64,000 nucleotides of DNA, from NCBI RefSeq assembly GCF_900177665.1, contig NZ_FXAW01000005.1, positions 310,001 to 374,000 of the forward strand, read 5' to 3'. Position 1 is the stretch's first letter; each line of letters begins with the position of its first letter. Shown here piece by piece: positions 1-64,000 of this stretch. The notes under the pieces are model-generated. The model had not been told where the DNA came from, did no database searches, and worked only from the letters and a program-made list of their open reading frames with translations. This DNA comes from Marivirga sericea. Lineage in GTDB: Bacteria > Bacteroidota > Bacteroidia > Cytophagales > Cyclobacteriaceae. Made by a program: the position numbers and the translations under genes.

Positions 1-81
1 GTAGGATCTGGAAAAAGACATTTAGAATTTTTCTTGAAAATTACATGGCTATAACTAATTGTCCAAAAATATAGCCTTGAA

Positions 82-1086
82 TTACTTTAAGGCTGAAAGA
101 AATTTCAACGTATCAACACCATCAGCATAGTCCCACAACTCTGGCTTTTGAGCTTGTCCTGGTTGCAAATCGCTTCCTTTTTGCACTACACATTGAATTT
201 GCTCCTCTTTTTGACCCAGCTTAGCTTGTAAGTCTGTTTCATCCTTATAAAATTCGTAAAACAATACGGAAATGGGTGACACTAGTGCTTTGTCCTCTTT
301 CATAAGGAAAAAGCCAGAATCTAAATGGGGCTCATCATTTACTAAATAAATGGATTTGTTATAATCATAATTATTTACCCATTTATGATGATCAGCCACC
401 CATTTGAAATCATCCAATGCTTCAATGAAAGGTGAGAAATTAAATCCTTCAGGAACCAAAAGTTTACTTACGTTTCGACAACCCAACCCATAATATTGAA
501 ATATATCCTTACCCACAGCTTGAATTTCTTCGTCAGACTCCTTTCCTGTTAAAACGGCTATGGAGCTTCTGTTTTTTCGGATAATGTTAGGATATTTACC
601 AAAATACTGTTCAAAATATCTTGCCGAATTATTGCTTCCTGTTGCAATTACTGCATCAAAACCACTAATTGTTTCTTGCGTCAGTTCAATCCTATTTTCA
701 AATCCTGGCTGTATTTTTACTAAAAGTGACACTACTTCTTTTAATAAATATGGGTCTTGAGAGCTAATTTTAGCGACCACGCTGTGGCCTGAAATGAGTA
801 CGGATAAGAAATCATGAAAGCCAACTAAAGGAATATTACCCGCCATGATGACAGCTATTTTTTTACTGCTTTCCGTTGGTAAATCATATTGTTCAACCCA
901 TTTCTCTAATTTATCAGCTTCCAGCATCTCTCCTATTGCTTTAACTGCATGAAATACATTCTCACGTGTGAACCAATTATTATAAGCGGTAGCACGGAAA
1001 TACCATTCATCTAGTTCCGACTCACTTAGATTTCTAAGTTGCTCTCCTAGGGCCTTAAATGCTTGTACTCGTTGCTGCAAATTCAT
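82..1086 (-). CDS. acyl-CoA reductase, LuxC family
   Basis: This 334-residue protein matches the LuxC-type acyl-CoA reductases, which reduce fatty acyl-CoA to aldehyde with NADPH through a thioester on a cysteine. The likely catalytic Cys is residue 203 in the segment YYGLGCRNVSKL, which has the look of the aldehyde-dehydrogenase-fold active site. A glycine-rich stretch (AVIATGSNNSARYF, about 145-158) fits nucleotide binding. There is no signal peptide, so it is cytoplasmic. The ATG at 1086 is followed upstream by a good TAATTTTG box. No gene lies within the 81 bases downstream. In other Bacteroidota this family is often found near ferredoxin and serC, but neither is visible here. The family call is firm; the natural substrate is unknown. 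Confidence 0.85.
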   Translation of the reverse strand: MNLQQRVQAFKALGEQLRNLSESELDEWYFRATAYNNWFTRENVFHAVKAIGEMLEADKLEKWVEQYDLPTESSKKIAVIMAGNIPLVGFHDFLSVLISGHSVVAKISSQDPYLLKEVVSLLVKIQPGFENRIELTQETISGFDAVIATGSNNSARYFEQYFGKYPNIIRKNRSSIAVLTGKESDEEIQAVGKDIFQYYGLGCRNVSKLLVPEGFNFSPFIEALDDFKWVADHHKWVNNYDYNKSIYLVNDEPHLDSGFFLMKEDKALVSPISVLFYEFYKDETDLQAKLGQKEEQIQCVVQKGSDLQPGQAQKPELWDYADGVDTLKFLSALK

Positions 1087-1115
1087 ATTTAGCTATTAAT
1101 TTGAAAAATGAAATG

Positions 1116-1123
1116 CAAAATTA
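1116..1123 (-). promoter_or_regulatory. -7 box (TAATTTTG) of the acyl-CoA reductase gene
   Basis: On the minus strand the sequence reads TAATTTTG, an exact match to the Bacteroidota TAnnTTTG -7 element, 30 bp upstream of the ATG at 1086. No clear -33 TTG element is visible. This is motif recognition only. Confidence 0.45.
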
Positions 1124-1278
1124 ACGGAATATAGATAGAATAGAAATAAGAAAGACAGATAAAAGCGGGAGTTAGAAGTTTAATGAACCTGAATAGGATT
1201 TGGATTGATAGTCACTTAATTGATCATGTAACAAATAAGAATGAGCAGGGTTAAAATACATGAACTAAAATACAAATT

Positions 1279-1722
1279 ATGGCTATTAAAAGAAAAGTAA
1301 ATGCAAATTGGAAAGGAACTGGGACTGAAGGAAAAGGTCACTTAAGCAGTCCTAATAATTTTTTTGAAAATACTCCCTACTCTTTCAAGAGCAGATTTGA
1401 AAATGAGGATGGAAAATCAGGTACTAATCCTGAAGAATTGATTGCAGCTGCTCATTCCGCTTGTTACGCCATGGCATTAAGCGTGGAGATTTCAAAAGCA
1501 GGACATACACCTGACGAAATAGATGCTAATGCCGAAGTAGTGCTTGACAAAGAAGGCGAAGGCTTTGCCATTAAAGAGATAAAATTGACTGTGAAAGGAA
1601 AAGTAAGTGATTTGTCAGAAGAAAAGTTTTTGGAAATGGCTGAAGGAGCCAAAAAAGGTTGCCCTATTTCAAAGGCTTTGAGTGCTGTCCCCATCTCATT
1701 GGAAGCAAGCTTCGAAGCATAA
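1279..1722 (+). CDS. OsmC-family peroxiredoxin
   Basis: This 147-residue OsmC/Ohr-family protein reduces organic hydroperoxides with a cysteine pair. Both family cysteines are present: Cys62 in AAAHSACYAMALS and Cys128 in KKGCPISKAL. The length is typical of OsmC, and the N-terminal segment RKVNANWKGTGTEGKG matches the OsmC rather than the Ohr branch. It is a cytoplasmic, single-gene unit with its own terminator. The start ATG follows an A-rich leader without a Shine-Dalgarno site, which is normal in this phylum. Upstream, at 1228, there is a GTAAC half-site but no second half, so membership of the palindrome regulon described elsewhere is not supported. Confidence 0.9.
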   Translation: MAIKRKVNANWKGTGTEGKGHLSSPNNFFENTPYSFKSRFENEDGKSGTNPEELIAAAHSACYAMALSVEISKAGHTPDEIDANAEVVLDKEGEGFAIKEIKLTVKGKVSDLSEEKFLEMAEGAKKGCPISKALSAVPISLEASFEA

Positions 1723-1728
1723 TACTTA

Positions 1729-1765
1729 AAGGCATGGCTAGTCCCATGCCTTATTTTTTATTTTT
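1729..1765 (+). terminator. Rho-independent terminator after the OsmC gene
   Basis: A perfect 9-bp stem (AAGGCATGG at 1729-1737 with CCATGCCTT at 1744-1752, 6-nt loop) is followed by an AT6AT5 tract. It sits between convergent genes and may serve both. Confidence 0.85.
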
Positions 1766-2432
1766 CTAACGGCTCATCTAATAGATAAAAATCAATAAAC
1801 TCCCGAACACAGGCATGACCTCCTTTAGTTTGGAGTACCAAGTTAACTGACTCCTTTATCTTTAAAACTGCATCAGCGGGACAAGCTGAAAATCCGACAG
1901 CTTGCATAACTGCTAAATCATTTATGTCATCTCCGATAATAGCAACTTCTTCAAGGCCAATTTCCAATTTCTCACACCAATCTAATAAAATATCCATTTT
2001 AGGATCTCTGCCTACATAAATATGTTTGATTTTAAGCATTTCTGCTCGATCTTTTACCATATTTAGCTTAAAGCCAGATGAGATAATTCCTGCTTCAATT
2101 CCAAACTGATCAAGGGCACGAATAGCCATACCATCTTTGGCATTGTATTTTTTGAACTGATCTCCACTTTCTGTGAAATACATCCCAGCGTCAGTCATTA
2201 CGCCATCTACGTCAAGAATCAATAGCTTTATCTTTTGCAACTTCTCTTTATCAGCAAACATTGGTCGGCTCAACATATTTGCATGGTCAAGCTGATTTTC
2301 TAAACAAAACAATTTGAAAGCACCTAAAGAAAGCTCATTGAGATTTGAAATATTGTACTCTGCTAAAAAATTAGCAAGGGTTTGGTTTTCCCTTGCTAAA
2401 TATAATTCAAGATTTCTTTTTAAAAGATCCAT
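1758..2432 (-). CDS. KdsC-type HAD phosphatase with N-terminal extension
   Basis: Residues 66-224 form a HAD subfamily IIIC phosphatase of the KdsC type, which hydrolyses Kdo-8-phosphate or related ulosonate phosphates. The nucleophile motif is LDVDGVMTD (Asp74 and Asp76), and the Mg-binding motif is IIGDDINDLAV (Asp168/169). The C-terminal GGHACVREFIDFYL matches the family's usual ending. The first 65 or so residues are an extension not needed for the HAD fold and of unknown role. It is the last gene of a coupled trio: its ATG overlaps the stop of the DAHP-synthase-like gene as TAATG. That partner is a DAHP-type rather than a Kdo-8-P-type synthase, so the true substrate is open. The fold is certain; the reaction is inferred. 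Confidence 0.85.
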   Translation of the reverse strand: MDLLKRNLELYLARENQTLANFLAEYNISNLNELSLGAFKLFCLENQLDHANMLSRPMFADKEKLQKIKLLILDVDGVMTDAGMYFTESGDQFKKYNAKDGMAIRALDQFGIEAGIISSGFKLNMVKDRAEMLKIKHIYVGRDPKMDILLDWCEKLEIGLEEVAIIGDDINDLAVMQAVGFSACPADAVLKIKESVNLVLQTKGGHACVREFIDFYLLDEPLEK

Positions 2433-3430
2433 TAAACAATGTTATAGCCTACACTTTTAGCCACTGGCTCAATGGCGGTTTTCAATGCTCTTAAAGCCTC
2501 ATGCGTTAACTGCTGTGCTGCATCAGATTTTGCTACAGACGGATTTGGATGAGCTTCAACCAACAAACCATCTACTCCCATTGCTACACATGCCTTTGTC
2601 AGTTTTTCAATTCCATAGCGATACCCTAAAGCATGGCTTGGATCTAAGATTACTGGAAGATTGGTATATTCTTGTAAGTAAGCTACTCCACATAAATCTA
2701 ATGTAAAGCGTGTTTTTGTTTCAAATGTTCTGATTCCTCTTTCGCATAATACCACTTGATCGTTTCCACCAGAAAGTAAAAACTCAGCTGCCTGAACAAA
2801 TTCTTGAAGAGTAGAACCAAAACCTCTTTTCAGCAAGACGGGTTTATTTGCTTTGGCGCAAGCCCTTAAAATTCCTTGGTCATACATGGCTTTTGCACCA
2901 ATTTGTATGATGTCTGAATGCTCGATTACTTCATCAATATGAGTAGCATCTCTAGCTTCCGTAATTACTTTTAGCCCATGCTCCTCTCGCATTTTTGCTA
3001 ATAAGTGCAAGCCTTCTAAACCGAGACCTTGAAAACTGTAAGGGCTAGTTCTTGGCTTATAGCAGCCTCCTCTTAATGTGGTGAGGTTTAAAGATTTCAA
3101 TAATTCAGCACTTTGCTGTATTTGCTCCTCAGATTCTACTGAGCAAGGACCACTAATTAATATTGTATTCTTTGTATTGCCTCCAATGGAAACATTTCCA
3201 AATTGCACTTCTCTTGTTTCTTTTCTGTACTCTCGTGAAGCTAATTGCATATCATTGGCAAAAACCCAATGCTCTTCAGTCTTCCCTTTCACTTCAGAAG
3301 GCAGCTCTTTCACCGATGAAGACGTAATTAACACCTCTGTCCCTTCAGAATGAATATGGAAAGCTTTAATCTGTTCTGCTATTTTTGCGGCTTCAGCCGA
3401 TTTAATGTCTTTGTTTAAATGAATTATCAT
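2432..3430 (-). CDS. aroF: DAHP synthase family (type I-beta), N-terminal ferredoxin-like domain
   Basis: This 332-residue protein has the type I-beta 3-deoxy-7-phosphoheptulonate synthase fold, which condenses PEP with erythrose-4-phosphate. Motifs in order are GPCSVE (95-100), KPRTSP (125-130, diagnostic for DAHP over Kdo-8-P synthase), LLKRG (199-203), DPSHALG (263-269) and VEAHP (291-295). Cys96, His266, Glu292 and Asp303 are placed as metal ligands. Residues 1-78 look like the small regulatory domain seen in Thermotoga-type enzymes; no chorismate mutase domain is present. After QIGA the sequence reads KAMYD (180-184), where the family I know has RNMQN, so the Arg expected to help bind PEP phosphate is Lys. 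It overlaps the upstream gene by ATGA and the downstream one by TAATG. Confidence 0.85.
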   Translation of the reverse strand: MIIHLNKDIKSAEAAKIAEQIKAFHIHSEGTEVLITSSSVKELPSEVKGKTEEHWVFANDMQLASREYRKETREVQFGNVSIGGNTKNTILISGPCSVESEEQIQQSAELLKSLNLTTLRGGCYKPRTSPYSFQGLGLEGLHLLAKMREEHGLKVITEARDATHIDEVIEHSDIIQIGAKAMYDQGILRACAKANKPVLLKRGFGSTLQEFVQAAEFLLSGGNDQVVLCERGIRTFETKTRFTLDLCGVAYLQEYTNLPVILDPSHALGYRYGIEKLTKACVAMGVDGLLVEAHPNPSVAKSDAAQQLTHEALRALKTAIEPVAKSVGYNIV

Positions 3431-4428
3431 ATCTCTCCTTTTATCAAGTTCACAAAAGTAACAATTCCTACTGCATTTCCCTTATCATTCAAGACTGGAA
3501 GATAGGTCACAGGAAAAGAATACTGTCGAACCATATGAAGCATTGTATCTACGCCATCAGTATCTAAAATAGTGATTGGTTTTCTGTTAATCATCTCCTG
3601 TGCATCCATACCATGGATGTCGGATAAATTATCTAAAAGTGTTTTACGCAATTCGGCATTTGAGATAATCCCTTGGAAATTATGATTATCCTCCACCAAA
3701 AGGAAGCCCAACTTGCCATCCGTAATACCCGAAAGAATATTCTCCAAGTTTAAATCTTTAAGATCTATGATGGGACATTCTTCTCGAGGAATCATAAAAT
3801 CCTTTACTTTGAAAGTGGATTGGATTTCTCTTTTTGTTAAATCCATTAGTGCGTGTCCAATGCTAGCAGCCTTGAATAAAAAGCTACCCGAAACGGAAGT
3901 ATGAACCCCCATATTCCTTAAAATGAAAGAGACCTCGCCATTCACTCCACCATCAACATGCACATTCTTTTGAGGATATTTCTTTTTGAAATTTCTGATT
4001 TTCTTGAAATTCACAGGATCAAATACTCCCCCGCTTTGGCCAGGAATTGTGGCCATCATCAAAATGAAGTCAAAATCACTGAATTCATCAAAAACTGAAG
4101 TATCTGTGGGCGTAATAATCGCTAAGCCCTTTTGTCCAGTGATATCCGCTGGCATTTTAAAATCATTCGGTAATTGTTCGTATTGAAAAGTCACATACTC
4201 TACCGGATACTTTCTCAATAGATCAAAATATTTCTCTGGGGTCTCTGTAATGATGTGAAGATCGATTGGAAGTTTGCACCAACCTCTAATATTAGCGATA
4301 TCTTCAAATACAGCAGGATCATCATTACAATCTACGTGCAATAGATCCACCTGATGAGCTTCTAAATCTTCTATAGTTTCTTTTAAAGGTCTGTTTTTAT
4401 CGGAGTAAATCGAACCTGATATTTTCAT
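3427..4428 (-). CDS. ribulose-phosphate 3-epimerase-like domain fused to a CBS pair
   Basis: Residues 1-195 resemble ribulose-phosphate 3-epimerase. The four metal/catalytic positions are retained: His31 and Asp33 (LLHVDCND), His58 (IDLHII) and Asp159 (VHVDGG), and IPGQSGGVF (128-136) matches the phosphate-gripping loop in shortened form. Residues 207-333 are two CBS domains, which normally bind adenine nucleotides and regulate the attached enzyme. Standard Rpe proteins lack CBS domains; the Kdo-pathway isomerase KdsD has them on an unrelated SIS fold. The gene is first in a coupled trio with the DAHP-synthase-like and KdsC-like genes (ATGA overlap at 3427-3430). A role as a nucleotide-sensing entry enzyme is inference. 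It is unlikely to be the only housekeeping epimerase, but that cannot be tested here. Confidence 0.8.
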   Translation of the reverse strand: MKISGSIYSDKNRPLKETIEDLEAHQVDLLHVDCNDDPAVFEDIANIRGWCKLPIDLHIITETPEKYFDLLRKYPVEYVTFQYEQLPNDFKMPADITGQKGLAIITPTDTSVFDEFSDFDFILMMATIPGQSGGVFDPVNFKKIRNFKKKYPQKNVHVDGGVNGEVSFILRNMGVHTSVSGSFLFKAASIGHALMDLTKREIQSTFKVKDFMIPREECPIIDLKDLNLENILSGITDGKLGFLLVEDNHNFQGIISNAELRKTLLDNLSDIHGMDAQEMINRKPITILDTDGVDTMLHMVRQYSFPVTYLPVLNDKGNAVGIVTFVNLIKGEI

Positions 4429-4506
4429 ATTTATTTAATTTCTTTTGCATGAATCCCAGTAAATAAGCAATCTCATGCACTTCATAAAACTTCTTTCTAA
4501 ACGAAC

Positions 4507-4562
4507 GCCAAAATTAGCTCTAATAATGTAAAAGATAGAGAAAACTACATGCTAATTTTGGC
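4507..4562. promoter_or_regulatory. 12-bp inverted repeat with promoter box upstream of the epimerase-CBS operon
   Basis: GCCAAAATTAGC (4507-4518) and GCTAATTTTGGC (4551-4562) are perfect 12-bp arms separated by 32 nt. Both arms contain TAATTTTG, an exact TAnnTTTG -7 box: on the minus strand at 4509-4516 and on the plus strand at 4553-4560. The minus-strand copy is placed to drive the trio (ATG at 4428). The 217-bp gap between 4429 and 4645 carries no ORF. The second arm could be an operator, part of an RNA hairpin, or a divergent start. Confidence 0.5.
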
Positions 4563-4645
4563 CTTAGCACTGTTGCCGTTGAAAACTTATGTATTTGAGT
4601 AGAATAATAGAAGTTAATAAGCTTTACTAAATGTATATCATAATG

Positions 4646-5479
4646 CTATTTATCTAAGCCCCAGCTTTGTATAATCTTCTCTTCAGAAATATCGCCAATA
4701 AACAGTTGATACTGTCTAATTAATTGGGCTTTGTACATGGCACTGCCTGGTATGAATTGGATCCCATTCTTCTGGCAATAAGATTTTAAATAATTAGTCC
4801 TGTTATCTTTTTCCGGCATATTGTGACAAAAAAGCATTTTACAATTCGCAATCAATTCAGAAAAGCCTGTTGCATCCAAAAAATTAGGCTGCGATGAAAT
4901 AGGAGTTGCATCTACTACTAAGTCATAGAGTGTTGATATTTTATCATCTTCAATTCTTAAATCCTCTTTTTTAGCCTTCACTTTTTGAGGATTTCTTCCC
5001 GTCATCATTACTTTCAAACCCAGGTCTTTTAATATGTGATAAGCTACGCCAGATACACCCCCATTTCCGTAAATTACAGCTGTTTTAATAGAATTTGGAG
5101 TTGATTTCAAAGCATTTTCTAAAGCAGTTTTTAATCCTAATGCATCCGTATTGTATCCATAAAGTTTCCCATTTTCATTCACTACTGTATTAACAGCTAA
5201 AGTTTTTTTCACAATAGGCTCTACTTCATCTAAGAAAGGAATGATTTTAGATTTGAGTCCGTCTTTACCAGTGACTGCGCCACCTCTTGAGATAGGCGAA
5301 CGCAAGAGGTTAGCATAGTCTTTTGCAGCGATTTCGTGAGGAAAAGTAAAATACAGCAGATTAAGTCCTAATTTCTGAAGGGCTGTATTATGTCTTTCAA
5401 TAGAGCTCGCACTTCCTGAGGTGGAGAAAATGAATTTTGAATTGGGCTCTACTGATACTTTAAATCCTTGTTCTGACAT
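4646..5479 (-). CDS. shikimate dehydrogenase-like oxidoreductase (AroE family)
   Basis: This 277-residue protein has the AroE two-domain plan. The N-terminal substrate-binding segment retains the Ser..Ser..His-Asn pattern (GSASSIERHN), a Val-Thr-Gly-Lys (GGAVTGKDGLKSK) where AroE has its catalytic Lys, and VNTVVNENGKLYGYNTDALG, which holds the Asn-Thr-Asp substrate motif. A Rossmann NADP-binding turn follows (GNGGVSGVAYHIL), with TGRNPQK consistent with NADPH preference. The N-terminus diverges from standard AroE, and the genome may have another copy, so this could use a shikimate-like substrate. It is co-oriented with, and 10 bp from, the ATP-grasp gene upstream, and lies upstream of the epimerase/DAHP-synthase/phosphatase trio. 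The AroE fold is well supported; the exact reaction is not. Confidence 0.8.
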   Translation of the reverse strand: MSEQGFKVSVEPNSKFIFSTSGSASSIERHNTALQKLGLNLLYFTFPHEIAAKDYANLLRSPISRGGAVTGKDGLKSKIIPFLDEVEPIVKKTLAVNTVVNENGKLYGYNTDALGLKTALENALKSTPNSIKTAVIYGNGGVSGVAYHILKDLGLKVMMTGRNPQKVKAKKEDLRIEDDKISTLYDLVVDATPISSQPNFLDATGFSELIANCKMLFCHNMPEKDNRTNYLKSYCQKNGIQFIPGSAMYKAQLIRQYQLFIGDISEEKIIQSWGLDK

Positions 5480-5489
5480 GCTGTTTTAC

Positions 5490-6335
5490 TTAGAAAGTGA
5501 TTTCTTTCAATGATAATACAAACTTTTTAATAAACGCTCTTTTTAAATCGTCACTCAACAAATCTAAAGATAAGAACGGATTCAGATCCTCCAATTCTAC
5601 CAATAATAAACTTCCGTCTGTTAGTTTGCATGCATCCACTCTTTGAATTCCTCTTTGCATATTATTCCAGTCTATGAATTTTTGGGCAAAAGCCAGATCA
5701 TCGGTTGAAGCATCATAAAGTTTTAAATCCCATCTTTTATCTTTGTTCGGAGCATAAAGTGCATATTGAAACTCATTATTTATGAAATAAAAGGAAACCT
5801 CATATTCAAAATCAATAAAAGGCTGAATGAGCTTACTTTTTAAATCGGCTTCATTTATTTCCGCCCTACTCACTTTTTCCATACCAATAGAATCTGCTCC
5901 GTTTTTAAGTTTGATCATATATTCCTGAGATGGTGAAAGTAGGTTCAAATCAGAGATTTTATCAATTGTAGGAATAACAGGGAAATCTTGAGCAAATAGA
6001 TCCAAAAGGTACTGCTTCCCTTTCATATCGGCTTTTCCATCAAATGAATTGAAAGTTGGAATTCCTTTTTGCTTTACGGCTTCTACAAATTCATTGAAAT
6101 AATCTTGATAGTAGGCAACAGGTCCTGTATTTCTGAACACTATAATTTCTGCTTTGTCTAAAAATGCTAAGGCCTGCTGAGGATTGCCAATTAAGATATT
6201 AAAATGCTCTTTGAACTGAGAAGTGATATATAAATCCTCTTCATAGTAATCTCTGCCTTTCGCTGGGTAGTAAAGGTCTGTAAGGTATAATAAGGTGGGG
6301 TTATCTGCCATCATGTTTGAACTTTGCAATACCAT
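5490..6335 (-). CDS. ATP-grasp-like protein
   Basis: I do not recognise a named family, but the C-terminal half looks like an ATP-grasp ligase. The segments MIKLKNGADSIGM, QPFIDFEYEVSFYFINN and VDACKLTDGSLLLVELEDLN with an adjacent NPF resemble the lysine, hinge and metal-binding strands of RimK/D-Ala-D-Ala-ligase-like enzymes. The N-terminal 100 residues would be the pre-ATP-grasp domain. There is no signal peptide. It begins the minus-strand block and is 10 bp from the AroE-like gene, so the two are very probably co-transcribed. Start: ATG at 6335 is used, but ATGs at 6314 and 6311 (MMADNPTLL) are also possible. If the fold is right, it would join a carboxylate to an amine, thiol or hydroxyl; the substrate is unknown. 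Confidence 0.6.
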   Translation of the reverse strand: MVLQSSNMMADNPTLLYLTDLYYPAKGRDYYEEDLYITSQFKEHFNILIGNPQQALAFLDKAEIIVFRNTGPVAYYQDYFNEFVEAVKQKGIPTFNSFDGKADMKGKQYLLDLFAQDFPVIPTIDKISDLNLLSPSQEYMIKLKNGADSIGMEKVSRAEINEADLKSKLIQPFIDFEYEVSFYFINNEFQYALYAPNKDKRWDLKLYDASTDDLAFAQKFIDWNNMQRGIQRVDACKLTDGSLLLVELEDLNPFLSLDLLSDDLKRAFIKKFVLSLKEITF

Positions 6336-6370
6336 TGTAGTCTATCTTTAAAAGTATTGAAAAATCGGAT

Positions 6371-6378
6371 CAAAATTA
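6371..6378 (-). promoter_or_regulatory. -7 box (TAATTTTG) of the ATP-grasp/AroE-like unit
   Basis: An exact TAnnTTTG match on the minus strand, 36 bp upstream of the ATG at 6335. It overlaps the stop codon of the DUF5686 gene. It suggests the ATP-grasp and AroE-like genes form their own transcription unit. Confidence 0.4.
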
Positions 6379-8883
6379 AAAAGAGGAAGTAAGAATAAAA
6401 CCATGCTGCAAAAAGCGTTCATTTTCATACCCAAAATAATAATTAAGTCGAATTGGATAAAAGGAAGATGTTAATCCGACACCTAGCTCAAGTAGCCTAG
6501 GGCTCTCTGCTGTTTGTAAATAATTAGCCATAAAATAAGATTTGAGACCAATCTTTTTCAACAGTGGTATTCGACCTAAAATAGCTCCGTCAAAATCATG
6601 CTCGAAATTTGCTCCTGCAAAATATCCCGAAGTGCTATGTTGATAATAGTCAAGTAATTGGAAAGCTAAGCCAAATTGTCGCTGATTTTGAGAAAAAGCT
6701 GTTTGATTTCCCATAAAATGAAAAAAATCAATAGGAGTCAAATTCCTTCTGGATAAATACTGTCCATAACTGACACTGATTTTGCTAAAACCTACAGAAT
6801 TCAAACTCCATCCATCTGAAACATTCCCCCAAAACCTACTGTACTCAGTATCCAGAATCCCTACATCAACTCCAGCTCTAAATATCGGATATTTAGAAGA
6901 TAAGGGTATTTTCCTTCCATTCACCAGATCAAATTTTCTTTTTGGTTGGTAAGAGAGTAAAAGACCGGATTCTAAGATATCATTTTGCTGAAACGATCGG
7001 TATTCTCCCTGAATAAAAGCCTGGTTTGGTGTGAATTCTCTAGGTTCATCCTCTTCATTATACCAATTATAATCAGAGCTATTTGGCAGAGCATATCTTC
7101 TATCGTAAGAAGCCCCCACCCTAATATCGAATCCATTGACTAACTCTCTTCTCCAGTCTAAAGACAAATAATCCGTTCTGTAGAGCTTTTGATAGTTTAA
7201 TTTTGCAAGTAATGTATAATCGAGATTTACGATATTTGAAATGGACTTATTCCCGGATATCTGTTCAACATAGCTCCCTCCTTCAAGCTCAATTGTACTA
7301 ATAGTAGCGGGGTTCAATTCATATAAAAATGATCCTCTGCCATAAAAATCTTTACTAGCAAATCCGTATCTTATTGCTGCAGTCGCTTTATATCTATGAT
7401 TATTTCTAAATTCATTCCGAAATATTATTTCTGGTTTTAAAACTCCGCCTTCAACAGTATTGAAAGTAAATACACTGAAATCAAGGGCCAGTTTCTCATT
7501 CAATTTCCATTCGCCTGTAGTGATTGCTAACCCAAATAATTGTAATGGCGTTTTCTTCTTTTCTCCTGCAATAAGGCTTTGATATAGACTGTCATTTTCA
7601 CTTTTCTTAAATTCATAAGGTTTTTCCTTTATGGCTTGATCCATTTGATAGGCTAGTTTCTCATCTTCCGTCAATTCAACTTTTCTGCTAGATTTCCACC
7701 ATGAGGCAGGCTTTGAGTAGTCTGATTTATCAATTATCTTATTAAGTTGCTCTGACTGCTCAGGCTTAGTAGCATTGAAATTATAATCATAGGCCACATT
7801 ATGATAATACACTTCCAAATTACTACCTGGTTTCTCTAAAAATAAGTTGGAAGAAAACGGTAGAAAAGTTTCTTCAGTATCATCTTTAATAGTTTGAGTA
7901 CTTATCTCAATATCACCAGCTATACTCTTTAGGAATAAATGAGACTGATATATCCTCCAGCTCTCATCAATTACATATATTTCACCAGTAAAAGTATTTC
8001 TGTCCGACCCTTTAGGAATTAACTCAATTTTATGAATAGTGCGGCCAGCTTCCTCAAAAGAACCTAAAAAATCGTAATCATAAAAGCTAAATGCATCAGT
8101 AGCAATTGGAGATGCAATTCTTATTTGTGCCATTTGAGATCCTACTGAGAAAGGTCTGTTTTCGTACAAATTTATAAATACTGGGTTGTTTTGACTAGCA
8201 TTTAAATCATCACCCAACACCAGCGATGCTTTTAATTCCTGAAATGTATTGTTGTACTCATATTGATAAATCCTATTGACAGATTCAGACAGATAGAATA
8301 TCCCATTTCTAGGTGTAAGCATCGTACCAAAGAAGCTAATCATATTATCTGAATTGGTCTCTGCCTTTCCAAAAAGCTTAGTATAAATACTATAGCTTAT
8401 GCCTTTATTTTCCTTCAAATACTTCTCTCGGTTTTTTTGGGCATTTCGGATTATTTCATAAGCAGGATTTTCAGCTTTAGCACTTACTTCCACTGCATTT
8501 AAAAAGACCTTCTCAACACTTAAAGCCGGATTAATCTCTATTTTTTCATTGGCACTAAGTGAGATTTCACGGACTTCACTTTTATAGCCAATAAATTGAA
8601 AGCTGACTTTATAGTTGCCAGGCTTTAGTTTTAAAGAATACTCACCATCATAATTTGTCGATGTACCGATAGCTTGCCCCAGTACCACCACATTAGTGTA
8701 AGGCATTTTTTCTCCAGATTCAGTTGTTACAAGCCCATAAATGCCTGACGATTGAGCGAAAACTGAATGATTTAATAAAATCAAACCAAAAAGTAAAAAT
8801 AAGAATAAGGATTTCTTGGATGGAAATGGAAAAACATTTTTTCCTAGGGAGGCTTGGTCAGAGCCAAAGAAAAATTGAAGCAT
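6376..8883 (-). CDS. DUF5686 outer-membrane protein with carboxypeptidase-like regulatory domain
   Basis: This 835-residue protein is exported. A hydrophobic stretch at about 24-42 ends in VFAQ, a plausible signal-peptidase site, after an unusual 23-residue polar leader with no alternative Met. Residues 46-135 form a CarboxypepD_reg-like beta sandwich (GIYGLVTTESGEKMPYTNVV, then the GTSTNYDGEYSL pattern). The rest matches DUF5686, which is typical of Bacteroidota. The C-terminal 400 residues alternate aromatic and polar residues and end in Phe, as in outer-membrane barrels. Its role is unknown; surface assembly or envelope maintenance is a guess. It is a single gene, stopping 41 bp before the ATP-grasp start, whose promoter box overlaps its stop codon. 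Confidence 0.8.
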   Translation of the reverse strand: MLQFFFGSDQASLGKNVFPFPSKKSLFLFLLFGLILLNHSVFAQSSGIYGLVTTESGEKMPYTNVVVLGQAIGTSTNYDGEYSLKLKPGNYKVSFQFIGYKSEVREISLSANEKIEINPALSVEKVFLNAVEVSAKAENPAYEIIRNAQKNREKYLKENKGISYSIYTKLFGKAETNSDNMISFFGTMLTPRNGIFYLSESVNRIYQYEYNNTFQELKASLVLGDDLNASQNNPVFINLYENRPFSVGSQMAQIRIASPIATDAFSFYDYDFLGSFEEAGRTIHKIELIPKGSDRNTFTGEIYVIDESWRIYQSHLFLKSIAGDIEISTQTIKDDTEETFLPFSSNLFLEKPGSNLEVYYHNVAYDYNFNATKPEQSEQLNKIIDKSDYSKPASWWKSSRKVELTEDEKLAYQMDQAIKEKPYEFKKSENDSLYQSLIAGEKKKTPLQLFGLAITTGEWKLNEKLALDFSVFTFNTVEGGVLKPEIIFRNEFRNNHRYKATAAIRYGFASKDFYGRGSFLYELNPATISTIELEGGSYVEQISGNKSISNIVNLDYTLLAKLNYQKLYRTDYLSLDWRRELVNGFDIRVGASYDRRYALPNSSDYNWYNEEDEPREFTPNQAFIQGEYRSFQQNDILESGLLLSYQPKRKFDLVNGRKIPLSSKYPIFRAGVDVGILDTEYSRFWGNVSDGWSLNSVGFSKISVSYGQYLSRRNLTPIDFFHFMGNQTAFSQNQRQFGLAFQLLDYYQHSTSGYFAGANFEHDFDGAILGRIPLLKKIGLKSYFMANYLQTAESPRLLELGVGLTSSFYPIRLNYYFGYENERFLQHGFILTSSF

Positions 8884-8973
8884 TGTGATAGTCCTTTTTT
8901 TAATTCGAGGGCGAATATAAGGAATTGAAACTAAACACTTCTCAACAAATAACTTTTAAATATCATGAAAGGG

Positions 8974-9012
8974 AAAATCTCCAATTCAAGTGGCAATATT
9001 GAATTGGAGGTT
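8974..9012 (-). terminator. terminator after the secreted coiled-coil gene
   Basis: A perfect 11-bp stem (CTCCAATTCAA at 8979-8989, TTGAATTGGAG at 8999-9009) is followed on the minus strand by ATTTTCCC. It lies just past the stop at 9024. Confidence 0.65.
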
Positions 9013-9023
9013 ATGAATCTCAT

Positions 9024-10271
9024 TTATTGTAACTCACCTTTTGATACCTTTATTTCACTTAAGGCTTGATCAGTATTTAATTTACCCGCATTGAGCTCGT
9101 TTAAAGTCTTTCCTTTCAGTTGCAACTCCAGACTGGAAGGTATTTCGCACTTAGCACATTTGGTGATACTCACTTTAAAAATTAACTGCTCTGCATCGCT
9201 CAAGCTCTTTACACTCTTTCCGTATTCTATGATATTCTTTTTCAATTCCTTCTCAAATTTAGGGTAAAGGCTTTTGATCAAGTTGTCTCTCTCTTCTTGC
9301 GATAGGTTTTGCTTATCTTGTGTGGGCACATTCCACCTTGCACTTTCTTGTACAGAAGAAACCATGTTCATATAAAATATAACTCCCAATCCCTCGATTT
9401 GCTCGTAAGGCATTCCTCCATGAAGGTAGTACGTCTCTGATAAATCCCGCGCATACAGTCTTTTCAAAATGGTTTGAAATAAGGTAAGATCTTTAGCCAA
9501 AGGTTTTGCCTCTTTTTTCTCCGTTACAACTATTCGGCTTTTAGCTTCCTCTCTGTCTATTTTACCTGCTTGGAAAGCCCTGATGTCTCTCATATTTGCT
9601 TCCACAGATAATCTGTTAGTTTTTATTCTTTCTACTATTCCAGCATCCTGATAAAATCTTACATCATGACCTTTTGCCATTACGAGAATCTTATCGGAGT
9701 CGTCCAGTTGGCTAATTAAATGTCCGTAATCCAATAAAAAATCAATTACATTTTCTGTATTATCAATATTTTTTTGCGCTCGCATGCTGTCCATTTCCTG
9801 CAGTTTGAATTGCGCTCGTTCCATAGCAATAGCTGCTCTATTTTCCAATTCAGCTTGTCTTTCAGCAAGCTCTTTTCTCCGCTCTGCTCTCTCCTGTTCC
9901 ATTTCTGCACGCATTTCAGCATCTACTTCCTCGTCAGCCATATCAATTTGCATATCTTCGATGACTTCAAAGCTTTTTGCTATAGCATTAGAAATGTCAG
10001 GCATCGGAGGCATTGGTGGCATTTCAGCACTAAAACCGAAACCAAATACATTCCTTTTTGGTAATGATAGAATTACTCCATAGCCTTCAATGTATTGAGT
10101 TTCTTTTTCACGATCGCTACTCCAATGCTTTGATGAGTTTTCATTCACAAAACTGTTCAAAACAGTCTGCGCTACTTTCAAATCTTTTTCCATTTTTTGT
10201 TGATCAATTCCCTGACCAAACACAGAGCCTATAAAAAGGCTTAGTACTATTATCAAATTATATTTTTTCAT
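9024..10271 (-). CDS. secreted protein with charged coiled coil, downstream of a sigma/anti-sigma pair
   Basis: I do not recognise the family. It has a signal peptide (about 1-20, ending VFGQ) and no lipobox. Residues of about 115-165 are dense in Glu, Arg, Ala and Met (AEMEQERAERRKELAERQ) and should form a long coiled coil, preceded by a Met/Pro-rich patch (EMPPMPPMPDI). A KCAKCEIP pair near residue 375 could bind metal or form a disulfide. The gene is the last of three minus-strand genes (ECF sigma, anti-sigma, this protein), although a 216-bp hairpin-rich spacer separates it from the anti-sigma gene. It is a candidate effector or sensor of that sigma system. Confidence 0.7.
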   Translation of the reverse strand: MKKYNLIIVLSLFIGSVFGQGIDQQKMEKDLKVAQTVLNSFVNENSSKHWSSDREKETQYIEGYGVILSLPKRNVFGFGFSAEMPPMPPMPDISNAIAKSFEVIEDMQIDMADEEVDAEMRAEMEQERAERRKELAERQAELENRAAIAMERAQFKLQEMDSMRAQKNIDNTENVIDFLLDYGHLISQLDDSDKILVMAKGHDVRFYQDAGIVERIKTNRLSVEANMRDIRAFQAGKIDREEAKSRIVVTEKKEAKPLAKDLTLFQTILKRLYARDLSETYYLHGGMPYEQIEGLGVIFYMNMVSSVQESARWNVPTQDKQNLSQEERDNLIKSLYPKFEKELKKNIIEYGKSVKSLSDAEQLIFKVSITKCAKCEIPSSLELQLKGKTLNELNAGKLNTDQALSEIKVSKGELQ

Positions 10272-10487
10272 CGTTCTATTGTTTTAAAGTTTTTTTTTGG
10301 CACAAGCGCCTGCTTGTGGTTTACTATTAATTTCTCAATCTGCAACCCTTTCCGCCAGCTGTCGAAAAGGCGATTTTTTTTAACTTAATTGCTTCTTTGA
10401 GCTGACTTAAAAAAGGTTCAAGCGACTACTTGAGCCCTTGTGAAAGAAACCACATTAGCGTAATCATGCTTGTGCTTTCTTTACTAT
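10272..10487 (-). other. hairpin-rich spacer between anti-sigma and secreted-protein genes
   Basis: This 216-bp gap has no ORF but three inverted repeats: CACAAGC-GCCT-GCTTGTG (10301-10318, perfect); an imperfect 22-bp palindrome centred on CAGCTG (10348-10369); and GGTTCAAG with CTTGAGCC (10415-10436, one G-T pair). The first and third share the pattern CAAGCG.CT.CTTG. None has a proper U-tract on the minus strand. They may be RNA processing or attenuation structures, or a small mobile repeat. Confidence 0.45.
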
Positions 10488-11261
10488 TTAATAAGCTTGC
10501 TCTTCTTGTTGATTACTTGCAAGACTGTTTATCATTTGACCAGTCTCAATTTTAAATAAGTCTTTATCAGATTCCATCAATTCCATTTTGGCGAAAAGGT
10601 AATCCATATCTTCTTTTCTCTGTTCTTCTATATAACCGGCAAAATTTGTCAGCAGCTTTTCAGTGTAAACCTGCTGCTGTTCATTGCTTTCCTTCCAATA
10701 GGTTTGCATCATGTCTACATTGCTTTCTTGTAAGTTTGCCATATAGCGATTAATCAACTGCTTATTTTGTTGACTTTGCTGGGCTAAATACTTCTCCAAC
10801 TCCTGTCTATTTCCCTCTCTTTCAGTGTCGATCTTCTCCTCGTAGTTTGCCAATGCGTTAGAAACCATTTGTTCGATGTCATTTTTTTTCAATTGGTTTT
10901 CTGTTTGCATTTGCTGTCCTAATGCAATTCGAAATTCACCACCTTTATTACTGACTTCCAAGCCTGTAAATTTTGCTGCTACCATCAGAATCAAAAGTGA
11001 GGCTGCAATGGAAAGAAACCATTTCAATCCATTTTGAGATGAATTTCGCTCTTCACTCTGCTGGACGTTGAAAAATGGTGGAGCACTCACTTTTTCATCT
11101 TCCCAGTTCTCCATCACATCTTTACTAGTTCGAAATGAATTCAACTCTTCTTTTAACTCAGGATTACGAGCCAATTCTTCCTCAAAAGCTTTCTTTTCTG
11201 TTGAATTAAGTTCATCATAGAGGTAATCCATCAATTTTGCTTTCCAATCTTCAGTTTTCAT
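10488..11261 (-). CDS. anti-sigma factor-like membrane protein
   Basis: This 257-residue protein has an N-terminal cytoplasmic part (MKTEDWKAKLMDYLYDELN, then a charged helix) of the kind found in Bacteroidota anti-sigma factors. One transmembrane segment follows at about 80-100 (FLSIAASLLILMVAAKF), and then a long Gln/Glu-rich periplasmic coiled coil (110-250). The zinc-binding His/Cys motif of ZAS domains is absent. It overlaps the ECF sigma gene by 11 bp, so the pair is translationally coupled. The inferred job is to hold the sigma factor at the membrane until an envelope signal arrives. The signal is unknown. Confidence 0.75.
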   Translation of the reverse strand: MKTEDWKAKLMDYLYDELNSTEKKAFEEELARNPELKEELNSFRTSKDVMENWEDEKVSAPPFFNVQQSEERNSSQNGLKWFLSIAASLLILMVAAKFTGLEVSNKGGEFRIALGQQMQTENQLKKNDIEQMVSNALANYEEKIDTEREGNRQELEKYLAQQSQQNKQLINRYMANLQESNVDMMQTYWKESNEQQQVYTEKLLTNFAGYIEEQRKEDMDYLFAKMELMESDKDLFKIETGQMINSLASNQQEEQAY

Positions 11262-11862
11262 ATCTCACACTATTTTCAGTAATATTTTCTTTCGCTAACA
11301 ATTTTCTCATATGGGAAAAAGCATAGTACAAACGCGATTTCACCGTATTTTCAGAGACTTTTAAGGCATCTGCAATCTCCCGAAACTTTAAACCTTCATA
11401 TTCCTTCATGATCAAGACCTCTCGCTGATCTTTGCTTAGTTGTTGCAAGCATTTTGTCAAAATCTCTCCCAATTCTCCCTGCAAATAAGTTTGTTCAGGA
11501 TTACTTTCTCCCTGTTTTGAAATTTCCCAAGCAGGACTACTTTCTTCCTCCTGTTTAGGCAATAGTTGGTCAAAACTTAACCACTTATGTCTTTTTCCTT
11601 TTCTACTTTCCTGTCTACAAATGTTGGTAACGATAGTATAAATCCACGATTTAAATTTGTTACACTCTTTTAATTGCCCAATCTTATGATGCATGGCAAT
11701 GAATGTCTGTTGAGCTGCCTCCGAGGCCAAATCAGCATCACCAAAATATTTAAAGGCATAATTATAGATACGCGGATACCACTCCCTCACGAGTTCGCCT
11801 TGAGCGTAAGTGTCTCCTGTTTGAGCTTGTGATATTAAATCTTCTTTTTGCACCGCATACAT
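11251..11862 (-). CDS. ECF RNA polymerase sigma factor
   Basis: A 203-residue sigma-70 family, ECF-type factor. Region 2 is at about 20-90 (DLASEAAQQTFIAMHHKIGQ, then FKSWIYTIVTNICRQE). Region 4 is at about 140-190 (LSKDQREVLIMKEYEGLKF and a helix-turn-helix with VSENTVKSRLYYAF). A polar linker separates them. It overlaps the anti-sigma gene, the usual arrangement for a membrane-controlled ECF pair. It is divergent from the fructose-bisphosphatase gene across a 212-bp intergenic region in which I see no convincing promoter box. The regulon cannot be read from the window. Confidence 0.92.
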   Translation of the reverse strand: MYAVQKEDLISQAQTGDTYAQGELVREWYPRIYNYAFKYFGDADLASEAAQQTFIAMHHKIGQLKECNKFKSWIYTIVTNICRQESRKGKRHKWLSFDQLLPKQEEESSPAWEISKQGESNPEQTYLQGELGEILTKCLQQLSKDQREVLIMKEYEGLKFREIADALKVSENTVKSRLYYAFSHMRKLLAKENITENSVRYEN

Positions 11863-12074
11863 CTTGTTCAGTTCAATTTATGACTTATTTAAATTTAGGA
11901 TGAAGGGTATGAAGAAAAAGTTTTAACTCGGTTAAATTATTTCTAAAGTTGTGAGAATTTTCCTTCTAGTGGTTCAACCAATAAGGTAATCGGTTAAGAA
12001 AAACAGTTTGGATAAAATGATTGGTTAGTTATGATAGAAACCGTATCTTCAAATAAAGCAATTAGCTATAACTA

Positions 12075-14030
12075 ATGTCATTGGACAAAAAATATCTCAA
12101 ACTCCTTTCTGAAAAGTATCCCAATCAATTAACTGTTTCTACAAAAATCGTTTCTTTAAGTTCGATCTTGAATTTGACTAAAGGAGCTGAGATATTTATA
12201 AGTGATGTTCATGGAGAACACGAAGCATTTCAACATGTAATGCGAAATGGTTCTGGAGTAATTAAGCAAAAAATAAAGGATCTTTTTACTGAAGAGCTTT
12301 CTGAAAAGGACATAGCCCAGTTAGCAACCCTCATTTATTACCCGAAGGAAAAGCTAGAATTAATAAAAAAAGATTCTGAAAATATTAAAGAATTTTATAG
12401 AAAGACAATTTTCAGATTAATCCAGCTTACAAGAGGTTTCGCTTCTATTTATGCCAGTAAAAAGCTACAAAGTCTACTACCTAGCGGCTTCAATGAAATC
12501 ATCACCGAATTGGTTGCGGAAAGAGATTTAGGTGAAGAGAATGATTATTATGAGCATTTGATCAACAGTATAATTGAGATAGAACAATCGGACAATTTAA
12601 TCATTCAACTTTCATTTTTTATTCAAAAATTGGCTATCCACAAAGTGCATATTATAGGGGATGTTTATGATAGAGGGCCAGGTGCAGAAATCATCATGGA
12701 CGAACTGATGAACCACTATTCGGTCGATTTCCAATGGGGGAATCATGATATTGTATGGATGGGCGCAGCTTGCGGATCAGAAACTTGTATTGCCAATGTA
12801 CTTCGACTATCTCTGCGTTATGCCAACACTAATACCTTAGAAAGAGGATATGGAATAAACCTAATGCCTTTGGCCTCTTTTGCTTTAGAGTATTATAAAA
12901 ATGATGACAGTATTATTTTTAATCCGAAGGTAGCGCCTGATGAGATACACAGTAGTTCTGAAGAATGGTTGAACCGATTGATGCACAAAGCCATTTCTAT
13001 CATCCAGTTTAAATTGGAGCACCAATTAGTAAAACGGAGACCTGAATTTGGAATGAATGATCGGCTTTTTATGTCTGAAATAGATCTGAAAAATGGCCAT
13101 GTTCAAATTGAAGGCAAAACCTACCCTTTAAAAGACCATTACTTTCCAACTTTAGAAAATGGATATTTAACAAAATTACATCCTGAAGAGAGGTTTTTGA
13201 TGGACCTATTGGTTGAATCTTTTCAAAAAAGCACAAAACTTCAAGCGCATGCCAACTTTCTGTTCGAAAAAGGTGCAATGTATAAAGTCACCAATAAGAA
13301 CCTATTATATCACGGGTGTATCCCTTTAAATTCCAATGGATTATTGAAAGAAGTACGAATAGACCATCAAGTGTATAAAGGAAAGGAATTGATGGACTAT
13401 TTCGATAAGCAAGTAAAATTGGCTTTTTCGGCCAGAGATTCATCTGAAGAAAAGAAGAAGGGAGTGGATATTTTATGGTACCTATGGGCAGGGCCTGATT
13501 CTCCGATTTTTGGAAAGCATAAAATGGCCACATTTGAACGCTATTTTATCGATGATAGAAGTATACAAAAAGAGCAAAAGAACTATTACTATACTTATCG
13601 TGATAATGCAGAAACTTGCAAAATGATTTTGGAGGAGTTTGGATTAGGACCCGATGCCGTAATTCTAAACGGACATGTACCAGTGTCAGTAAAAGAAGGT
13701 GAAAGTCCTATTAAAGGAGCGGGTAGATTGGTTGTAATTGACGGTGGTTTTTCCAAAGCCTATCAAGATCAAACTGGAATAGCTGGCTTTACATTGATGC
13801 ATAATTGCTACGGACGGCAATTAATCGCACATGAGGCTTTCGATAGTCAAAAAGTGGCTATTGCTGAAGAGAAAGATGTAGCTTACAGTGAGGTTTTTCT
13901 TGACCAATCTGAGACCAAACAACGAATAAGGGATGTGGATGATGGACAAATTATAAAGGAGCGCATCGATGATTTAAAGGAATTATTAGAGGCCTATAGA
14001 AGTGGTGAGCTCAAAGAAAAGACCGTTTGA
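12075..14030 (+). CDS. fbp: fructose-1,6-bisphosphatase, class III
   Basis: This 651-residue protein matches the class III fructose-bisphosphatases known from Firmicutes and Bacteroides, which convert fructose-1,6-bisphosphate to fructose-6-phosphate in gluconeogenesis. It carries calcineurin-like metallophosphatase motifs in order: FISDVHGEHEAF (about 42-53), IIGDVYDRGPG (about 194-204), WGNHDIVW (about 221-228) and LNGHVPVSVKEG (about 534-545). Length and motif spacing are full for the family. It is cytoplasmic, with no signal peptide. It stands alone, with a 148-bp gap to the next gene that includes a GATTTTAAAATC palindrome of no clear meaning. Confidence 0.92.
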   Translation: MSLDKKYLKLLSEKYPNQLTVSTKIVSLSSILNLTKGAEIFISDVHGEHEAFQHVMRNGSGVIKQKIKDLFTEELSEKDIAQLATLIYYPKEKLELIKKDSENIKEFYRKTIFRLIQLTRGFASIYASKKLQSLLPSGFNEIITELVAERDLGEENDYYEHLINSIIEIEQSDNLIIQLSFFIQKLAIHKVHIIGDVYDRGPGAEIIMDELMNHYSVDFQWGNHDIVWMGAACGSETCIANVLRLSLRYANTNTLERGYGINLMPLASFALEYYKNDDSIIFNPKVAPDEIHSSSEEWLNRLMHKAISIIQFKLEHQLVKRRPEFGMNDRLFMSEIDLKNGHVQIEGKTYPLKDHYFPTLENGYLTKLHPEERFLMDLLVESFQKSTKLQAHANFLFEKGAMYKVTNKNLLYHGCIPLNSNGLLKEVRIDHQVYKGKELMDYFDKQVKLAFSARDSSEEKKKGVDILWYLWAGPDSPIFGKHKMATFERYFIDDRSIQKEQKNYYYTYRDNAETCKMILEEFGLGPDAVILNGHVPVSVKEGESPIKGAGRLVVIDGGFSKAYQDQTGIAGFTLMHNCYGRQLIAHEAFDSQKVAIAEEKDVAYSEVFLDQSETKQRIRDVDDGQIIKERIDDLKELLEAYRSGELKEKTV

Positions 14031-14178
14031 AATAGATTCTAGTTATAAAACATCTTTATTGATTTTAAAATCATCAAAATTCCTAATGAATATCATTTAA
14101 AATTTCAATATTTAATTACTTAAGTATTTACAGCCGCATTCCCCACATATCCGTTTACACTAGCTAAAAGTAAATAAA

Positions 14179-14463
14179 ATGGGAACGCAAATTTTAAAAA
14201 AGGAAGATCTAGCTCATGTACATTTTACACTTAAGGAGGTAATTAGCGATCTAGATCAAAAACATCATCTAATGTCGGAATTGATTCGTGCTCAATCTTT
14301 AGGAAACTTATTGAAAAATAAAGTTAAAATAATTTTCCACCTGCAGGATGGATCGAAGGGCGAGGTAGAAACTACAGTTTGGGGAGTAGGTGAAAACCAC
14401 CTGATGTTAAAAGGTGGAATCCATATCCCTATTAGAGCAATAGAAAGCATAATTACTATTTAG
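14179..14463 (+). CDS. small conserved-looking protein of unknown function
   Basis: I do not recognise this 94-residue protein. The N-terminal 45 residues look helical. The C-terminal half (KVKIIFHLQDGSKGEVETTV, ending HIPIRAIESIITI) reads like a small SH3- or Sm-like beta barrel. There is no signal peptide or membrane segment. It ends 6 bp from the stop of the convergent MBL/rhodanese gene. Coding status is supported by a start after an A-rich leader, codon use like its neighbours, and a sensible protein composition. Confidence 0.65.
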   Translation: MGTQILKKEDLAHVHFTLKEVISDLDQKHHLMSELIRAQSLGNLLKNKVKIIFHLQDGSKGEVETTVWGVGENHLMLKGGIHIPIRAIESIITI

Positions 14464-14469
14464 TACTTA

Positions 14470-15807
14470 TTATTTAAACTGCTCTACTGCATCACTTAAA
14501 TCATACACCTTTGCATTTGGCAAAATACTTTTCACAATACTAAATCCGGCAGCAGACCTATAGCCACCCGCACAGTGTACAATCACAGGTTTCTGCGTAT
14601 CAATTTCATTAGCTCTTTCCCTTAATTCGGGTAACGGGATATTTTTTGCTGAATTAAAGAATTTCCCATCTTCTACTTCTGATTTATTTCTAATATCAAT
14701 AATAGTGTATGCATCAGGATTCTTTTTAAAATCATCCAGTGGTACCAAAGCATCTGTTACTACTTCACCTTGCGGATTAACAACTCCTGCTTCTAAATTA
14801 GATTCGTAGCCAATTTTGGCTGCTCTATAAATGGCAAAATCTAAGTCATCTTGATTTTCAGCCACTACATAATATTTCTCTTCTGGTCCCACTATTGAGC
14901 CCAACCATGTTTCAAATTTATCACCCTCTTGATTTTGAATATTAATGGCCCCTTTCAGATGTCCTTTCTTAAAAACCTCCTTGAGTCTTGCATCAATAAT
15001 GATTGACCCCTTTGGAATCTCAACTGCCTCTTTTCTAGTAGCATTTTTAACAGATTTTTCTAGCTCGGCAGCGCCTTTTCTATTGACCTCCACACTATTC
15101 GGAAAATACTTAGGAATGAATGACTGACCTTCTAAAAATGCATCTACGAACTTATCTTTATCTTTGATTTGAAATGCCCAGTTATTGGCTTTCTCATTTG
15201 CTATAGTACTACTTAATTCACTGCTCATATTTTTGCCACAAAGGGAGCCAGCACCATGAGCAGGATAGACAATCGTATCATCAGATAATTCAGAAAAGAC
15301 GTCATGTACAGTGTCGTACATCATACCTGCCAAGTCCTTCCTACTCACTTGAATATTTCCTGCTCCTTCTCTAAGGTCAGGTCTACCAACATCACCAACA
15401 AAGAGGGAATCTCCCGTAAATACTGCCTTTTGGTTTCCTTTTGAATCAAGCAACAAATATGAATTATGATCTGGAGAGTGACCTGGTGTGAATAAGGCTT
15501 TTACTGTCGCTGCACCAATTTTCACCTCGTCACCGTGCCCCATATGCATGTAGTCATAACTAACTCCTACCTTTTCATTTACATAAATAACCGCCCCAAA
15601 TTTCTTTTGGATCTCTAAGTGACTACTAATAAAATCTGCATGCGGATGAGTTTCAAAAACTGCTATAATCTCTGCATCATGCTGTTTGGCAAAATCTACA
15701 TATTGTTGAATATCTCTCGATGGATCTACTAGCGCTACCTGACCTTCACTTTCAATCGCGAAAGATCCTTGCGCTAATGCTTTATCATAAAAATGTTTAA
15801 TATTCAT
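14470..15807 (-). CDS. MBL-fold persulfide dioxygenase-like protein with two rhodanese domains
   Basis: Residues 1-240 are a metallo-beta-lactamase domain of the ETHE1/Blh persulfide-dioxygenase type: ETHPHADFISSH, FTPGHSPDHNSY, GDSLFVGDVGRPDLR and VYPAHGAGSLCGK. Two rhodanese domains follow. The first lacks the catalytic Cys (YYVVAENQDD); the second has the loop HCAGGYRS. Such proteins oxidise low-molecular-weight persulfides to sulfite. I start at ATG 15807 (MNIKHFYDKALAQ) rather than 15834, because the family begins at this point and the upstream stretch is basic and low-complexity. A GTAAC-N4-GTTAC palindrome lies 57 bp upstream. The next gene upstream is the TauE/SafE exporter, which could remove the sulfite formed. 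A paralogue lies at 48242-49651. Confidence 0.88.
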   Translation of the reverse strand: MNIKHFYDKALAQGSFAIESEGQVALVDPSRDIQQYVDFAKQHDAEIIAVFETHPHADFISSHLEIQKKFGAVIYVNEKVGVSYDYMHMGHGDEVKIGAATVKALFTPGHSPDHNSYLLLDSKGNQKAVFTGDSLFVGDVGRPDLREGAGNIQVSRKDLAGMMYDTVHDVFSELSDDTIVYPAHGAGSLCGKNMSSELSSTIANEKANNWAFQIKDKDKFVDAFLEGQSFIPKYFPNSVEVNRKGAAELEKSVKNATRKEAVEIPKGSIIIDARLKEVFKKGHLKGAINIQNQEGDKFETWLGSIVGPEEKYYVVAENQDDLDFAIYRAAKIGYESNLEAGVVNPQGEVVTDALVPLDDFKKNPDAYTIIDIRNKSEVEDGKFFNSAKNIPLPELRERANEIDTQKPVIVHCAGGYRSAAGFSIVKSILPNAKVYDLSDAVEQFK

Positions 15808-15863
15808 ATTATTTCGTTTTTTACTTCTTATCATTTTTTACGGGAAAAGCAGTGATAAGGATA

Positions 15864-15877
15864 GTAACATTGGTTAC
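15864..15877 (-). promoter_or_regulatory. sulfur-regulon palindrome, copy A
   Basis: GTAAC-ATTG-GTTAC, a perfect 5-bp inverted repeat with a 4-bp spacer, 57 bp upstream of the ATG at 15807. In gene orientation it is followed by TATCCT, as is copy C. Confidence 0.7.
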
Positions 15878-15938
15878 AGAAGAAATTGCGAAACAAGCCT
15901 GCTAGCTAAACCATTAAACTCACAAAATCAAACATTGA

Positions 15939-15966
15939 TTAAATGAAAAAGGGCTCGAAAGCCCTC
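15939..15966 (-). terminator. terminator of the TauE/SafE gene
   Basis: AGGGCT and AGCCCT (15950-15955 and 15960-15965) pair around a 4-nt loop. On the minus strand the stem is followed by TTTTCATTT. Confidence 0.8.
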
Positions 15967-15992
15967 CTCAAAACAAATAATCTGTTAGCAGC

Positions 15993-16808
15993 TTACAGGA
16001 ATAATTCTTTTACAATCATGACAGACCCCATAATAAGTACGAACCACCCAAAGCCTTTCTTCAATTTCTGGCCATCAATTAAATTAGATAAGTAAGTACC
16101 AATAAAAATACCAGCTCCGGCTATAACAGTAAATATGATCAAAAACATCCAGTCTATATCACCGCCAGATTGAATATCACCAATGAAACCTATAAGTGAT
16201 TTTGCAGCAATAATCAGTAAAGAAGTCCCAACTGCCTCTTTCATTGGAAGCTTAGCTAAGACCACCAATGCAGGAATGATTAAAAAGCCACCACCAGCTC
16301 CTACCAAGCCAGTTAAAGCACCTACCACTATACCTTCTATAATAATTAAGGGATAATTAAATTTTTGAACAGTATCAACCTCTTCTGCTGCTTCTTTTAT
16401 CTTTTTCTTGCCTTTAATCATTGAATAAGAGGCTGCAATCATCAAAATAGCGAAAATCACCATGATCCCAATGGACTTAGTAATCTCTAAACCTGCTATT
16501 GTAAACCAAGTATCTGGTAAAGCAGGAACCAAAAGCAATCGAGTAAGATAGACTGAAATGAAAGCCGGAATAGTAAAGACAATTCCTGTTTTATAATTAA
16601 CAAGTCCTTTCTTAGCATAGCTCAAGCCTCCAACCAAGGAACTAAAACCCACTATAAATAAAGAATATGCTGTAGCGGTCACTGGATTAATTCCTAGTAA
16701 ATAAACCAAAACAGGAACCGTTAAGATGGAACCTCCACCCCCTATGAGTCCTAAAGAAATGCCAATAATGGCTGCACTAAAAAATCCTATTATCTCTATC
16801 AATGTCAT
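15993..16808 (-). CDS. TauE/SafE-family sulfite/anion exporter
   Basis: This 271-residue integral membrane protein of the TauE/SafE family has two homologous halves and about eight hydrophobic segments. The family's repeated glycine-rich signatures are present: ISLGLIGGGGSILTVPVLV (about 16-34) near the N-terminus and GALTGLVGAGGGFLIIPALV (about 165-184) in the second half. Members export sulfite, sulfoacetate or related anions across the inner membrane. A GTAAC-N4-GTTAC palindrome and an exact TACTTTTG -7 box stand in its promoter. The downstream neighbour is a persulfide-dioxygenase-like gene with the same palindrome, so export of sulfite made by that enzyme is the likely role. This is inferred from context. 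Confidence 0.88.
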   Translation of the reverse strand: MTLIEIIGFFSAAIIGISLGLIGGGGSILTVPVLVYLLGINPVTATAYSLFIVGFSSLVGGLSYAKKGLVNYKTGIVFTIPAFISVYLTRLLLVPALPDTWFTIAGLEITKSIGIMVIFAILMIAASYSMIKGKKKIKEAAEEVDTVQKFNYPLIIIEGIVVGALTGLVGAGGGFLIIPALVVLAKLPMKEAVGTSLLIIAAKSLIGFIGDIQSGGDIDWMFLIIFTVIAGAGIFIGTYLSNLIDGQKLKKGFGWFVLIMGSVMIVKELFL

Positions 16809-16828
16809 AATATAAATTAAATTTTTAA

Positions 16829-16836
16829 CAAAAGTA
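16829..16836 (-). promoter_or_regulatory. -7 box (TACTTTTG) of the TauE/SafE gene
   Basis: An exact TAnnTTTG match on the minus strand, 20 bp upstream of the ATG at 16808 and 22 nt downstream of the palindrome at 16859-16872. If transcription begins 4-6 nt after the box, the palindrome centre lies near -41, the position of class II activator sites. Confidence 0.55.
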
Positions 16837-16858
16837 GAGGCTTCTGCATCTTAAAGGC

Positions 16859-16872
16859 GTAACAAATGTTAC
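16859..16872 (-). promoter_or_regulatory. sulfur-regulon palindrome, copy B
   Basis: GTAAC-AAAT-GTTAC, perfect 5-bp arms, 51 bp upstream of the TauE/SafE start codon. The extended form GTAACAAATGTTAC is symmetrical except at the centre. Confidence 0.72.
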
Positions 16873-16899
16873 TGCAGGAATTGAAAAGTATGATAAATA

Positions 16900-17424
16900 T
16901 CAAGAATACTTTAAGAAAGGAATCAAAGCCATTACCATGGCATGCTCATAGTAAGCTTTTCTGTCGATCTCTCCATGGGTGAGTATTCCAACAGCTCCAT
17001 CTTTTTGCTTCGAATTTGATCGACCAAAATAGATATCATCTGCCTCTCCTAATTCAATTCCCTCCGTGACCATTTTAGCTATAGGTTCAGGTATATAAAA
17101 GACAGCGGTTTGCGCTTGGCTTTTTTTAATATTTGACTGCACTACAATCCAAGCAAAGGCCTGCATCCCGAACTCATCTTGATGAACGCCCCCTTCAATC
17201 CCTACCCAAAAATCAGCATTCGGAAATTTTGATTTCGCATTTTCTGATCTATTGGAGGCCCCTTTTCTAGTTTCCTCATGTGTCATAGGTTGGTCACTGA
17301 CATTGGAAGGAACTGATACGCCTTCAAAAATAAGATCTTTTTTCTTCAGCATTCTTTGAAATCCAGCTTTAGTGGCTTCTATTTTTACAGGATTTTTGGA
17401 GGCTATGATGACAGTATTTTGCAT
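16900..17424 (-). CDS. yjjX: inosine/xanthosine triphosphatase
   Basis: A 174-residue YjjX-family NTPase, which hydrolyses non-canonical ITP and XTP to monophosphates and so protects nucleic acids. Recognisable parts are the N-terminal IIASKNPVKIEATKAGF (phosphate-binding loop region), VPSNVSDQPMTHEETRKGA (about 38-56) and the family hallmark FWVGIEGGV (about 72-80). The length is full. It sits between the KatG gene and the TauE exporter on the same strand, but a terminator before it and a promoter after it suggest an independent unit. Confidence 0.9.
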   Translation of the reverse strand: MQNTVIIASKNPVKIEATKAGFQRMLKKKDLIFEGVSVPSNVSDQPMTHEETRKGASNRSENAKSKFPNADFWVGIEGGVHQDEFGMQAFAWIVVQSNIKKSQAQTAVFYIPEPIAKMVTEGIELGEADDIYFGRSNSKQKDGAVGILTHGEIDRKAYYEHAMVMALIPFLKYS

Positions 17425-17455
17425 AGTTGCTACAACATTTTATTTAAAAAAGGCG

Positions 17456-17491
17456 CTAATATAAGAAAGGCCGAACTGAAGAGTTCGGCCT
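17456..17491 (-). terminator. terminator of the KatG gene
   Basis: A perfect 10-bp stem, AGGCCGAACT with AGTTCGGCCT (17468-17477 and 17482-17491), has a GAAG loop. On the minus strand it is followed by TTCTTATATT. Confidence 0.85.
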
Positions 17492-17518
17492 ATAGTAGTC
17501 AGACTTAAGATAAGAAAT

Positions 17519-19807
<2,289 letters not shown>

Positions 19808-19881
19808 TTAAACTTGATGCAATGATACGCTATTAATTAGATGTACATACAATCGATTCAGATGATTTTATAAATAACTAT

Positions 19882-19896
19882 ATAGATTTTATCTAT
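19882..19896. promoter_or_regulatory. palindrome upstream of katG, possible peroxide-regulator operator
   Basis: ATAGAT-TTT-ATCTAT is a perfect 6-bp inverted repeat with a 3-bp centre, within the 177-bp gap upstream of katG. More ATAGATT copies flank it. AT-rich palindromes of this size fit Fur/PerR-type repressors, but no regulator is in the window, so the assignment is only a suggestion. Confidence 0.35.
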
Positions 19897-19966
19897 GTAT
19901 AAAAATAGATTCTGTTCCCGATTTCTTAAAGTACCTAGCATCATTACTTTAAAAGCTATTTAAAAG

Positions 19967-20566
19967 TCATCCTATTTTTGTTGCAATAAGTCTGATTACT
20001 TCAGCTTTGCCTTTGTGAAATGCACCTTCTGATAAATTAATTTCTAGACTTTCCAGATTTTCAATTTTCAACTCTTTAAAATCTTCTCGGAGCATTTCTT
20101 CAGTATAAAGCATCTCAATATTTTTCGGCCCACCTGATGTATTTTCCATTTGCTTTGGATTAAAGGCTTCTAATATCAATTTCCCACCTGGTTTTAACCA
20201 TTTAACTGCCTTTTGGTGCGCAATTTTCCTTAACGCTTCTGGAAAATGGGCATAAATTAAAGCCACCACATCTGCTGAATTTTCTTTATAATCCTTTTCG
20301 TGGATATCGGCTATTTCAAAATTAGGCCTAACTGCTTCTTTTTGAGCTAATTTATTCGCTTTTACTTTGGCAGAAGGGCTGAAATCAAAGGCATTTACTT
20401 CCCAACCTAGTTTGGCCGCAAAAACTGCATTTCTTCCTTCACCATCGCAGGGTAAGATGATTTTGCCTATTGGTAAGTTTTCTAATTCTTCACGAAGAAA
20501 TTCATTGGGTTCTGTACCATAAATGAACTCCTGTTTCGCATATCTTTCATTCCAAAACTCCTTCAT
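19967..20566 (-). CDS. class I SAM-dependent methyltransferase
   Basis: This 199-residue protein resembles small TehB/thiopurine-type methyltransferases. Evidence is the N-terminal FWNERYAKQEFIYGTEPNEF, a diverged SAM-binding motif I (ILPCDGEGRNAVFAAKLGW), the acidic strand (VNAFDFSPSAKVKANKLA), and LKPGGKLILEAFNP as the post-core strand. In Bacteroidota such genes are often near sulfur or tellurite resistance genes. Here it sits between katG and the rhodanese operon. The substrate cannot be told from the sequence. It is cytoplasmic. Confidence 0.85.
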   Translation of the reverse strand: MKEFWNERYAKQEFIYGTEPNEFLREELENLPIGKIILPCDGEGRNAVFAAKLGWEVNAFDFSPSAKVKANKLAQKEAVRPNFEIADIHEKDYKENSADVVALIYAHFPEALRKIAHQKAVKWLKPGGKLILEAFNPKQMENTSGGPKNIEMLYTEEMLREDFKELKIENLESLEINLSEGAFHKGKAEVIRLIATKIG

Positions 20567-20581
20567 TTGTTAATTTTAAAT

Positions 20582-20610
20582 AAAAAAAAGCCGGCTTTAA
20601 CCGGCTTTAA
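20582..20610 (-). terminator. terminator of the rhodanese operon
   Basis: AAAGCCGG and CCGGCTTT (20587-20594 and 20601-20608) form an 8-bp stem, followed on the minus strand by a run of eight T. It lies just after the stop of the small membrane protein. Confidence 0.88.
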
Positions 20611-20617
20611 ACTCATT

Positions 20618-20824
20618 CTATTTTTTCGGAATATCACAATTCCCATTAGCACATGATCCACCTCCACAGCCTTGATTAAGCAAAGCTAAAAAGGTAAATA
20701 ATGCTCCTACTGAACCAGCGAAAATTTCTAACTCCGTAATACCGACCAAAACCAAATAGAGACCAATCGCTAAACGAAGCCAGCGCATAAATCCCCACGG
20801 TGTATGTATGATGGTCTTAATCAT
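20618..20824 (-). CDS. small YgaP-like membrane protein with Cys-rich tail
   Basis: This 68-residue protein has two hydrophobic segments (MRWLRLAIGLYLVLVGITEL and IFAGSVGALFTFLALLNQ) of the DUF2892/YgaP transmembrane type. A C-terminal tail has four cysteines in GCGGGSCANGNCDIPKK. I chose the ATG at 20824, which overlaps the upstream rhodanese stop as ATGA; the longer form from 20851 would overlap by 31 bp. In E. coli YgaP the same membrane part is fused to a rhodanese domain. Here the rhodaneses are separate, co-translated proteins. The Cys-rich tail might accept sulfane sulfur or metal; that is inference. Confidence 0.8.
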   Translation of the reverse strand: MIKTIIHTPWGFMRWLRLAIGLYLVLVGITELEIFAGSVGALFTFLALLNQGCGGGSCANGNCDIPKK

Positions 20825-21135
20825 GCTATTTTGCGATTGAGAGATGTCCACGCACCACCATTGTATACATTTTCGTATCCTTTAGATTTTAAAATGCCTT
20901 TGGCTGTTCCACTTCTCATTCCAGAAGCACAACAAGTAATGATGGTTTTATCTTTATTCTTCAATTTGGATAGATTTGAAGAAATGCTATCAACCGGAAT
21001 ATTCAGAGCATTTTTAATATGACCCTGTTGAAATTCTCCTTTAGTTCTGACATCGACAATAACAGCACCTTCTTCTACCAATGCTTTCATATCAACTGCC
21101 GGCCCTAAGCCGAATAATTTTCTCAGGAAACTCAT
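20821..21135 (-). CDS. rhodanese-like sulfurtransferase
   Basis: A 104-residue single-domain rhodanese. The N-terminal VIVDVRTKGEFQQGHIKNA holds the CH2A-like Asp-Val-Arg motif. The active-site loop is CASGMRS, with catalytic Cys69 preceded by Cys68. A C-terminal GGAWTSL closes the fold. There is no signal peptide; residues 1-15 (MSFLRKLFGLGPAVD) are mildly amphipathic and may lie at the membrane. It is the middle gene of a three-gene operon with 4-bp overlaps at both ends. Such proteins carry sulfur as a cysteine persulfide; the acceptor is unknown. Confidence 0.9.
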   Translation of the reverse strand: MSFLRKLFGLGPAVDMKALVEEGAVIVDVRTKGEFQQGHIKNALNIPVDSISSNLSKLKNKDKTIITCCASGMRSGTAKGILKSKGYENVYNGGAWTSLNRKIA

Positions 21136-21395
21136 AGTGCTAATGCATAGTTTTCAGCTGCAAACCACGAACCTCCGTTGTGACAGTTTATTCCTTTGGA
21201 TTCCAAAATTTGTTGTGCCATTCCACTTCTGTTACCGGATGCACAGCATAGAATGATTTCACCTTCAATTTCGCTAATTTCATCTAATCTTCCATCAATT
21301 TCATTTAAAGGGATATTCAGGGCTCCCTCTGCATGTCCCATTACGAACTCCCCTTCTGACCGTACGTCAATAATTGTTTTATTTGAATTTTTCAT
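21132..21395 (-). CDS. rhodanese-like sulfurtransferase
   Basis: An 87-residue minimal rhodanese. It shows IIDVRSEGEFVMGHAEGALN near the N-terminus and the active-site loop CASGNRS with catalytic Cys51 preceded by Cys50, as in the next gene. It is first in the three-gene operon, whose promoter region carries palindrome copy C, 58 bp upstream of the ATG. Two similar rhodaneses in tandem suggest duplication and sulfur relay. Co-regulation with the MBL/rhodanese and TauE genes is inferred from the shared palindrome. Confidence 0.9.
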   Translation of the reverse strand: MKNSNKTIIDVRSEGEFVMGHAEGALNIPLNEIDGRLDEISEIEGEIILCCASGNRSGMAQQILESKGINCHNGGSWFAAENYALAL

Positions 21396-21452
21396 TTGTA
21401 TCTTCTTTTTTGAATCACAATGCTAAGTAACGGACTTTCAGCGAATAGGATA

Positions 21453-21466
21453 GTAACAGATGTTAC
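21453..21466 (-). promoter_or_regulatory. sulfur-regulon palindrome, copy C
   Basis: GTAAC-AGAT-GTTAC, perfect 5-bp arms, 58 bp upstream of the rhodanese operon start. In gene orientation it continues TATCCTAT, nearly identical to copy A. A TAGCATTG box (one mismatch to TAnnTTTG) lies 27 nt downstream. Confidence 0.72.
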
Positions 21467-21700
21467 AAAGCGCTGATCGCGATATAATGAACTTATTGCT
21501 GATGTTATTTTAAGTGTGAAGGTACTTAGGCGATTAAATGCACTTACATTACACATATCCGCCAGCATTAGCAGATTATTATACCTTTGTATACTCATTG
21601 AGCTTATAGGCCGTTTAAATTAACTTATTTATGCTACCTGTGCAAATCGATTAGTAAAAAAGGCAGTAGATGAACTTGAAAGATAGCTGATATGAATTAT

Positions 21701-21774
21701 GCGGAGTGCAGAGATTCGAACCCATGACCACTTGCACCACATGCAAGTGCGTTACCGAACTGCGCCACAGTCCG
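21701..21774 (-). tRNA. tRNA-His (GTG), possibly degenerate
   Basis: Read on the minus strand, a 74-nt cloverleaf can be drawn. The anticodon stem is perfect (CTTGC/GCAAG) with loop ATGTGGT and anticodon GTG; the T-loop is canonical (TTCGAAT); the D-loop has GG; and discriminator C73 is a tRNA-His trait. Weak points are one C-C mismatch in the acceptor stem, a D-stem with only three good pairs, a T-stem with three pairs (one G-T), no encoded G-1 and no encoded CCA. It could be a diverged working gene or a decaying copy. Confidence 0.65.
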
Positions 21775-21875
21775 ATTAGTGACTACAAAATAATCCATAC
21801 CCATTATTTTGCAAAGATTTATTTAGCAAAGCGTATTTTTATCGGCCTTCCATTTACCCCAACTAATTTTTACTG

Positions 21876-21883
21876 TATATTTG
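21876..21883 (+). promoter_or_regulatory. -7 box (TATATTTG) of the DUF4293 gene
   Basis: An exact TAnnTTTG match, 24 nt upstream of the ATG at 21908. No clear -33 element is seen. Confidence 0.5.
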
Positions 21884-21907
21884 CAAAATACATAAAAGCA
21901 CTTTTCG

Positions 21908-22390
21908 ATGATTCAAAGAATTCAAACTGTATTTTTATTAATTGTAGGATTGAACATGTTGGTATTCCTATTTGCTCCTCTATGGCAAAAAGTAGACACT
22001 AACTTAGGCGCTTCGTATACTTTAACAGCTTTTTATCTAGAAACTGTCACTTCTCCTGAGGAAGGCGTTAAAAATGAATTTATGCCATATGCAATACCTG
22101 GAATATTAGGGCTCTTGTCTGTTTGCGTTGCCTTCATAGCTATTGGAATGTACAAAAAGAGAATGCGACAGATCATGTTATCCACTCTTAATTCTCTCTT
22201 AATTGGTACGGCATTAGGGCTCTCTGCATACTGGTCTACCCAAGCAGATGGTAATATTTTACCTGGAATACAAGGTTCCTATAGTTATGGTTTATTCTTA
22301 CCAGCTATTGCTTTAGTATTTAATTCTCTTGCCGTTCGATTTATTCGAAAAGATGAAAGATTGGTACGTTCAATGGATCGATTGAGATAA
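21908..22390 (+). CDS. DUF4293 membrane protein
   Basis: This 160-residue protein has four predicted membrane segments (about 5-25, 62-82, 92-112 and 124-142) and the DUF4293 start MIQRIQTVFLLIVGLNMLVF. The C-terminus is basic (RFIRKDERLVRSMDRLR), so it probably lies in the cytoplasm. This family is widespread in Bacteroidota, and no function is known to me. It is monocistronic, with an exact -7 box upstream and a 216-bp gap downstream. Confidence 0.85.
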   Translation: MIQRIQTVFLLIVGLNMLVFLFAPLWQKVDTNLGASYTLTAFYLETVTSPEEGVKNEFMPYAIPGILGLLSVCVAFIAIGMYKKRMRQIMLSTLNSLLIGTALGLSAYWSTQADGNILPGIQGSYSYGLFLPAIALVFNSLAVRFIRKDERLVRSMDRLR

Positions 22391-22577
22391 TCCCGATTTT
22401 AATTTGATATGGTTTTGATTAGTGCTATTGTCAAAAAGCAAGAAGCACTGATTAAGTAGAAGACTGTAAACTATCAAAAAGTCTAACATATTTAAAGATT
22501 TACCGGCCCTATGAATCATAATTTATGGAGTATTTAGAAAGTTAAATCAGTCTTTTAGGGCTAATCAAAATAATTAT

Positions 22578-22585
22578 TACATTTG
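22578..22585 (+). promoter_or_regulatory. -7 box (TACATTTG) of the MORN-like operon
   Basis: An exact TAnnTTTG match, 21 nt upstream of ATG 22607. It overlaps an in-frame TTG at 22583, which argues that this TTG is promoter and not the start codon. Confidence 0.55.
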
Positions 22586-22606
22586 AAGGTAATATCATTA
22601 CTATTT

Positions 22607-24571
22607 ATGAGGACAATCAAAAGACCTGTCTTAATTTTGCTAATAACGCTTTGGCTATTCACTCCTGAGGGATCTGCGCAAAACACCCAAACTTACGATA
22701 GTATTTATGTAAGCAATGGAAAAAACTTTTTAGCCAAATACGAATTTTACCTAAGCCAAGGAGATACTATATACAATGGTGAATTTGAGCTGAACCAGCA
22801 ATTTGAAAATCAAGAAGATATTTATGAATATTTGTCAGTTGAAGGCTTTTTTATAGAAAATAGGGCTGATGAAAATTGGCAACTTAAAAAAGGTTCTTTT
22901 GCTCCCTCTGGATCTGGCTACTATAACGATTATACCTATTCTTATAAGGTTAACGGAAATGAATTTATGGCCACAGGCAAATTCATGGCAGGAAAAAAGA
23001 TCGGAGATTGGAAACTGTATGATTGGCAAATAAGAGATTCAAAAATTAAAGACACCACTTTTGTAGCTACCATCAATTTCAAGGACGACAAGGCGGATGG
23101 TGAATTCCAATTACAATTTCAAAATGATATTTTGGAAGGAGAATTAGATGGTAATGAAAAAGCCTCTGGTGTGTGGTCTTTTTACAGATTAAATAAAGCT
23201 AATCAGAAAATATTGCTAAAAGAATGGGTATTTAAAGAAAATGTGCTGGTGGCTAAAAGGTTAATTAGAAATCAAGAAATTCAACAGATTAACTTTGATG
23301 ACCCTGGCAATAATAGCTTATCTGAAAAAAAGATTCTTCTAGATCAGGATTTCCTTGAAATTATTGAATTAAAGGCCAGAATTTCGAACGAAGAACTGCA
23401 TTTAACATTTAAAGAAGAGGATGGAATCAGCGATTTGTACTTTATTTTACTAGACAATTTGGAATTAGTAGATAAGACCTTCTCTCCTATCCTAAAAAAC
23501 AACATAAAACCAGCTATTGTTACCATTTTAAAAGCAGCTGAATTAGATACAATAGAACAGGATTTACTGCAGAAAATTCGACTACAGTATGAAGAAAACC
23601 TACAACAAACGAAACTGATATTAAACAATCCCCAGTTCAATATCGCAAGTGTATCTACCTGCAAAGTTTCACAATTCAAGAATGTACTAGAAGATATTAA
23701 AGATTACTTTTTAGCCCCAACATATGATATTCTGTCTCTTTATGATGATGACCAACTTAAGTTTTTCAACAGAAATCAACTAATTCAGTATAAAATTGAC
23801 CTTTATGACGAAACAGCTATAAATAAAGTTTTTAAGAGTGATTCATTGTCTCGGAGTTATGAAATTAAAGCTGACTTAAATTTTTCTGCCAAGCAAAGTA
23901 ATCTATCTAAGCTGGCAACTTTAATGGAATCACTAGGAATAGAATTGAAACTTATTGAAGAAAATTTGCAGCAATTCTTGGAGGAATTTCAAGAAGAAGA
24001 AAAATTAGTAGCATTAGAAAACGCGATGCTCGCAAAATATGAAAACACTAAGCACTTGGCAGATTCCCTAATTACAGGCGAACACGATAACTTTGCAGGC
24101 ATCGATGTTACTGAAGCTATCATTAAATTTGCAGATGCAGAGCTCGCAATGTATTCAAACCTTCCAACAAGTGAAGAGAAAATAAGGGCAATCGAGCCAC
24201 TTATTAATTGTTTTAATAGGACTGAAGAATTGATCTACACCATAAATAAAGCACCTGAGAGCATTTACAAAATAAACGAAGCCTATACCAAGGAGGTATT
24301 TAATCCTTACACTTTCACCAATATGGAAGAAAAATCGAAACCATCTATTTATAAAGCATTCAACAAACTACTTCTACCGGGTATATTTCAAAATATGCAG
24401 CGTTTGACTTGTGATAATATGGCTGCCTACCAAGCGAACTTCAAAATATTATATGAGGAGATGATAAATGTGCTGAATGAAGAAAATACTAACAGAATGG
24501 AAAGAAAGGTAAAAAGGGCAAAAACCCCTGCAAAAGCCTCTGAAGTACTAGAAATGGAATTAAGCTTTTAA
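22607..24571 (+). CDS. secreted protein with MORN/YwqK-like N-terminal repeats
   Basis: I start this 654-residue protein at ATG 22607, which gives a clean signal peptide (MRTIKRPVLILLITLWLF, cleavage after GSAQ); the upstream TTG lies in the promoter box. Residues of about 60-230 contain YwqK/MORN_2-like strands (GKFMAGKKIGDWKLYDW, FKDDKADGEFQLQF, GELDGNEKASGVWSFY). Residues 240-640 are helical and acidic, with no recognised domain. It overlaps the DUF2490 gene by TAATG, and a coiled-coil MORN gene follows 6 bp later, so the three form one operon. The function is unknown; an envelope role is inferred from export and neighbours. Confidence 0.75.
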   Translation: MRTIKRPVLILLITLWLFTPEGSAQNTQTYDSIYVSNGKNFLAKYEFYLSQGDTIYNGEFELNQQFENQEDIYEYLSVEGFFIENRADENWQLKKGSFAPSGSGYYNDYTYSYKVNGNEFMATGKFMAGKKIGDWKLYDWQIRDSKIKDTTFVATINFKDDKADGEFQLQFQNDILEGELDGNEKASGVWSFYRLNKANQKILLKEWVFKENVLVAKRLIRNQEIQQINFDDPGNNSLSEKKILLDQDFLEIIELKARISNEELHLTFKEEDGISDLYFILLDNLELVDKTFSPILKNNIKPAIVTILKAAELDTIEQDLLQKIRLQYEENLQQTKLILNNPQFNIASVSTCKVSQFKNVLEDIKDYFLAPTYDILSLYDDDQLKFFNRNQLIQYKIDLYDETAINKVFKSDSLSRSYEIKADLNFSAKQSNLSKLATLMESLGIELKLIEENLQQFLEEFQEEEKLVALENAMLAKYENTKHLADSLITGEHDNFAGIDVTEAIIKFADAELAMYSNLPTSEEKIRAIEPLINCFNRTEELIYTINKAPESIYKINEAYTKEVFNPYTFTNMEEKSKPSIYKAFNKLLLPGIFQNMQRLTCDNMAAYQANFKILYEEMINVLNEENTNRMERKVKRAKTPAKASEVLEMELSF

Positions 24572-25377
24572 TGGAAATGAGAAATTTTTTACTTATCATT
24601 CTTTTCAGCAGTTGCTTTCACCTTTCCGCTCAGGAACTGGAACCGGAATTTGAAGATCTAAGCACCAATCTCTGGCTCAGTTCTTATAATAAATTCAGAA
24701 TAGCTGAGAAACTATATTGGGCTGGAGAAATGCATTACAGGAGAGTTGGAAGCACCAATACAACCCCATTTGTCGATAGAATGGCACAAATATACAATCG
24801 TCACGGACTAAATTATGTTGTTTCTCCCAACTTCAATTTTACAGTAGGAGGAGTCTTAAGACTAAATTTTACTCCACAGCCTGGCAATAGCGATTATGAC
24901 CCTATTTATATAGAGCCAAGAATCTGGCATCAATACCTTTTTGTATTGCCTTTCCCAAGGTTTATGTTATATAATAGAATAAGGATAGAACACAGATGGA
25001 AAAGAGGGAGCTTAGCTGCAAAGGATGAATTCAAATTTGGCAACCGGTGGCGTTACAATTTCTATATGAAGATACCAATCAATGGCGACAAATTAAAGCC
25101 AGGAACTTTTTACTTCTCTCCTAGTGTAGAATTAATCATGCAAAGTGGAAAAAGCGTTGTCGGAAGTTTTGTCGAAGACTTAAGATTGTATGGAAATCTT
25201 GGGTATATTGCTAGTCCAAGGGTTTCCAGTTCTATGGGACTTATGTATACTACAGGACAAAATCTCAATGATCCAACTTTATACAGAAGGAGATTGATCA
25301 TTAGACTAAGTACTTATATCTCATTAGATTTCAGAAAAGAAGAGCAAAAAATACCGACCATTAAATTCTCAGATTAA
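24571..25377 (+). CDS. DUF2490 outer-membrane-like protein
   Basis: A 268-residue protein with a short signal peptide (about 1-20, ending LSAQ), followed by DUF2490-type beta strands: TNLWLSSYNKFRIAEKLYWA, RHGLNYVVSPNFNFTVGGVL, IRIEHRWKRG and FGNRWRYNFYMKI. The alternation of aromatic and polar residues fits a small outer-membrane barrel. Its start overlaps the previous stop (TAATG), showing translational coupling. Members are common in Bacteroidota, and no activity is known to me. The partners in this operon both carry MORN-like repeats. Confidence 0.82.
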   Translation: MEMRNFLLIILFSSCFHLSAQELEPEFEDLSTNLWLSSYNKFRIAEKLYWAGEMHYRRVGSTNTTPFVDRMAQIYNRHGLNYVVSPNFNFTVGGVLRLNFTPQPGNSDYDPIYIEPRIWHQYLFVLPFPRFMLYNRIRIEHRWKRGSLAAKDEFKFGNRWRYNFYMKIPINGDKLKPGTFYFSPSVELIMQSGKSVVGSFVEDLRLYGNLGYIASPRVSSSMGLMYTTGQNLNDPTLYRRRLIIRLSTYISLDFRKEEQKIPTIKFSD

Positions 25378-25383
25378 CTTAAG

Positions 25384-26253
25384 ATGAACAAATTACAAAA
25401 AATAGTGCTTTATGTCGCTCCTGTTATAATTGTAGGTTGCTTAATAGCTATCTTCTTAATTACTGAAAAGAAAAACGATTTCAAGTTAGAAGCCCAAAAC
25501 AAAACGGAACAACTTCACAATTTAGAGCAGCAAAGAGTTTTATACCGTCAAAAATCTAATGCTGATGAGCTATTTATCGCTGGGCGGTATGAAGATGCCA
25601 TGGATATTTACCTCAGCATAGCAGATTCGATAGATAATAATACCTTTTTAAAAAGCCGGAAAGAAACTATCGCCAAATTTAATTATTTAAGATCGGAACT
25701 AGATAGCACGCAAAGTATGAGCAGTTCACAGTTGTCCAATATGCAGCGTGAACTGGATAAGAAAACAGTTGAAATAGAAGCTACTTACCAAGATAAAATT
25801 GATTCAATTAGCAATGAATTAAATAATAAAATAGCTTCACTCAATAAAGAAATCCGACAAAAAGAGCAGAAGCTTCAAAATAAGGCAGACCTTGGCCGTT
25901 TAACTTTTTATAACGCAAATGGAACCAAAATCTCTTACTTTGGAGAAGTGCAATTCGGGAAAGCCAATGGTGAAGGAGTTGGTCATTACAGCTCCAATAG
26001 TGTTTATGATGGAGATTGGAAAAACAATATGAAGCATGGGAAAGGCACTTATAAATGGGTTGATGGCCATAAATATGTAGGTCAATATCAAAATGATAAG
26101 AGAGAAGGAACAGGTACCTACTATTGGAATACAGGAGAAAAATATGAAGGGCAATGGAAAAATGATAAAAGGAATGGTCAGGGCACTCTATATGATAAAG
26201 ACGGTAATGTGAAATTGAAGGGAGAATGGGAAAATGATGAGTTAGTGCAGTAA
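25384..26253 (+). CDS. membrane-anchored coiled-coil protein with MORN repeats
   Basis: This 289-residue protein has an N-terminal transmembrane anchor (about 8-27) without an obvious cleavage site, a coiled coil (about 35-175, with TPR-like DELFIAGRYEDAMDIYLSIA at 60-79), and three to four MORN repeats (about 195-285: YDGDWKNNMKHGKGTYKW, YVGQYQNDKREGTGTYYW, YEGQWKNDKRNGQGTLY). MORN repeats form a flat beta surface that binds lipids or proteins. It is the third gene of the operon, 6 bp after DUF2490. The topology implies a periplasmic coiled-coil/MORN part. Confidence 0.82.
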   Translation: MNKLQKIVLYVAPVIIVGCLIAIFLITEKKNDFKLEAQNKTEQLHNLEQQRVLYRQKSNADELFIAGRYEDAMDIYLSIADSIDNNTFLKSRKETIAKFNYLRSELDSTQSMSSSQLSNMQRELDKKTVEIEATYQDKIDSISNELNNKIASLNKEIRQKEQKLQNKADLGRLTFYNANGTKISYFGEVQFGKANGEGVGHYSSNSVYDGDWKNNMKHGKGTYKWVDGHKYVGQYQNDKREGTGTYYWNTGEKYEGQWKNDKRNGQGTLYDKDGNVKLKGEWENDELVQ

Positions 26254-26267
26254 CTGGCCTCTTCCTA

Positions 26268-26900
26268 TTACTTCTTGATTATATTCAACAGTTTATCCAT
26301 TTTGACTTTACCATATAATTGCACTACCATAGAATAAGGAAGCTCCCCATTATCTGCAAAAATATTATCATAGGATTGTAATGGAACAAAGCTGTAATTA
26401 AATCGCCCCCCTATTGTAAAATCATCACTTAAGTCATATTCAAGACCGAAAAGTGTTGCGTAATCCATCGCACTTACCGTACCTCCCAAGTTTTCCTTTA
26501 TCTTTTGATCATCTACAGAATAGTGATAACTCCCTCCTAAAAAGATAGAAGGCTGAATCCCTAGATTTATTGTGAATTTTTCATCCAATAAAATCCCAAA
26601 CATAATAGCAAAGTCAAAATAATAAAGATTGATATTATTTACATTTTCACTATCCCAATTCCATGAACCTTTTTGAGTAACTAATGCCTCCATCTGAACA
26701 AAAAGCTTTTCCGTAGCCCCGAAATTTTTATAGACACCTAATTGAGCGCCCGGTTTTAAGTTGGTATTTCCTTGCCCATTTACAGTGGAAATCACTAAGC
26801 CGGTTTTTAATCCATAATCCTGTGCTTTTAAATGCGCAGAAGAAAGGATCAGAAAACTGGAAATTAAAATAGCTAAACTTGAAATCTGCTTTACATTCAT
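26268..26900 (-). CDS. outer-membrane beta-barrel (porin-family) protein
   Basis: This 210-residue protein has a signal peptide (about 1-26, ending LKAQ) and an OMP_b-brl_2-type barrel. Strands with glycine turns are visible (YGLKTGLVISTVNG, PGAQLGVYKNFG, FTINLGIQPSIFLGGSYHYS, FTIGGRFNYSFVPLQSYD). The length suits an eight-stranded PorT-like barrel. The function is unknown. It is convergent with the MORN operon (14-bp gap) and downstream of DUF4197 on the same strand, 63 bp away. Confidence 0.8.
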   Translation of the reverse strand: MNVKQISSLAILISSFLILSSAHLKAQDYGLKTGLVISTVNGQGNTNLKPGAQLGVYKNFGATEKLFVQMEALVTQKGSWNWDSENVNNINLYYFDFAIMFGILLDEKFTINLGIQPSIFLGGSYHYSVDDQKIKENLGGTVSAMDYATLFGLEYDLSDDFTIGGRFNYSFVPLQSYDNIFADNGELPYSMVVQLYGKVKMDKLLNIIKK

Positions 26901-26963
26901 ATTAAAATATCGTCAAGGATCTAATACCTCTAAATCCATTCAAAATATGCGCAAATTTATAAA

Positions 26964-27755
26964 TTATTGTTGAGCAAATACCTTTTTCAGAATATCATTT
27001 ATCCTTGCTGCAGGGTTTTCTCTGATATCTTTTTCTTTCAAAGCAACTTTTTGAAACATTCCATCCAAAGCGCGCTCAGTCACAAAACTAGCCAAATCCT
27101 TTTCTTTTATGGGGCTCAGCTTTAATACATTAATAAGATCTTTTCTTTCTACTTCATTGTAGGTCTTAACAAATATACTGTATAGCTGCTCGCTACTTTT
27201 ATCATATACGATGGGATCATCCAAAACATCTTTAATATCGGGCTTAAAAGCAGTTACTAATTGGTTGAAAGTGTTGTTTCGCAAATAATTTGTAGCAGCA
27301 TTATCACTGCCTTTTAGAATAGTAAAGCCATCTTGAACCGTCATGCTACTAATAGCATTCACGAAAATAGGCTTAGCCTTAACGACCGCTTTTTCAGCTG
27401 CCCGATTCAAACTCACTATCATATCTGCTTCAATACTTTTTATCAATTCATCATAAATTTTTTTGCCGGCAGTGGTAGATTTCAGTTGTAAAATAGCAGA
27501 CTCTAGTTCAGCAGGCAGAAATATTTTTACTGCTTCATCCTTTAAGAAGCCATTGGTTGTAGCTAATTGATCCACTCCAGCTTTAGTCCCCACTTCCAAA
27601 GCAGACTTTAAACCTTTAATGACTTCTCGTTCGGTCAACTTCCCTGACTGACTGCTATCCAAATCATAGTCTTTTGCAACTTGTTGTAAAACTTCACAAG
27701 CATTAAACAAAAGAATGCAAAAAATGGTAGATAAAATTAGGCTTAGCTTCTTCAT
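26964..27755 (-). CDS. DUF4197 lipoprotein
   Basis: This 263-residue protein is read from ATG 27755 because this gives a proper lipoprotein signal: MKKLSLILSTIF, lipobox FNAC, Cys20. The longer form from 27782 adds nine basic residues before it. The mature part matches DUF4197: LTEREVIKGLKSALEVGTKA (about 40-59), FLPAELESAI, and SMTVQDGFTILKGSDNAATN (about 150-169). Members are periplasmic lipoproteins, including in Proteobacteria; no reaction is known to me. Confidence 0.85.
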   Translation of the reverse strand: MKKLSLILSTIFCILLFNACEVLQQVAKDYDLDSSQSGKLTEREVIKGLKSALEVGTKAGVDQLATTNGFLKDEAVKIFLPAELESAILQLKSTTAGKKIYDELIKSIEADMIVSLNRAAEKAVVKAKPIFVNAISSMTVQDGFTILKGSDNAATNYLRNNTFNQLVTAFKPDIKDVLDDPIVYDKSSEQLYSIFVKTYNEVERKDLINVLKLSPIKEKDLASFVTERALDGMFQKVALKEKDIRENPAARINDILKKVFAQQ

Positions 27756-27886
27756 TGTATGATATTTTTTCAGTCTATGCAATTTAGAGATTTTTTTACT
27801 GCCAAGCTGACAGCAAAAGAATAATAAAAGATAAATGGAATAGGAATTGATACTAGGGAATTGATTAAATCAAAATAGTAAATAAA

Positions 27887-29776
27887 ATGCAAGAGAAAGG
27901 TAGTATTTCGATCCATTCGGAAAATATTTTCCCAATAATCAAGAAATTTTTATACTCTGACCATGAAGTATTCCTTCGTGAGTTGGTTTCCAATGCAGTA
28001 GATGCCACCCAAAAAATCAAAAGCCTTGGAACATTAGGCGAATATGATGGTGATTTGGGCGATTTAAGCATCGAAATCAAAATCGACAAAAAGAAAAAAA
28101 CGTTACATGTCATCGATAAAGGAATCGGGATGACAGGTGAAGAAATTAAAAAATATATTAACCAGATCGCTTTCTCCGGAGCCACTGAATTCGTAGAAAA
28201 ATATAAGGAAAAAGGAGAAGGATCGGGAATAATCGGCCATTTTGGTTTAGGTTTCTACTCTGCCTTCATGGTAGCCGATAAGGTAGAGATAAATTCCCTT
28301 TCGAGAGAAAAAGATGCTACTCCTGCAAATTGGATTTGTGATGGCAGTACTGAATTCGAACTTAAAGAAGGAAAGAAAAAGAAAAGAGGGACAGAAATCA
28401 TTCTGCACATCAATAAGGATTCAGAAGAATTTTTAGAAGAGCACAGAGTTAATGAAATCTTAACCAAATACTGTAAGTTCCTGCCTGTTCCTATCATTTT
28501 CGGTGAAAAAGAAGAAACTATTAAAGAAGGAGAAGGAGATGATGCAAAAGAGAAAAAAATAACCAAACCAAAGGTTATCAATAATACGACTCCTCTTTGG
28601 ACTAAAGCGCCCACTGAAATTAAGGATGAGGAATACATTGAATTCTACAAAGAACTTTACCCATTTAGTGAGGATCCATTATTTTGGATTCACTTAAATG
28701 TAGATTACCCTTTTAATTTGACCGGTATTCTGTATTTCCCTAAAATCAAGAATGATTTTGATATTCAGAAGAATAAAATTCAGCTATATTCTCGTCAAGT
28801 CTTCATAACAGATGAAGTGAAAGATGTAGTGCCGGAATTCTTGATGTTGATGCACGGAGTAATTGATTCTCCTGACATTCCATTGAATGTATCGAGAAGT
28901 TACTTGCAGGCTGACAGCAATGTGAAGAAAATCAATAATCACATTACCAAAAAAGTAGCAGACAAGCTGGCCGAGCTTTATAAAAATGATAGAAAGTCCT
29001 TTGAAGAAAAATGGGATAGCGTTGGACTTTTCGTGAAGTACGGTATGATGAGCGATGACAAGTTCTATGATAAAGCAAAAAAATTCTGTCTATTGAAAAG
29101 CATCGAGCAAAATAAGCTTTTCACTTTAGATGAATATAAGGAAAACATTGCTGGAAATCAGACTGATAAGGACGGAAACGTAACTATTCTATATGCTACT
29201 AATCCTGATAAGCAAGATGCTTATATTACTTCGGCTCAGAAAAAGGGCTATGATGTGGTGCTATTGGACAGTCCTATTGACAGCCATTTCATCAATCAGT
29301 TAGAGCAGAAATTGGAAAAAACCAATATGAAGCGAGTAGATGCTGATATTGTAGACAAATTGATAGATAAGGACGAGAAAGCAGAAAGCGTATTATCCGA
29401 TGAAGAAAAAGAGAAACTGAAAACAGTTTTTGAAAATGCTATCAATAATTCATCTATGACGGTTGCTGTTGAAGCGCTATCACCTGATGAATTGCCTGTT
29501 TCTCTGACTATGCCAGAATTTATGCGCAGAATGAAAGATATGCAACAAACTGGCGGTGGCGGCATGGCTTTCATGGGAGGAATGCCTGATCAGTATAATC
29601 TAACCATTAATGCTAATCATAAAATGGCTTCAAAAATATTGAAAGCGGAGAGCGAAGAAGCGCAAAAGAATATTGCAAAGCAGAATTATGATTTGGCGCT
29701 ACTTTCACAAAATATGCTAAACGGAAAGGATTTAACTAACTTCATCAGCAGAAGTGTTGAGATGATGGAGAAATAA
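27887..29776 (+). CDS. htpG: molecular chaperone HtpG (Hsp90)
   Basis: This 629-residue protein is a full bacterial Hsp90, an ATP-dependent dimeric cytosolic chaperone. The N-terminal GHKL ATPase has FLRELVSNAVDATQK (about 26-40), DKGIGMTGEEI and GHFGLGFYSAFM (about 119-130). The middle domain holds SRQVFITDEV and IDSPDIPLNVSRSYLQ. The C-terminal domain has a flexible Gly/Met-rich loop (GGGGMAFMGGMPDQ) and the dimerisation end. It is monocistronic, divergent from DUF4197 across a 131-bp gap. Confidence 0.97.
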   Translation: MQEKGSISIHSENIFPIIKKFLYSDHEVFLRELVSNAVDATQKIKSLGTLGEYDGDLGDLSIEIKIDKKKKTLHVIDKGIGMTGEEIKKYINQIAFSGATEFVEKYKEKGEGSGIIGHFGLGFYSAFMVADKVEINSLSREKDATPANWICDGSTEFELKEGKKKKRGTEIILHINKDSEEFLEEHRVNEILTKYCKFLPVPIIFGEKEETIKEGEGDDAKEKKITKPKVINNTTPLWTKAPTEIKDEEYIEFYKELYPFSEDPLFWIHLNVDYPFNLTGILYFPKIKNDFDIQKNKIQLYSRQVFITDEVKDVVPEFLMLMHGVIDSPDIPLNVSRSYLQADSNVKKINNHITKKVADKLAELYKNDRKSFEEKWDSVGLFVKYGMMSDDKFYDKAKKFCLLKSIEQNKLFTLDEYKENIAGNQTDKDGNVTILYATNPDKQDAYITSAQKKGYDVVLLDSPIDSHFINQLEQKLEKTNMKRVDADIVDKLIDKDEKAESVLSDEEKEKLKTVFENAINNSSMTVAVEALSPDELPVSLTMPEFMRRMKDMQQTGGGGMAFMGGMPDQYNLTINANHKMASKILKAESEEAQKNIAKQNYDLALLSQNMLNGKDLTNFISRSVEMMEK

Positions 29777-29836
29777 TTACGAATTAGGAATTGATTAATT
29801 ACAAATTGGAAAGATCAAATTCGTAATTCGTAATTG
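29775..29836. repeat. AATTACGAATT-type inverted repeat after htpG
   Basis: AATTACGAATTAGGAATT and, about 25 nt later, AATTCGTAATTCGTAATT form an imperfect inverted repeat right after the htpG stop. A related ACGAATT/AATTCGT hairpin lies after the tricorn gene (52429-52468). It is probably a dispersed intergenic repeat. Confidence 0.5.
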
Positions 29837-29857
29837 AAAAATTAATAATTATTATAG

Positions 29858-29895
29858 ACAGCCCGGAATTTTCAATAACTTCGGGCTGTTTTCGT
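29858..29895 (+). terminator. terminator of htpG
   Basis: ACAGCCCG (29858-29865) pairs with CGGGCTGT (29882-29889), partly extended inward, and is followed by TTTCGTTT. It ends 11 bp before the next start codon. Confidence 0.8.
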
Positions 29896-29905
29896 TTAGC
29901 ACAAT

Positions 29906-30796
29906 ATGAAGAATTACCTACTCATAACGATTATAATCATCAGTTTGCCTCTGTCTTTAGTGGCACAAGAAGAGGAAATACCAAAAGATACTATCCCTAC
30001 CCCTTCTGACACTATTAAAAAAACTTTTCAATTTCTTGACGGAGCACCTGTAACCATTGATTTACAGACTGAGGAAGAAGAAGATGAGGAGGAGGAGGAT
30101 AAAGAAAAAAAGAAAAAGAAAAAACGTAATTTCTATTACGATAAAAAAGTACGTAAAAACTATACATTATCAGGGTATGGAAATAATGTAACTCGCGAGC
30201 TATTCAATTATCTAAAAAAAGAATATGTAGGTCCAGATCCTTATGTGAGAGACTTTTACTGGTATGATTTCAAAAGGAAAGAAATCAGAAGTACGAAAAA
30301 TGCAGATCCTAAATTTGCAGGAATTCTACACGGGCCTTATGAAAAAATGAAGGACGAACAAGTCATTGAAAAAGGCATGTTCTGGAATGGCTTGAAACAT
30401 GGTCGCTGGATGAGATACGATAATAATGGTATCCTCATGGATAAGCTCACCTATTTTAAAGGCTGGCCTATAGATTCCAAAATTAGCTATTATGATGAAG
30501 AGAAAAGAGAACATGTAAAAGAGGTCATTCCAATTGAACATGGTGAGAAGGAAGGCACTTATCTTTACTTTCACAAAAATGGACAAGTTGCTGTACAAGG
30601 TGAGTACAGATTTGATGAAAAAGTAGGTTTATGGGCTGAGTACTATGACCTAAGAAGAAGAAGAAAAAAGACAATTCAATACGGCCGTGATCCATTTGCC
30701 AAAGATTTCGAACCCTACATCAATCAAGAGTGGGATGCATCCGGCAAATTAGTTTATGATAGAGAACAATGGAACCGTAAGTTTGCCTCAAAATGA
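29906..30796 (+). CDS. secreted YwqK/MORN-like repeat protein with charged tract
   Basis: This 296-residue protein has a signal peptide (about 1-21, ending LVAQ). A strongly charged stretch follows (about 55-75: a run of Glu/Asp turning directly into Lys/Arg). Residues of about 120-265 contain repeats of the YwqK antitoxin/MORN_2 type: HGPYEKMKDEQVIEKGMFWN, GLKHGRWMRYDNNGILMDKL, GEKEGTYLYFHKNGQVAVQG. The stop overlaps the crcB start as ATGA, so the two are coupled although no functional link is known. It resembles other MORN-like genes in this 8-kb stretch. No function can be given. Confidence 0.75.
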   Translation: MKNYLLITIIIISLPLSLVAQEEEIPKDTIPTPSDTIKKTFQFLDGAPVTIDLQTEEEEDEEEEDKEKKKKKKRNFYYDKKVRKNYTLSGYGNNVTRELFNYLKKEYVGPDPYVRDFYWYDFKRKEIRSTKNADPKFAGILHGPYEKMKDEQVIEKGMFWNGLKHGRWMRYDNNGILMDKLTYFKGWPIDSKISYYDEEKREHVKEVIPIEHGEKEGTYLYFHKNGQVAVQGEYRFDEKVGLWAEYYDLRRRRKKTIQYGRDPFAKDFEPYINQEWDASGKLVYDREQWNRKFASK

Positions 30797-31164
30797 TTAA
30801 AAATATCCTCTTAATCGGATTAGGCGGTGGATTGGGAAGTATAGCTCGATACGCCACCTCTCAATATGCTGACAAATATCTGTCTAGCGTTCTCCCGTAT
30901 GGTACTTTTATCGCCAATATTTTGGGTTCTTTACTAATTGGTGTGCTGCTAGGCTACTTAGTTGACCATCCTTCTCAAAATTTCAAACTACTATTAGTAA
31001 CGGGCTTTTGTGGTGGCTTTACCACTTTTTCCACATTTACATATGAGAATTTCAGTTATCTGCAAAACGGACAAATTGGGCTGTTTTTACTATATACTTT
31101 AGGGAGTGTAGTAATAGGATTACTGACTGTTTTTGCGGGTTTTAATTTGGTGAAATTATTTTGA
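30793..31164 (+). CDS. crcB: fluoride channel CrcB/Fluc
   Basis: A 123-residue Fluc-type fluoride channel with four membrane segments. Family marks are LGGGLGSIARY (about 9-19), YGTFIANILGSLLIGVLLG (about 36-54) and the strongly conserved GFCGGFTTFSTFTYE (about 71-85), whose TTFSTF holds the central sodium-site and phenylalanine-box region. It works as a dual-topology dimer exporting fluoride. The ATG overlaps the preceding gene; no fluoride riboswitch is evident upstream, so expression seems tied to that gene. Confidence 0.93.
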   Translation: MIKNILLIGLGGGLGSIARYATSQYADKYLSSVLPYGTFIANILGSLLIGVLLGYLVDHPSQNFKLLLVTGFCGGFTTFSTFTYENFSYLQNGQIGLFLLYTLGSVVIGLLTVFAGFNLVKLF

Positions 31165-31186
31165 TAGCAATTCCAAAGATTTTGCA

Positions 31187-31231
31187 AAACTAATCCTTTC
31201 CAAAGTCTAGAACTTTGGAAAGGATTAGTTT
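31187..31231. terminator. bidirectional terminator between crcB and the thioredoxin-TPR gene
   Basis: A perfect 19-bp stem (31187-31205 with 31213-31231, 7-nt loop) starts AAAC and ends GTTT, with T-rich sequence outside on both strands. It separates convergent genes. Confidence 0.88.
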
Positions 31232-31234
31232 AAT

Positions 31235-32176
31235 TTAATTAGAACTCGAAGCCTTTCCTTTTCCTTCTTCTTCCCCTACTTTTTCAGGCGTCAGTTTTTG
31301 CAATCGATCCAATTCCGCCTTGAGCTCTTCATTTTCAGAATTAAGCGAAATAGCCTTTTCATACGCTTTAATAGCTTCTGAATAATTCTCCATTTCTGTC
31401 AAAAGCTCTGCGTAAGTTTTATGCGTCCACCAATTTCCTGGGTAATAGTAAGTATTAAATTGAAATACTAATAGCGCCTCTTTTTTTCTATCAGAAGTGG
31501 AAAGCACTCGTCCTAGCGTATTTAACTCCACATAACGCCCTACCTTATAATATACCGTGCTGTATATACTTTGAATATTTTCATACACTTCTTCCATCGT
31601 CATACTATCAAATATTTGAAGCAGATAATTGGCTCCTGCATAATTGGGAGCAGAAGGGTAGCCTAAGGCAATTTGGGCTACATCGGTTAGCATATCTGTA
31701 CTGGGAGATTCGACTATCCGAGCGTATTCCTTTCCTCCCTCTTTAAATATGAAAGTGGGAACTCTGTGAATATTTAATCCCTTTTCTTCTCGCTTAGGAC
31801 CCTGTTTATAATCATCTCCTGAACCATAAAGTGCAGTAAACCTTAATTGGTCTCGCCTTAATCCCAATTCATCCCAAAGCTTTAAAAACTGAGGAACCCA
31901 TTCTTGACTATCTCCGCACCAAGTCCCTAAGTAAATATCTACTTCTTTATCTTGGAGATTTTTCGCCCATTCGAAATCTGTTTTCTCCAATTTTAAAGTA
32001 TCATAGTTACTCTTAAACCAAGTGGAGTAAGTAGTATCTTCTTTAAGATAGTCTATTGGGAATTCTCCCCAGATGTGTTTATCACCTTCATCAGTGGTAT
32101 AGAATTGAATATCTTGAGCTAATGCAGTGCTCACAGAAATAAGTGCAATAATGCTTAAGGATAATAGTTTTGTCAT
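31235..32176 (-). CDS. secreted thioredoxin-fold protein with TPR tail
   Basis: This 313-residue protein has a signal peptide (about 1-20, ending ALAQ) and a thioredoxin-like domain (about 65-175) with VDIYLGTWCGDSQEWVPQF. The active site is Cys-Gly-Asp-Ser, a monothiol version of CxxC. The cis-Pro equivalent is in HRVPTFIF. TPR-like helices follow at about 180-300 (YYKVGRYVELNTLGRVLSTS, NYSEAIKAYEKAISLN), with an acidic/Ser-rich tail. A single active-site Cys argues against a simple disulfide oxidase or reductase. It is periplasmic. A TAATCTTG box (one mismatch) lies 15 bp upstream of the ATG. Confidence 0.78.
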   Translation of the reverse strand: MTKLLSLSIIALISVSTALAQDIQFYTTDEGDKHIWGEFPIDYLKEDTTYSTWFKSNYDTLKLEKTDFEWAKNLQDKEVDIYLGTWCGDSQEWVPQFLKLWDELGLRRDQLRFTALYGSGDDYKQGPKREEKGLNIHRVPTFIFKEGGKEYARIVESPSTDMLTDVAQIALGYPSAPNYAGANYLLQIFDSMTMEEVYENIQSIYSTVYYKVGRYVELNTLGRVLSTSDRKKEALLVFQFNTYYYPGNWWTHKTYAELLTEMENYSEAIKAYEKAISLNSENEELKAELDRLQKLTPEKVGEEEGKGKASSSN

Positions 32177-32648
32177 AATATTTTGAGGTTCAAGATTAGA
32201 TTAAACAGAATTTAAACTACTAAATTAAATTTAATAAACTGATTTACTTGTTGAATATTGTGAGAAAGGTTTAAAGTCCTCCTCATAATGCCTTAAAAAT
32301 TTGCTCCTAACTAATATAAAATAGTTGCTAGAAAGCTTCGATTATTTATATAAGGAGTATCATTCTATCAAACTAAGTGAAATCCTTTCCTTTGCAATAT
32401 ATTAAATCTATTGAATACTGTTCAACTTTTTAGGCTAAGGCAACTATCAAAGACAGAAAAACAACTCCTAAAAACCTAATTACTTGCAAAGAAGCCGTCC
32501 ATGTAAGACTTTACCTAAGTTTTAATTATATAATAAGGTAATATTTTTTTATCTTCATGCTTACAAAAGTATAACTTATAGAAGCAAAAAGACGCTTCGT
32601 AGAAAAAGAAGAAATTAAACGATTCTAAAATTTACATTTATTGAACAT
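32177..32648. other. intergenic region between divergent genes, no gene seen
   Basis: These 472 bp contain no ORF of note, no tRNA and no clear hairpin. The sequence is very AT-rich with short direct words. Both flanking genes start here, so it must hold two promoters, but only the TAATCTTG box for the minus gene (32191-32198) resembles the consensus. Confidence 0.6.
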
Positions 32649-35600
32649 ATGAAAACACTGAAATTATTTTTACTGTTGCTTTTAAGCTCAATTTCGGCCA
32701 TGGCTCAAATAAACTTTAAGCAGGTTCTCCCACCCGCCCCAGCTCCTCAGATTATCCCAGTATTTTCTGAAGTAGATCAGGGATCGATTGCATATGCAGA
32801 TGTTGACGGTATCAATGGGCTTGATGTTTTAGTTACAGGAAGCAATAATGCAGATGAGCCTATAGCCAAACTTTATATCAATGATGGAAGTGGCAACTAC
32901 TCTGAAAAGATCGGTACTCCTTTCGTAGGGGTAACACAAGGATCAGTAGCTTTTGCCGATATTGACTTAAATGGAACACAAGATGTACTTATAACCGGAT
33001 TTGATGGTACTAATCGCATAGCAAAACTATACACTAATGATGGCAACGCCAATTTCATCGATGAGGGAAGTATCGCTATTTTTGGAGTAGCACAAAGTGC
33101 TATTACTTTTGCTGATTTCGATGGACAAAATGGCCCTGATGTTTTAGTCACTGGTATAAGTGCAGGGGGAAACCAGACAAAAAGTCTTTACATCAATGAT
33201 GGAGACGGAAATTTCAGCAATGTAAACGCAGCGAATATCGCAGTTTTAGCTGCAGTAAATAGAGGAGCCGTTGATGCCGCTGACATTGATGGCGATGGTG
33301 ATGTAGACTTAGTGATTACAGGAGATGAAAACTTGTCAAATGCACCTGTAACTGAAATTTATCTGAACGATGGAAATGCGGATTTCACCAAACTCACTGG
33401 TACCACTTTTGTGGGTGTGGAAGATAGTGATGTTGCATTCGCTGATTTGAATGGAGATAACACTCATGATTTATTGATTTCAGGCTTCAATAGTTCAGGT
33501 AACCCCATAACTAAACTATACACTAATGAGATAGTAAGTGGAAATGCTACCTTTACAGAAATGTCTACAACTATCGATGCCTTAGGATTCAGCTCTTTTG
33601 CGATTGCCGATGTCGATGGTCAAAACGGGTCAGATGTACTACTAACAGGTTCTTCTACAGGCGGTAGCTCCCCTGTTAGCAAACTTTATATCAATGATGG
33701 AGCTGGAAATTTTACTTTAGAAAGTGGAACAGCTTTTACAAATGTGTTTAGAGGCGCTGTGGCCCTTTTAGACCTAGATGGCGATAATGATCAAGACTTG
33801 GTAATCTCAGGTCGTAAAAGTGATGGAAATCCTATCACTGAAATATTTGGTAATGACGGTGCTGGAGCATTTACATTAGCCACGGGAACTCCTTTTATTG
33901 GAGTTCGCTTAAGTGCAGCAGACTTTGCCGATATCGATGGAAACGGTTCGCAAGACGTCTTAATTACCGGCCGCAACAAGGATAATGTTTCAGTAGCTAA
34001 ATTGTATACCAACGATGGAAATGGAAGCTTTGTGGAAGTAACAGGTACTCCATTCACTGGAGTTGGAGATAGTGACGTAGCATTTGCAGATGTGGATGGT
34101 ATAAACGGTCCTGATGTTATAATTACTGGCGTTACCAACCCTTTCCCTTTTAATTATTTAACAAAATTCTACACAAATAATGGAAGTGGTGTTTTTACTG
34201 AAGAAACAGGAGCCCCTTTTACAGGTCTTGGATTCGGATCTATTTCGTTTGCAGATGTAGATGGTGTGAATGGTCTAGATGTGGTCATCACAGGTCAAAA
34301 CAACGCTGCTAGTCCTGTGACTGAACTATATACAAGAGATGGTCTTGGAGATTATTCGGCAGCAGGAACTTTCACCGACATCACGAAAAGCTCAACAGCC
34401 TTTGCCGATATGGATGGTGAAAATGGCCCTGACCTTATCATTTCTGGTGAGAATTCTACCGGAACGGAAACCACTGAACTCTACATAAATAATGGAAGCG
34501 GTGGCTTTTCGTTAGACACTGGAACTCCTTTTGAACCAGTGAAAAACAGTGCGATTGCAGTTGGAGATGTAGTTGGTAATAGTGGTCTTGATGTATTGAT
34601 TACTGGAACTGATGGTTCTGGTGATCCTGTAACTAAGCTTTATGCTAATAATGGTACTGTTGGAAATCCTACTTTCACAGAAGTTGGTGGGACTCCCTTC
34701 GAAGTTGTAGATAATGGTTCAGTAGCTATTGCAGATATAGATGGAGTGGATGGCAATGATATCATCATTTCAGGAGAAAATAGTTCAGGTGAGTATATCA
34801 CTAAGCTATATATCAATGATGGAAGTGGTAATTTTACAGAAGTAACCAATTTACCATTTGATGGTGCCTTTCAAGGCAATATATCATTAGCAGATGTGGA
34901 TAGTGATGGCTTAATAGATGTATTGATTACAGGAAGAAACAATGCTGGTATCAATATCTCTAAATTGTATAGAAACGTAACTGATTTCATTGAGCCTAAT
35001 ATTACTTCAGCACCTACTGCTTCAGTGGAGGAAAACGTAACGAGCAGTTTCTATACAGCCACTGCTGACAAACAGGTAACATTTACTTTAGGCACTTCCA
35101 AAGACGAAGAATTTTTCAAAATAAACGGAGGTCAACTCAGTTTTCTAAATGCAGCTGATTTTGAAAACCCACAAGATGCCAATACTGATAATGTGTATTT
35201 AATAGATCTAATTGCCACGGACCAAGCTAATAATGTAGTTACAGAGCCAGTAGCTATCACAGTTACTAACGTAGACGATGTTGATCCTACTATCACTTCG
35301 GGAGCTACTGCTTCAGTACCTGAAAATACAACAGGCACGATCTATACAGCCACTGCAGACGAAGCTGTTACTTACAGTTTCGGAAGCAGCAAGGATGAAG
35401 CATTATTCACCTTATCAACCGATGCTATAAGCTTTACTAGTGCACCAGATTTTGAAACCCCGCTAGATGCCAACGCGGATAATGAATACCTTATAGATTT
35501 AATCGCCACGGATAATAATGGCAATTCTTCTACTAAGGAAGTAGCGGTAACTGTAACCGATGTGGTTGAAGCAGGCCCTGTTATCACTTCACCAGCTACT

Positions 35601-36992
35601 GCAACAGTGGCAGAAAATGTGACGGGCACAGTCTATACTGCCACCGCTGATATAGCTGCCACCTTTAGCTTAGGAGACAGCAAGGATGAAGCGCGATTTA
35701 GTATTTCAAATGGAGCCATCAGCTTCGATAGTGCGCCAGACTTTGAAGCACCTTTAGATACCAATGGGGATAATATTTATCTGTTAGATCTGATCGCTAC
35801 TGATGGTGACGACAACAGCACCACAAAAGCTATAAGCATTACAGTAACAGATGTTGATGAAGGAGGTCCTGTTATCACTTCACCAGCTACCGCAACAGTG
35901 GAAGAAAATGTGACGGGCACGGTCTATACTGCCACAGCTGATGTTACTGCAACCTTTAGCTTAGGAGACAGCAAAGATGAAGCGCAATTTAGTATTACAA
36001 ACGGAGCCATCAGCTTCGATAGTGCGCCAGACTTTGAAACTCCTTTAGATGCCAATGGGGACAATATTTATCTCTTGGATTTGATCGCTACTGATGGGGA
36101 CGAAAACAGTACCACAAAAGCAATTAGCATTACTGTAACAGATGTTGATGAAGCAGGCCCCGTTATTACTTCACCAGCGACAGCAACAGTAGAAGAAAAT
36201 GTGACGGGCACAGTCTATACCGCCACAGCTGATGTTACTGCAACCTTTAGCTTGGGAGACAGTAAGGATGAAGCGCAATTTAGTATTTCAAACGGAGTCA
36301 TCAGCTTCGATAGTGCGCCAGACTTTGAAACTCCTTTAGATGCCAATGGGGACAATATTTACCTCTTGGATTTGATCGCTACTGATGGGGACGAAAATAG
36401 TACTACAAAAGCAATTAGCATTACTGTAACTGACGTAGATGAATCAGGACCAACTATCACTTCATCTGCTTCCGTATCAGTAGAAGAAAATGTAACAGGA
36501 ACGGTCTATACGGCCACTACTGATGTAGCTGCATCATTTAGTTTAGATAGCAATAAAGATGGGGCCTTATTCAACATATCAAGTGATGCCATTAGCTTTA
36601 AAACTGCACCTGACTTCGAAGCACCCGCTGATGCTAATGCGGACAATGTGTATCAAGTGGATCTAATTGCTACTAATGGAGAGGGATTCTCTACAACAAA
36701 AGCTATTAGCATCACAGTGACAAATGTTGAAGAAGAACCACTTTCTAATTCAGATGAAATACTTGGTAAGATTTATCCTAACCCGGTTCAAAACACTCTA
36801 TTCATTCAGCCCGTAAATATGTCGAAAGATGCTTTGATCCGAATTACGGATATCGCTGGAAGACTTCAGAAAACCATTAATTATGGTGGATATGAACAGG
36901 AGGTAGATGTATCGGATCTTGAGGCTGGCGTTTATATGCTTAAGATCAGCTCAAACGGCAAACAGATGCTGTTGAAGTTTATTAAAGAATAA
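32649..36992 (+). CDS. giant T9SS cargo: FG-GAP/VCBS repeats, six cadherin-like units, type A sorting domain
   Basis: This 1447-residue protein has a signal peptide (1-20, ending AMAQ). Residues of about 40-775 hold about a dozen FG-GAP/VCBS repeats of roughly 60-65 residues, each with an FADVDG..G.DVLITG core and KLYINDGSGNF. Asp/Asn-rich loops indicate calcium binding. Residues of about 780-1360 hold six cadherin-like units of exactly 97 residues (VEENVTGTVYTATAD, DEAQFSI.NGAISF, DNIYLLDLIATD, ITVTDVDE). The last 80 residues are a T9SS type A C-terminal domain (IYPNPVQNTLFI and LEAGVYMLKI). It should be exported through type IX secretion and held at the surface. A PorU-type sortase lies just beyond, convergent. 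The target is probably a carbohydrate or another cell; that is inference. Confidence 0.9.
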   Translation: MKTLKLFLLLLLSSISAMAQINFKQVLPPAPAPQIIPVFSEVDQGSIAYADVDGINGLDVLVTGSNNADEPIAKLYINDGSGNYSEKIGTPFVGVTQGSVAFADIDLNGTQDVLITGFDGTNRIAKLYTNDGNANFIDEGSIAIFGVAQSAITFADFDGQNGPDVLVTGISAGGNQTKSLYINDGDGNFSNVNAANIAVLAAVNRGAVDAADIDGDGDVDLVITGDENLSNAPVTEIYLNDGNADFTKLTGTTFVGVEDSDVAFADLNGDNTHDLLISGFNSSGNPITKLYTNEIVSGNATFTEMSTTIDALGFSSFAIADVDGQNGSDVLLTGSSTGGSSPVSKLYINDGAGNFTLESGTAFTNVFRGAVALLDLDGDNDQDLVISGRKSDGNPITEIFGNDGAGAFTLATGTPFIGVRLSAADFADIDGNGSQDVLITGRNKDNVSVAKLYTNDGNGSFVEVTGTPFTGVGDSDVAFADVDGINGPDVIITGVTNPFPFNYLTKFYTNNGSGVFTEETGAPFTGLGFGSISFADVDGVNGLDVVITGQNNAASPVTELYTRDGLGDYSAAGTFTDITKSSTAFADMDGENGPDLIISGENSTGTETTELYINNGSGGFSLDTGTPFEPVKNSAIAVGDVVGNSGLDVLITGTDGSGDPVTKLYANNGTVGNPTFTEVGGTPFEVVDNGSVAIADIDGVDGNDIIISGENSSGEYITKLYINDGSGNFTEVTNLPFDGAFQGNISLADVDSDGLIDVLITGRNNAGINISKLYRNVTDFIEPNITSAPTASVEENVTSSFYTATADKQVTFTLGTSKDEEFFKINGGQLSFLNAADFENPQDANTDNVYLIDLIATDQANNVVTEPVAITVTNVDDVDPTITSGATASVPENTTGTIYTATADEAVTYSFGSSKDEALFTLSTDAISFTSAPDFETPLDANADNEYLIDLIATDNNGNSSTKEVAVTVTDVVEAGPVITSPATATVAENVTGTVYTATADIAATFSLGDSKDEARFSISNGAISFDSAPDFEAPLDTNGDNIYLLDLIATDGDDNSTTKAISITVTDVDEGGPVITSPATATVEENVTGTVYTATADVTATFSLGDSKDEAQFSITNGAISFDSAPDFETPLDANGDNIYLLDLIATDGDENSTTKAISITVTDVDEAGPVITSPATATVEENVTGTVYTATADVTATFSLGDSKDEAQFSISNGVISFDSAPDFETPLDANGDNIYLLDLIATDGDENSTTKAISITVTDVDESGPTITSSASVSVEENVTGTVYTATTDVAASFSLDSNKDGALFNISSDAISFKTAPDFEAPADANADNVYQVDLIATNGEGFSTTKAISITVTNVEEEPLSNSDEILGKIYPNPVQNTLFIQPVNMSKDALIRITDIAGRLQKTINYGGYEQEVDVSDLEAGVYMLKISSNGKQMLLKFIKE
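34989..36734 (+). repeat. six tandem 291-bp units encoding cadherin-like domains
   Basis: Unit starts are 34989, 35280, 35571, 35862, 36153 and 36444, exactly 291 bp apart. Units three to five are nearly identical in DNA sequence; the outer ones are diverged. Exact length and core homogeneity indicate recent duplication or gene conversion. Confidence 0.88.
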
Positions 36993-37015
36993 AATGCAGG
37001 ACGACACAAAATCAT

Positions 37016-37049
37016 AAAAAAGGCTAGCCAATATTGGCTAGCCTTTTTT
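37016..37049. terminator. bidirectional terminator after the T9SS cargo gene
   Basis: A perfect palindrome with AAAAAAGGCTAGCCAAT and its complement (37016-37049) gives a strong stem with A/T tracts on both sides. Confidence 0.92.
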
Positions 37050-37240
37050 ATGTACGATGGCAAAGGAAGGTAATGCTCAAGCTCACCTCAAACTCTCTAA
37101 ATCTCTAATTTGGATAAAATGAGTTAAGAGACAAGTAAAAAGCTCAAAGAACTTAAACTTCTATAACTCTTGAATATTTTATTAGATTCAGCTCAGTTTA
37201 TACTAAAATCTTTTTGTTTGTTTAGATAGGTCAAAGCCCC

Positions 37241-40200
37241 TCATCTTAAAATATATAACTTCCCATATCCCTTGGTAAAAGCCTTATCGCCTGCAGTCGC
37301 TCTTTGCTCCATGAATGCACCATCCTTCCTGACAAGCACTCGATAGAGATAAACGCCATTTGCCAGTTTGTCGCCAAATTCATCTTTGCCATCCCAGGCG
37401 TAATCTGTGATGTTATTTCCAATATGGATAGGGCCAATCTCATCTTGCAAGATTTCTCTGACCACACGGCCGGTCACTGTCAAAATCTGAATTTTAATTT
37501 CCTGAGGTAAATCAGTACCCGTTAAGGTAAAAACAAATCGTGTACTGGTGGAAAAAGGATTTGGATAAGGATAAAAGTTGGTAATAGTTGAAGCATTTAC
37601 TACTTCAAATCGAACTTTATACGGCTCCTCCCCTGCCGAATTTTCACTGGCATCTGTTGCTTGCACACTCAGTTGAAAATTTCCGTCTTCTAGCCCTACC
37701 GGTTGATAATTAACAGTAAAAGGGTTGTCCTGACTTGCCGGAATCCACTCTACATTTGAGTTGGAAAAGGATATTCGTTCACTTACACACTCTTCACAGT
37801 CTCTTCTCAACTGAATTTCAATTCCAGTCGTATCCGTTTTATTAATTAATCTATTTTCGTCTTTAAGTGTGATCTGAATGTAAGGTCTTGGAGAGACAAT
37901 ATCTCCATCTAAAATGGAGATTCCATCAAATGTGACCTCCACTAAAGGTGGAAGTGAATCCTCTTTTACTATAAATAAACGATTATAGTTTATTAAATTA
38001 TTAGTAAACCGCTGCTCGGCGGATGCTTTATCTGGATTGAAATTCAAAATTAAATCATTTTCACCTACTTTTCCTCGAGTATCCACTGCAATAGAAAAAG
38101 TAGTATCACTTTCTGCTGATAAAGGTGCCATTTGAAAATCTTCATTAAAAAACGATCGGTTTTCTCTGTTGAACAACTGGCGTCTGTAGCTTATTGGTTG
38201 ATCGAATGGATTAGGTGTTACATTGAAAACTTGAAAACTTTTGGCGTACGTTTCTCCTTCTGCCAATTCGACTGCGGTTTCGTCATTTTCTTCGGCAGGA
38301 ATCAATACCGCATCAGGAACTTCATCATAAATCACCTGCCAAGCCAATAGCTGCGCTGGTGTTAGATTATCGGGATCTGATAAAGTTACTCTCAACTTTA
38401 GTTGGGGATAAAGCTCAGCATCTATAGTTGAAATATCTGATGGGAAATTTGCATCCGAAATCAATAAAGTCTGATTATTAAGGGTGTCAATTCCAAAAAT
38501 ATCTAAGCGGATATTATCAGAAACTTCTACATTAGTAAAATCAGCATTGACCGAAGTCCAAGATTTAGCAGGACCAATAGTTCTGGAAATGACAGTGCCT
38601 GATTCAAAGCGTGCAATGAGCTCTTCATTTAAGGTTAAAGTCTGCTCTTTTGTGGGCGTTGCCGATGATTCATCTGCAACAATTTCAGTACCATTACCTG
38701 CTCCTGCCCCTTTTCTTCCAAGTAAAATATAAGGCTCTCCATTTTGTAAATTATCTAGTGCAGCCGCTGAGGCCCCTAAGTCTAGTAGCTCCGCTCTATT
38801 ATTGCCTCTTAAAACATTCCAAGCTACGCTGTCATAAGAAGTTAATAAGACAAAATCATCCTCAGGTAGTTCATCGTAGTACTTCTTAAAATATTGCTCT
38901 GGCTGATTTAATTGAGTGTTTCTAATTTGATTGATGACTTGAGGTCTGATCCCGCACGATAAGGGATCCAAGATATCAAAATCTCCATTTGAAAGAATTA
39001 CAAAAGGAACTGCAGAAGATTTATCAAATGCCACTAAATTGAGCGTATTAACAGCGCAAGGACCTAATTGACTACCAGAAGTAGCGTATTGATTCCCATT
39101 AATTCTTATGCTAATAGAGCTATTTTCGCTATTACCGGGTGCTGCTACTTCAAGATTCAAAATATTTTCTTCAAAACTCCATTCATTAGCTATTGTTAAG
39201 CCTTCAATATCATTCTGTTGAATTTGATCTTCACTATTTTGTTTCCATCCTTGTTTCAGTGTAGCATCATATACAAAACTAGTGGTGGTCCATTCATCCA
39301 ACTCTCCTGCTTGTGGATTTGCAAATTTTGACCTCCAATAATAAACTTGCTCATCCTGGTTCATCAAATCAATCTCCCACTTTGCTATAACTCTTGCAGT
39401 GATGGTTTCTGATTTCAAAAATGGGCTATCAAAGCTTCTTATGGTATCCAATTGTAAAAGAAAATCTCTGGCCGAGGATTTCAAATCAATAGATTGAGCT
39501 GTTAGAGTTAGATTTTGAGTATTAACGATCCCCTCATTGTATGGATATAAATTCAAAGTTGTTCCTAATGATATAAAAAATTCAATTTGTGCTGTATTAT
39601 TATTTTCATTTATCTCTTCAATATTTCCTGCAGGATCTATAATCACCTCAAAAATATTTTGTCCAAAGCTCTCAGGCCTATCATTAATAACGCTAACTCT
39701 GGCAGTATCCTGAAAATGTACAGCTGATACATATTGTGTATCTTGTAAAATAATTTCACTATTAGGCAATGTCCTTTTGATTAAAATACCGATCGAATCT
39801 TCATTGGTTATCCCATAGTTTTTAATGATCACATCAATGCCAAATTCAGGAGTTAGTGCATCGATTTCTCCTCCATCCAACGAAACCACTTCCAAGGATT
39901 CATCCGTTATTTCATAATCGGGATTTTCAGCAGGAAAAAGTCTGTAAGCAGGATCACACATCAAATTCATTTGCTGCGCTTGCGATAGATATAAAGGTGC
40001 TGGATTGCTGCCAAAAATAGACAGGTAATGATTAGTGATTTCTCTATGAACAAGCCCAATTGGCTTACTTATCAAACTAGAATCACCGTAGGCTTTTGCA
40101 TAAAAAACATCGCTATAACGTTTTAATTCATTGGAAAACCCTAAATATGAATGAGCTAAAACACCAGTTGCACCTTTATTTGCGGTATTTACCCAGTTCT

Positions 40201-42244
40201 CTCCGAAGGTATCAGCACTTTTGGCTATTTGGTAAAAAGCACCAGCATCACAGCCATTAATTAATATAAATGGGTATTTACCTTGATTATTGTAGCCTAA
40301 ACTCTCATCAGATACTTGCCCTATGTCAATATCTGCAGTATTGGGACTGGAGTGTCCAAAAAATGTAATAAGATTTAATCCCTGATTGACTTGATCAGCA
40401 ACATTAATAAACTCGACTACTTGAGTGGTTTCTTTCGTCAGGTTAGAAAAATCCCCACCTATATACGGACTGGTTTCGAAATCAGCAAACTCATTTATAT
40501 AGTTGATAAATCGATTGACTTCGAAAAAAGAGATCCCTCCACTTAAATTTAAAAAATGCTTTCTCCTTAAATCATCAAAGGGTTTAGATTCCATCTCTTT
40601 TATTTTATCGAGATAGTTCGCCACAATTTGACTATTGTGTGCATTTAAACGCCCAAATGATATAGATGCCCTATTATTTTCCGAAAGGTTAAAACCATAA
40701 AGAATATCAGAACCGGGAGAGCCAGCAGTGGGGACAAATTCTCGATATAAATTATCGGTAAGCTCCGTTCTTCGATGGTAGTCATGATACCAGTTCATTC
40801 CCTTACCCATAAGAAAGACCATTTCAGTCTTGGTATTCTGTACTAAAAATTCCGTAAATCGATAAATAGCCAAGGGAGAGATTTCGCCATAGTTAAATTG
40901 ATTGTAAAGCCTCAAAACGTCTACAGTCAAGGTGTCGTAACCTCCGCCCTGCACAGATGCTCTGTAGGTGGTATATGCCCTCACTGGGTTAGTATATTCA
41001 CCACTTGCTTTCATTAATTCAGCATGACTAATCACTACATAATCCGGATCGACATTATTTAAATTTCTGAAAGTAATTTTTTCTATTTTTGGACTAATAA
41101 AGTTCTGATTTTGAAGATATAGTTCAGTTTCATTAAAGGTATTTTCAATCACTGTATTGATTTCTGCCCCTATTCTGTTGGTACTCAAAAATTCAGGTTC
41201 ATTAAAATTGTCGATTCGATATAGTCTTGCAGTGCTGTTGGTATTGAGAAACCTTAAAAAAGAAGATCCAGTAGGATTCTCATTTAAGATAAATCGATTT
41301 CCTGCTTCATTGTCAACATTGGTTGTTCTTTGATAATCCAATTTTATGTAAGAAGCAGAAATTCTATCCGGCCCTTCAGCCTGAGGGTTAAGACGAACCA
41401 CTAAACTTCCATTATTATTTACATCAGTCCATTCTAAATCTATATTGAAAACCTGAAATTCGTAATTATCAAAATTAACTATACCAACTGCTCGTAAATT
41501 ACTCTCTGTTGGACCAACCAATATCTCCGTTTGATGCGGTCGCATATTTCTACCTTGAATTAATACTTCTAGATTAGGAACCGGTGATGACTGATTTATT
41601 TGCCTTATGTTGCTTACAGTGAAATTTGTAGCATTTGTAAAAGCAGACCCTGTCCAAGCTTCACCTAAATCAAAAGCAGAATTGTAGATATCATCTTGTG
41701 GATTATAGCGCTGACCTCTGTCTCCATTATTAGTAAAAAGTTGTAATATCGATTGTTGAACAGATTCCTCCTCTGGCAGATTCTGTGTATTATTAATGAT
41801 ATTTCTTTCGATCATTCTTTTACCTAAAGTGCCATCAGACCTCCACGTCAAGAAATAAGCAGTGGTATCTGAAAAAAGATTATAAAACTGATGAGGCTGG
41901 TGATTAGGATCTTGATAAAGGGGAGTATCAGAAACTCCATCGTTCGATTTGCCCAAAAATTGAATGGCATCTCCTTGATCAATCCTGCCATCATTTTGCC
42001 CAACTATCCTAATAGCAATTTCCTGCCCTCTATGATACATTCTTATTGCTCGGGCATCTATTGTTGATAAAGGAACACCTACTTCCAATAGATCATTATA
42101 ATCTAATTCAAAAGCAGCATTAGTCCCTACTGAAATTTTAAAATACGATTGATTGAAATTTATCCAAGACTGAGGGTTCTGTGCCCAAAGAGTATGACAA
42201 AAAATGTAAAGCGATATGAAAAATAAAATGCTATTTTTTCGCAT
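37241..42244 (-). CDS. type IX secretion sortase-like C25 peptidase (PorU/PorU2 type)
   Basis: This 1667-residue protein has a signal peptide (1-21, ending LWAQ), an N-terminal beta-rich region, and a gingipain (C25) catalytic domain at about 400-770. The dyad is His631 (TFFGHSSPNTADID) and Cys665 (ILINGCDAGAF), spaced 34 residues as in gingipains. CARDB-like repeats follow (about 790-930), then further beta domains. The C-terminus (about 1575-1667) is a FlgD/T9SS-like domain (YPYPNPFSTSTRF, then LANGVYLYRVLV). PorU cleaves the sorting domain of T9SS cargo and attaches the protein at the surface. It overlaps by 14 bp the PorV-like gene, its expected partner. It may be the PorU2 paralogue rather than the main sortase. 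Confidence 0.85.
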   Translation of the reverse strand: MRKNSILFFISLYIFCHTLWAQNPQSWINFNQSYFKISVGTNAAFELDYNDLLEVGVPLSTIDARAIRMYHRGQEIAIRIVGQNDGRIDQGDAIQFLGKSNDGVSDTPLYQDPNHQPHQFYNLFSDTTAYFLTWRSDGTLGKRMIERNIINNTQNLPEEESVQQSILQLFTNNGDRGQRYNPQDDIYNSAFDLGEAWTGSAFTNATNFTVSNIRQINQSSPVPNLEVLIQGRNMRPHQTEILVGPTESNLRAVGIVNFDNYEFQVFNIDLEWTDVNNNGSLVVRLNPQAEGPDRISASYIKLDYQRTTNVDNEAGNRFILNENPTGSSFLRFLNTNSTARLYRIDNFNEPEFLSTNRIGAEINTVIENTFNETELYLQNQNFISPKIEKITFRNLNNVDPDYVVISHAELMKASGEYTNPVRAYTTYRASVQGGGYDTLTVDVLRLYNQFNYGEISPLAIYRFTEFLVQNTKTEMVFLMGKGMNWYHDYHRRTELTDNLYREFVPTAGSPGSDILYGFNLSENNRASISFGRLNAHNSQIVANYLDKIKEMESKPFDDLRRKHFLNLSGGISFFEVNRFINYINEFADFETSPYIGGDFSNLTKETTQVVEFINVADQVNQGLNLITFFGHSSPNTADIDIGQVSDESLGYNNQGKYPFILINGCDAGAFYQIAKSADTFGENWVNTANKGATGVLAHSYLGFSNELKRYSDVFYAKAYGDSSLISKPIGLVHREITNHYLSIFGSNPAPLYLSQAQQMNLMCDPAYRLFPAENPDYEITDESLEVVSLDGGEIDALTPEFGIDVIIKNYGITNEDSIGILIKRTLPNSEIILQDTQYVSAVHFQDTARVSVINDRPESFGQNIFEVIIDPAGNIEEINENNNTAQIEFFISLGTTLNLYPYNEGIVNTQNLTLTAQSIDLKSSARDFLLQLDTIRSFDSPFLKSETITARVIAKWEIDLMNQDEQVYYWRSKFANPQAGELDEWTTTSFVYDATLKQGWKQNSEDQIQQNDIEGLTIANEWSFEENILNLEVAAPGNSENSSISIRINGNQYATSGSQLGPCAVNTLNLVAFDKSSAVPFVILSNGDFDILDPLSCGIRPQVINQIRNTQLNQPEQYFKKYYDELPEDDFVLLTSYDSVAWNVLRGNNRAELLDLGASAAALDNLQNGEPYILLGRKGAGAGNGTEIVADESSATPTKEQTLTLNEELIARFESGTVISRTIGPAKSWTSVNADFTNVEVSDNIRLDIFGIDTLNNQTLLISDANFPSDISTIDAELYPQLKLRVTLSDPDNLTPAQLLAWQVIYDEVPDAVLIPAEENDETAVELAEGETYAKSFQVFNVTPNPFDQPISYRRQLFNRENRSFFNEDFQMAPLSAESDTTFSIAVDTRGKVGENDLILNFNPDKASAEQRFTNNLINYNRLFIVKEDSLPPLVEVTFDGISILDGDIVSPRPYIQITLKDENRLINKTDTTGIEIQLRRDCEECVSERISFSNSNVEWIPASQDNPFTVNYQPVGLEDGNFQLSVQATDASENSAGEEPYKVRFEVVNASTITNFYPYPNPFSTSTRFVFTLTGTDLPQEIKIQILTVTGRVVREILQDEIGPIHIGNNITDYAWDGKDEFGDKLANGVYLYRVLVRKDGAFMEQRATAGDKAFTKGYGKLYILR

Positions 42245-43307
42245 TCCAATTAAAAATCATAGTGAATACATGAGAATAAAGTGATTCAGAACTATTTCCT
42301 AAATCAGTAAAGGCGTAATCAATTTGAAGTGCTTTATATTTAAAACCTACTCCAATATTAGCTTGCCCATTCCATCGTTCACTTCCATTAAAATTCTTTA
42401 TTTTTTGAAGATTATTTCCTCCAAATCTTAAAAAAGCCATATTATCGTAAGCTAACTCAAGCCCAGCTCTAGGATCTATAGAGAATTGATCTTCGCTGAT
42501 ATAGGTATTTCGTTGACCATCGAAAGTGGCGTCAAAATTTACCTCCGCCATAAGGGAAAATTTATAAGGCAATTCTTGTGTGTATGCTGTTCCAAATACT
42601 AATCGTGGAACAGCCATTTCGGTTGTATTTTCAGGAATTTCATTATTGGTTTGCGTATAAATATCTTCAATAAGAGTTATATTATGATACCAGGTGGTAA
42701 AGGTGCCAGTCACGTCTCTAGCTACTAAAGCAACATCCAAGTTCTTCCATTTATAGTGAGTGCCTAAATCAAAACCAAAACCCCAAGCTTTAGCAAACTC
42801 CCCGACAGTTCTATGAATCACTTTTGCATTAGCGCCAAATGATAATCCATCCAAAAATTTTAAATCACGCGCATACGAAAACTGGAAAGCGTAATCAGCT
42901 GCGGAGAAGAAACGGATGTTATCATAATTTAAAGCTCCATTTGCATCATAAAGATAGCGAGTATCTGGTATATCATCCACTCCAAACCTGATCAAAGAAA
43001 AGCCCATTTTACTATCTGCATCTATAGAAGTTGCAAAGCCAATATAGTCGTAAGCAGCAATTCCAGCAAAGTATTCAGCATGCATTAAATCTAGCGAGTG
43101 ATCAGATTTCAAGCTTGTTAATTTCGCTGGATTCCAATATCCAGCTGAAGCCCCGTCAACAGAGGCAACTGTTGCACCGCCTAAAGCAAAAGCGCGAGCT
43201 CCCACTCCTATTGCCAGAAACTCATTGGCATATTTCGGCTTGGACACTTGTGCTGAAAGCTCAAATGAAAGTACCAGAAACAAAAAAATGGAAAGCAGTT
43301 TTTGCAT
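42231..43307 (-). CDS. PorV/PorQ-family outer-membrane protein
   Basis: This 358-residue protein has a signal peptide (1-19, ending LSAQ) and the PorV/PorQ start pattern (FLAIGVGARAFALGGATVAS, ASAGYWNPAKL). The rest is a FadL-like outer-membrane barrel ending in VFTMIFNWNAKK. PorV binds cargo sorting domains and passes them to PorU in the attachment complex. The gene is upstream of, and overlaps, the C25 sortase gene by 14 bp, so the two are coupled as a shuttle/sortase pair. Confidence 0.88.
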   Translation of the reverse strand: MQKLLSIFLFLVLSFELSAQVSKPKYANEFLAIGVGARAFALGGATVASVDGASAGYWNPAKLTSLKSDHSLDLMHAEYFAGIAAYDYIGFATSIDADSKMGFSLIRFGVDDIPDTRYLYDANGALNYDNIRFFSAADYAFQFSYARDLKFLDGLSFGANAKVIHRTVGEFAKAWGFGFDLGTHYKWKNLDVALVARDVTGTFTTWYHNITLIEDIYTQTNNEIPENTTEMAVPRLVFGTAYTQELPYKFSLMAEVNFDATFDGQRNTYISEDQFSIDPRAGLELAYDNMAFLRFGGNNLQKIKNFNGSERWNGQANIGVGFKYKALQIDYAFTDLGNSSESLYSHVFTMIFNWNAKK

Positions 43308-43672
43308 TAATTCAGTCTAACTTAAACAATTATCAAAATTAATAAATATCCTATTAAAAAATTGTCTTCAACGATCATTTCTAATAGTTTCTTAAATTAA
43401 TCAAATTATCCTAAGGTAGAAATTTAGAGCTGTTCATAATCGTACGCTTTCCTCAAAAAATTGACCTCTAACGTACAAATCTATCTAAAATAGAAATGCT
43501 GGCATCTAGCTCCTGAAAAATAAAAAGTTTTACTCACTGCATTTAAACGTACATTTTTAGCATCATTGACTCTCTATCTTTCATTTTTGATTTTAAATGG
43601 TATTAATCTTGGCATAGTATGAAAAGGATTGGTATAGCAGCCAATAATTAATCATCATTAAAGGATAATTCT
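43308..43672. other. intergenic region between divergent PorV-like and PadR genes
   Basis: This 365-bp region has no ORF and no stable hairpin. It holds the promoters of both flanking units. The clearest element is TAATCTTG at 43604-43611 on the plus strand (one mismatch to TAnnTTTG), 61 nt before the PadR start. Two ACGTAC words (43471, 43547) and a CGTACG (43441) are noticeable but unexplained. Confidence 0.5.
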
Positions 43673-44047
43673 ATGATAGCAGAAAAGATAAAAACACAAT
43701 TACGGACTGGGGTTCTGGAATATTGTGTGATGCAGATTTTAAGAAGAGGAGAAGTATATGCCTCTGACATTATTGACGAATTACTGGAAGTAGACCTCAT
43801 CAAAGTTGAAGGAATTATATATCCACTTTTGATGCGATTAAAACAAGAAAATTTAGTTCAATATGAATGGAGCGAAGCCCAAAGTGGCTTGCCTAAAAAA
43901 CAGTATCAATTAACTGATAGTGGGCAAAATACCATTAAGGCATTGGATGAAACTTGGATTGAGATTAATAAATCAGCCAAAAAAATCAAAAAAAAGACTG
44001 ATGAGCAATTAAAAGTAGCCAAGCAAGAATCTCAAGAAGGTAACTAA
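43673..44047 (+). CDS. PadR-family transcriptional regulator
   Basis: This 124-residue winged-helix regulator has IKTQLRTGVLEYCVMQILRR, then EVYASDIIDELLEVDL (recognition region), IEGIIYPLL-like GIIYPLLMRLKQENLV, and the wing LPKKQYQLTDSGQ. The C-terminal helix is lysine-rich. The AAAGGATAATTCT leader before the ATG is closer to a Shine-Dalgarno site than most genes here. It is 53 bp from the PspC gene on the same strand, a pairing widespread in Bacteroidota, and probably represses that operon. Confidence 0.9.
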   Translation: MIAEKIKTQLRTGVLEYCVMQILRRGEVYASDIIDELLEVDLIKVEGIIYPLLMRLKQENLVQYEWSEAQSGLPKKQYQLTDSGQNTIKALDETWIEINKSAKKIKKKTDEQLKVAKQESQEGN

Positions 44048-44100
44048 ATGGCTCAACATTTCTCATTAACATTAATCTAAAAAATCTTAATTTTAAAGCA

Positions 44101-46593
44101 ATGAAAAAGAATATAAGTATAAATATAGGAGGCATAATATTCCATATAGAGGAAGATGGCTTTGACAAGCTTAAAAACTATCTGGATGCCATCAACCGCT
44201 ATTTTTCTGATTTCAAAGACAGTCAGGAAATCATCAGCGATATTGAAAATCGTATAGCTGAAATCTTCCTAGCCAAACTAAAAGATGACAAACAAGTCAT
44301 TGAACTAGAAGATGTGAACGCTCTAATGGTTGCTTTAGGTAGTATAGAAGACTTCCAAAAAGCAGAAGCAACTGAAGAAGCATATGAGGAAAAAACAGAA
44401 GAAAGCTACAAAACTCAACAGCCAAGCGGAACCAAAAAATTATATAGAGACACTAAGCGATATATTTTCGGGGGTGTTGCCGCTGGTTTGGGGCATTACT
44501 TTAATATCGATGTATTATGGGTCAGATTACTGTTCATTCTAGGCTTTTTGGGATTATTTCCATTACATCCTACCTCAGCAATTATTTTGATTGCCTATAT
44601 CGTTATGTGGATATTCTTGCCTGCGAATCCTAATTTGAAAGAGGATGAAAAGATCAAGAAACTATATAGAAGTCAAGAAAATAAAGTAATTGGAGGTGTT
44701 GCTCGCGGTTTAGCAGCTTATTTTGGAACAGATGTAGCAGTTATCAGAGTATTGTTTGTATTACTACTGATTCCTGGTGGTGCTGGTCTGATTATATACT
44801 TAGTACTTTGGTTTATTACACCAACCGCCAAAACTGTGACCGAGAAAATGCAAATGGAGGGAACTCCTATAACGCTCAGCAATATTGAGAAGAATATTAA
44901 AAGCAGTTTGAAGGTTGAGAATGGTGAGGAAACTACTTTAGTAAAAATCTTATTATTTCCCTTTAGATTAATCGCTATCGTTTTAAATGGACTAGCTAAA
45001 GCGCTAGGTCCCATATTGAATTTCATTGTAGAAGCTGCAAGAATAATTTTAGGAATTGTACTCAGTTTATTGGGTCTAGCACTAGGTGTTACGTTTATTA
45101 TTTTACTATTCGTATCGCAAGGAATATGGTTTGAATCAGCTAATATCAATTTCTTTGATATCCCGAATGAATTAATAGCCAATACATTTTCATTGGAACT
45201 AGTGCTCATTAGCTTCTTGTTTTTAATCATTCCTGCCCTTTTCATCATGGTATCTGGAATCAGCGTAATGGCTCGTAAGTGGTTGATGAACAGAACCGTT
45301 GCTTTTTCATTATTAGCTGTTTGGTTCTTGAGTTTAATAGGTGCTGCCATCCTAATTCCAACTACAGCTATGAATTTCAGAAATGATGGAGAAGTTGTAG
45401 AAACTTATGAATATGAACTGCAAGATAAGATTGCAGTTCTTACGCTCAATGAAGTAGGCTTTGAAGACTATGATGTTACCAATCTAAAAATTAGAGGATA
45501 TGAAGGCGATAAGATTAAATTAGAAAAACGGTATAAAGCTCAAGGCAGTAGCAGAATTGATGCAGAGAAAAATGCAAAAATGACATATCATAATGTGGCA
45601 TTGAAAAATGATAGCATTCTACACTTTGATTCAAATATTCGCTTCCTGGAAAATGCAGCCTTTAGAGCGCAAAGTCTTAATATGATTCTTTATGTTCCTT
45701 ATGGTCAAGAATTTGAGATGGATCGAAAAATGCGCCACATTTTACGAAATACCATCTATATTAATGGCTACACAGTTGGGCAAATTCATAACAATCGTTG
45801 GACTTTTGAAGAAAATGAAGGTTTGAATTGTTTGACTTGTACAGAAAAAAAATCAGAGAGTAGTAGTAACATTATTTCTAATCGGACAGAGTCAGATCGG
45901 TTTTTTGCCACACCCTTCGACTTTGAAAGTGACGCCTATGTGCGAACTTATGACATTGTTGATTTTAGTAAAGTTTCAGCTGCCACCGGCATCTTTGTTG
46001 AAATCAGACAAGGAAACGGTTATGACTTCCAATTAGTGGCAGACGAACAGGAAGATCTACAAGACGTCCGCTTTGAGGTGAAAAATGAAAGGCTCAAGAT
46101 CTACTTTGAAAGTGAGGAATGGGATTGGAATTTATTCTCTCCTGATACTTGGGATTGGGAAGGCAGTTTACCCAAGGTAAAATGCATCATCACAATGCCC
46201 AAGCTAGAGGAGCTAGAGTTATCTTCTGCTGCTCAAACGCACTTATTAGGTTTTAAAGGGGATAAGTTGAACATTCAAATTGGGTCTGCTGCCAGACTTT
46301 ATGCAGATGTCAATTACAATGATTTAAACTTAGATGTATCCAGCGCTTCAAAGGTAAAAATCAAAGGTAGAGCTGATAATATGAATTTAGATATCAGTAG
46401 TGCCGCCAGATTAGAGGGCTTTGATTTGATCGTTAGAAATGCAGAAGTGGATGCTTCCAGTGCTTCTAAAGCAGAAGTTCATGTTACTGCTTATCTCGAT
46501 GCAAGTGCCAGCAGTGCAGCAAAAGTAACCTACCAAGGACGCCCTCGCTTAGAAAGTAATAGCAGTAGTGGGGCAAAAGTATCTGCTGACTAA
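44101..46593 (+). CDS. PspC-domain membrane protein with C-terminal GIN (DUF2807) domain
   Basis: This 830-residue protein starts with a cytoplasmic, mostly helical domain (1-100). Two PspC domains follow in tandem: LYRDTKRYIFGGVAAGLGHY (about 113-132) and LYRSQENKVIGGVARGLAAY (about 188-207), each followed by membrane segments. Further transmembrane helices run at about 300-425. The C-terminal part (about 615-830) is a head-GIN/DUF2807 beta-solenoid with repeated Ser-Ala-Ser steps (LDVSSASKVKIKG, LDISSAARLEG, VDASSASKAEV). PspC proteins sense envelope stress, and the solenoid would lie in the periplasm. It is in the same unit as PadR and is followed by a strong hairpin. Confidence 0.87.
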   Translation: MKKNISINIGGIIFHIEEDGFDKLKNYLDAINRYFSDFKDSQEIISDIENRIAEIFLAKLKDDKQVIELEDVNALMVALGSIEDFQKAEATEEAYEEKTEESYKTQQPSGTKKLYRDTKRYIFGGVAAGLGHYFNIDVLWVRLLFILGFLGLFPLHPTSAIILIAYIVMWIFLPANPNLKEDEKIKKLYRSQENKVIGGVARGLAAYFGTDVAVIRVLFVLLLIPGGAGLIIYLVLWFITPTAKTVTEKMQMEGTPITLSNIEKNIKSSLKVENGEETTLVKILLFPFRLIAIVLNGLAKALGPILNFIVEAARIILGIVLSLLGLALGVTFIILLFVSQGIWFESANINFFDIPNELIANTFSLELVLISFLFLIIPALFIMVSGISVMARKWLMNRTVAFSLLAVWFLSLIGAAILIPTTAMNFRNDGEVVETYEYELQDKIAVLTLNEVGFEDYDVTNLKIRGYEGDKIKLEKRYKAQGSSRIDAEKNAKMTYHNVALKNDSILHFDSNIRFLENAAFRAQSLNMILYVPYGQEFEMDRKMRHILRNTIYINGYTVGQIHNNRWTFEENEGLNCLTCTEKKSESSSNIISNRTESDRFFATPFDFESDAYVRTYDIVDFSKVSAATGIFVEIRQGNGYDFQLVADEQEDLQDVRFEVKNERLKIYFESEEWDWNLFSPDTWDWEGSLPKVKCIITMPKLEELELSSAAQTHLLGFKGDKLNIQIGSAARLYADVNYNDLNLDVSSASKVKIKGRADNMNLDISSAARLEGFDLIVRNAEVDASSASKAEVHVTAYLDASASSAAKVTYQGRPRLESNSSSGAKVSAD

Positions 46594-46602
46594 AACACTC
46601 TA

Positions 46603-46640
46603 ATTTCAAGCCATGCTTTTTGGGCATGGCTTGAAATAAA
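46603..46640 (+). terminator. terminator after the PspC gene
   Basis: A perfect 14-bp stem (ATTTCAAGCCATGC at 46603-46616, complement at 46624-46637) with a TTTTTGG loop follows the stop at 46593. The downstream T-tract is weak. Confidence 0.7.
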
Positions 46641-46698
46641 TCTAATAGCACTGTAATTCTACTATTTTTTTGCATCTTAGATGGCATAACAATTTTCT

Positions 46699-48078
46699 AT
46701 GGATGTAAGAGTGAAATTTCTAGGTGGAGCACAGTCAGTAACAGGCTCAAAATTTCTATTGGAGGTTGATAATTATCGATTATTGATAGATTGCGGGCTA
46801 TTCCAAGGGCTGAAGAAATTGAGACTGCGAAATTGGGAAGAATTTCCAATTGATGTAAATGAAATTGATGCAATAATTCTAACCCATGCCCATTTAGATC
46901 ATTCGGGTTACGTCCCAAGATTGGTGAAACAAGGTTATAAGAAAAATGTCTATTGCACAGAAGGAACAGCTGATCTCTTGGAAATAATGTGGATGGACTC
47001 AGCCAAGCTACAGGAGGAAGAAGCTGAATTCGCAAAGCAAAAAGGCTATTCTAAACACAAAAATCCTTTGGCACTTTACGGTCAAAAAGATGCAGAAGCA
47101 TCCTTAAAGACTATCATTCCAAAATCATTTGAAAAATCATTTGACCTTACAGAAAACATCCAAGTAAAGTTTTACCCTGCTGGTCATATCTTAGGCGCAG
47201 CTTCTGTAGAAATAATCTTACAAGGAGATAATCAAAGAAAAAACATCATCTTCAGTGGAGATTTAGGACGGAATTCTGATCCTGTACTCTTCCCTCCTAC
47301 TTTATTCAAGCATGCAGATGTGGTATTTTTGGAATCCACATATGGCGATCGACTAAATGATGTTGCTAAAGTTCAAGATGAGCTTAAAAAGCATATTTTA
47401 GAACATATGAATGATGGCGTTATCATGATTCCGGCTTTTACTGTCGGTAGAACCCAGAACCTTCTATTCTACGTGCATGAGTTGATGAAAACTGGTCAAA
47501 TACCACATTTACCTGTCTACATAGATAGTCCAATGGCCATCAGTGTTACACATTTGTATAAGAAATATACCGAACAACACCGCTTAGAAGATAAAAGCAT
47601 TTTTGAAGACAAAAACTTCCATTATGTAAGGGAGCATCAACATTCAAAAGCACTAGATGAGTTAAAAGATCGAGCGATCATTATTTCTGCTAGCGGAATG
47701 CTCACCGGGGGCAGAATATTAAGCCATCTATTTAAAAGGCTGGGAAATGAAAACGACCTACTTTTAATGGTTGGATTTCAAGCGGTCGGTACACGTGGGA
47801 GGGATATTCTAGAAGGCAAAGAAAGCGTGAAAATTTATGGCGAGGAAGTTCCTATTAAATGTAACTTTACTAAAATAGACGGGCTATCAGCTCATGCAGA
47901 TCAAACAGAACTCCTTGATTGGTACGCTACATTTGTGGATGCTTTAAAACTCACATTCTTGGTTCATGGAGAGCCAGAAGCAATGGATGTCCTGAAAACT
48001 AAACTGGAGGAACAAGGTGCCAAGAATGTTTTTATTCCTGATTATATGGAATCATTTGAATTATTTTCTGGTATTTAG
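46699..48078 (+). CDS. beta-CASP metallo-beta-lactamase RNase-like protein
   Basis: This 459-residue cytoplasmic protein has the MBL motif LTHAHLDHSGYVPRL (about 61-75), AGHILGAASVE (about 159-169) and FSGDLGRNSDP (about 181-191). The beta-CASP insert (about 205-380) has STYGDR and ASGMLTGGR. The RNA-specificity domain has LSAHADQTELLDW (about 397-409). Relatives are CPSF73-like RNA nucleases and the YsgA-type Zn hydrolases. It is monocistronic. The family is sure; nuclease activity is inferred. Confidence 0.88.
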   Translation: MDVRVKFLGGAQSVTGSKFLLEVDNYRLLIDCGLFQGLKKLRLRNWEEFPIDVNEIDAIILTHAHLDHSGYVPRLVKQGYKKNVYCTEGTADLLEIMWMDSAKLQEEEAEFAKQKGYSKHKNPLALYGQKDAEASLKTIIPKSFEKSFDLTENIQVKFYPAGHILGAASVEIILQGDNQRKNIIFSGDLGRNSDPVLFPPTLFKHADVVFLESTYGDRLNDVAKVQDELKKHILEHMNDGVIMIPAFTVGRTQNLLFYVHELMKTGQIPHLPVYIDSPMAISVTHLYKKYTEQHRLEDKSIFEDKNFHYVREHQHSKALDELKDRAIIISASGMLTGGRILSHLFKRLGNENDLLLMVGFQAVGTRGRDILEGKESVKIYGEEVPIKCNFTKIDGLSAHADQTELLDWYATFVDALKLTFLVHGEPEAMDVLKTKLEEQGAKNVFIPDYMESFELFSGI

Positions 48079-48173
48079 CTCTAATGCTTTCGCCATTTAT
48101 TTATGCTGAAAAACACTAATTATGTGATAAAAATCATAGATATTACTGATTGAAATCATTGGTCTCAAAAAAA

Positions 48174-48187
48174 GTAATAAATGTTAC
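48174..48187 (+). promoter_or_regulatory. sulfur-regulon palindrome, copy D
   Basis: GTAAT-AAAT-GTTAC, one mismatch to the GTAAC-N4-GTTAC consensus. It lies 55 bp upstream of the ATG at 48242, matching the spacing of the other three copies. The right half is identical to copy B. Confidence 0.68.
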
Positions 48188-48241
48188 TAACATACTGATT
48201 ATCAGTTCGTAATATTATATATAATAAAATTTTGAAAAGCC

Positions 48242-49651
48242 ATGAAAATCGAACAAATCTACACTGGATGCCTAGCTCACGCAGCATATTATATCGAAAA
48301 TAATGGAGAAGCCGCAATTTTCGATCCTTTACGAGAAGTACAGTCCTACATTGACAGAGCCAACAAAGATAAAGCAAAAATCAAGTATGTCTTTGAAACG
48401 CACTTTCATGCAGACTTTGTCAGTGGTCATTTAGACCTAGCAAAAAAAACAGGTGCAACAATAGTTTATGGGCCTACAGCTAAACCAGAGTTTGAAGCCT
48501 ATGTGGCAGCAGATAAAGATATCTTTGAAGTTGGGAATTGTAAAGTAAAAGTATTGCATACCCCTGGTCACACAATGGAAAGTACCACCTACTTGCTAAT
48601 AGATGAAAAAGGACATGATCATGGTATCATTACAGGAGACACCTTGTTTATTGGAGATGTAGGCCGACCAGATCTAGCACAACATGTTGCAGAAGATCTA
48701 ACAGAGGAAAAATTAGCAGGATTGCTGTATGATTCATTGCATGAGAAAATCCTTCCTTTAGATGACCATCTGATCGTATATCCTAATCATGGTGCTGGCA
48801 GTGCTTGCGGCAAAATGATGAGTAAAGAAACAAAAGATACTTTAGGTCATCAAAAAGCAACCAACTACGCCCTACAACCGATGGAAAAAGCTGAATTCAT
48901 TGAAAAATTATTGACAGGATTGACTTCTCCCCCTGGCTATTTTCCAAAAAATGTAATGATGAATATTAAAGGATATGAAGCCCTTGATACTGTACTTTCC
49001 AAAGCAAAAAGACCTTTGAGCCCAGCAGCTTTTGAGGCAGCAGCTAACGAAACAGGCGCATTAGTTTTGGATACGAGAAGTTCAGAAGATTTCGCTAAAG
49101 GTTTTATCCCTAACAGCATTAATATTAGTCTAGACGGAAGTTTTGCCATGTGGGTAGGAGAAATGATCCCTGACATAAAGCAAAAAATACTTTTAGTATC
49201 AGAAGAAGGGACAGAAGAACAAGCAATGATTAGACTTTCGCGGGTTGGCTACGATCACACCATTGGTTATCTTGATAGAGGTTTTAATAGTTGGAAATAT
49301 GCTCATAAAGAGATAGATAAAATAAATCGCATTGATGCTAAAGAATTAGACAGAAAAATGAATAGTTCTCCCATTATCATAGATGTCAGAAAGAAAAGTG
49401 AATATGACGCTGAACATGTTATCGGAGCAATTAATATTCCGCTCAACCAAATAAATCAACATCTAGCGCAATTACCTAAAGACAAACCCTTTATTTTACA
49501 TTGTGAGGGTGGTTACAGAAGCATGTTGGCAGGTTCGATTTTAAAAGCCAGAGGCTGGGACAATTTTGTTGATGTTAGTGACGGTTTTAAGGGAATAAAG
49601 GAAACCAATATTCGAGTATCCGAATATGTTTCCCCTACTACTTTACTTTAA
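48242..49651 (+). CDS. MBL-fold persulfide dioxygenase-like protein with two rhodanese domains (paralogue)
   Basis: This 469-residue paralogue of the protein at 14470-15807 has the same domain order. The MBL part has FETHFHADFVSGHLDLA (about 57-73), HTPGHTMESTTY, GDTLFIGDVGRPDLA and VYPNHGAGSACGK (about 179-191). The first rhodanese domain (about 268-355) lacks the catalytic Cys (LLVSEEGTEE). The second (about 365-460) has the loop HCEGGYRS. It is predicted to oxidise persulfides to sulfite and to transfer sulfane sulfur. Palindrome copy D stands 55 bp upstream. A hairpin follows the stop. Having two such paralogues suggests distinct substrates or expression levels. Confidence 0.88.
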   Translation: MKIEQIYTGCLAHAAYYIENNGEAAIFDPLREVQSYIDRANKDKAKIKYVFETHFHADFVSGHLDLAKKTGATIVYGPTAKPEFEAYVAADKDIFEVGNCKVKVLHTPGHTMESTTYLLIDEKGHDHGIITGDTLFIGDVGRPDLAQHVAEDLTEEKLAGLLYDSLHEKILPLDDHLIVYPNHGAGSACGKMMSKETKDTLGHQKATNYALQPMEKAEFIEKLLTGLTSPPGYFPKNVMMNIKGYEALDTVLSKAKRPLSPAAFEAAANETGALVLDTRSSEDFAKGFIPNSINISLDGSFAMWVGEMIPDIKQKILLVSEEGTEEQAMIRLSRVGYDHTIGYLDRGFNSWKYAHKEIDKINRIDAKELDRKMNSSPIIIDVRKKSEYDAEHVIGAINIPLNQINQHLAQLPKDKPFILHCEGGYRSMLAGSILKARGWDNFVDVSDGFKGIKETNIRVSEYVSPTTLL

Positions 49652-49671
49652 TCTAATATTATTAGAATTCT

Positions 49672-49696
49672 AATGGCAGGTGGCTAACCTGCCATT
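49672..49696 (+). terminator. hairpin after the second MBL/rhodanese gene
   Basis: AATGGCAGGT and ACCTGCCATT (49672-49681, 49687-49696) form a perfect 10-bp stem with a 5-nt loop. Only a weak T-tract follows. Confidence 0.65.
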
Positions 49697-49770
49697 ATGT
49701 ATTATAAAAAGTCCAGGAGGACATTTAAACCAATACAGTTTTCGCCACGGAGTAATCAAAAAGTACTAGA

Positions 49771-50505
49771 TTATATTCCCAAAGCGCTCTTCAATTTAGG
49801 ATATCCCGTTTTGCTAACAGGAATCTGCTCACCGCATTTCAAAATCAGAATATGACTATCTTTTTTGTATACTTCTATTTTCGTGATTTCTGAAATTTTC
49901 ACTAAATAAGAACGATGAACCCGTACAAAAACTGTAGAATCAAGATGCTTTTCAAAATAGCTTAATGTTTTATTTTTGAGAAATTTACCTTCTTGAGCAT
50001 AGATATTAACATAATCATCATTGGCCTCTAAGTAGTTGATTTCTTCAGTTGGAAGAATCTTGATATCATTTCTATCTTTCAAAACCACCCTACTTAAATA
50101 TTCCTTTATCGGGGAGGATTCATTATCTAGCAATTCCTTTATATTTTGAGCTAAGCCACTCTGTCGATATTTTTCTATGGCTTTATCAAATCGCTCCTGG
50201 GAAAAAGGCTTAAGCAAATAATCTATGGCATTTACTTCAAAAGCTTTAAGGGCGTATTCATCAAAAGCAGTAGTAAATATTACAGCAGGAATATTCTCCA
50301 CTAACTCAAGCATTTCAAACCCATTTATTTTAGGCATTTGGACATCTAAAAAGATAAGATCTGGTTCGTATTTCTGAATAGCTTTTAGCCCTTCAAATCC
50401 GTCATGACAAACTGATACTAAGTCAAAATCCTTATGCCCAGCCAAAAACTCTTGGACTAATCCAGCTGCCAATGGTTCATCATCAATTATTATAGTTTTT
50501 ATCAT
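49771..50505 (-). CDS. LytTR-family response regulator
   Basis: A 244-residue response regulator. The receiver domain (1-120) has the acidic pocket IIDDE, phosphoacceptor Asp54 (LIFLDVQMPKI), the Thr/Ala switch FTTAFDEYAL and the Lys in DYLLKPF. The LytTR DNA-binding domain is at about 140-240 (INYLEANDDYVNIY, FVRVHRSYLV). It overlaps its kinase gene by 4 bp and is the last gene of a three-gene operon with a LiaF-like protein. It probably controls envelope genes including its own operon; targets are not visible. Confidence 0.92.
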   Translation of the reverse strand: MIKTIIIDDEPLAAGLVQEFLAGHKDFDLVSVCHDGFEGLKAIQKYEPDLIFLDVQMPKINGFEMLELVENIPAVIFTTAFDEYALKAFEVNAIDYLLKPFSQERFDKAIEKYRQSGLAQNIKELLDNESSPIKEYLSRVVLKDRNDIKILPTEEINYLEANDDYVNIYAQEGKFLKNKTLSYFEKHLDSTVFVRVHRSYLVKISEITKIEVYKKDSHILILKCGEQIPVSKTGYPKLKSALGI

Positions 50506-51542
50506 GCTAGCTGAGGAATTAAAAGTTCAACTGAGAATTCGGATTCATTTGAATTAGTTTTTAATAAGTCATAGCGACCAAAAATAAGAAAAAGCCTTCT
50601 ATTGACCGCCTCCAATCCGAAACCTGCTCCTTTCGCTTGCCCTGCTTTTCGATCGAAAGGATTACGTACCACTACTTGGAGATTTTTACCTCTTTTTTGA
50701 AACTGAATGGCAATACTCACTTCCCCCGTTAAGCCATAAAGGCCATGCTTGATTGCATTTTCCACCAATGGTTGTATCATTAAATGTGGTAGTTTTAAAT
50801 CACTGATGTCTTGATCAATCGAAAAATCAACGTTCAAGCGATGTCCAAAACGCACTTTTTCTATGTTTGTGAATAGCTTTAAAAAGTCAATCTCTTCTTT
50901 AACAGCAATCCATTTGCTCGACTCTGTTCCAATGGTTCCTCTAAGGAAATCAGACAACTGTAAAACCATCTGTCTCGCTTGATCTGGTTGTGATCTAACT
51001 AATGCACTTATAGAATTTAAGCTATTGAATAGAAAATGAGGCTGTAATTGCTGGCGGAGCTGATACAATTCGGCTTCTTTGGCCATCTGTTGCATTTTCA
51101 CCTCCCTTTCTTCTACTTCTGACTGCTCCTCGATTTTTCCTTGAAAATTTAACATCAGTGAATAAGAGGTGAATATTAGAAAGAGTATGAAACCACGTAC
51201 TGCAAAGCTATCTGAAATAAAATTATCATCTTTCATGCTGCCGGGCAACACCCAATTGAATAATAAATCTCCAGCATACAGCACAATTACGGTCAGTATG
51301 AATGGTAAAAAGAATACTAAAAAAAAATTGCTTTTACTAGGAAGATAAAACCTAAATATGTTCTCAAGGAGCATAAACCCCAGCAATACCATCAGCGTGT
51401 ATGCTGTAGCATCAATTAAGCCAGAAGAGAGACTTAGCCCGTACTGCACCAGCAAGATCGTGCATAAGCTAATCCAAAGTATTAAAATACCGATCAGCTT
51501 GATCCACGCATTTTCTTGTTGCCTAATGTATTGCAAAAACAT
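50502..51542 (-). CDS. LytS-type sensor histidine kinase
   Basis: This 346-residue kinase has four N-terminal membrane segments (about 14-33, 42-62, 72-98 and 115-132), a short coiled coil, and the His_kinase domain with phosphoacceptor His169 (QLRQQLQPHFLFNSLNS). The C-terminal ATPase has PLVENAIKHGLYG and GAGFGLEAVNRR. There is no large periplasmic sensor, so the signal is probably sensed within the membrane or passed on by the LiaF-like neighbour. It is coupled with the LytTR regulator (4-bp overlap) and 8 bp after the LiaF-like gene. Confidence 0.92.
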   Translation of the reverse strand: MFLQYIRQQENAWIKLIGILILWISLCTILLVQYGLSLSSGLIDATAYTLMVLLGFMLLENIFRFYLPSKSNFFLVFFLPFILTVIVLYAGDLLFNWVLPGSMKDDNFISDSFAVRGFILFLIFTSYSLMLNFQGKIEEQSEVEEREVKMQQMAKEAELYQLRQQLQPHFLFNSLNSISALVRSQPDQARQMVLQLSDFLRGTIGTESSKWIAVKEEIDFLKLFTNIEKVRFGHRLNVDFSIDQDISDLKLPHLMIQPLVENAIKHGLYGLTGEVSIAIQFQKRGKNLQVVVRNPFDRKAGQAKGAGFGLEAVNRRLFLIFGRYDLLKTNSNESEFSVELLIPQLA

Positions 51543-51550
51543 CGTTAAAT

Positions 51551-52294
51551 TTAGTAGGATTTGAATTCTAATCCTCCAAAACTAACAGAACCTTTGATAT
51601 ACAAAATTTTTCTATCTGCACCATCTCCTGATGGAAAGGCTCTCTTATCTTCAATTCCAGAAAAAACATTGCTTACATCAGCTTGAATCTCCCAGTGAGG
51701 TGGAATTATCAATTTGAGTCCACCGAAGATTACCTCCACATCTAGGACAGCACTTTCATGTATTTCAGCTTTCGATAAATCAATATCTGCTCCCCCAAAG
51801 GCAGTAGTAATTTTACCTCCTTTAAAATCCTTCGAAATCAACCTCCTTTGAACGGATGCAAATACTGCTTCTGCTTTGATATAATCGCTCTCCACAATCT
51901 TAGCATCAGAAACACCGATATTCTCAGTAAAAGTCTCTTCCGATTCTCCAGTGCTATTACCAATCTTAGAAGATCTTCTGCTTACAATCAGGTACAAACC
52001 GACAATTATTATCCCAGCCGGAAGCAGCAAGTCATAATACTCTGTAGGAATTAGATTCTCACGTCTAATCAAGAAAAAACTACCTACCAATAGCATGATA
52101 ATACCGAAACTATTTTTCAGCCCGTGGCGGACAATGGAGAAAATCCCCACTCCAATCAAAATGAATGGCCAACTAAAAATCCAGCTGAACTCAATAATAT
52201 CCATTCTGTCCAATAATAATATACTTCCGATGACTAATAAGAGTAGTCCAAAAGAGAAGTTGTTTTTGCCTTTGTATCTTTCCTTGTTTTCCAT
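51551..52294 (-). CDS. LiaF-like membrane protein (DUF5668 plus C-terminal beta domain)
   Basis: This 247-residue protein is read from ATG 52294 (MENKERYKGKNNFSFG); the longer reading frame begins at a TTG. It has four short hydrophobic segments (about 14-108) typical of DUF5668, a Ser/Glu-rich linker, and a C-terminal beta-strand domain (about 145-247; FGGADIDLSKAEIHESAVLD, FGGLKLIIPPHWEI) like LiaF/VraT. LiaF proteins inhibit a LytS/VraS-type kinase in Firmicutes. Here it leads an operon with such a kinase and regulator, so the same control is likely. Confidence 0.85.
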   Translation of the reverse strand: MENKERYKGKNNFSFGLLLLVIGSILLLDRMDIIEFSWIFSWPFILIGVGIFSIVRHGLKNSFGIIMLLVGSFFLIRRENLIPTEYYDLLLPAGIIIVGLYLIVSRRSSKIGNSTGESEETFTENIGVSDAKIVESDYIKAEAVFASVQRRLISKDFKGGKITTAFGGADIDLSKAEIHESAVLDVEVIFGGLKLIIPPHWEIQADVSNVFSGIEDKRAFPSGDGADRKILYIKGSVSFGGLEFKSY

Positions 52295-52428
52295 GTTTGT
52301 TAATGAGTGCTTTAAATGATAAAACAAACATACTATCCTAAAGAATTACATACTGGTGTTAATAGGCAAGAAAAAGCAAAATCTAGGTGAGTGGCGGAAT
52401 TGAGTCGGTGAAAATAGCCCAAAAAATA

Positions 52429-52468
52429 TACGAATTGCGATAGCCTTTTATAGCTACCGCAATTCGTA
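52429..52468 (-). terminator. long hairpin after the tricorn gene
   Basis: A 16-bp stem with one mismatch (52429-52444 with 52453-52468) and an 8-nt loop, just past the stop of the minus-strand protease gene. The ACGAATT/AATTCGT arms recall the repeat after htpG, so it may be a repeat-derived terminator. Confidence 0.55.
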
Positions 52469-52479
52469 ATTATAAATTA

Positions 52480-55400
52480 CTAATTATCATTATCATAACC
52501 TTCCGGTCTTTTCCATCTTATAGGAGCTTCCGGTTCAGGCTGCATTTCAAATTCTTCCGTTTCTAATAATCTTAGGGCCTCTTCAACTGCTCTTTGCAAT
52601 TGCGCATCTTTCCCTTGCAACGCCATTTTTGGATCATCAATTACTTCCACATCAGGCGCTACTCCCTCTCCTTCTACTGCCCATTCTCCGTCCGTATCAT
52701 AAAAACCACCTCTTGGGGCTACCATTCGTCCGCCATCTATGAACTGAGGCGTATCCCAAGTTCCTACCAATCCACCCCAAGTGCGAGTTCCAACTAATGT
52801 ACCGATCTCTTTTTCTTTGAACATGTAGGGTAACAAATCGCCACCAGAACCTGCTCTTTCATTTATGATCATCACTTTTGGTCCCCAAATACCAGCAATT
52901 GGCGAGGTCCAAGGTCTATTATCCCCCGCTTTACTATTGAAATATCCGATTGGCTCACGCGTCATAATGTCAATCATATAATCTGCAGCAGAGCCTCCTC
53001 CATTATTTCTTTCATCTAAGATCACTCCTTTTTTATCTTGCTGTGCAAAATAGTACCGATTGAAACTGGTAAAACCAGGTCCGCTGGTGTTGGGAATGTA
53101 CACATAAGCCAGTTTCCCATTGGACATTTCATCAACTTTCCTTCTGTTTCCTTCAACCCAGTCAATATACCTCAGTCGATATTCATTGCTCACTGGTTTA
53201 ACGTAAACTCTTTGCGCACCTGATTTTGAAGCAGTATTATTCACCATCAGAGATACAGTTCTACCAGCAGTTTGTGCAAAATGCTCATAAATATTATCAT
53301 TAGCTGTTATCTCACTACCATTGACTTCCAGTACAAAATCTCCTTCTTTTATTTTCTGTCCCGTTAATCCAAGAGGAGCATCAATATCTGGATTCCAGTG
53401 CTCACCATCATAAATCTTAGTGATTTTATAATACCCATTTTCGATTTCGAAATCAGCCCCTAAAAGCCCAACAGGTACTCTTTCCACATCCGGCATATCT
53501 CCACCAGACACATAAGAATGGCCAATAGCCACTTCCCCACTTAAAATATCTACCAAATAATTTAAATCTGTTCTATGGTGCACATGCTTCACCCAAGGCT
53601 GATACCAGCTGTAGACTTTATCCCACGGAGCTCCATGCACATTATCGACATACAAGAAATCACGCATAAAACGCCATCCTTCTTTGAAGATTTGAGCATA
53701 TTCCGCTTTTGGATTCACTTTCATTTGAGCAGAAACTGATAGTTTATCTTCCGGCTTAGGTTTGCCTTTTGTATCGGTAATACTCCAGCTACCGCCTTTT
53801 TGAAAAAGTGTAAAATTCCCATTTTTGGATAAAATCATCTGACTTACCCCCTCTTCAAAATCTTCTGCCTTTTCCTTTTTCACATCATAGCTATGTACTT
53901 TCAGTCCTTGCTGATTTGGGATAGATTCCGCTATGTACAATTGATGTTCCTGCGAAGACTTAATAAACTGGTAATTCCGCTCAGGTAATTCTAAGGAAAC
54001 CACTCTGTTTTGAATGTTAGTAAAATCAATCTTTACAGCCTTAGCTTCTTCTTTTTTATCCTTGCTATCTTTCTTTTCCTTAGACTTATCGTCTTCCTTC
54101 TTCAGCTCCTCTTCATCACTCTTCGGCAAATTTGGAGCCTGCCCATCTGCACTTAGCACAATTGCATAAAGACTTCTGGTGACGGAAGGATCATAGGAGC
54201 TCATATCTAGCCATCCTGAATTCAAGCCGTAATCAGTGCTTGCCAAGAAATATAGATATTCACCTGACTGATCCCATTGTGGAGAAGTTGCGTCTGCCAA
54301 AGGATCAGAAACCTGATGACTTCGACCGGATTGGGTGTCATAAATAAAAATAGCTTTAAAATGACTATTCTGCTGTTTTTCATAGGTAATATATCGACTA
54401 TCTGGTGACCAATGAGGATTCAAAGTTCTATTGGGATGAGCATAGCCATCAGTGTCTACCTTTTTAATTTGACCATTTTCCAAATTGATATACCAAATGT
54501 TATAGTCTGTGTCAGTATAGGTTATCATTTTTCCATCTGGAGACCAATCTGGAGTGAAATAGAAAGTCGGATTTTCTAATGGATAAGATTTTTGCTCTTC
54601 GCCAAATTGATTGGCTACTACCAGTTTATATTCACCGCTTGTATCGGAAAACCAAGCAATTTTCTCACCCCTAGGCGACCAAATAGGAGATCGGTCAGCC
54701 ACTCCACTACTTTGCGAAATATTACGCCAGCTTCCCTCCTCCTTCGGGAACGTGAAAATATCTCCTCTATATTCAAAAATAGCTCTTTTACCATTCGGAG
54801 ACAGGTTAGGATTGCGCACGTTTCCAGCGCTAACATCTTCCCATCTTTCTCTACTGAAGTTCAAATCCCCCTTTACACTGATATCTAATTGTTCTGCAGA
54901 CTTGTCGTTGGTATTTAATAAATGCAGATAACCGCCCTGTTCAAATGCAATTTGATCTCCAAAAGCATCTAAACTTTTAACATCAAATTTTTTATGAAAG
55001 GTAAGTTGTTCTTCCTTTTGAGTAGCTATGTCATAACTCCATATATTGCTCACATAATCCCTTTCTGATAAGTAATAAACCTTTTGCCCCACCCACACCG
55101 GATCTAAATGTCGCTCTTGATCCAGTTGTGGTGTTCTGATTAACTCCTGGTTTTCTAAATTCAGGATCCAAATTGGCATGGCTTGACCTCCTCTATAATT
55201 TCTCCATTCAGGATCCCATGAAGTGATAGGTGTATAGGCTAGATACTTTCCATCGGGAGAAACTTCTCCATAAGCTGCTCTGATATCAATTAGTGGCTTG
55301 GGGAAACTACCGTTTCTGGAAACAGTGTATAACTGAGAAGATTTAGTAGGATGTGCCTTCCTGCCGCTTCGGAATAGAATATCACCTTCCGGAGTCCAGC

Positions 55401-55731
55401 CTTGAACAAAATCTCCACCAGGGTGATAGGTTAGTCGCTTAGGGGTACCTCCGTCAACAGGAATTACATAAACATCAATATTACCATCATACTGAGCCGT
55501 AAAGGCGATCCATTTTCCATCGTCAGAAAAATGAGGTGCTGATTCATAGCCTTCATAAGTAGTTAAACGTACAGCATCACCTCCTTTAAGCGGAGCTTTC
55601 CATAAATCATTAGCATAAACAAATACGACATGCTCAGTCGATAAGGTAGGTTGTCGCAAAAGCATAGTACCTTGAGCAAATGTTTCAGCAGAAACAAAGG
55701 CCATCAACATCAATAGAAATATTTTCTTCAT
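52480..55731 (-). CDS. tricorn-type S41 protease
   Basis: This 1083-residue exported protease has a signal peptide (1-19, ending TFAQ). Residues of about 20-540 form WD40-like/PD40 beta-propellers (SPDGKYLAYTPITSW, SPRGEKIAWFSDTSGEYKL, SPDGKMITYTDTDYN). A Lys/Glu/Asp-rich linker lies at about 545-575. A tricorn C1 region and a PDZ domain follow (about 770-860). The S41 catalytic domain has ILDERNNGGGSAADY and the nucleophile Ser962 in ERAGSGGDLLPYM. It is complete and probably periplasmic, degrading oligopeptides. It is monocistronic, divergent from the second ECF unit. Confidence 0.93.
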   Translation of the reverse strand: MKKIFLLMLMAFVSAETFAQGTMLLRQPTLSTEHVVFVYANDLWKAPLKGGDAVRLTTYEGYESAPHFSDDGKWIAFTAQYDGNIDVYVIPVDGGTPKRLTYHPGGDFVQGWTPEGDILFRSGRKAHPTKSSQLYTVSRNGSFPKPLIDIRAAYGEVSPDGKYLAYTPITSWDPEWRNYRGGQAMPIWILNLENQELIRTPQLDQERHLDPVWVGQKVYYLSERDYVSNIWSYDIATQKEEQLTFHKKFDVKSLDAFGDQIAFEQGGYLHLLNTNDKSAEQLDISVKGDLNFSRERWEDVSAGNVRNPNLSPNGKRAIFEYRGDIFTFPKEEGSWRNISQSSGVADRSPIWSPRGEKIAWFSDTSGEYKLVVANQFGEEQKSYPLENPTFYFTPDWSPDGKMITYTDTDYNIWYINLENGQIKKVDTDGYAHPNRTLNPHWSPDSRYITYEKQQNSHFKAIFIYDTQSGRSHQVSDPLADATSPQWDQSGEYLYFLASTDYGLNSGWLDMSSYDPSVTRSLYAIVLSADGQAPNLPKSDEEELKKEDDKSKEKKDSKDKKEEAKAVKIDFTNIQNRVVSLELPERNYQFIKSSQEHQLYIAESIPNQQGLKVHSYDVKKEKAEDFEEGVSQMILSKNGNFTLFQKGGSWSITDTKGKPKPEDKLSVSAQMKVNPKAEYAQIFKEGWRFMRDFLYVDNVHGAPWDKVYSWYQPWVKHVHHRTDLNYLVDILSGEVAIGHSYVSGGDMPDVERVPVGLLGADFEIENGYYKITKIYDGEHWNPDIDAPLGLTGQKIKEGDFVLEVNGSEITANDNIYEHFAQTAGRTVSLMVNNTASKSGAQRVYVKPVSNEYRLRYIDWVEGNRRKVDEMSNGKLAYVYIPNTSGPGFTSFNRYYFAQQDKKGVILDERNNGGGSAADYMIDIMTREPIGYFNSKAGDNRPWTSPIAGIWGPKVMIINERAGSGGDLLPYMFKEKEIGTLVGTRTWGGLVGTWDTPQFIDGGRMVAPRGGFYDTDGEWAVEGEGVAPDVEVIDDPKMALQGKDAQLQRAVEEALRLLETEEFEMQPEPEAPIRWKRPEGYDNDN

Positions 55732-55967
55732 AGGAACAGAATTTTTGTTTTGAAAAGTAAGCTAAGGAATTCATTCGAAATTTAATAGAGTATTTACATG
55801 AGCGCACCTTAAAATGAACACTTTTCCAAATTAGCTTAAAATAAAAATCTGTTAAAAAAGGACTTAAATGAATAGCAAAGCGATAATTTCAATAATTTTC
55901 AAAAAACTTTATCAACCCACGCAACCGATTTGAAACTTACTGCATCTTCTTGATGTAACCAGCAAAA

Positions 55968-56546
55968 ATGAAAGTGTTTATCAACAAATCTAAAACGGAA
56001 GAAGACTTAATAGCAGGATGCATTAAGCAGAAAGCAAGCGCACAGCGCGCCTTGTTTGATAAATACTCCGGAAGGATGTTAGGCATTTGCAGAAGATATG
56101 TAAAAGACGTATTAGAAGCAGAAGGTGTGATGATCACAGCTTTCACTAAAATATTCGAGCGCATTGAGCAATATACAGGTGAAGGCAATTTTGAAGGTTG
56201 GATGAAGCGCATCATGGTAAATGAATCGCTTCAATATCTACGGAAGCATAAAAACATGCAACTCAATATGGATATAGAAGAAGCACATCATTTACCAAAT
56301 TACGATGCAATGGAAGATCACCTGCAGACAGAAGATTTGATGCAAATGATAGGTGAGCTACCCGTGGGATATAGAACAGTTTTTAACCTCTATGCCATTG
56401 AAGGTTATTCTCATAAGGAGATAGCCGAACAGTTAAATATTAATGAAAACACGTCCAAATCGCAACTTAGCAGAGCAAGAGTTTACTTGCAAAAGCAGTT
56501 AGCGGTTATGGAACAAGAAATAGCAATAAGTCATGGAAACTCATAA
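55968..56546 (+). CDS. ECF RNA polymerase sigma factor (second system)
   Basis: A 192-residue ECF sigma factor with region 2 (about 25-95: AQRALFDKYSGRMLGICRRY, FEGWMKRIMVNESLQYLRKH) and region 4 (about 125-180: GELPVGYRTVFNLYAIEGYS, helix-turn-helix INENTSKSQLSRARVYL). The region 2 sequence is of the Bacteroidota type with EAEGVMITAFTKIFE. It overlaps the anti-sigma-like gene by 14 bp, and an exported barrel-type protein follows. The regulon is unknown. Confidence 0.92.
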   Translation: MKVFINKSKTEEDLIAGCIKQKASAQRALFDKYSGRMLGICRRYVKDVLEAEGVMITAFTKIFERIEQYTGEGNFEGWMKRIMVNESLQYLRKHKNMQLNMDIEEAHHLPNYDAMEDHLQTEDLMQMIGELPVGYRTVFNLYAIEGYSHKEIAEQLNINENTSKSQLSRARVYLQKQLAVMEQEIAISHGNS

Positions 56547-57192
56547 AATAGATCAATTATTCAAGCAAAAACTGGATCGCCATAGCGAACCAGTATCTGC
56601 CGATGCATTTGCCAAAGTGCAATCCCAAATGAAAGGGAAAAAGCAAAAAAAGGGCTTCCCGTGGATGATAGCTGCAAGTATTAGTATTTTATTGGCGCTA
56701 TCATTCGGGCTGGTTTATAATTATAACCAGCCGGAAGAACCAGCTTTAGCCAAAATTGAATTAAACAATGCTCAGCTTAGTTTTGAAAATAGTAGAATAG
56801 GTTTACAACCTACAATTAATGAAAAGGAGCCGGTGCAAAATACGGTTTCAAAGAACAAAGCTGTAAAATCAAATGATTTACCATCCTCTTCTAAGCTAAT
56901 TGTTGAAGAGACAAGCAGAATGGCTTCTATCCAAAAAGTAAGCGGCTTCAAAGCTGATTTTAATATTAACCTTGTTCCAGAATTAAAATCATCACCAAAA
57001 AAACAAGAAAATCAGGTGATTGTGGAAATTCATTATGCTTATGCTGAAACAAAAAAAGAACAAACCCTAATAACCAAGAGTAACAATAAACTTAAATCGC
57101 TGGCCAGTGAATTCAGTTTATCGGAATTGAGAAGTGCTAAAAACGAATTATTTGCTTCTGCACTTCAATTTAACCGAAAAGACAATAAATAA
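56533..57192 (+). CDS. anti-sigma-like membrane protein
   Basis: This 219-residue protein has an N-terminal cytoplasmic segment (METHKIDQLFKQKLDRHSEP), one transmembrane helix at about 44-64 (FPWMIAASISILLALSFGLV), and a low-complexity Lys/Ser-rich periplasmic part with no recognised domain. Its 14-bp overlap with the ECF sigma gene and this topology make it the likely membrane anchor for that sigma factor. It lacks a Cys/His zinc motif. The annotation rests on context and topology more than on sequence family. Confidence 0.72.
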   Translation: METHKIDQLFKQKLDRHSEPVSADAFAKVQSQMKGKKQKKGFPWMIAASISILLALSFGLVYNYNQPEEPALAKIELNNAQLSFENSRIGLQPTINEKEPVQNTVSKNKAVKSNDLPSSSKLIVEETSRMASIQKVSGFKADFNINLVPELKSSPKKQENQVIVEIHYAYAETKKEQTLITKSNNKLKSLASEFSLSELRSAKNELFASALQFNRKDNK

Positions 57193-57212
57193 TTAATCTA
57201 AAAAAGACAGAG

Positions 57213-58529
57213 ATGAAAAATTTAATAAAAATATCAATGATTTTTTGCCTAGGCCTTATGAGTCATTTGGCTAGCGCAAGTGGTTGGAACTCTGACACCC
57301 TGAAGGTGATCCAAGGAAATGGTGAAATGGTGAAAATTATTTTGAATAATATTCAGAATAAACAGGAAGTGAAAGCTTTTAATTTAACAAAGATTGTAGA
57401 AAGCATTTCCGAAAATAAAGACGATTTAGAAAATGCAGAAATCCTGATTACGGGTGAGAACAAGACATACATGCTAAAACAATCAGGTGACTACTATTAT
57501 TTAAGCGAATTAAGCAAGAAAAAAAATGACCGCTATGAAGTTCGCATATTTGAAACAAGCTCACGTGCAGAATTAGAGAAATTTAAAACCGAAGCAAGCA
57601 ATAGAGGTATAGACGTAACATATGAAAATCTGCAAATAATCAATGGCAAAATAGATGCCATCACGCTCAAAGTAGATTGCAACGATGGGTTTTCTGGGAC
57701 TGCCTCGACCACCAACATTCCAGATTCAGGAATAGGTTTCATACGAGACTACAGTGAAGGTTCTGAGGTGCCATTTGCAATCGGAAAAGTCTTTGGCAAT
57801 GAAGAGCAAGAGGACGAAAAAGATTGGAAAAATGATTTCAAAAAGGAATTTAATACTGCATTTAATGAAGAAAAAGTAGTGGCAAAAGATAAAAATAAGT
57901 TTATCTCTCATGATCATGATGTTGACTTTTCTATAGGGTTAAATAATTATTTAAATTCCAACAACCAATTTCCAGATACAGACAATAAAGATTTTGCCTT
58001 AGACCCTTTAACTTCTTGGACGTATGGGATTCACTCTAACCACAAGATATCAGTTAGCCCTTACTTGAAATTTAATTTTCAATTAGGTCTATTGTGGAAC
58101 AACTTTGCCTTAGCAGATAACAATTATCAATTTATAAAAGGCCCTGAGCAAGTAGAGTTACTGAATAATGATCTAGCACGACCAGATATTAATCCAAGTA
58201 GAAGTAAATTAAACATCACCTACTTGAATTTAAATGTTGTCCCTATGTTTCACTTCGGAAAAAGCAGTAATGCCTTCAGAATTGGTGCGGGTCCATTTGG
58301 GAGTTACAGAATAGCTAGTAAGTCCAAATTCAAATACGATGACAATGGCAAGGACGTGGTAAAAAATAACTTCCATATCAACAACTGGAAATACGGCTTA
58401 AAAGCGCAGGTTGGTTGGAAGGGAGTGGACCTCTTTGCTACTTACGATTTGAGTCCAGTCTTTATAGAAGATAGAGGACCAGAGGCTAACTATCCATTGA
58501 GAGCGATTTCTTTCGGAGTGATTTTTTAG
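57213..58529 (+). CDS. exported protein with C-terminal outer-membrane barrel, sigma-system partner
   Basis: This 438-residue protein has a signal peptide (about 1-22, ending ASAS). Residues of about 25-200 form a soluble domain, with an SPOR-like stretch RYEVRIFETSSRAELEKFKT and one Cys (LKVDCNDGFSG). Residues of about 230-438 have paired amphipathic strands (FSIGLNNYLNSNNQF, FRIGAGPFGSYRIASKSKF, GWKGVDLFATYDLSPVF) ending IISFGVIF-like, typical of an outer-membrane barrel. It is 20 bp after the anti-sigma-like gene and shares a terminator downstream, so the three form an operon. It is probably the envelope output or sensor of the sigma system. I do not recognise a named family. Confidence 0.7.
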   Translation: MKNLIKISMIFCLGLMSHLASASGWNSDTLKVIQGNGEMVKIILNNIQNKQEVKAFNLTKIVESISENKDDLENAEILITGENKTYMLKQSGDYYYLSELSKKKNDRYEVRIFETSSRAELEKFKTEASNRGIDVTYENLQIINGKIDAITLKVDCNDGFSGTASTTNIPDSGIGFIRDYSEGSEVPFAIGKVFGNEEQEDEKDWKNDFKKEFNTAFNEEKVVAKDKNKFISHDHDVDFSIGLNNYLNSNNQFPDTDNKDFALDPLTSWTYGIHSNHKISVSPYLKFNFQLGLLWNNFALADNNYQFIKGPEQVELLNNDLARPDINPSRSKLNITYLNLNVVPMFHFGKSSNAFRIGAGPFGSYRIASKSKFKYDDNGKDVVKNNFHINNWKYGLKAQVGWKGVDLFATYDLSPVFIEDRGPEANYPLRAISFGVIF

Positions 58530-58573
58530 AGGACTCTTAAAATTCTCCTCCAAATAGAAGAGAAGAACATTAG

Positions 58574-58615
58574 AAAAACCTGGCAGCTTTAATAAACCTG
58601 CCAGGTTTTTTATTT
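58574..58615 (+). terminator. terminator of the second sigma operon
   Basis: AAAAACCTGGCAG pairs with CTGCCAGGTTTTT (58574-58586, 58598-58610) around an 11-nt loop, followed by further T. Confidence 0.9.
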
Positions 58616-58619
58616 ACAA

Positions 58620-59234
58620 TTGATAAATAGAAATATAAAAATCAATACCTCATTAATACTCCTATTTTTATTCATTTCAATACGCACTCAAGCACAGGGC
58701 AAAAGTTTTGATCAAGTCAATGGAAAGCAAATAGGTAAAAAATAAAAAACTTTATTATTGTAGATTCAGAAGGAAATAGCTTCAGTTTGCAAAATGATTT
58801 AGGAGATGCTTCTGTCACTTTATTACTTTAAAGAAGTCTATGGTACCCATTTTGCAATCTTCATTTGAGTTATTTCCAAGAAGAAGCGGGAAAAATTGAA
58901 AGCATGGGATCAAAAGTGATAGCTGTCTCTTCTGAAAAGTAGGATAATCAGGAAACGACCAAATTTAAAATAGGACCTGAATTCACTTTACTATTTGACA
59001 AAGATTATAAAGTTAGTGTAGATTTTGATGTTGCTTTTGTGTCAAAAGACCCGCTAATTCAAATTTTTGATAGCCGGTTAGGAGCTGCTTTGGAAAATGC
59101 ACATTCAGATGATCCTAAAAGAATAACAATGCCCTCCACATTTACCACCAACCCAAAATGAACGGTGATTTGGTGGTATTTTTAGTAGGGATTTTAAAGA
59201 AAGGGCAAGTGCAGAGGAGATTATAGGGTAATAA
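58620..59234 (+). pseudogene. decayed exported AhpC/TSA-type peroxiredoxin-like gene
   Basis: The 796-bp gap between 58530 and 59325 hides a broken gene. Fragments read in order: a signal peptide starting at 58620 (LILLFLFISIRTQAQGKSF) that ends at a stop at 58743; then, in another frame, NFIIVDSEGNSFSLQNDLGD, a stop, RSLWYPFCNLHLSYFQEEAG with KIESMGSKVIAVSSEK, a stop, then IGPEFTLLFDKDYKVSVDFD and PSTFTTNPK before a stop near 59159; and finally DFKERASAEEIIG in a third frame. The order matches exported AhpC/TSA proteins with WCPYCN-type active sites, except that the first Cys is Tyr here. Frameshifts and at least three in-frame stops show it is not functional. Confidence 0.82.
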
Positions 59235-59277
59235 AGAATTTATAGGGAATTGTCCCAATGCAGGAGTGTATGTTTAA

Positions 59278-59311
59278 AAGAAAAATAGCACTGAGGTACC
59301 CCAGTGCTATG
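59278..59311 (-). terminator. terminator of the M28 peptidase gene
   Basis: ATAGCACTG pairs with CAGTGCTAT (59285-59293, 59302-59310), with a further GG/CC pair inside. On the minus strand TTTTTCTTTT follows. Confidence 0.85.
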
Positions 59312-59325
59312 ATATTAATTTTCAG

Positions 59326-60882
59326 TTAATCCTTTCCACCATCTCTTTGCGGTGACCTTGGTTCAGGCCAGGAATATTGTTCGCCTGTGCGGGAATTAAC
59401 AGGTAAAACTGCTTTCTCTCGTGACGTAGTTTCCTCATCTTCACTGGCCATGTAAGTCATAATAGCAGTGAGGATCGCATTATTTCGAACATCATCAAAT
59501 ACTATTTTATCGTAAGTATCTAAATTAGTATGCCAAGTATAATTCCAATAACTCCAACTAAGTGAACTTAAAGAAAAAGCAGGAGCGTCAGCTGCTACAA
59601 AGGAAGCATAATCTGAACCTCCTCTAGAAGGTGTACCTGGAAAGGTAGTTTCAATTTCATCTTTATAAGTATCAGGAACTGCTTCTAGCCATCTTCCTAT
59701 GTAATCATATGCATGCAAAAAGCCTTGCCCTGAAATTCTTACTACTCTTCCTGTTCCATTATCTTGATTAAAAACTGCTTGAACATTTTCTACTATTTCA
59801 GGGTGATCCTCTACAAAAGCACGAGATCCATTTAGGCCTTGTTCTTCACTAGCCCAATGACCTATCAAAATTGTTCTTTTAGGATTAGGATATACTTTCT
59901 TCAAGATACGAGCTGCTTCCATCATGGTGATAGTCCCTGTTCCATTATCCGTTGCACCGGTAGCTCCATCCCAGGAATCCAAATGTGCAGATAAAATCAC
60001 ATATTCCTCTGGCTTTTGAGTTCCTTTTATTTCAGCGATAGTGTTGAAAGTTGGAACAGTACCTAAATCTTTGGATTCGGATACAATTTTCAATTTTGGA
60101 GTATTACTACTTTTCGCTAATCGATAAATCATCCCATAATCTTCCAAAGACATGTCCACCACAGGTATTTTTTTAGTATTGGCACTGAATATTTTATTTG
60201 CTCCAAAACCATTTGACCATCTGGATTGGATTAACCCAACTGCTCCGGCATTTTCTAAAGCCTCATTGAAGTTTCTATAATTATATCCGGTAGCATTAAT
60301 TTTCTCTCTCCAAGCTTCAGTCTGGGCATCACGCTCTTCCTTCATCTTTTCGAAAGATTCTTCTTTTGCAAATTCTTCCCAATTATAATCTGGTCTCCCT
60401 GTAGGCTGTGGCATAGAAATTAACACAATTTTCCCTTTCACATTTGACAACCATTTTTGAAAAGAAATCGAATCTTCTACTTCTTCGGGAAACGTAATCA
60501 CATTAGCAATAATCCCTTTTTTTGAAGTACTCGGGCTCCAAGCCAATTGCATGGCACTTAAGCTCACCACTCTAGGTTCCAACATGTCTACATGGGTAAT
60601 ACCACGTTCCCAGCCGCGCCATTTTCCGTACTCTTGATTTTCAGCTTCAATGCCCCAATCTTCATATTTGCTAATAACCCAATCATTTGAGTTTTTCATT
60701 TGAGGGGTACCTACTAATCTAGGCCCAACTAAATCCATTAACTCATGCGCCAAAGATTCTAATTGTGAATTCCCTTCGCCTTCTTCTACAATAGAATTAA
60801 TAATCTCTTCCTTTGATTGTGAAAAAACTATCGTGCTTGAGAAAACACAACAAATCATAAATAGTAATATCAATTTCTTCAT
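59326..60882 (-). CDS. exported M28-family zinc aminopeptidase
   Basis: This 518-residue protein has a signal peptide (1-22, ending VFSQ). A PA-type insert lies at about 125-280. The M28 catalytic domain (about 290-500) shows two-zinc ligands in order: ILSAHLDSWDGATGATDNGT (His and Asp), HWASEEQGLNGSRAF (Glu pair), FNQDNGTGR (Asp), and YTWHTNLDTYD (His). The Pro/Arg-rich end has no sorting domain. It probably trims peptides in the periplasm. It is monocistronic and divergent from the MFS gene. Confidence 0.92.
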   Translation of the reverse strand: MKKLILLFMICCVFSSTIVFSQSKEEIINSIVEEGEGNSQLESLAHELMDLVGPRLVGTPQMKNSNDWVISKYEDWGIEAENQEYGKWRGWERGITHVDMLEPRVVSLSAMQLAWSPSTSKKGIIANVITFPEEVEDSISFQKWLSNVKGKIVLISMPQPTGRPDYNWEEFAKEESFEKMKEERDAQTEAWREKINATGYNYRNFNEALENAGAVGLIQSRWSNGFGANKIFSANTKKIPVVDMSLEDYGMIYRLAKSSNTPKLKIVSESKDLGTVPTFNTIAEIKGTQKPEEYVILSAHLDSWDGATGATDNGTGTITMMEAARILKKVYPNPKRTILIGHWASEEQGLNGSRAFVEDHPEIVENVQAVFNQDNGTGRVVRISGQGFLHAYDYIGRWLEAVPDTYKDEIETTFPGTPSRGGSDYASFVAADAPAFSLSSLSWSYWNYTWHTNLDTYDKIVFDDVRNNAILTAIMTYMASEDEETTSREKAVLPVNSRTGEQYSWPEPRSPQRDGGKD

Positions 60883-61040
60883 AGGTTTTTATATTTTAAT
60901 GTTTGAGAAACAAGTTATCTAAAGAAAATTAATTTTATACTTCATTTTACACGTATGGACAAAGTGTGATCTTGTATGGATCATTATTTACTCATCACTA
61001 TAGTAATGGCTTTGAATTAGAGGTTTCAAATTCAATATTC

Positions 61041-61048
61041 TACTTTTG
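61041..61048 (+). promoter_or_regulatory. -7 box (TACTTTTG) upstream of the MFS gene
   Basis: An exact TAnnTTTG match, 57 nt upstream of the ATG at 61106. It is identical to the TauE/SafE box, but no palindrome accompanies it. A TTTG at 61011 is too far for a standard -33 element. Confidence 0.4.
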
Positions 61049-61105
61049 TTACATAATATCATTTTCATTCTGATCAGCTTTGAAAGCTAAAAAAACACTC
61101 TTTAG

Positions 61106-62308
61106 ATGAATCAAATACAATTGGGGCTAAAAGAAAACTGGAAACAGTTTACATTACTGGTTATAGTCAATGCTTTTGTTGGTGGTATGGTGGGAATGGA
61201 GCGAAGTATATTTCCCCAATTTGCGGAAGTTGAATTTGGCGTAGCTTCTAAAACTGCCATTTTGGCTTTTATTACTGCCTTCGGGATAAGCAAAGCCATC
61301 GCCAACTACTATACAGGCAAACTGGCCAATAAAGTCGGGAGGAAAAACCTACTGCTCCTTGGTTGGATATTGGCTATCCCAGTTCCTTTCATGCTGATTT
61401 ATGCGCCAAGTTGGACATTCGTCATAATCGCCAATATTTTATTAGGATTAAGTCAGGGATTAACCTGGAGCAGTACTGTAGTGATGAAAATTGATCTTGT
61501 AGGCGAAAAGGACCGTGGTTTTGCCATGGGATTAAATGAATTTGCAGGGTATTTTGCTGTGGGTATAGTAGCTTTCATAACTGGCTATGTAGCCAATAGT
61601 TATGGCATTACACCCTATCCTTTTTACATCGGAATTTTCCTTTCGATCGGTGGTTTTATTTTGACTTTACTCTGGGTGAAAGATACAAGAGGTCATGTAA
61701 ATAAAGAAAGCGGGACTGACAAAACCACGCAGTTGAAAAATATCTTTTTGGAAACCACTTTCAAAAACAAAACACTGAGCTCTGTTACCCAAGCAGGTCT
61801 AATTAATAACCTGAATGACGGGATGATTTGGGGACTTTTACCGATGGTACTTTTTTCATTGAATTATAACAATGAAAATATTGGGATCATCACTGCTATC
61901 TATCCTACCGTATGGGGAATTGGTCAATTATTTACAGGTAAAATGTCCGATCATTACTCTAAAAAAGGGATGTTGTTTTGGGGCATGTTATTACAAGGAA
62001 TTGCCATACTGTTTATTCCTTACAGCAGCAGTTTTGCAGTTTTAGCGGGACTATCAGCTATTTTAGGATTGGGGACTGCCTTGGTTTACCCTACTTTTTT
62101 ATCGACTATTGCACAGGCCACCAGTCCGCAGCAAAGAGCTGAAAGTATAGGGACATTCAGGCTTTGGAGAGATTTAGGCTATGCTTTTGGCGCTGTAATT
62201 TCTGGAATTACTGCTGATTTATTTGGGGTAGATTATGCTATTTTATTGATTGCAGGTTTGACTATTATATCTTCCCTTATTATCAAATTTAGAATGCCTG
62301 CAAAATAA
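61106..62308 (+). CDS. MFS transporter
   Basis: A 400-residue major facilitator with twelve predicted membrane helices in two halves, separated by a charged loop (about 193-215). The A-motif-like loop GKLANKVGRKNLLLLGW (about 72-88) lies between helices 2 and 3 and recurs as GKMSDHYSKKGMLFWG in the second half. No substrate-specific motif is clear to me; drug or metabolite export is a guess. It is a single gene with a hairpin shared with the convergent dabA. Confidence 0.9.
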   Translation: MNQIQLGLKENWKQFTLLVIVNAFVGGMVGMERSIFPQFAEVEFGVASKTAILAFITAFGISKAIANYYTGKLANKVGRKNLLLLGWILAIPVPFMLIYAPSWTFVIIANILLGLSQGLTWSSTVVMKIDLVGEKDRGFAMGLNEFAGYFAVGIVAFITGYVANSYGITPYPFYIGIFLSIGGFILTLLWVKDTRGHVNKESGTDKTTQLKNIFLETTFKNKTLSSVTQAGLINNLNDGMIWGLLPMVLFSLNYNNENIGIITAIYPTVWGIGQLFTGKMSDHYSKKGMLFWGMLLQGIAILFIPYSSSFAVLAGLSAILGLGTALVYPTFLSTIAQATSPQQRAESIGTFRLWRDLGYAFGAVISGITADLFGVDYAILLIAGLTIISSLIIKFRMPAK

Positions 62309-62330
62309 GTGATGGCCTTAAATATAAAAT

Positions 62331-62356
62331 AGCATCTTGACCGAATCAAGATGCCA
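62331..62356. terminator. terminator between convergent MFS and dabA genes
   Basis: GCATCTTGA pairs with TCAAGATGC (62332-62340, 62346-62354) around CCGAA, followed on the plus strand by CATTTCCCC. Confidence 0.7.
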
Positions 62357-62378
62357 TTTCCCCTTCAGGCAATTTGAA

Positions 62379-64000
62379 TTAAACTAACTCTTCAATCAAT
62401 TTTTCATTTCGCTCAAAAATCCCTTCCTCCACATTCAACTTTTTCCACTTTAATTCTCCATCATATATATCAGTGACCTCTCCTTCATCATTCATAGCCA
62501 TTAAAAAAATCCAGCGATTATCGCAAAGTTCTCGCACTGAATCATGCTTTTCCAACATCTGTATCATGGCTTCTTTTGGTGCATTAATTACTACACTTAA
62601 TCTTAATGGTTCGTGTTGATAGTTTACCCCGTCATATATGGATTGCATCGGTAATCCTGATCTTAAATCTCCTGCAAACCCTTCCAATACTCCCACTCCT
62701 GAGGTCACATTATGCAATGTCTTATTACCTGACCCAAAATGTTTGTTATCTACTGTTGAAGCATAATATTGTAGGTTTATCCAACTGGTTACAATCATAG
62801 GTGCAGTCATGATTGCCTCTAAAACTGCAAATCCTTTATCATCTTTCCAATTATAAGAATGCAAGAAGGAGCGTCCCTCTAAATTCAACCCACGGGTAAT
62901 GGTTCGCGGGGCCACCACAAACGAAGAACAACCTGCAAGTCCCCATTCCGGTCTAATCTGCGACCAATCATTGCTTCTTGACCGAACAAAAGAATCAATA
63001 TCCCCATCACCTTCCATACTCATTCTCAAAACTCTTTCTGCCCGTGCGGATTTACCAGCCTGACGAATTCTTTGCTTGATGTTTTCTAAATCTTCTTGAT
63101 GAGAATCAGGAACTAAATCTGTATTGAAGAGTGATACTTCATCCGTAGTGGTGTCATGCAAACAAGCAAGAAAATAAGTTGTATCTGGAATAAAAATGTT
63201 ATCTATTGCCAACTGCCTCCTTACTTCTTTATCATTTAATATAACGGAAGCTACTTTTGCATTAGCTTCTCCTGATTGTCCTGCGCAGGCTCCACAATCC
63301 AATCCGGAAGCATGTGGATTATTTACTGAAGTGGATCCATGTCCAACAATCATGATCATGCGAGCAAAATTATTCGTTAAGGACATAGCTTGCAATGCTC
63401 CTTTAGCCATATTCACTCGATCGGCCAAGGGAATTCCCGTGATCTGTCCCCCATTCTGACGACTTTCAATGTCAACAGATAAATTTTCAATTTCCTTTTT
63501 ACTTAGCCCATTGTGTTGTGGATGTGGAACGGGTCTTGTAATCCCGAATGAATCCGTAAAAAGTTTAGGAAGTAATGAGAGACCAACAGGGCTCACAAAA
63601 CCAAACGAAGTTATAGCGCTAGATTTGAAAGATTTCCAAGCAAAACTGAAAGCCCTGTTAAGCTTTCTTCTTAAAATCACTTTTTCGTTTTGGTTCTGAT
63701 CATCTATCTTTTCTAACACCTTATATCCTGAAGGTATTAAAGCCGGGCATTGATCGTATCCATCATCATGTCCAACTTTCACAAAATTGATTGGAAAGCC
63801 AAAGAAGCCAGCAAACCCTAAGGTTTCGAATTCTGGTGCTACCGACTCCAAATTCCTGCGGTACACTTCCGAACGAACATCAATACAGAAAACTGCTTGA
63901 ACTTTACACTTTATATTTTCTTGATTAGATTGAACTTTTACTTTAAATTTTCCGGTTAATTTTCTTTGAGCAGATAAATCATAGGCTTCTTGCAAAATAA
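62379..64000 (-). CDS. dabA: DabA-type inorganic carbon transporter subunit (5' end beyond window)
   Basis: The frame stays open to the window edge; the only apparent start near the edge, at 63995, is a TTG and not a credible one. The visible 540 or so residues are the C-terminal part of DabA (UPF0753/DUF2309), the beta-carbonic-anhydrase-like subunit of the DAB bicarbonate uptake system. Zinc-site motifs are present: VFCIDVRSE (Cys/Asp) and IVGHGSTSVNNPHASGLDCG with following ACAG (His/Cys). Full-length DabA proteins are considerably longer. The membrane partner DabB, if present, should lie upstream, beyond 64000. Confidence 0.92.
   Translation of the reverse strand, partial: ILQEAYDLSAQRKLTGKFKVKVQSNQENIKCKVQAVFCIDVRSEVYRRNLESVAPEFETLGFAGFFGFPINFVKVGHDDGYDQCPALIPSGYKVLEKIDDQNQNEKVILRRKLNRAFSFAWKSFKSSAITSFGFVSPVGLSLLPKLFTDSFGITRPVPHPQHNGLSKKEIENLSVDIESRQNGGQITGIPLADRVNMAKGALQAMSLTNNFARMIMIVGHGSTSVNNPHASGLDCGACAGQSGEANAKVASVILNDKEVRRQLAIDNIFIPDTTYFLACLHDTTTDEVSLFNTDLVPDSHQEDLENIKQRIRQAGKSARAERVLRMSMEGDGDIDSFVRSRSNDWSQIRPEWGLAGCSSFVVAPRTITRGLNLEGRSFLHSYNWKDDKGFAVLEAIMTAPMIVTSWINLQYYASTVDNKHFGSGNKTLHNVTSGVGVLEGFAGDLRSGLPMQSIYDGVNYQHEPLRLSVVINAPKEAMIQMLEKHDSVRELCDNRWIFLMAMNDEGEVTDIYDGELKWKKLNVEEGIFERNEKLIEELV

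Follow-up and report, generated by a model that had tools for sequence, protein, structure and literature searches.

The window analysed here, a stretch of 64,000 nucleotides from Marivirga sericea, carries three overlapping minus-strand genes at positions 1758-4428 that encode an Rpe-fold/CBS fusion, a type I-beta DAHP synthase (DAHPS)-like protein and a KdsC-type phosphatase, hereafter the trio (Table 1). This arrangement, put forward in an original prediction, was confirmed by the open reading frames, the sequence itself and Pfam and NCBIfam models. On inspection, the fusion and synthase genes share an ATGA overlap at 3427-3430, and a TAATG overlap at 2432 joins the synthase and phosphatase genes. 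The base composition of the trio is not atypical as judged by GC content (37.2%, as compared to 36.5% for the window). An aroE-like gene lies divergently approximately 166-217 bp upstream of the trio (gap 4429-4645); it was ruled out as a partner, as an aroE query found no match at any of 147 trio loci, searched with flanks of roughly 5-6 kb or as far as the contig reaches.

Kdo is the sugar through which lipid A is attached to the remainder of lipopolysaccharide, and its synthesis by KdsD, KdsA, KdsC, KdsB and WaaA, in that order, is treated as a fixed pathway whose enzymes serve as antibacterial targets. The trio presents the same slots as the first three steps, namely a sugar-phosphate enzyme with CBS domains, a synthase that condenses PEP and a KdsC-type phosphatase, and in appearance it is indeed the Kdo-like operon built from exchanged modules that had been predicted. 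The occupants differ, however, with an Rpe fold in place of the SIS domain of KdsD and a DAHPS-type synthase featuring a KPRT motif and Lys180 in place of KdsA.

Table 1. Genes and domains of the trio in the window.
Feature	Position	Strand	Basis
Rpe-fold/CBS fusion, 333 aa, gene 1 of the trio	3427-4428	(-)	ORF listing
Rpe-type barrel, approximately residues 1-200 of the fusion	3829..4428	(-)	Alignment of window and 64 relatives
CBS pair, KdsD-like, residues 205-333 of the fusion	3427..3816	(-)	Profile of 34 sequences
Type I-beta DAHPS-like synthase, 332 aa, N-terminal ferredoxin-like domain at approximately residues 1-60	2432-3430	(-)	
KdsC-type HAD-IIIC phosphatase, 224 aa, N-terminal extension of approximately 60 aa	1758-2432	(-)	TIGR01670

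Domains and conserved residues of the three proteins

The fusion matches the Pfam family Ribul_P_3_epim (1.2e-21, passing the PF00834 cut-off) and falls below the equivalog and subfamily cut-offs for Rpe (TIGR01163, 69.8 vs 212.6 bits; NF004076, 81 vs 165). Both Pfam and structure matches place an Rpe fold where KdsD/KpsF proteins have their SIS isomerase domain, which is absent. Rpe structures are the foremost matches of the AlphaFold model (mean pLDDT 87.5), followed by 4o9k as its first CBS match. Among the window and 64 of the 67 other loci, S6, H31, D33, H58 and D159 are kept in 65/65 fusions, and the barrel retains the His and Asp residues of the Rpe metal site together with its two catalytic Asp. 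In these respects it resembles Rpe and allulose-6-phosphate 3-epimerase, while it differs from them in that the canonical MDGxFVPN loop is gone, Q82, S132 and G134 are new and invariant, and a CBS pair is fused to the barrel. The chemistry of Rpe speaks against a KdsD role for the fusion, being a 3-epimerisation where KdsD performs a 1,2-isomerisation.

Family models recover one significant CBS stretch in the fusion (6.1e-8), and a profile of 34 relatives aligns across both CBS repeats. Its best PDB match is the arabinose-5-phosphate isomerase 4o9k (1.6e-15), with 3k2v and 3fna fourth and fifth. Eight of nine KdsD proteins, taken from 9 of 20 KdsD loci, score 41.8-60.3 bits against the fusion CBS region and one has no match, whereas among five further CBS or KpsF-like proteins encoded in this genome three matched and none scored above 27.7 bits. 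The CBS pair of the fusion is thus closest to that of KdsD, which makes the predicted CBS control of the entry step plausible; in five aligned members of family f5 the CBS region is degenerate, so such control is not universal.

The synthase resembles the type I-beta DAHPS of Thermotoga, Pyrococcus and Aeropyrum (1rzm, 1zco, 1vs1) in fold, N-terminal domain, KPRT motif and metal ligands. It matches DAHP_synth_1 (1.5e-66) and reaches the type I-beta scores (TIGR01361, 315.5 bits, cut-off 267.75; NF006421, 360.4, cut-off 335), its top structure matches are 4grs and 1rzm, and its N-terminal domain aligns with 1rzm over the full length. The KdsA cut-off is not reached (TIGR01362, 117.4 vs 314 bits), and with the KdsA model NF003543 the synthase is hardly nearer (124.6 bits) than its trp-operon paralogue (118.4 bits). 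KPRT, a motif of the erythrose-4-phosphate type, and the four residues that bind metal in DAHPS (C96, H266, E292 and D303) are kept in 66/66 trio synthases (the window and 65 of the 67 other loci; KdsA was compared through 13 of 30 KdsA loci). The trio synthases depart from type I-beta DAHPS in M182-Y183 (66/66), D184 (65/66) and Lys180 (signature GAK[AS]MYD). Lys180 replaces, in 66/66, a PEP-binding Arg that is present in the three other DAHPS-type proteins of this genome and is described in PMC6362186 as completely conserved in type I-beta DAHPS (R120 of Aro1A). On sequence criteria, the trio synthases are a distinct subfamily, and they differ from type I-beta DAHPS also in their context, which is that of Kdo and not of aromatic synthesis. 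The structural model is uninformative on substrate, since pLDDT is below 50 at 128-135 and 235-243, which form part of the active site.

The phosphatase reaches the score of the YrbI family (TIGR01670, 146.9 bits, cut-off 106.95) and lies under the equivalog cut-offs for KdsC (141.4 vs 208) and KDN-9-P phosphatase (141.1 vs 180). It shares 55% identity with a 163-aa phosphatase whose neighbours in another locus (L364) are KdsA and a SIS protein.

Distribution of the trio and of KdsA

The gene order is conserved, as a check proposed with the original prediction had asked. In the class sample, which yielded 67 loci from 66 other Rpe-CBS genomes, a DAHPS-like gene is present in 65, directly next to Rpe-CBS in all but L115, which has two genes in between; the two loci in which it was not found (L134, L172) end at contig ends, and in L173 a contig end truncates the fusion gene itself. 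Only 50 of the 67 yielded a KdsC-type gene. A second set of 80 loci from named records, which overlaps slightly with the class sample (L108 is identical with L177), has the DAHPS-like gene at 77 loci and the phosphatase at 74. Cultured species with the trio include Fluviicola chungangensis and a Brumimicrobium. One class-sample locus (L119) carries kdsB upstream of the trio, with one gene between.

Elsewhere in this genome, KdsB scores over its cut-off, and there is a WaaA-family protein (PF04413, 147.4 bits), which does not reach the NCBIfam equivalog cut-offs for WaaA (138.6 vs 363); KdsB and a WaaA-family protein are thus kept. In answer to a second proposed check, no KdsA was found at 1e-60 and no KdsD over its cut-off, and other DAHPS-type proteins are present.

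Across the class sample of 295 genomes, 67 carry the fusion, 208 carry KdsA and none carries both; in a family sample of 196 genomes the counts are 16, 136 and none (Fisher p-values 1e-48 and 1e-9, which ignore the relatedness of the genomes). KdsA was scored as present at 1e-60 (201 of the 208 are over the curated cut-off), and the 67 fusions comprise full-length matches, nine weaker f5 matches (including G236), one split (G168) and one divergent (G169) case, all of the latter three kinds having the synthase among their neighbours. Neither fusion nor KdsA was found in 20/295 class and 44/196 family genomes, 7 of the 20 having a KdsD match. At 1e-30, KdsD matches occur in 1 of 67 trio genomes (G150, a KdsD-like protein) vs 159 of 208 KdsA genomes. 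KdsB is found in 62 of the 67 trio genomes, the five misses being genomes 69-94% complete. Five genera contain both kinds without any genome having both: g26, g21, g51, g29 and that of the window, in which one sampled genome has the trio and five genus-mates have KdsA instead. Because it never occurs with KdsA in the sampled genomes, the trio appears to stand in for the textbook Kdo enzymes.

In a KdsB tree of 56 rows (55 fetched genes, chosen non-randomly, and the genome's own), the starred branches force at least seven switches between KdsA and the trio, so that Kdo from either supply appears to be acceptable to the same activating enzyme. In a quick tree of Rpe-CBS proteins (9 of 15 family loci and 17 of 80 named loci, with L167, L172, L173 and L174 left out), the fusion of the window nests in Flavobacteriales, with up to 82% identity and apart from the nine family rows. 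In a genus-mate (G437), a kdsA-kdsC pair adjoins four genes colinear with this genome, and the pair is missing here. As the base composition is not atypical, the arguments for horizontal arrival are the tree and the genus-mates only.

A probable replacement Kdo supply and its alternatives

Taken together, these observations make it probable that the trio is a replacement Kdo supply, a non-orthologous stand-in for KdsD, KdsA and KdsC. The fusion, the proposed KdsD substitute, would supply D-arabinose 5-phosphate, the likeliest mechanism being a metal-assisted proton exchange by two aspartates adjacent to a carbonyl, either through C2 epimerisation of ribose 5-phosphate or through isomerisation of ribulose 5-phosphate; of this single step we are less sure. 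The synthase, a proposed substitute for Kdo-8-phosphate synthase for which the context speaks and against which KPRT does, would condense arabinose 5-phosphate with PEP to Kdo-8-phosphate, and the HAD enzyme, as the proposed Kdo-8-phosphate phosphatase, would remove the phosphate. The resident KdsB would then activate Kdo and the WaaA-family enzyme transfer it, while the end product CMP-Kdo may bind the KdsD-like CBS pair and damp the fusion. All of these substrates and products, and the control by CMP-Kdo, we infer.

An alternative possibility, overlapping with this reading and in our estimate unlikely, is that the trio replaces KdsA while the fusion is merely auxiliary, in pentose-phosphate balancing or regulation, and arabinose 5-phosphate comes from another, unrecognised enzyme. 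Other sources of arabinose 5-phosphate do exist, since 49 of 208 KdsA genomes have no KdsD match at 1e-30, and the fusion occurs without the synthase or phosphatase gene nearby in three loci (L187-L189). In addition, a transaldolase/FSA-CBS fusion lies beside KdsA in 4 of 14 KdsA regions examined (16 fetched; L352, L360, L361, L363), namely in G158, which has no KdsD match, and in three family genomes. Like the Rpe-CBS protein, it joins a non-SIS enzyme to a CBS pair in an apparent KdsD slot, but its partner is canonical KdsA, its fold that of an aldolase and its chemistry different. Against an auxiliary role, Rpe-CBS adjoins the synthase in nearly all loci showing both, its CBS pair is of the KdsD type, and the remodelling of its substrate loop has left the catalytic residues invariant.

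It is improbable that the trio instead makes an analogue replacing Kdo in the inner core, for example a 3-deoxy-heptulosonate from erythrose 4-phosphate or a C5 epimer of Kdo from ribose 5-phosphate. The invariant KPRT motif and metal ligands favour an analogue, and by its sequence the synthase may still make a 7-carbon one; the Rpe fold of the entry step, which is not a SIS isomerase, is in keeping with this. However, trio and KdsA genomes share one family of KdsB, the supplies switch even within five genera, and the CBS pair most resembles that of KdsD. The replacement of KdsA in both samples, the retention of KdsB and the repeated switching point to Kdo itself as the likelier product, and the alternative 3-deoxy-ulosonic acid of the original prediction thus finds no support.

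Far less credible is a synthase that feeds the shikimate pathway, with the fusion as a regulated ribulose-phosphate epimerase and the phosphatase incidental: the family models do name the proteins so, and there is the aroE-like gene upstream in this genome, but that gene does not recur at trio loci, the exclusion with KdsA would be left unexplained, and the genome encodes a canonical Rpe elsewhere as well as three further DAHPS-type proteins, one in the trp operon and two with a chorismate-mutase-like part, one of which adjoins aroB and an aroA-like gene. The trio is therefore neither the sole Rpe and DAHPS of the genome nor its housekeeping set, a housekeeping or aromatic role is rejected, and the prediction that it does not serve aromatic synthesis is borne out.

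With a replacement Kdo supply as the preferred reading, a broader proposal, whose chances we consider evenly balanced, is that a sizeable part of Bacteroidota dispenses with KdsA and KdsD in making Kdo, using an Rpe fold with a new activity (ribose-5-phosphate 2-epimerase or ribulose-5-phosphate isomerase) and a DAHP synthase re-evolved to Kdo-8-phosphate synthase, and that no fewer than three unrelated folds (SIS, Rpe and transaldolase) occupy the KdsD slot, each with a CBS pair that may sense CMP-Kdo. Among open-licence papers, in which spelling variants may hide some cases, neither the trio nor the transaldolase-CBS fusion is described in any title or abstract opening found. Of the 295 genomes in the class sample, 67 appear to rely for Kdo on enzymes that family models name aromatic or pentose-phosphate. 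If true, this would explain missing kdsA and kdsD genes and correct annotations, and it would predict a new arabinose-5-phosphate-forming activity. The repeated natural swap would also provide a means to study substrate change in PEP-condensing synthases.

Genes of the trio and the remaining Kdo enzymes

The three-gene layout of the original prediction was borne out in the window sequence, including the coordinates, the ATGA and TAATG overlaps that join the genes, and the family folds. Judging from profile scores, the family assignments are solid for fold, not for orthology. The Rpe-CBS fusion reaches 69.8 bits where the Rpe equivalog requires 212.6. As for the synthase, it passes the type I-beta DAHPS models but stays short of the KdsA model (117.4 bits, cut-off 314), while the HAD protein passes the YrbI/KdsC subfamily cut-off. 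A gap of 217 bp (4429-4645) lies between the trio and the start side of an AroE-like gene, whose protein as query found no match in 147 other trio loci.

Features in the window and transaldolase/FSA-CBS fusions at KdsA loci (L) of other genomes
Feature	Location	Strand	Remark
LuxC-type acyl-CoA reductase relative, weak	82-1086	minus	26 bits (Pfam); close to trio
KdsC-type HAD phosphatase	1758-2432	minus	last gene of trio
DAHPS-like synthase	2432-3430	minus	middle gene of trio
Rpe-CBS fusion	3427-4428	minus	first gene of trio
AroE-like protein, divergent	4646-5479	minus	108 bits; shikimate dehydrogenase cut-off 200
Transaldolase/FSA-CBS fusion	L352:6440-7447		beside KdsA
Transaldolase/FSA-CBS fusion	L360:6193-7197		beside KdsA; kdsB and KdsC-like gene in locus
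Transaldolase/FSA-CBS fusion	L361:4042-5055		beside KdsA; kdsB and KdsC-like gene in locus
Transaldolase/FSA-CBS fusion	L363:5892-6899		beside KdsA

The genome is 99.97% complete, and the separate Rpe and DAHPS on which the original prediction hinged are present. A canonical Rpe scores 286.9 bits, and one of the four PF00793 proteins (trio synthase included), encoded in the trp operon, passes the DAHPS cut-off. Two others, more distant and encoded on contig C11, carry a chorismate-mutase-like part and fall below the DAHPS cut-offs; one of their genes adjoins aroB and an aroA-like gene. As for canonical Kdo enzymes elsewhere in the genome, no KdsA was found at 1e-60 and no KpsF/KdsD over cut-off in profile searches. 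A second KdsC-like protein exceeds the cut-off; it passes the KDN-9-phosphatase equivalog (261.4 bits, cut-off 180) and is encoded near a CTP-transferase-family gene and a gene read as NeuB-like. KdsB is present (226.5 bits, cut-off 155.2), as is a WaaA-family protein (PF04413, 147.4 bits, cut-off 23.9) that scores below the NCBIfam WaaA equivalogs. The genome looks equipped for Kdo use without the textbook enzymes that make Kdo, and the trio is therefore the obvious candidate for its supply.

Distribution of the trio and of KdsA

Presence and absence were counted in samples rather than in all genomes. Among 295 class genomes, 67 have Rpe-CBS, 208 have KdsA (1e-60), none has both and 20 have neither; the corresponding counts for 196 family genomes are 16, 136, 0 and 44. 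Some of these 44 genomes, which lack both enzymes at the thresholds applied, are 100% complete (e.g., G301 and G354); this group may have yet another solution or may have lost Kdo. In the class sample, KdsD (1e-30) occurs in 1/67 Rpe-CBS genomes, 159/208 KdsA genomes and 7/20 genomes with neither, and KdsB in 62 of the 67 Rpe-CBS genomes, the five misses being 69-94% complete. Both kinds of genome are found within four genera (g26, g21, g51 and g29), never combined in one genome, and the other five sampled genomes of the window's genus all have KdsA and no Rpe-CBS match.

Because shared ancestry inflates p-values for such exclusion, switches of supply count for more. A KdsB tree with 33 trio and 23 KdsA rows (56 in all) has starred branches that force at least seven changes between the two supplies. 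KdsB is obliged to recognise the free sugar, so these changes suggest that the same sugar comes from both, and we read both as delivering Kdo.

Gene order is also conserved: among 67 loci taken from the other 66 class-sample genomes with Rpe-CBS, the synthase was found in 65 and the phosphatase in 50, with both synthase misses (L134, L172) at contig ends. The loci of named records give 77/80 and 74/80. At one locus (L119), a single gene separates the trio from an upstream kdsB. Three assemblies, one of Lishizhenia and two of Crocinitomicaceae, have Rpe-CBS with neither synthase nor phosphatase nearby (L187, L188, L189).

Residues and domains of the three enzymes

The S/H/D/H/D set of Rpe has metal-site and catalytic roles. 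Its counterparts in Rpe-CBS (S6, H31, D33, H58 and D159, equivalent to S8, H33, D35, H66 and D175 of the genome's own canonical Rpe) are invariant in 65/65 aligned sequences, whereas the canonical MDGxFVPN loop has been lost and three new residues, Q82, S132 and G134, are likewise invariant. This pattern looks like kept chemistry with a changed substrate. The two Asp, on opposite faces of the carbon beside the carbonyl, could epimerise ribose-5-P at C2 to arabinose-5-P. The best solved relative of the CBS pair in profile searches is 4o9k, the CBS of arabinose-5-phosphate isomerase (1.6e-15), with 3k2v and 3fna fourth and fifth; 4o9k, whose ligand we take to be CMP-Kdo, is also the first CBS match by fold. 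When CBS parts were compared, scores of 41.8-60.3 bits were obtained for eight of nine KdsD proteins, against 18.1-32.3 for four transaldolase-CBS fusions and no more than 27.7 for other proteins encoded in the genome. In five aligned members of one family, f5 (L163, L165, L168, L170, L171), the trio is present and the CBS half degenerate, its regulatory part having decayed or diverged.

KPRT is kept in 66/66 trio synthases, which need not exclude use of arabinose-5-P. Some type I-beta DAHPS are relaxed in substrate use, and KdsA variants altered towards KPRT are still active; 3stg, such a variant, is among the structure matches. The KdsA model NF003543 places the synthase hardly closer than its trp-operon paralogue (124.6 and 118.4 bits), and the AlphaFold model (mean pLDDT 83.7, poor at 128-135 and 235-243) leaves the substrate undecided. 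PMC6362186 describes the Arg of the GAR motif as a PEP-binding residue with complete conservation across the five reference DAHPS. Since this residue is Lys180 in 66/66 trio synthases, followed by M182-Y183 (66/66) and D184 (65/66), the trio synthases constitute their own subfamily. At one locus (L364), a phosphatase sharing 55% identity with the window's HAD lies together with KdsA and a SIS protein, an arrangement that ties this phosphatase family to Kdo-8-P.

Exchange of Kdo modules

In a quick tree, the window's Rpe-CBS nests in Flavobacteriales (82% identity to BRH_c54; SH-aLRT 97, starred), apart from the nine family rows included. In the genus-mate G437, kdsA-kdsC follows four genes colinear with the window's genome (identities 60, 72, 82 and 90%), where the latter has a different gene. 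The genes past this pair also differ, which makes it a breakpoint, not a clean excision. The layout differs again in three other genus-mates (G348, G458 and G479), where a different kdsA precedes a 313-aa gene read as kdsD from sequence, whose protein is matched by the SIS protein of L364 at 5e-41. Two kdsA modules are thus seen within the genus, kdsC-kdsA (L328, L329) and the different kdsA with the kdsD-like gene (L330-L332), and these differing layouts indicate that the Kdo module of this genus has been replaced more than once.

The classical Kdo route is described in passages of PMC9478572 and PMC3149649. No published description of the trio was found in the literature searched, and we file it as a new form of this known pathway. 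A further arrangement occurs at 4/14 KdsA loci examined, all from the window's family, where the gene adjoining KdsA encodes a transaldolase/FSA domain (PF00923, down to 1e-36) with a CBS pair (PF00571). KdsC-like genes were found alongside by BLAST, the one in L352 without any Pfam match. This fusion apparently fills the KdsD slot, which therefore seems able to accept enzymes of different folds with a CBS regulator in common.
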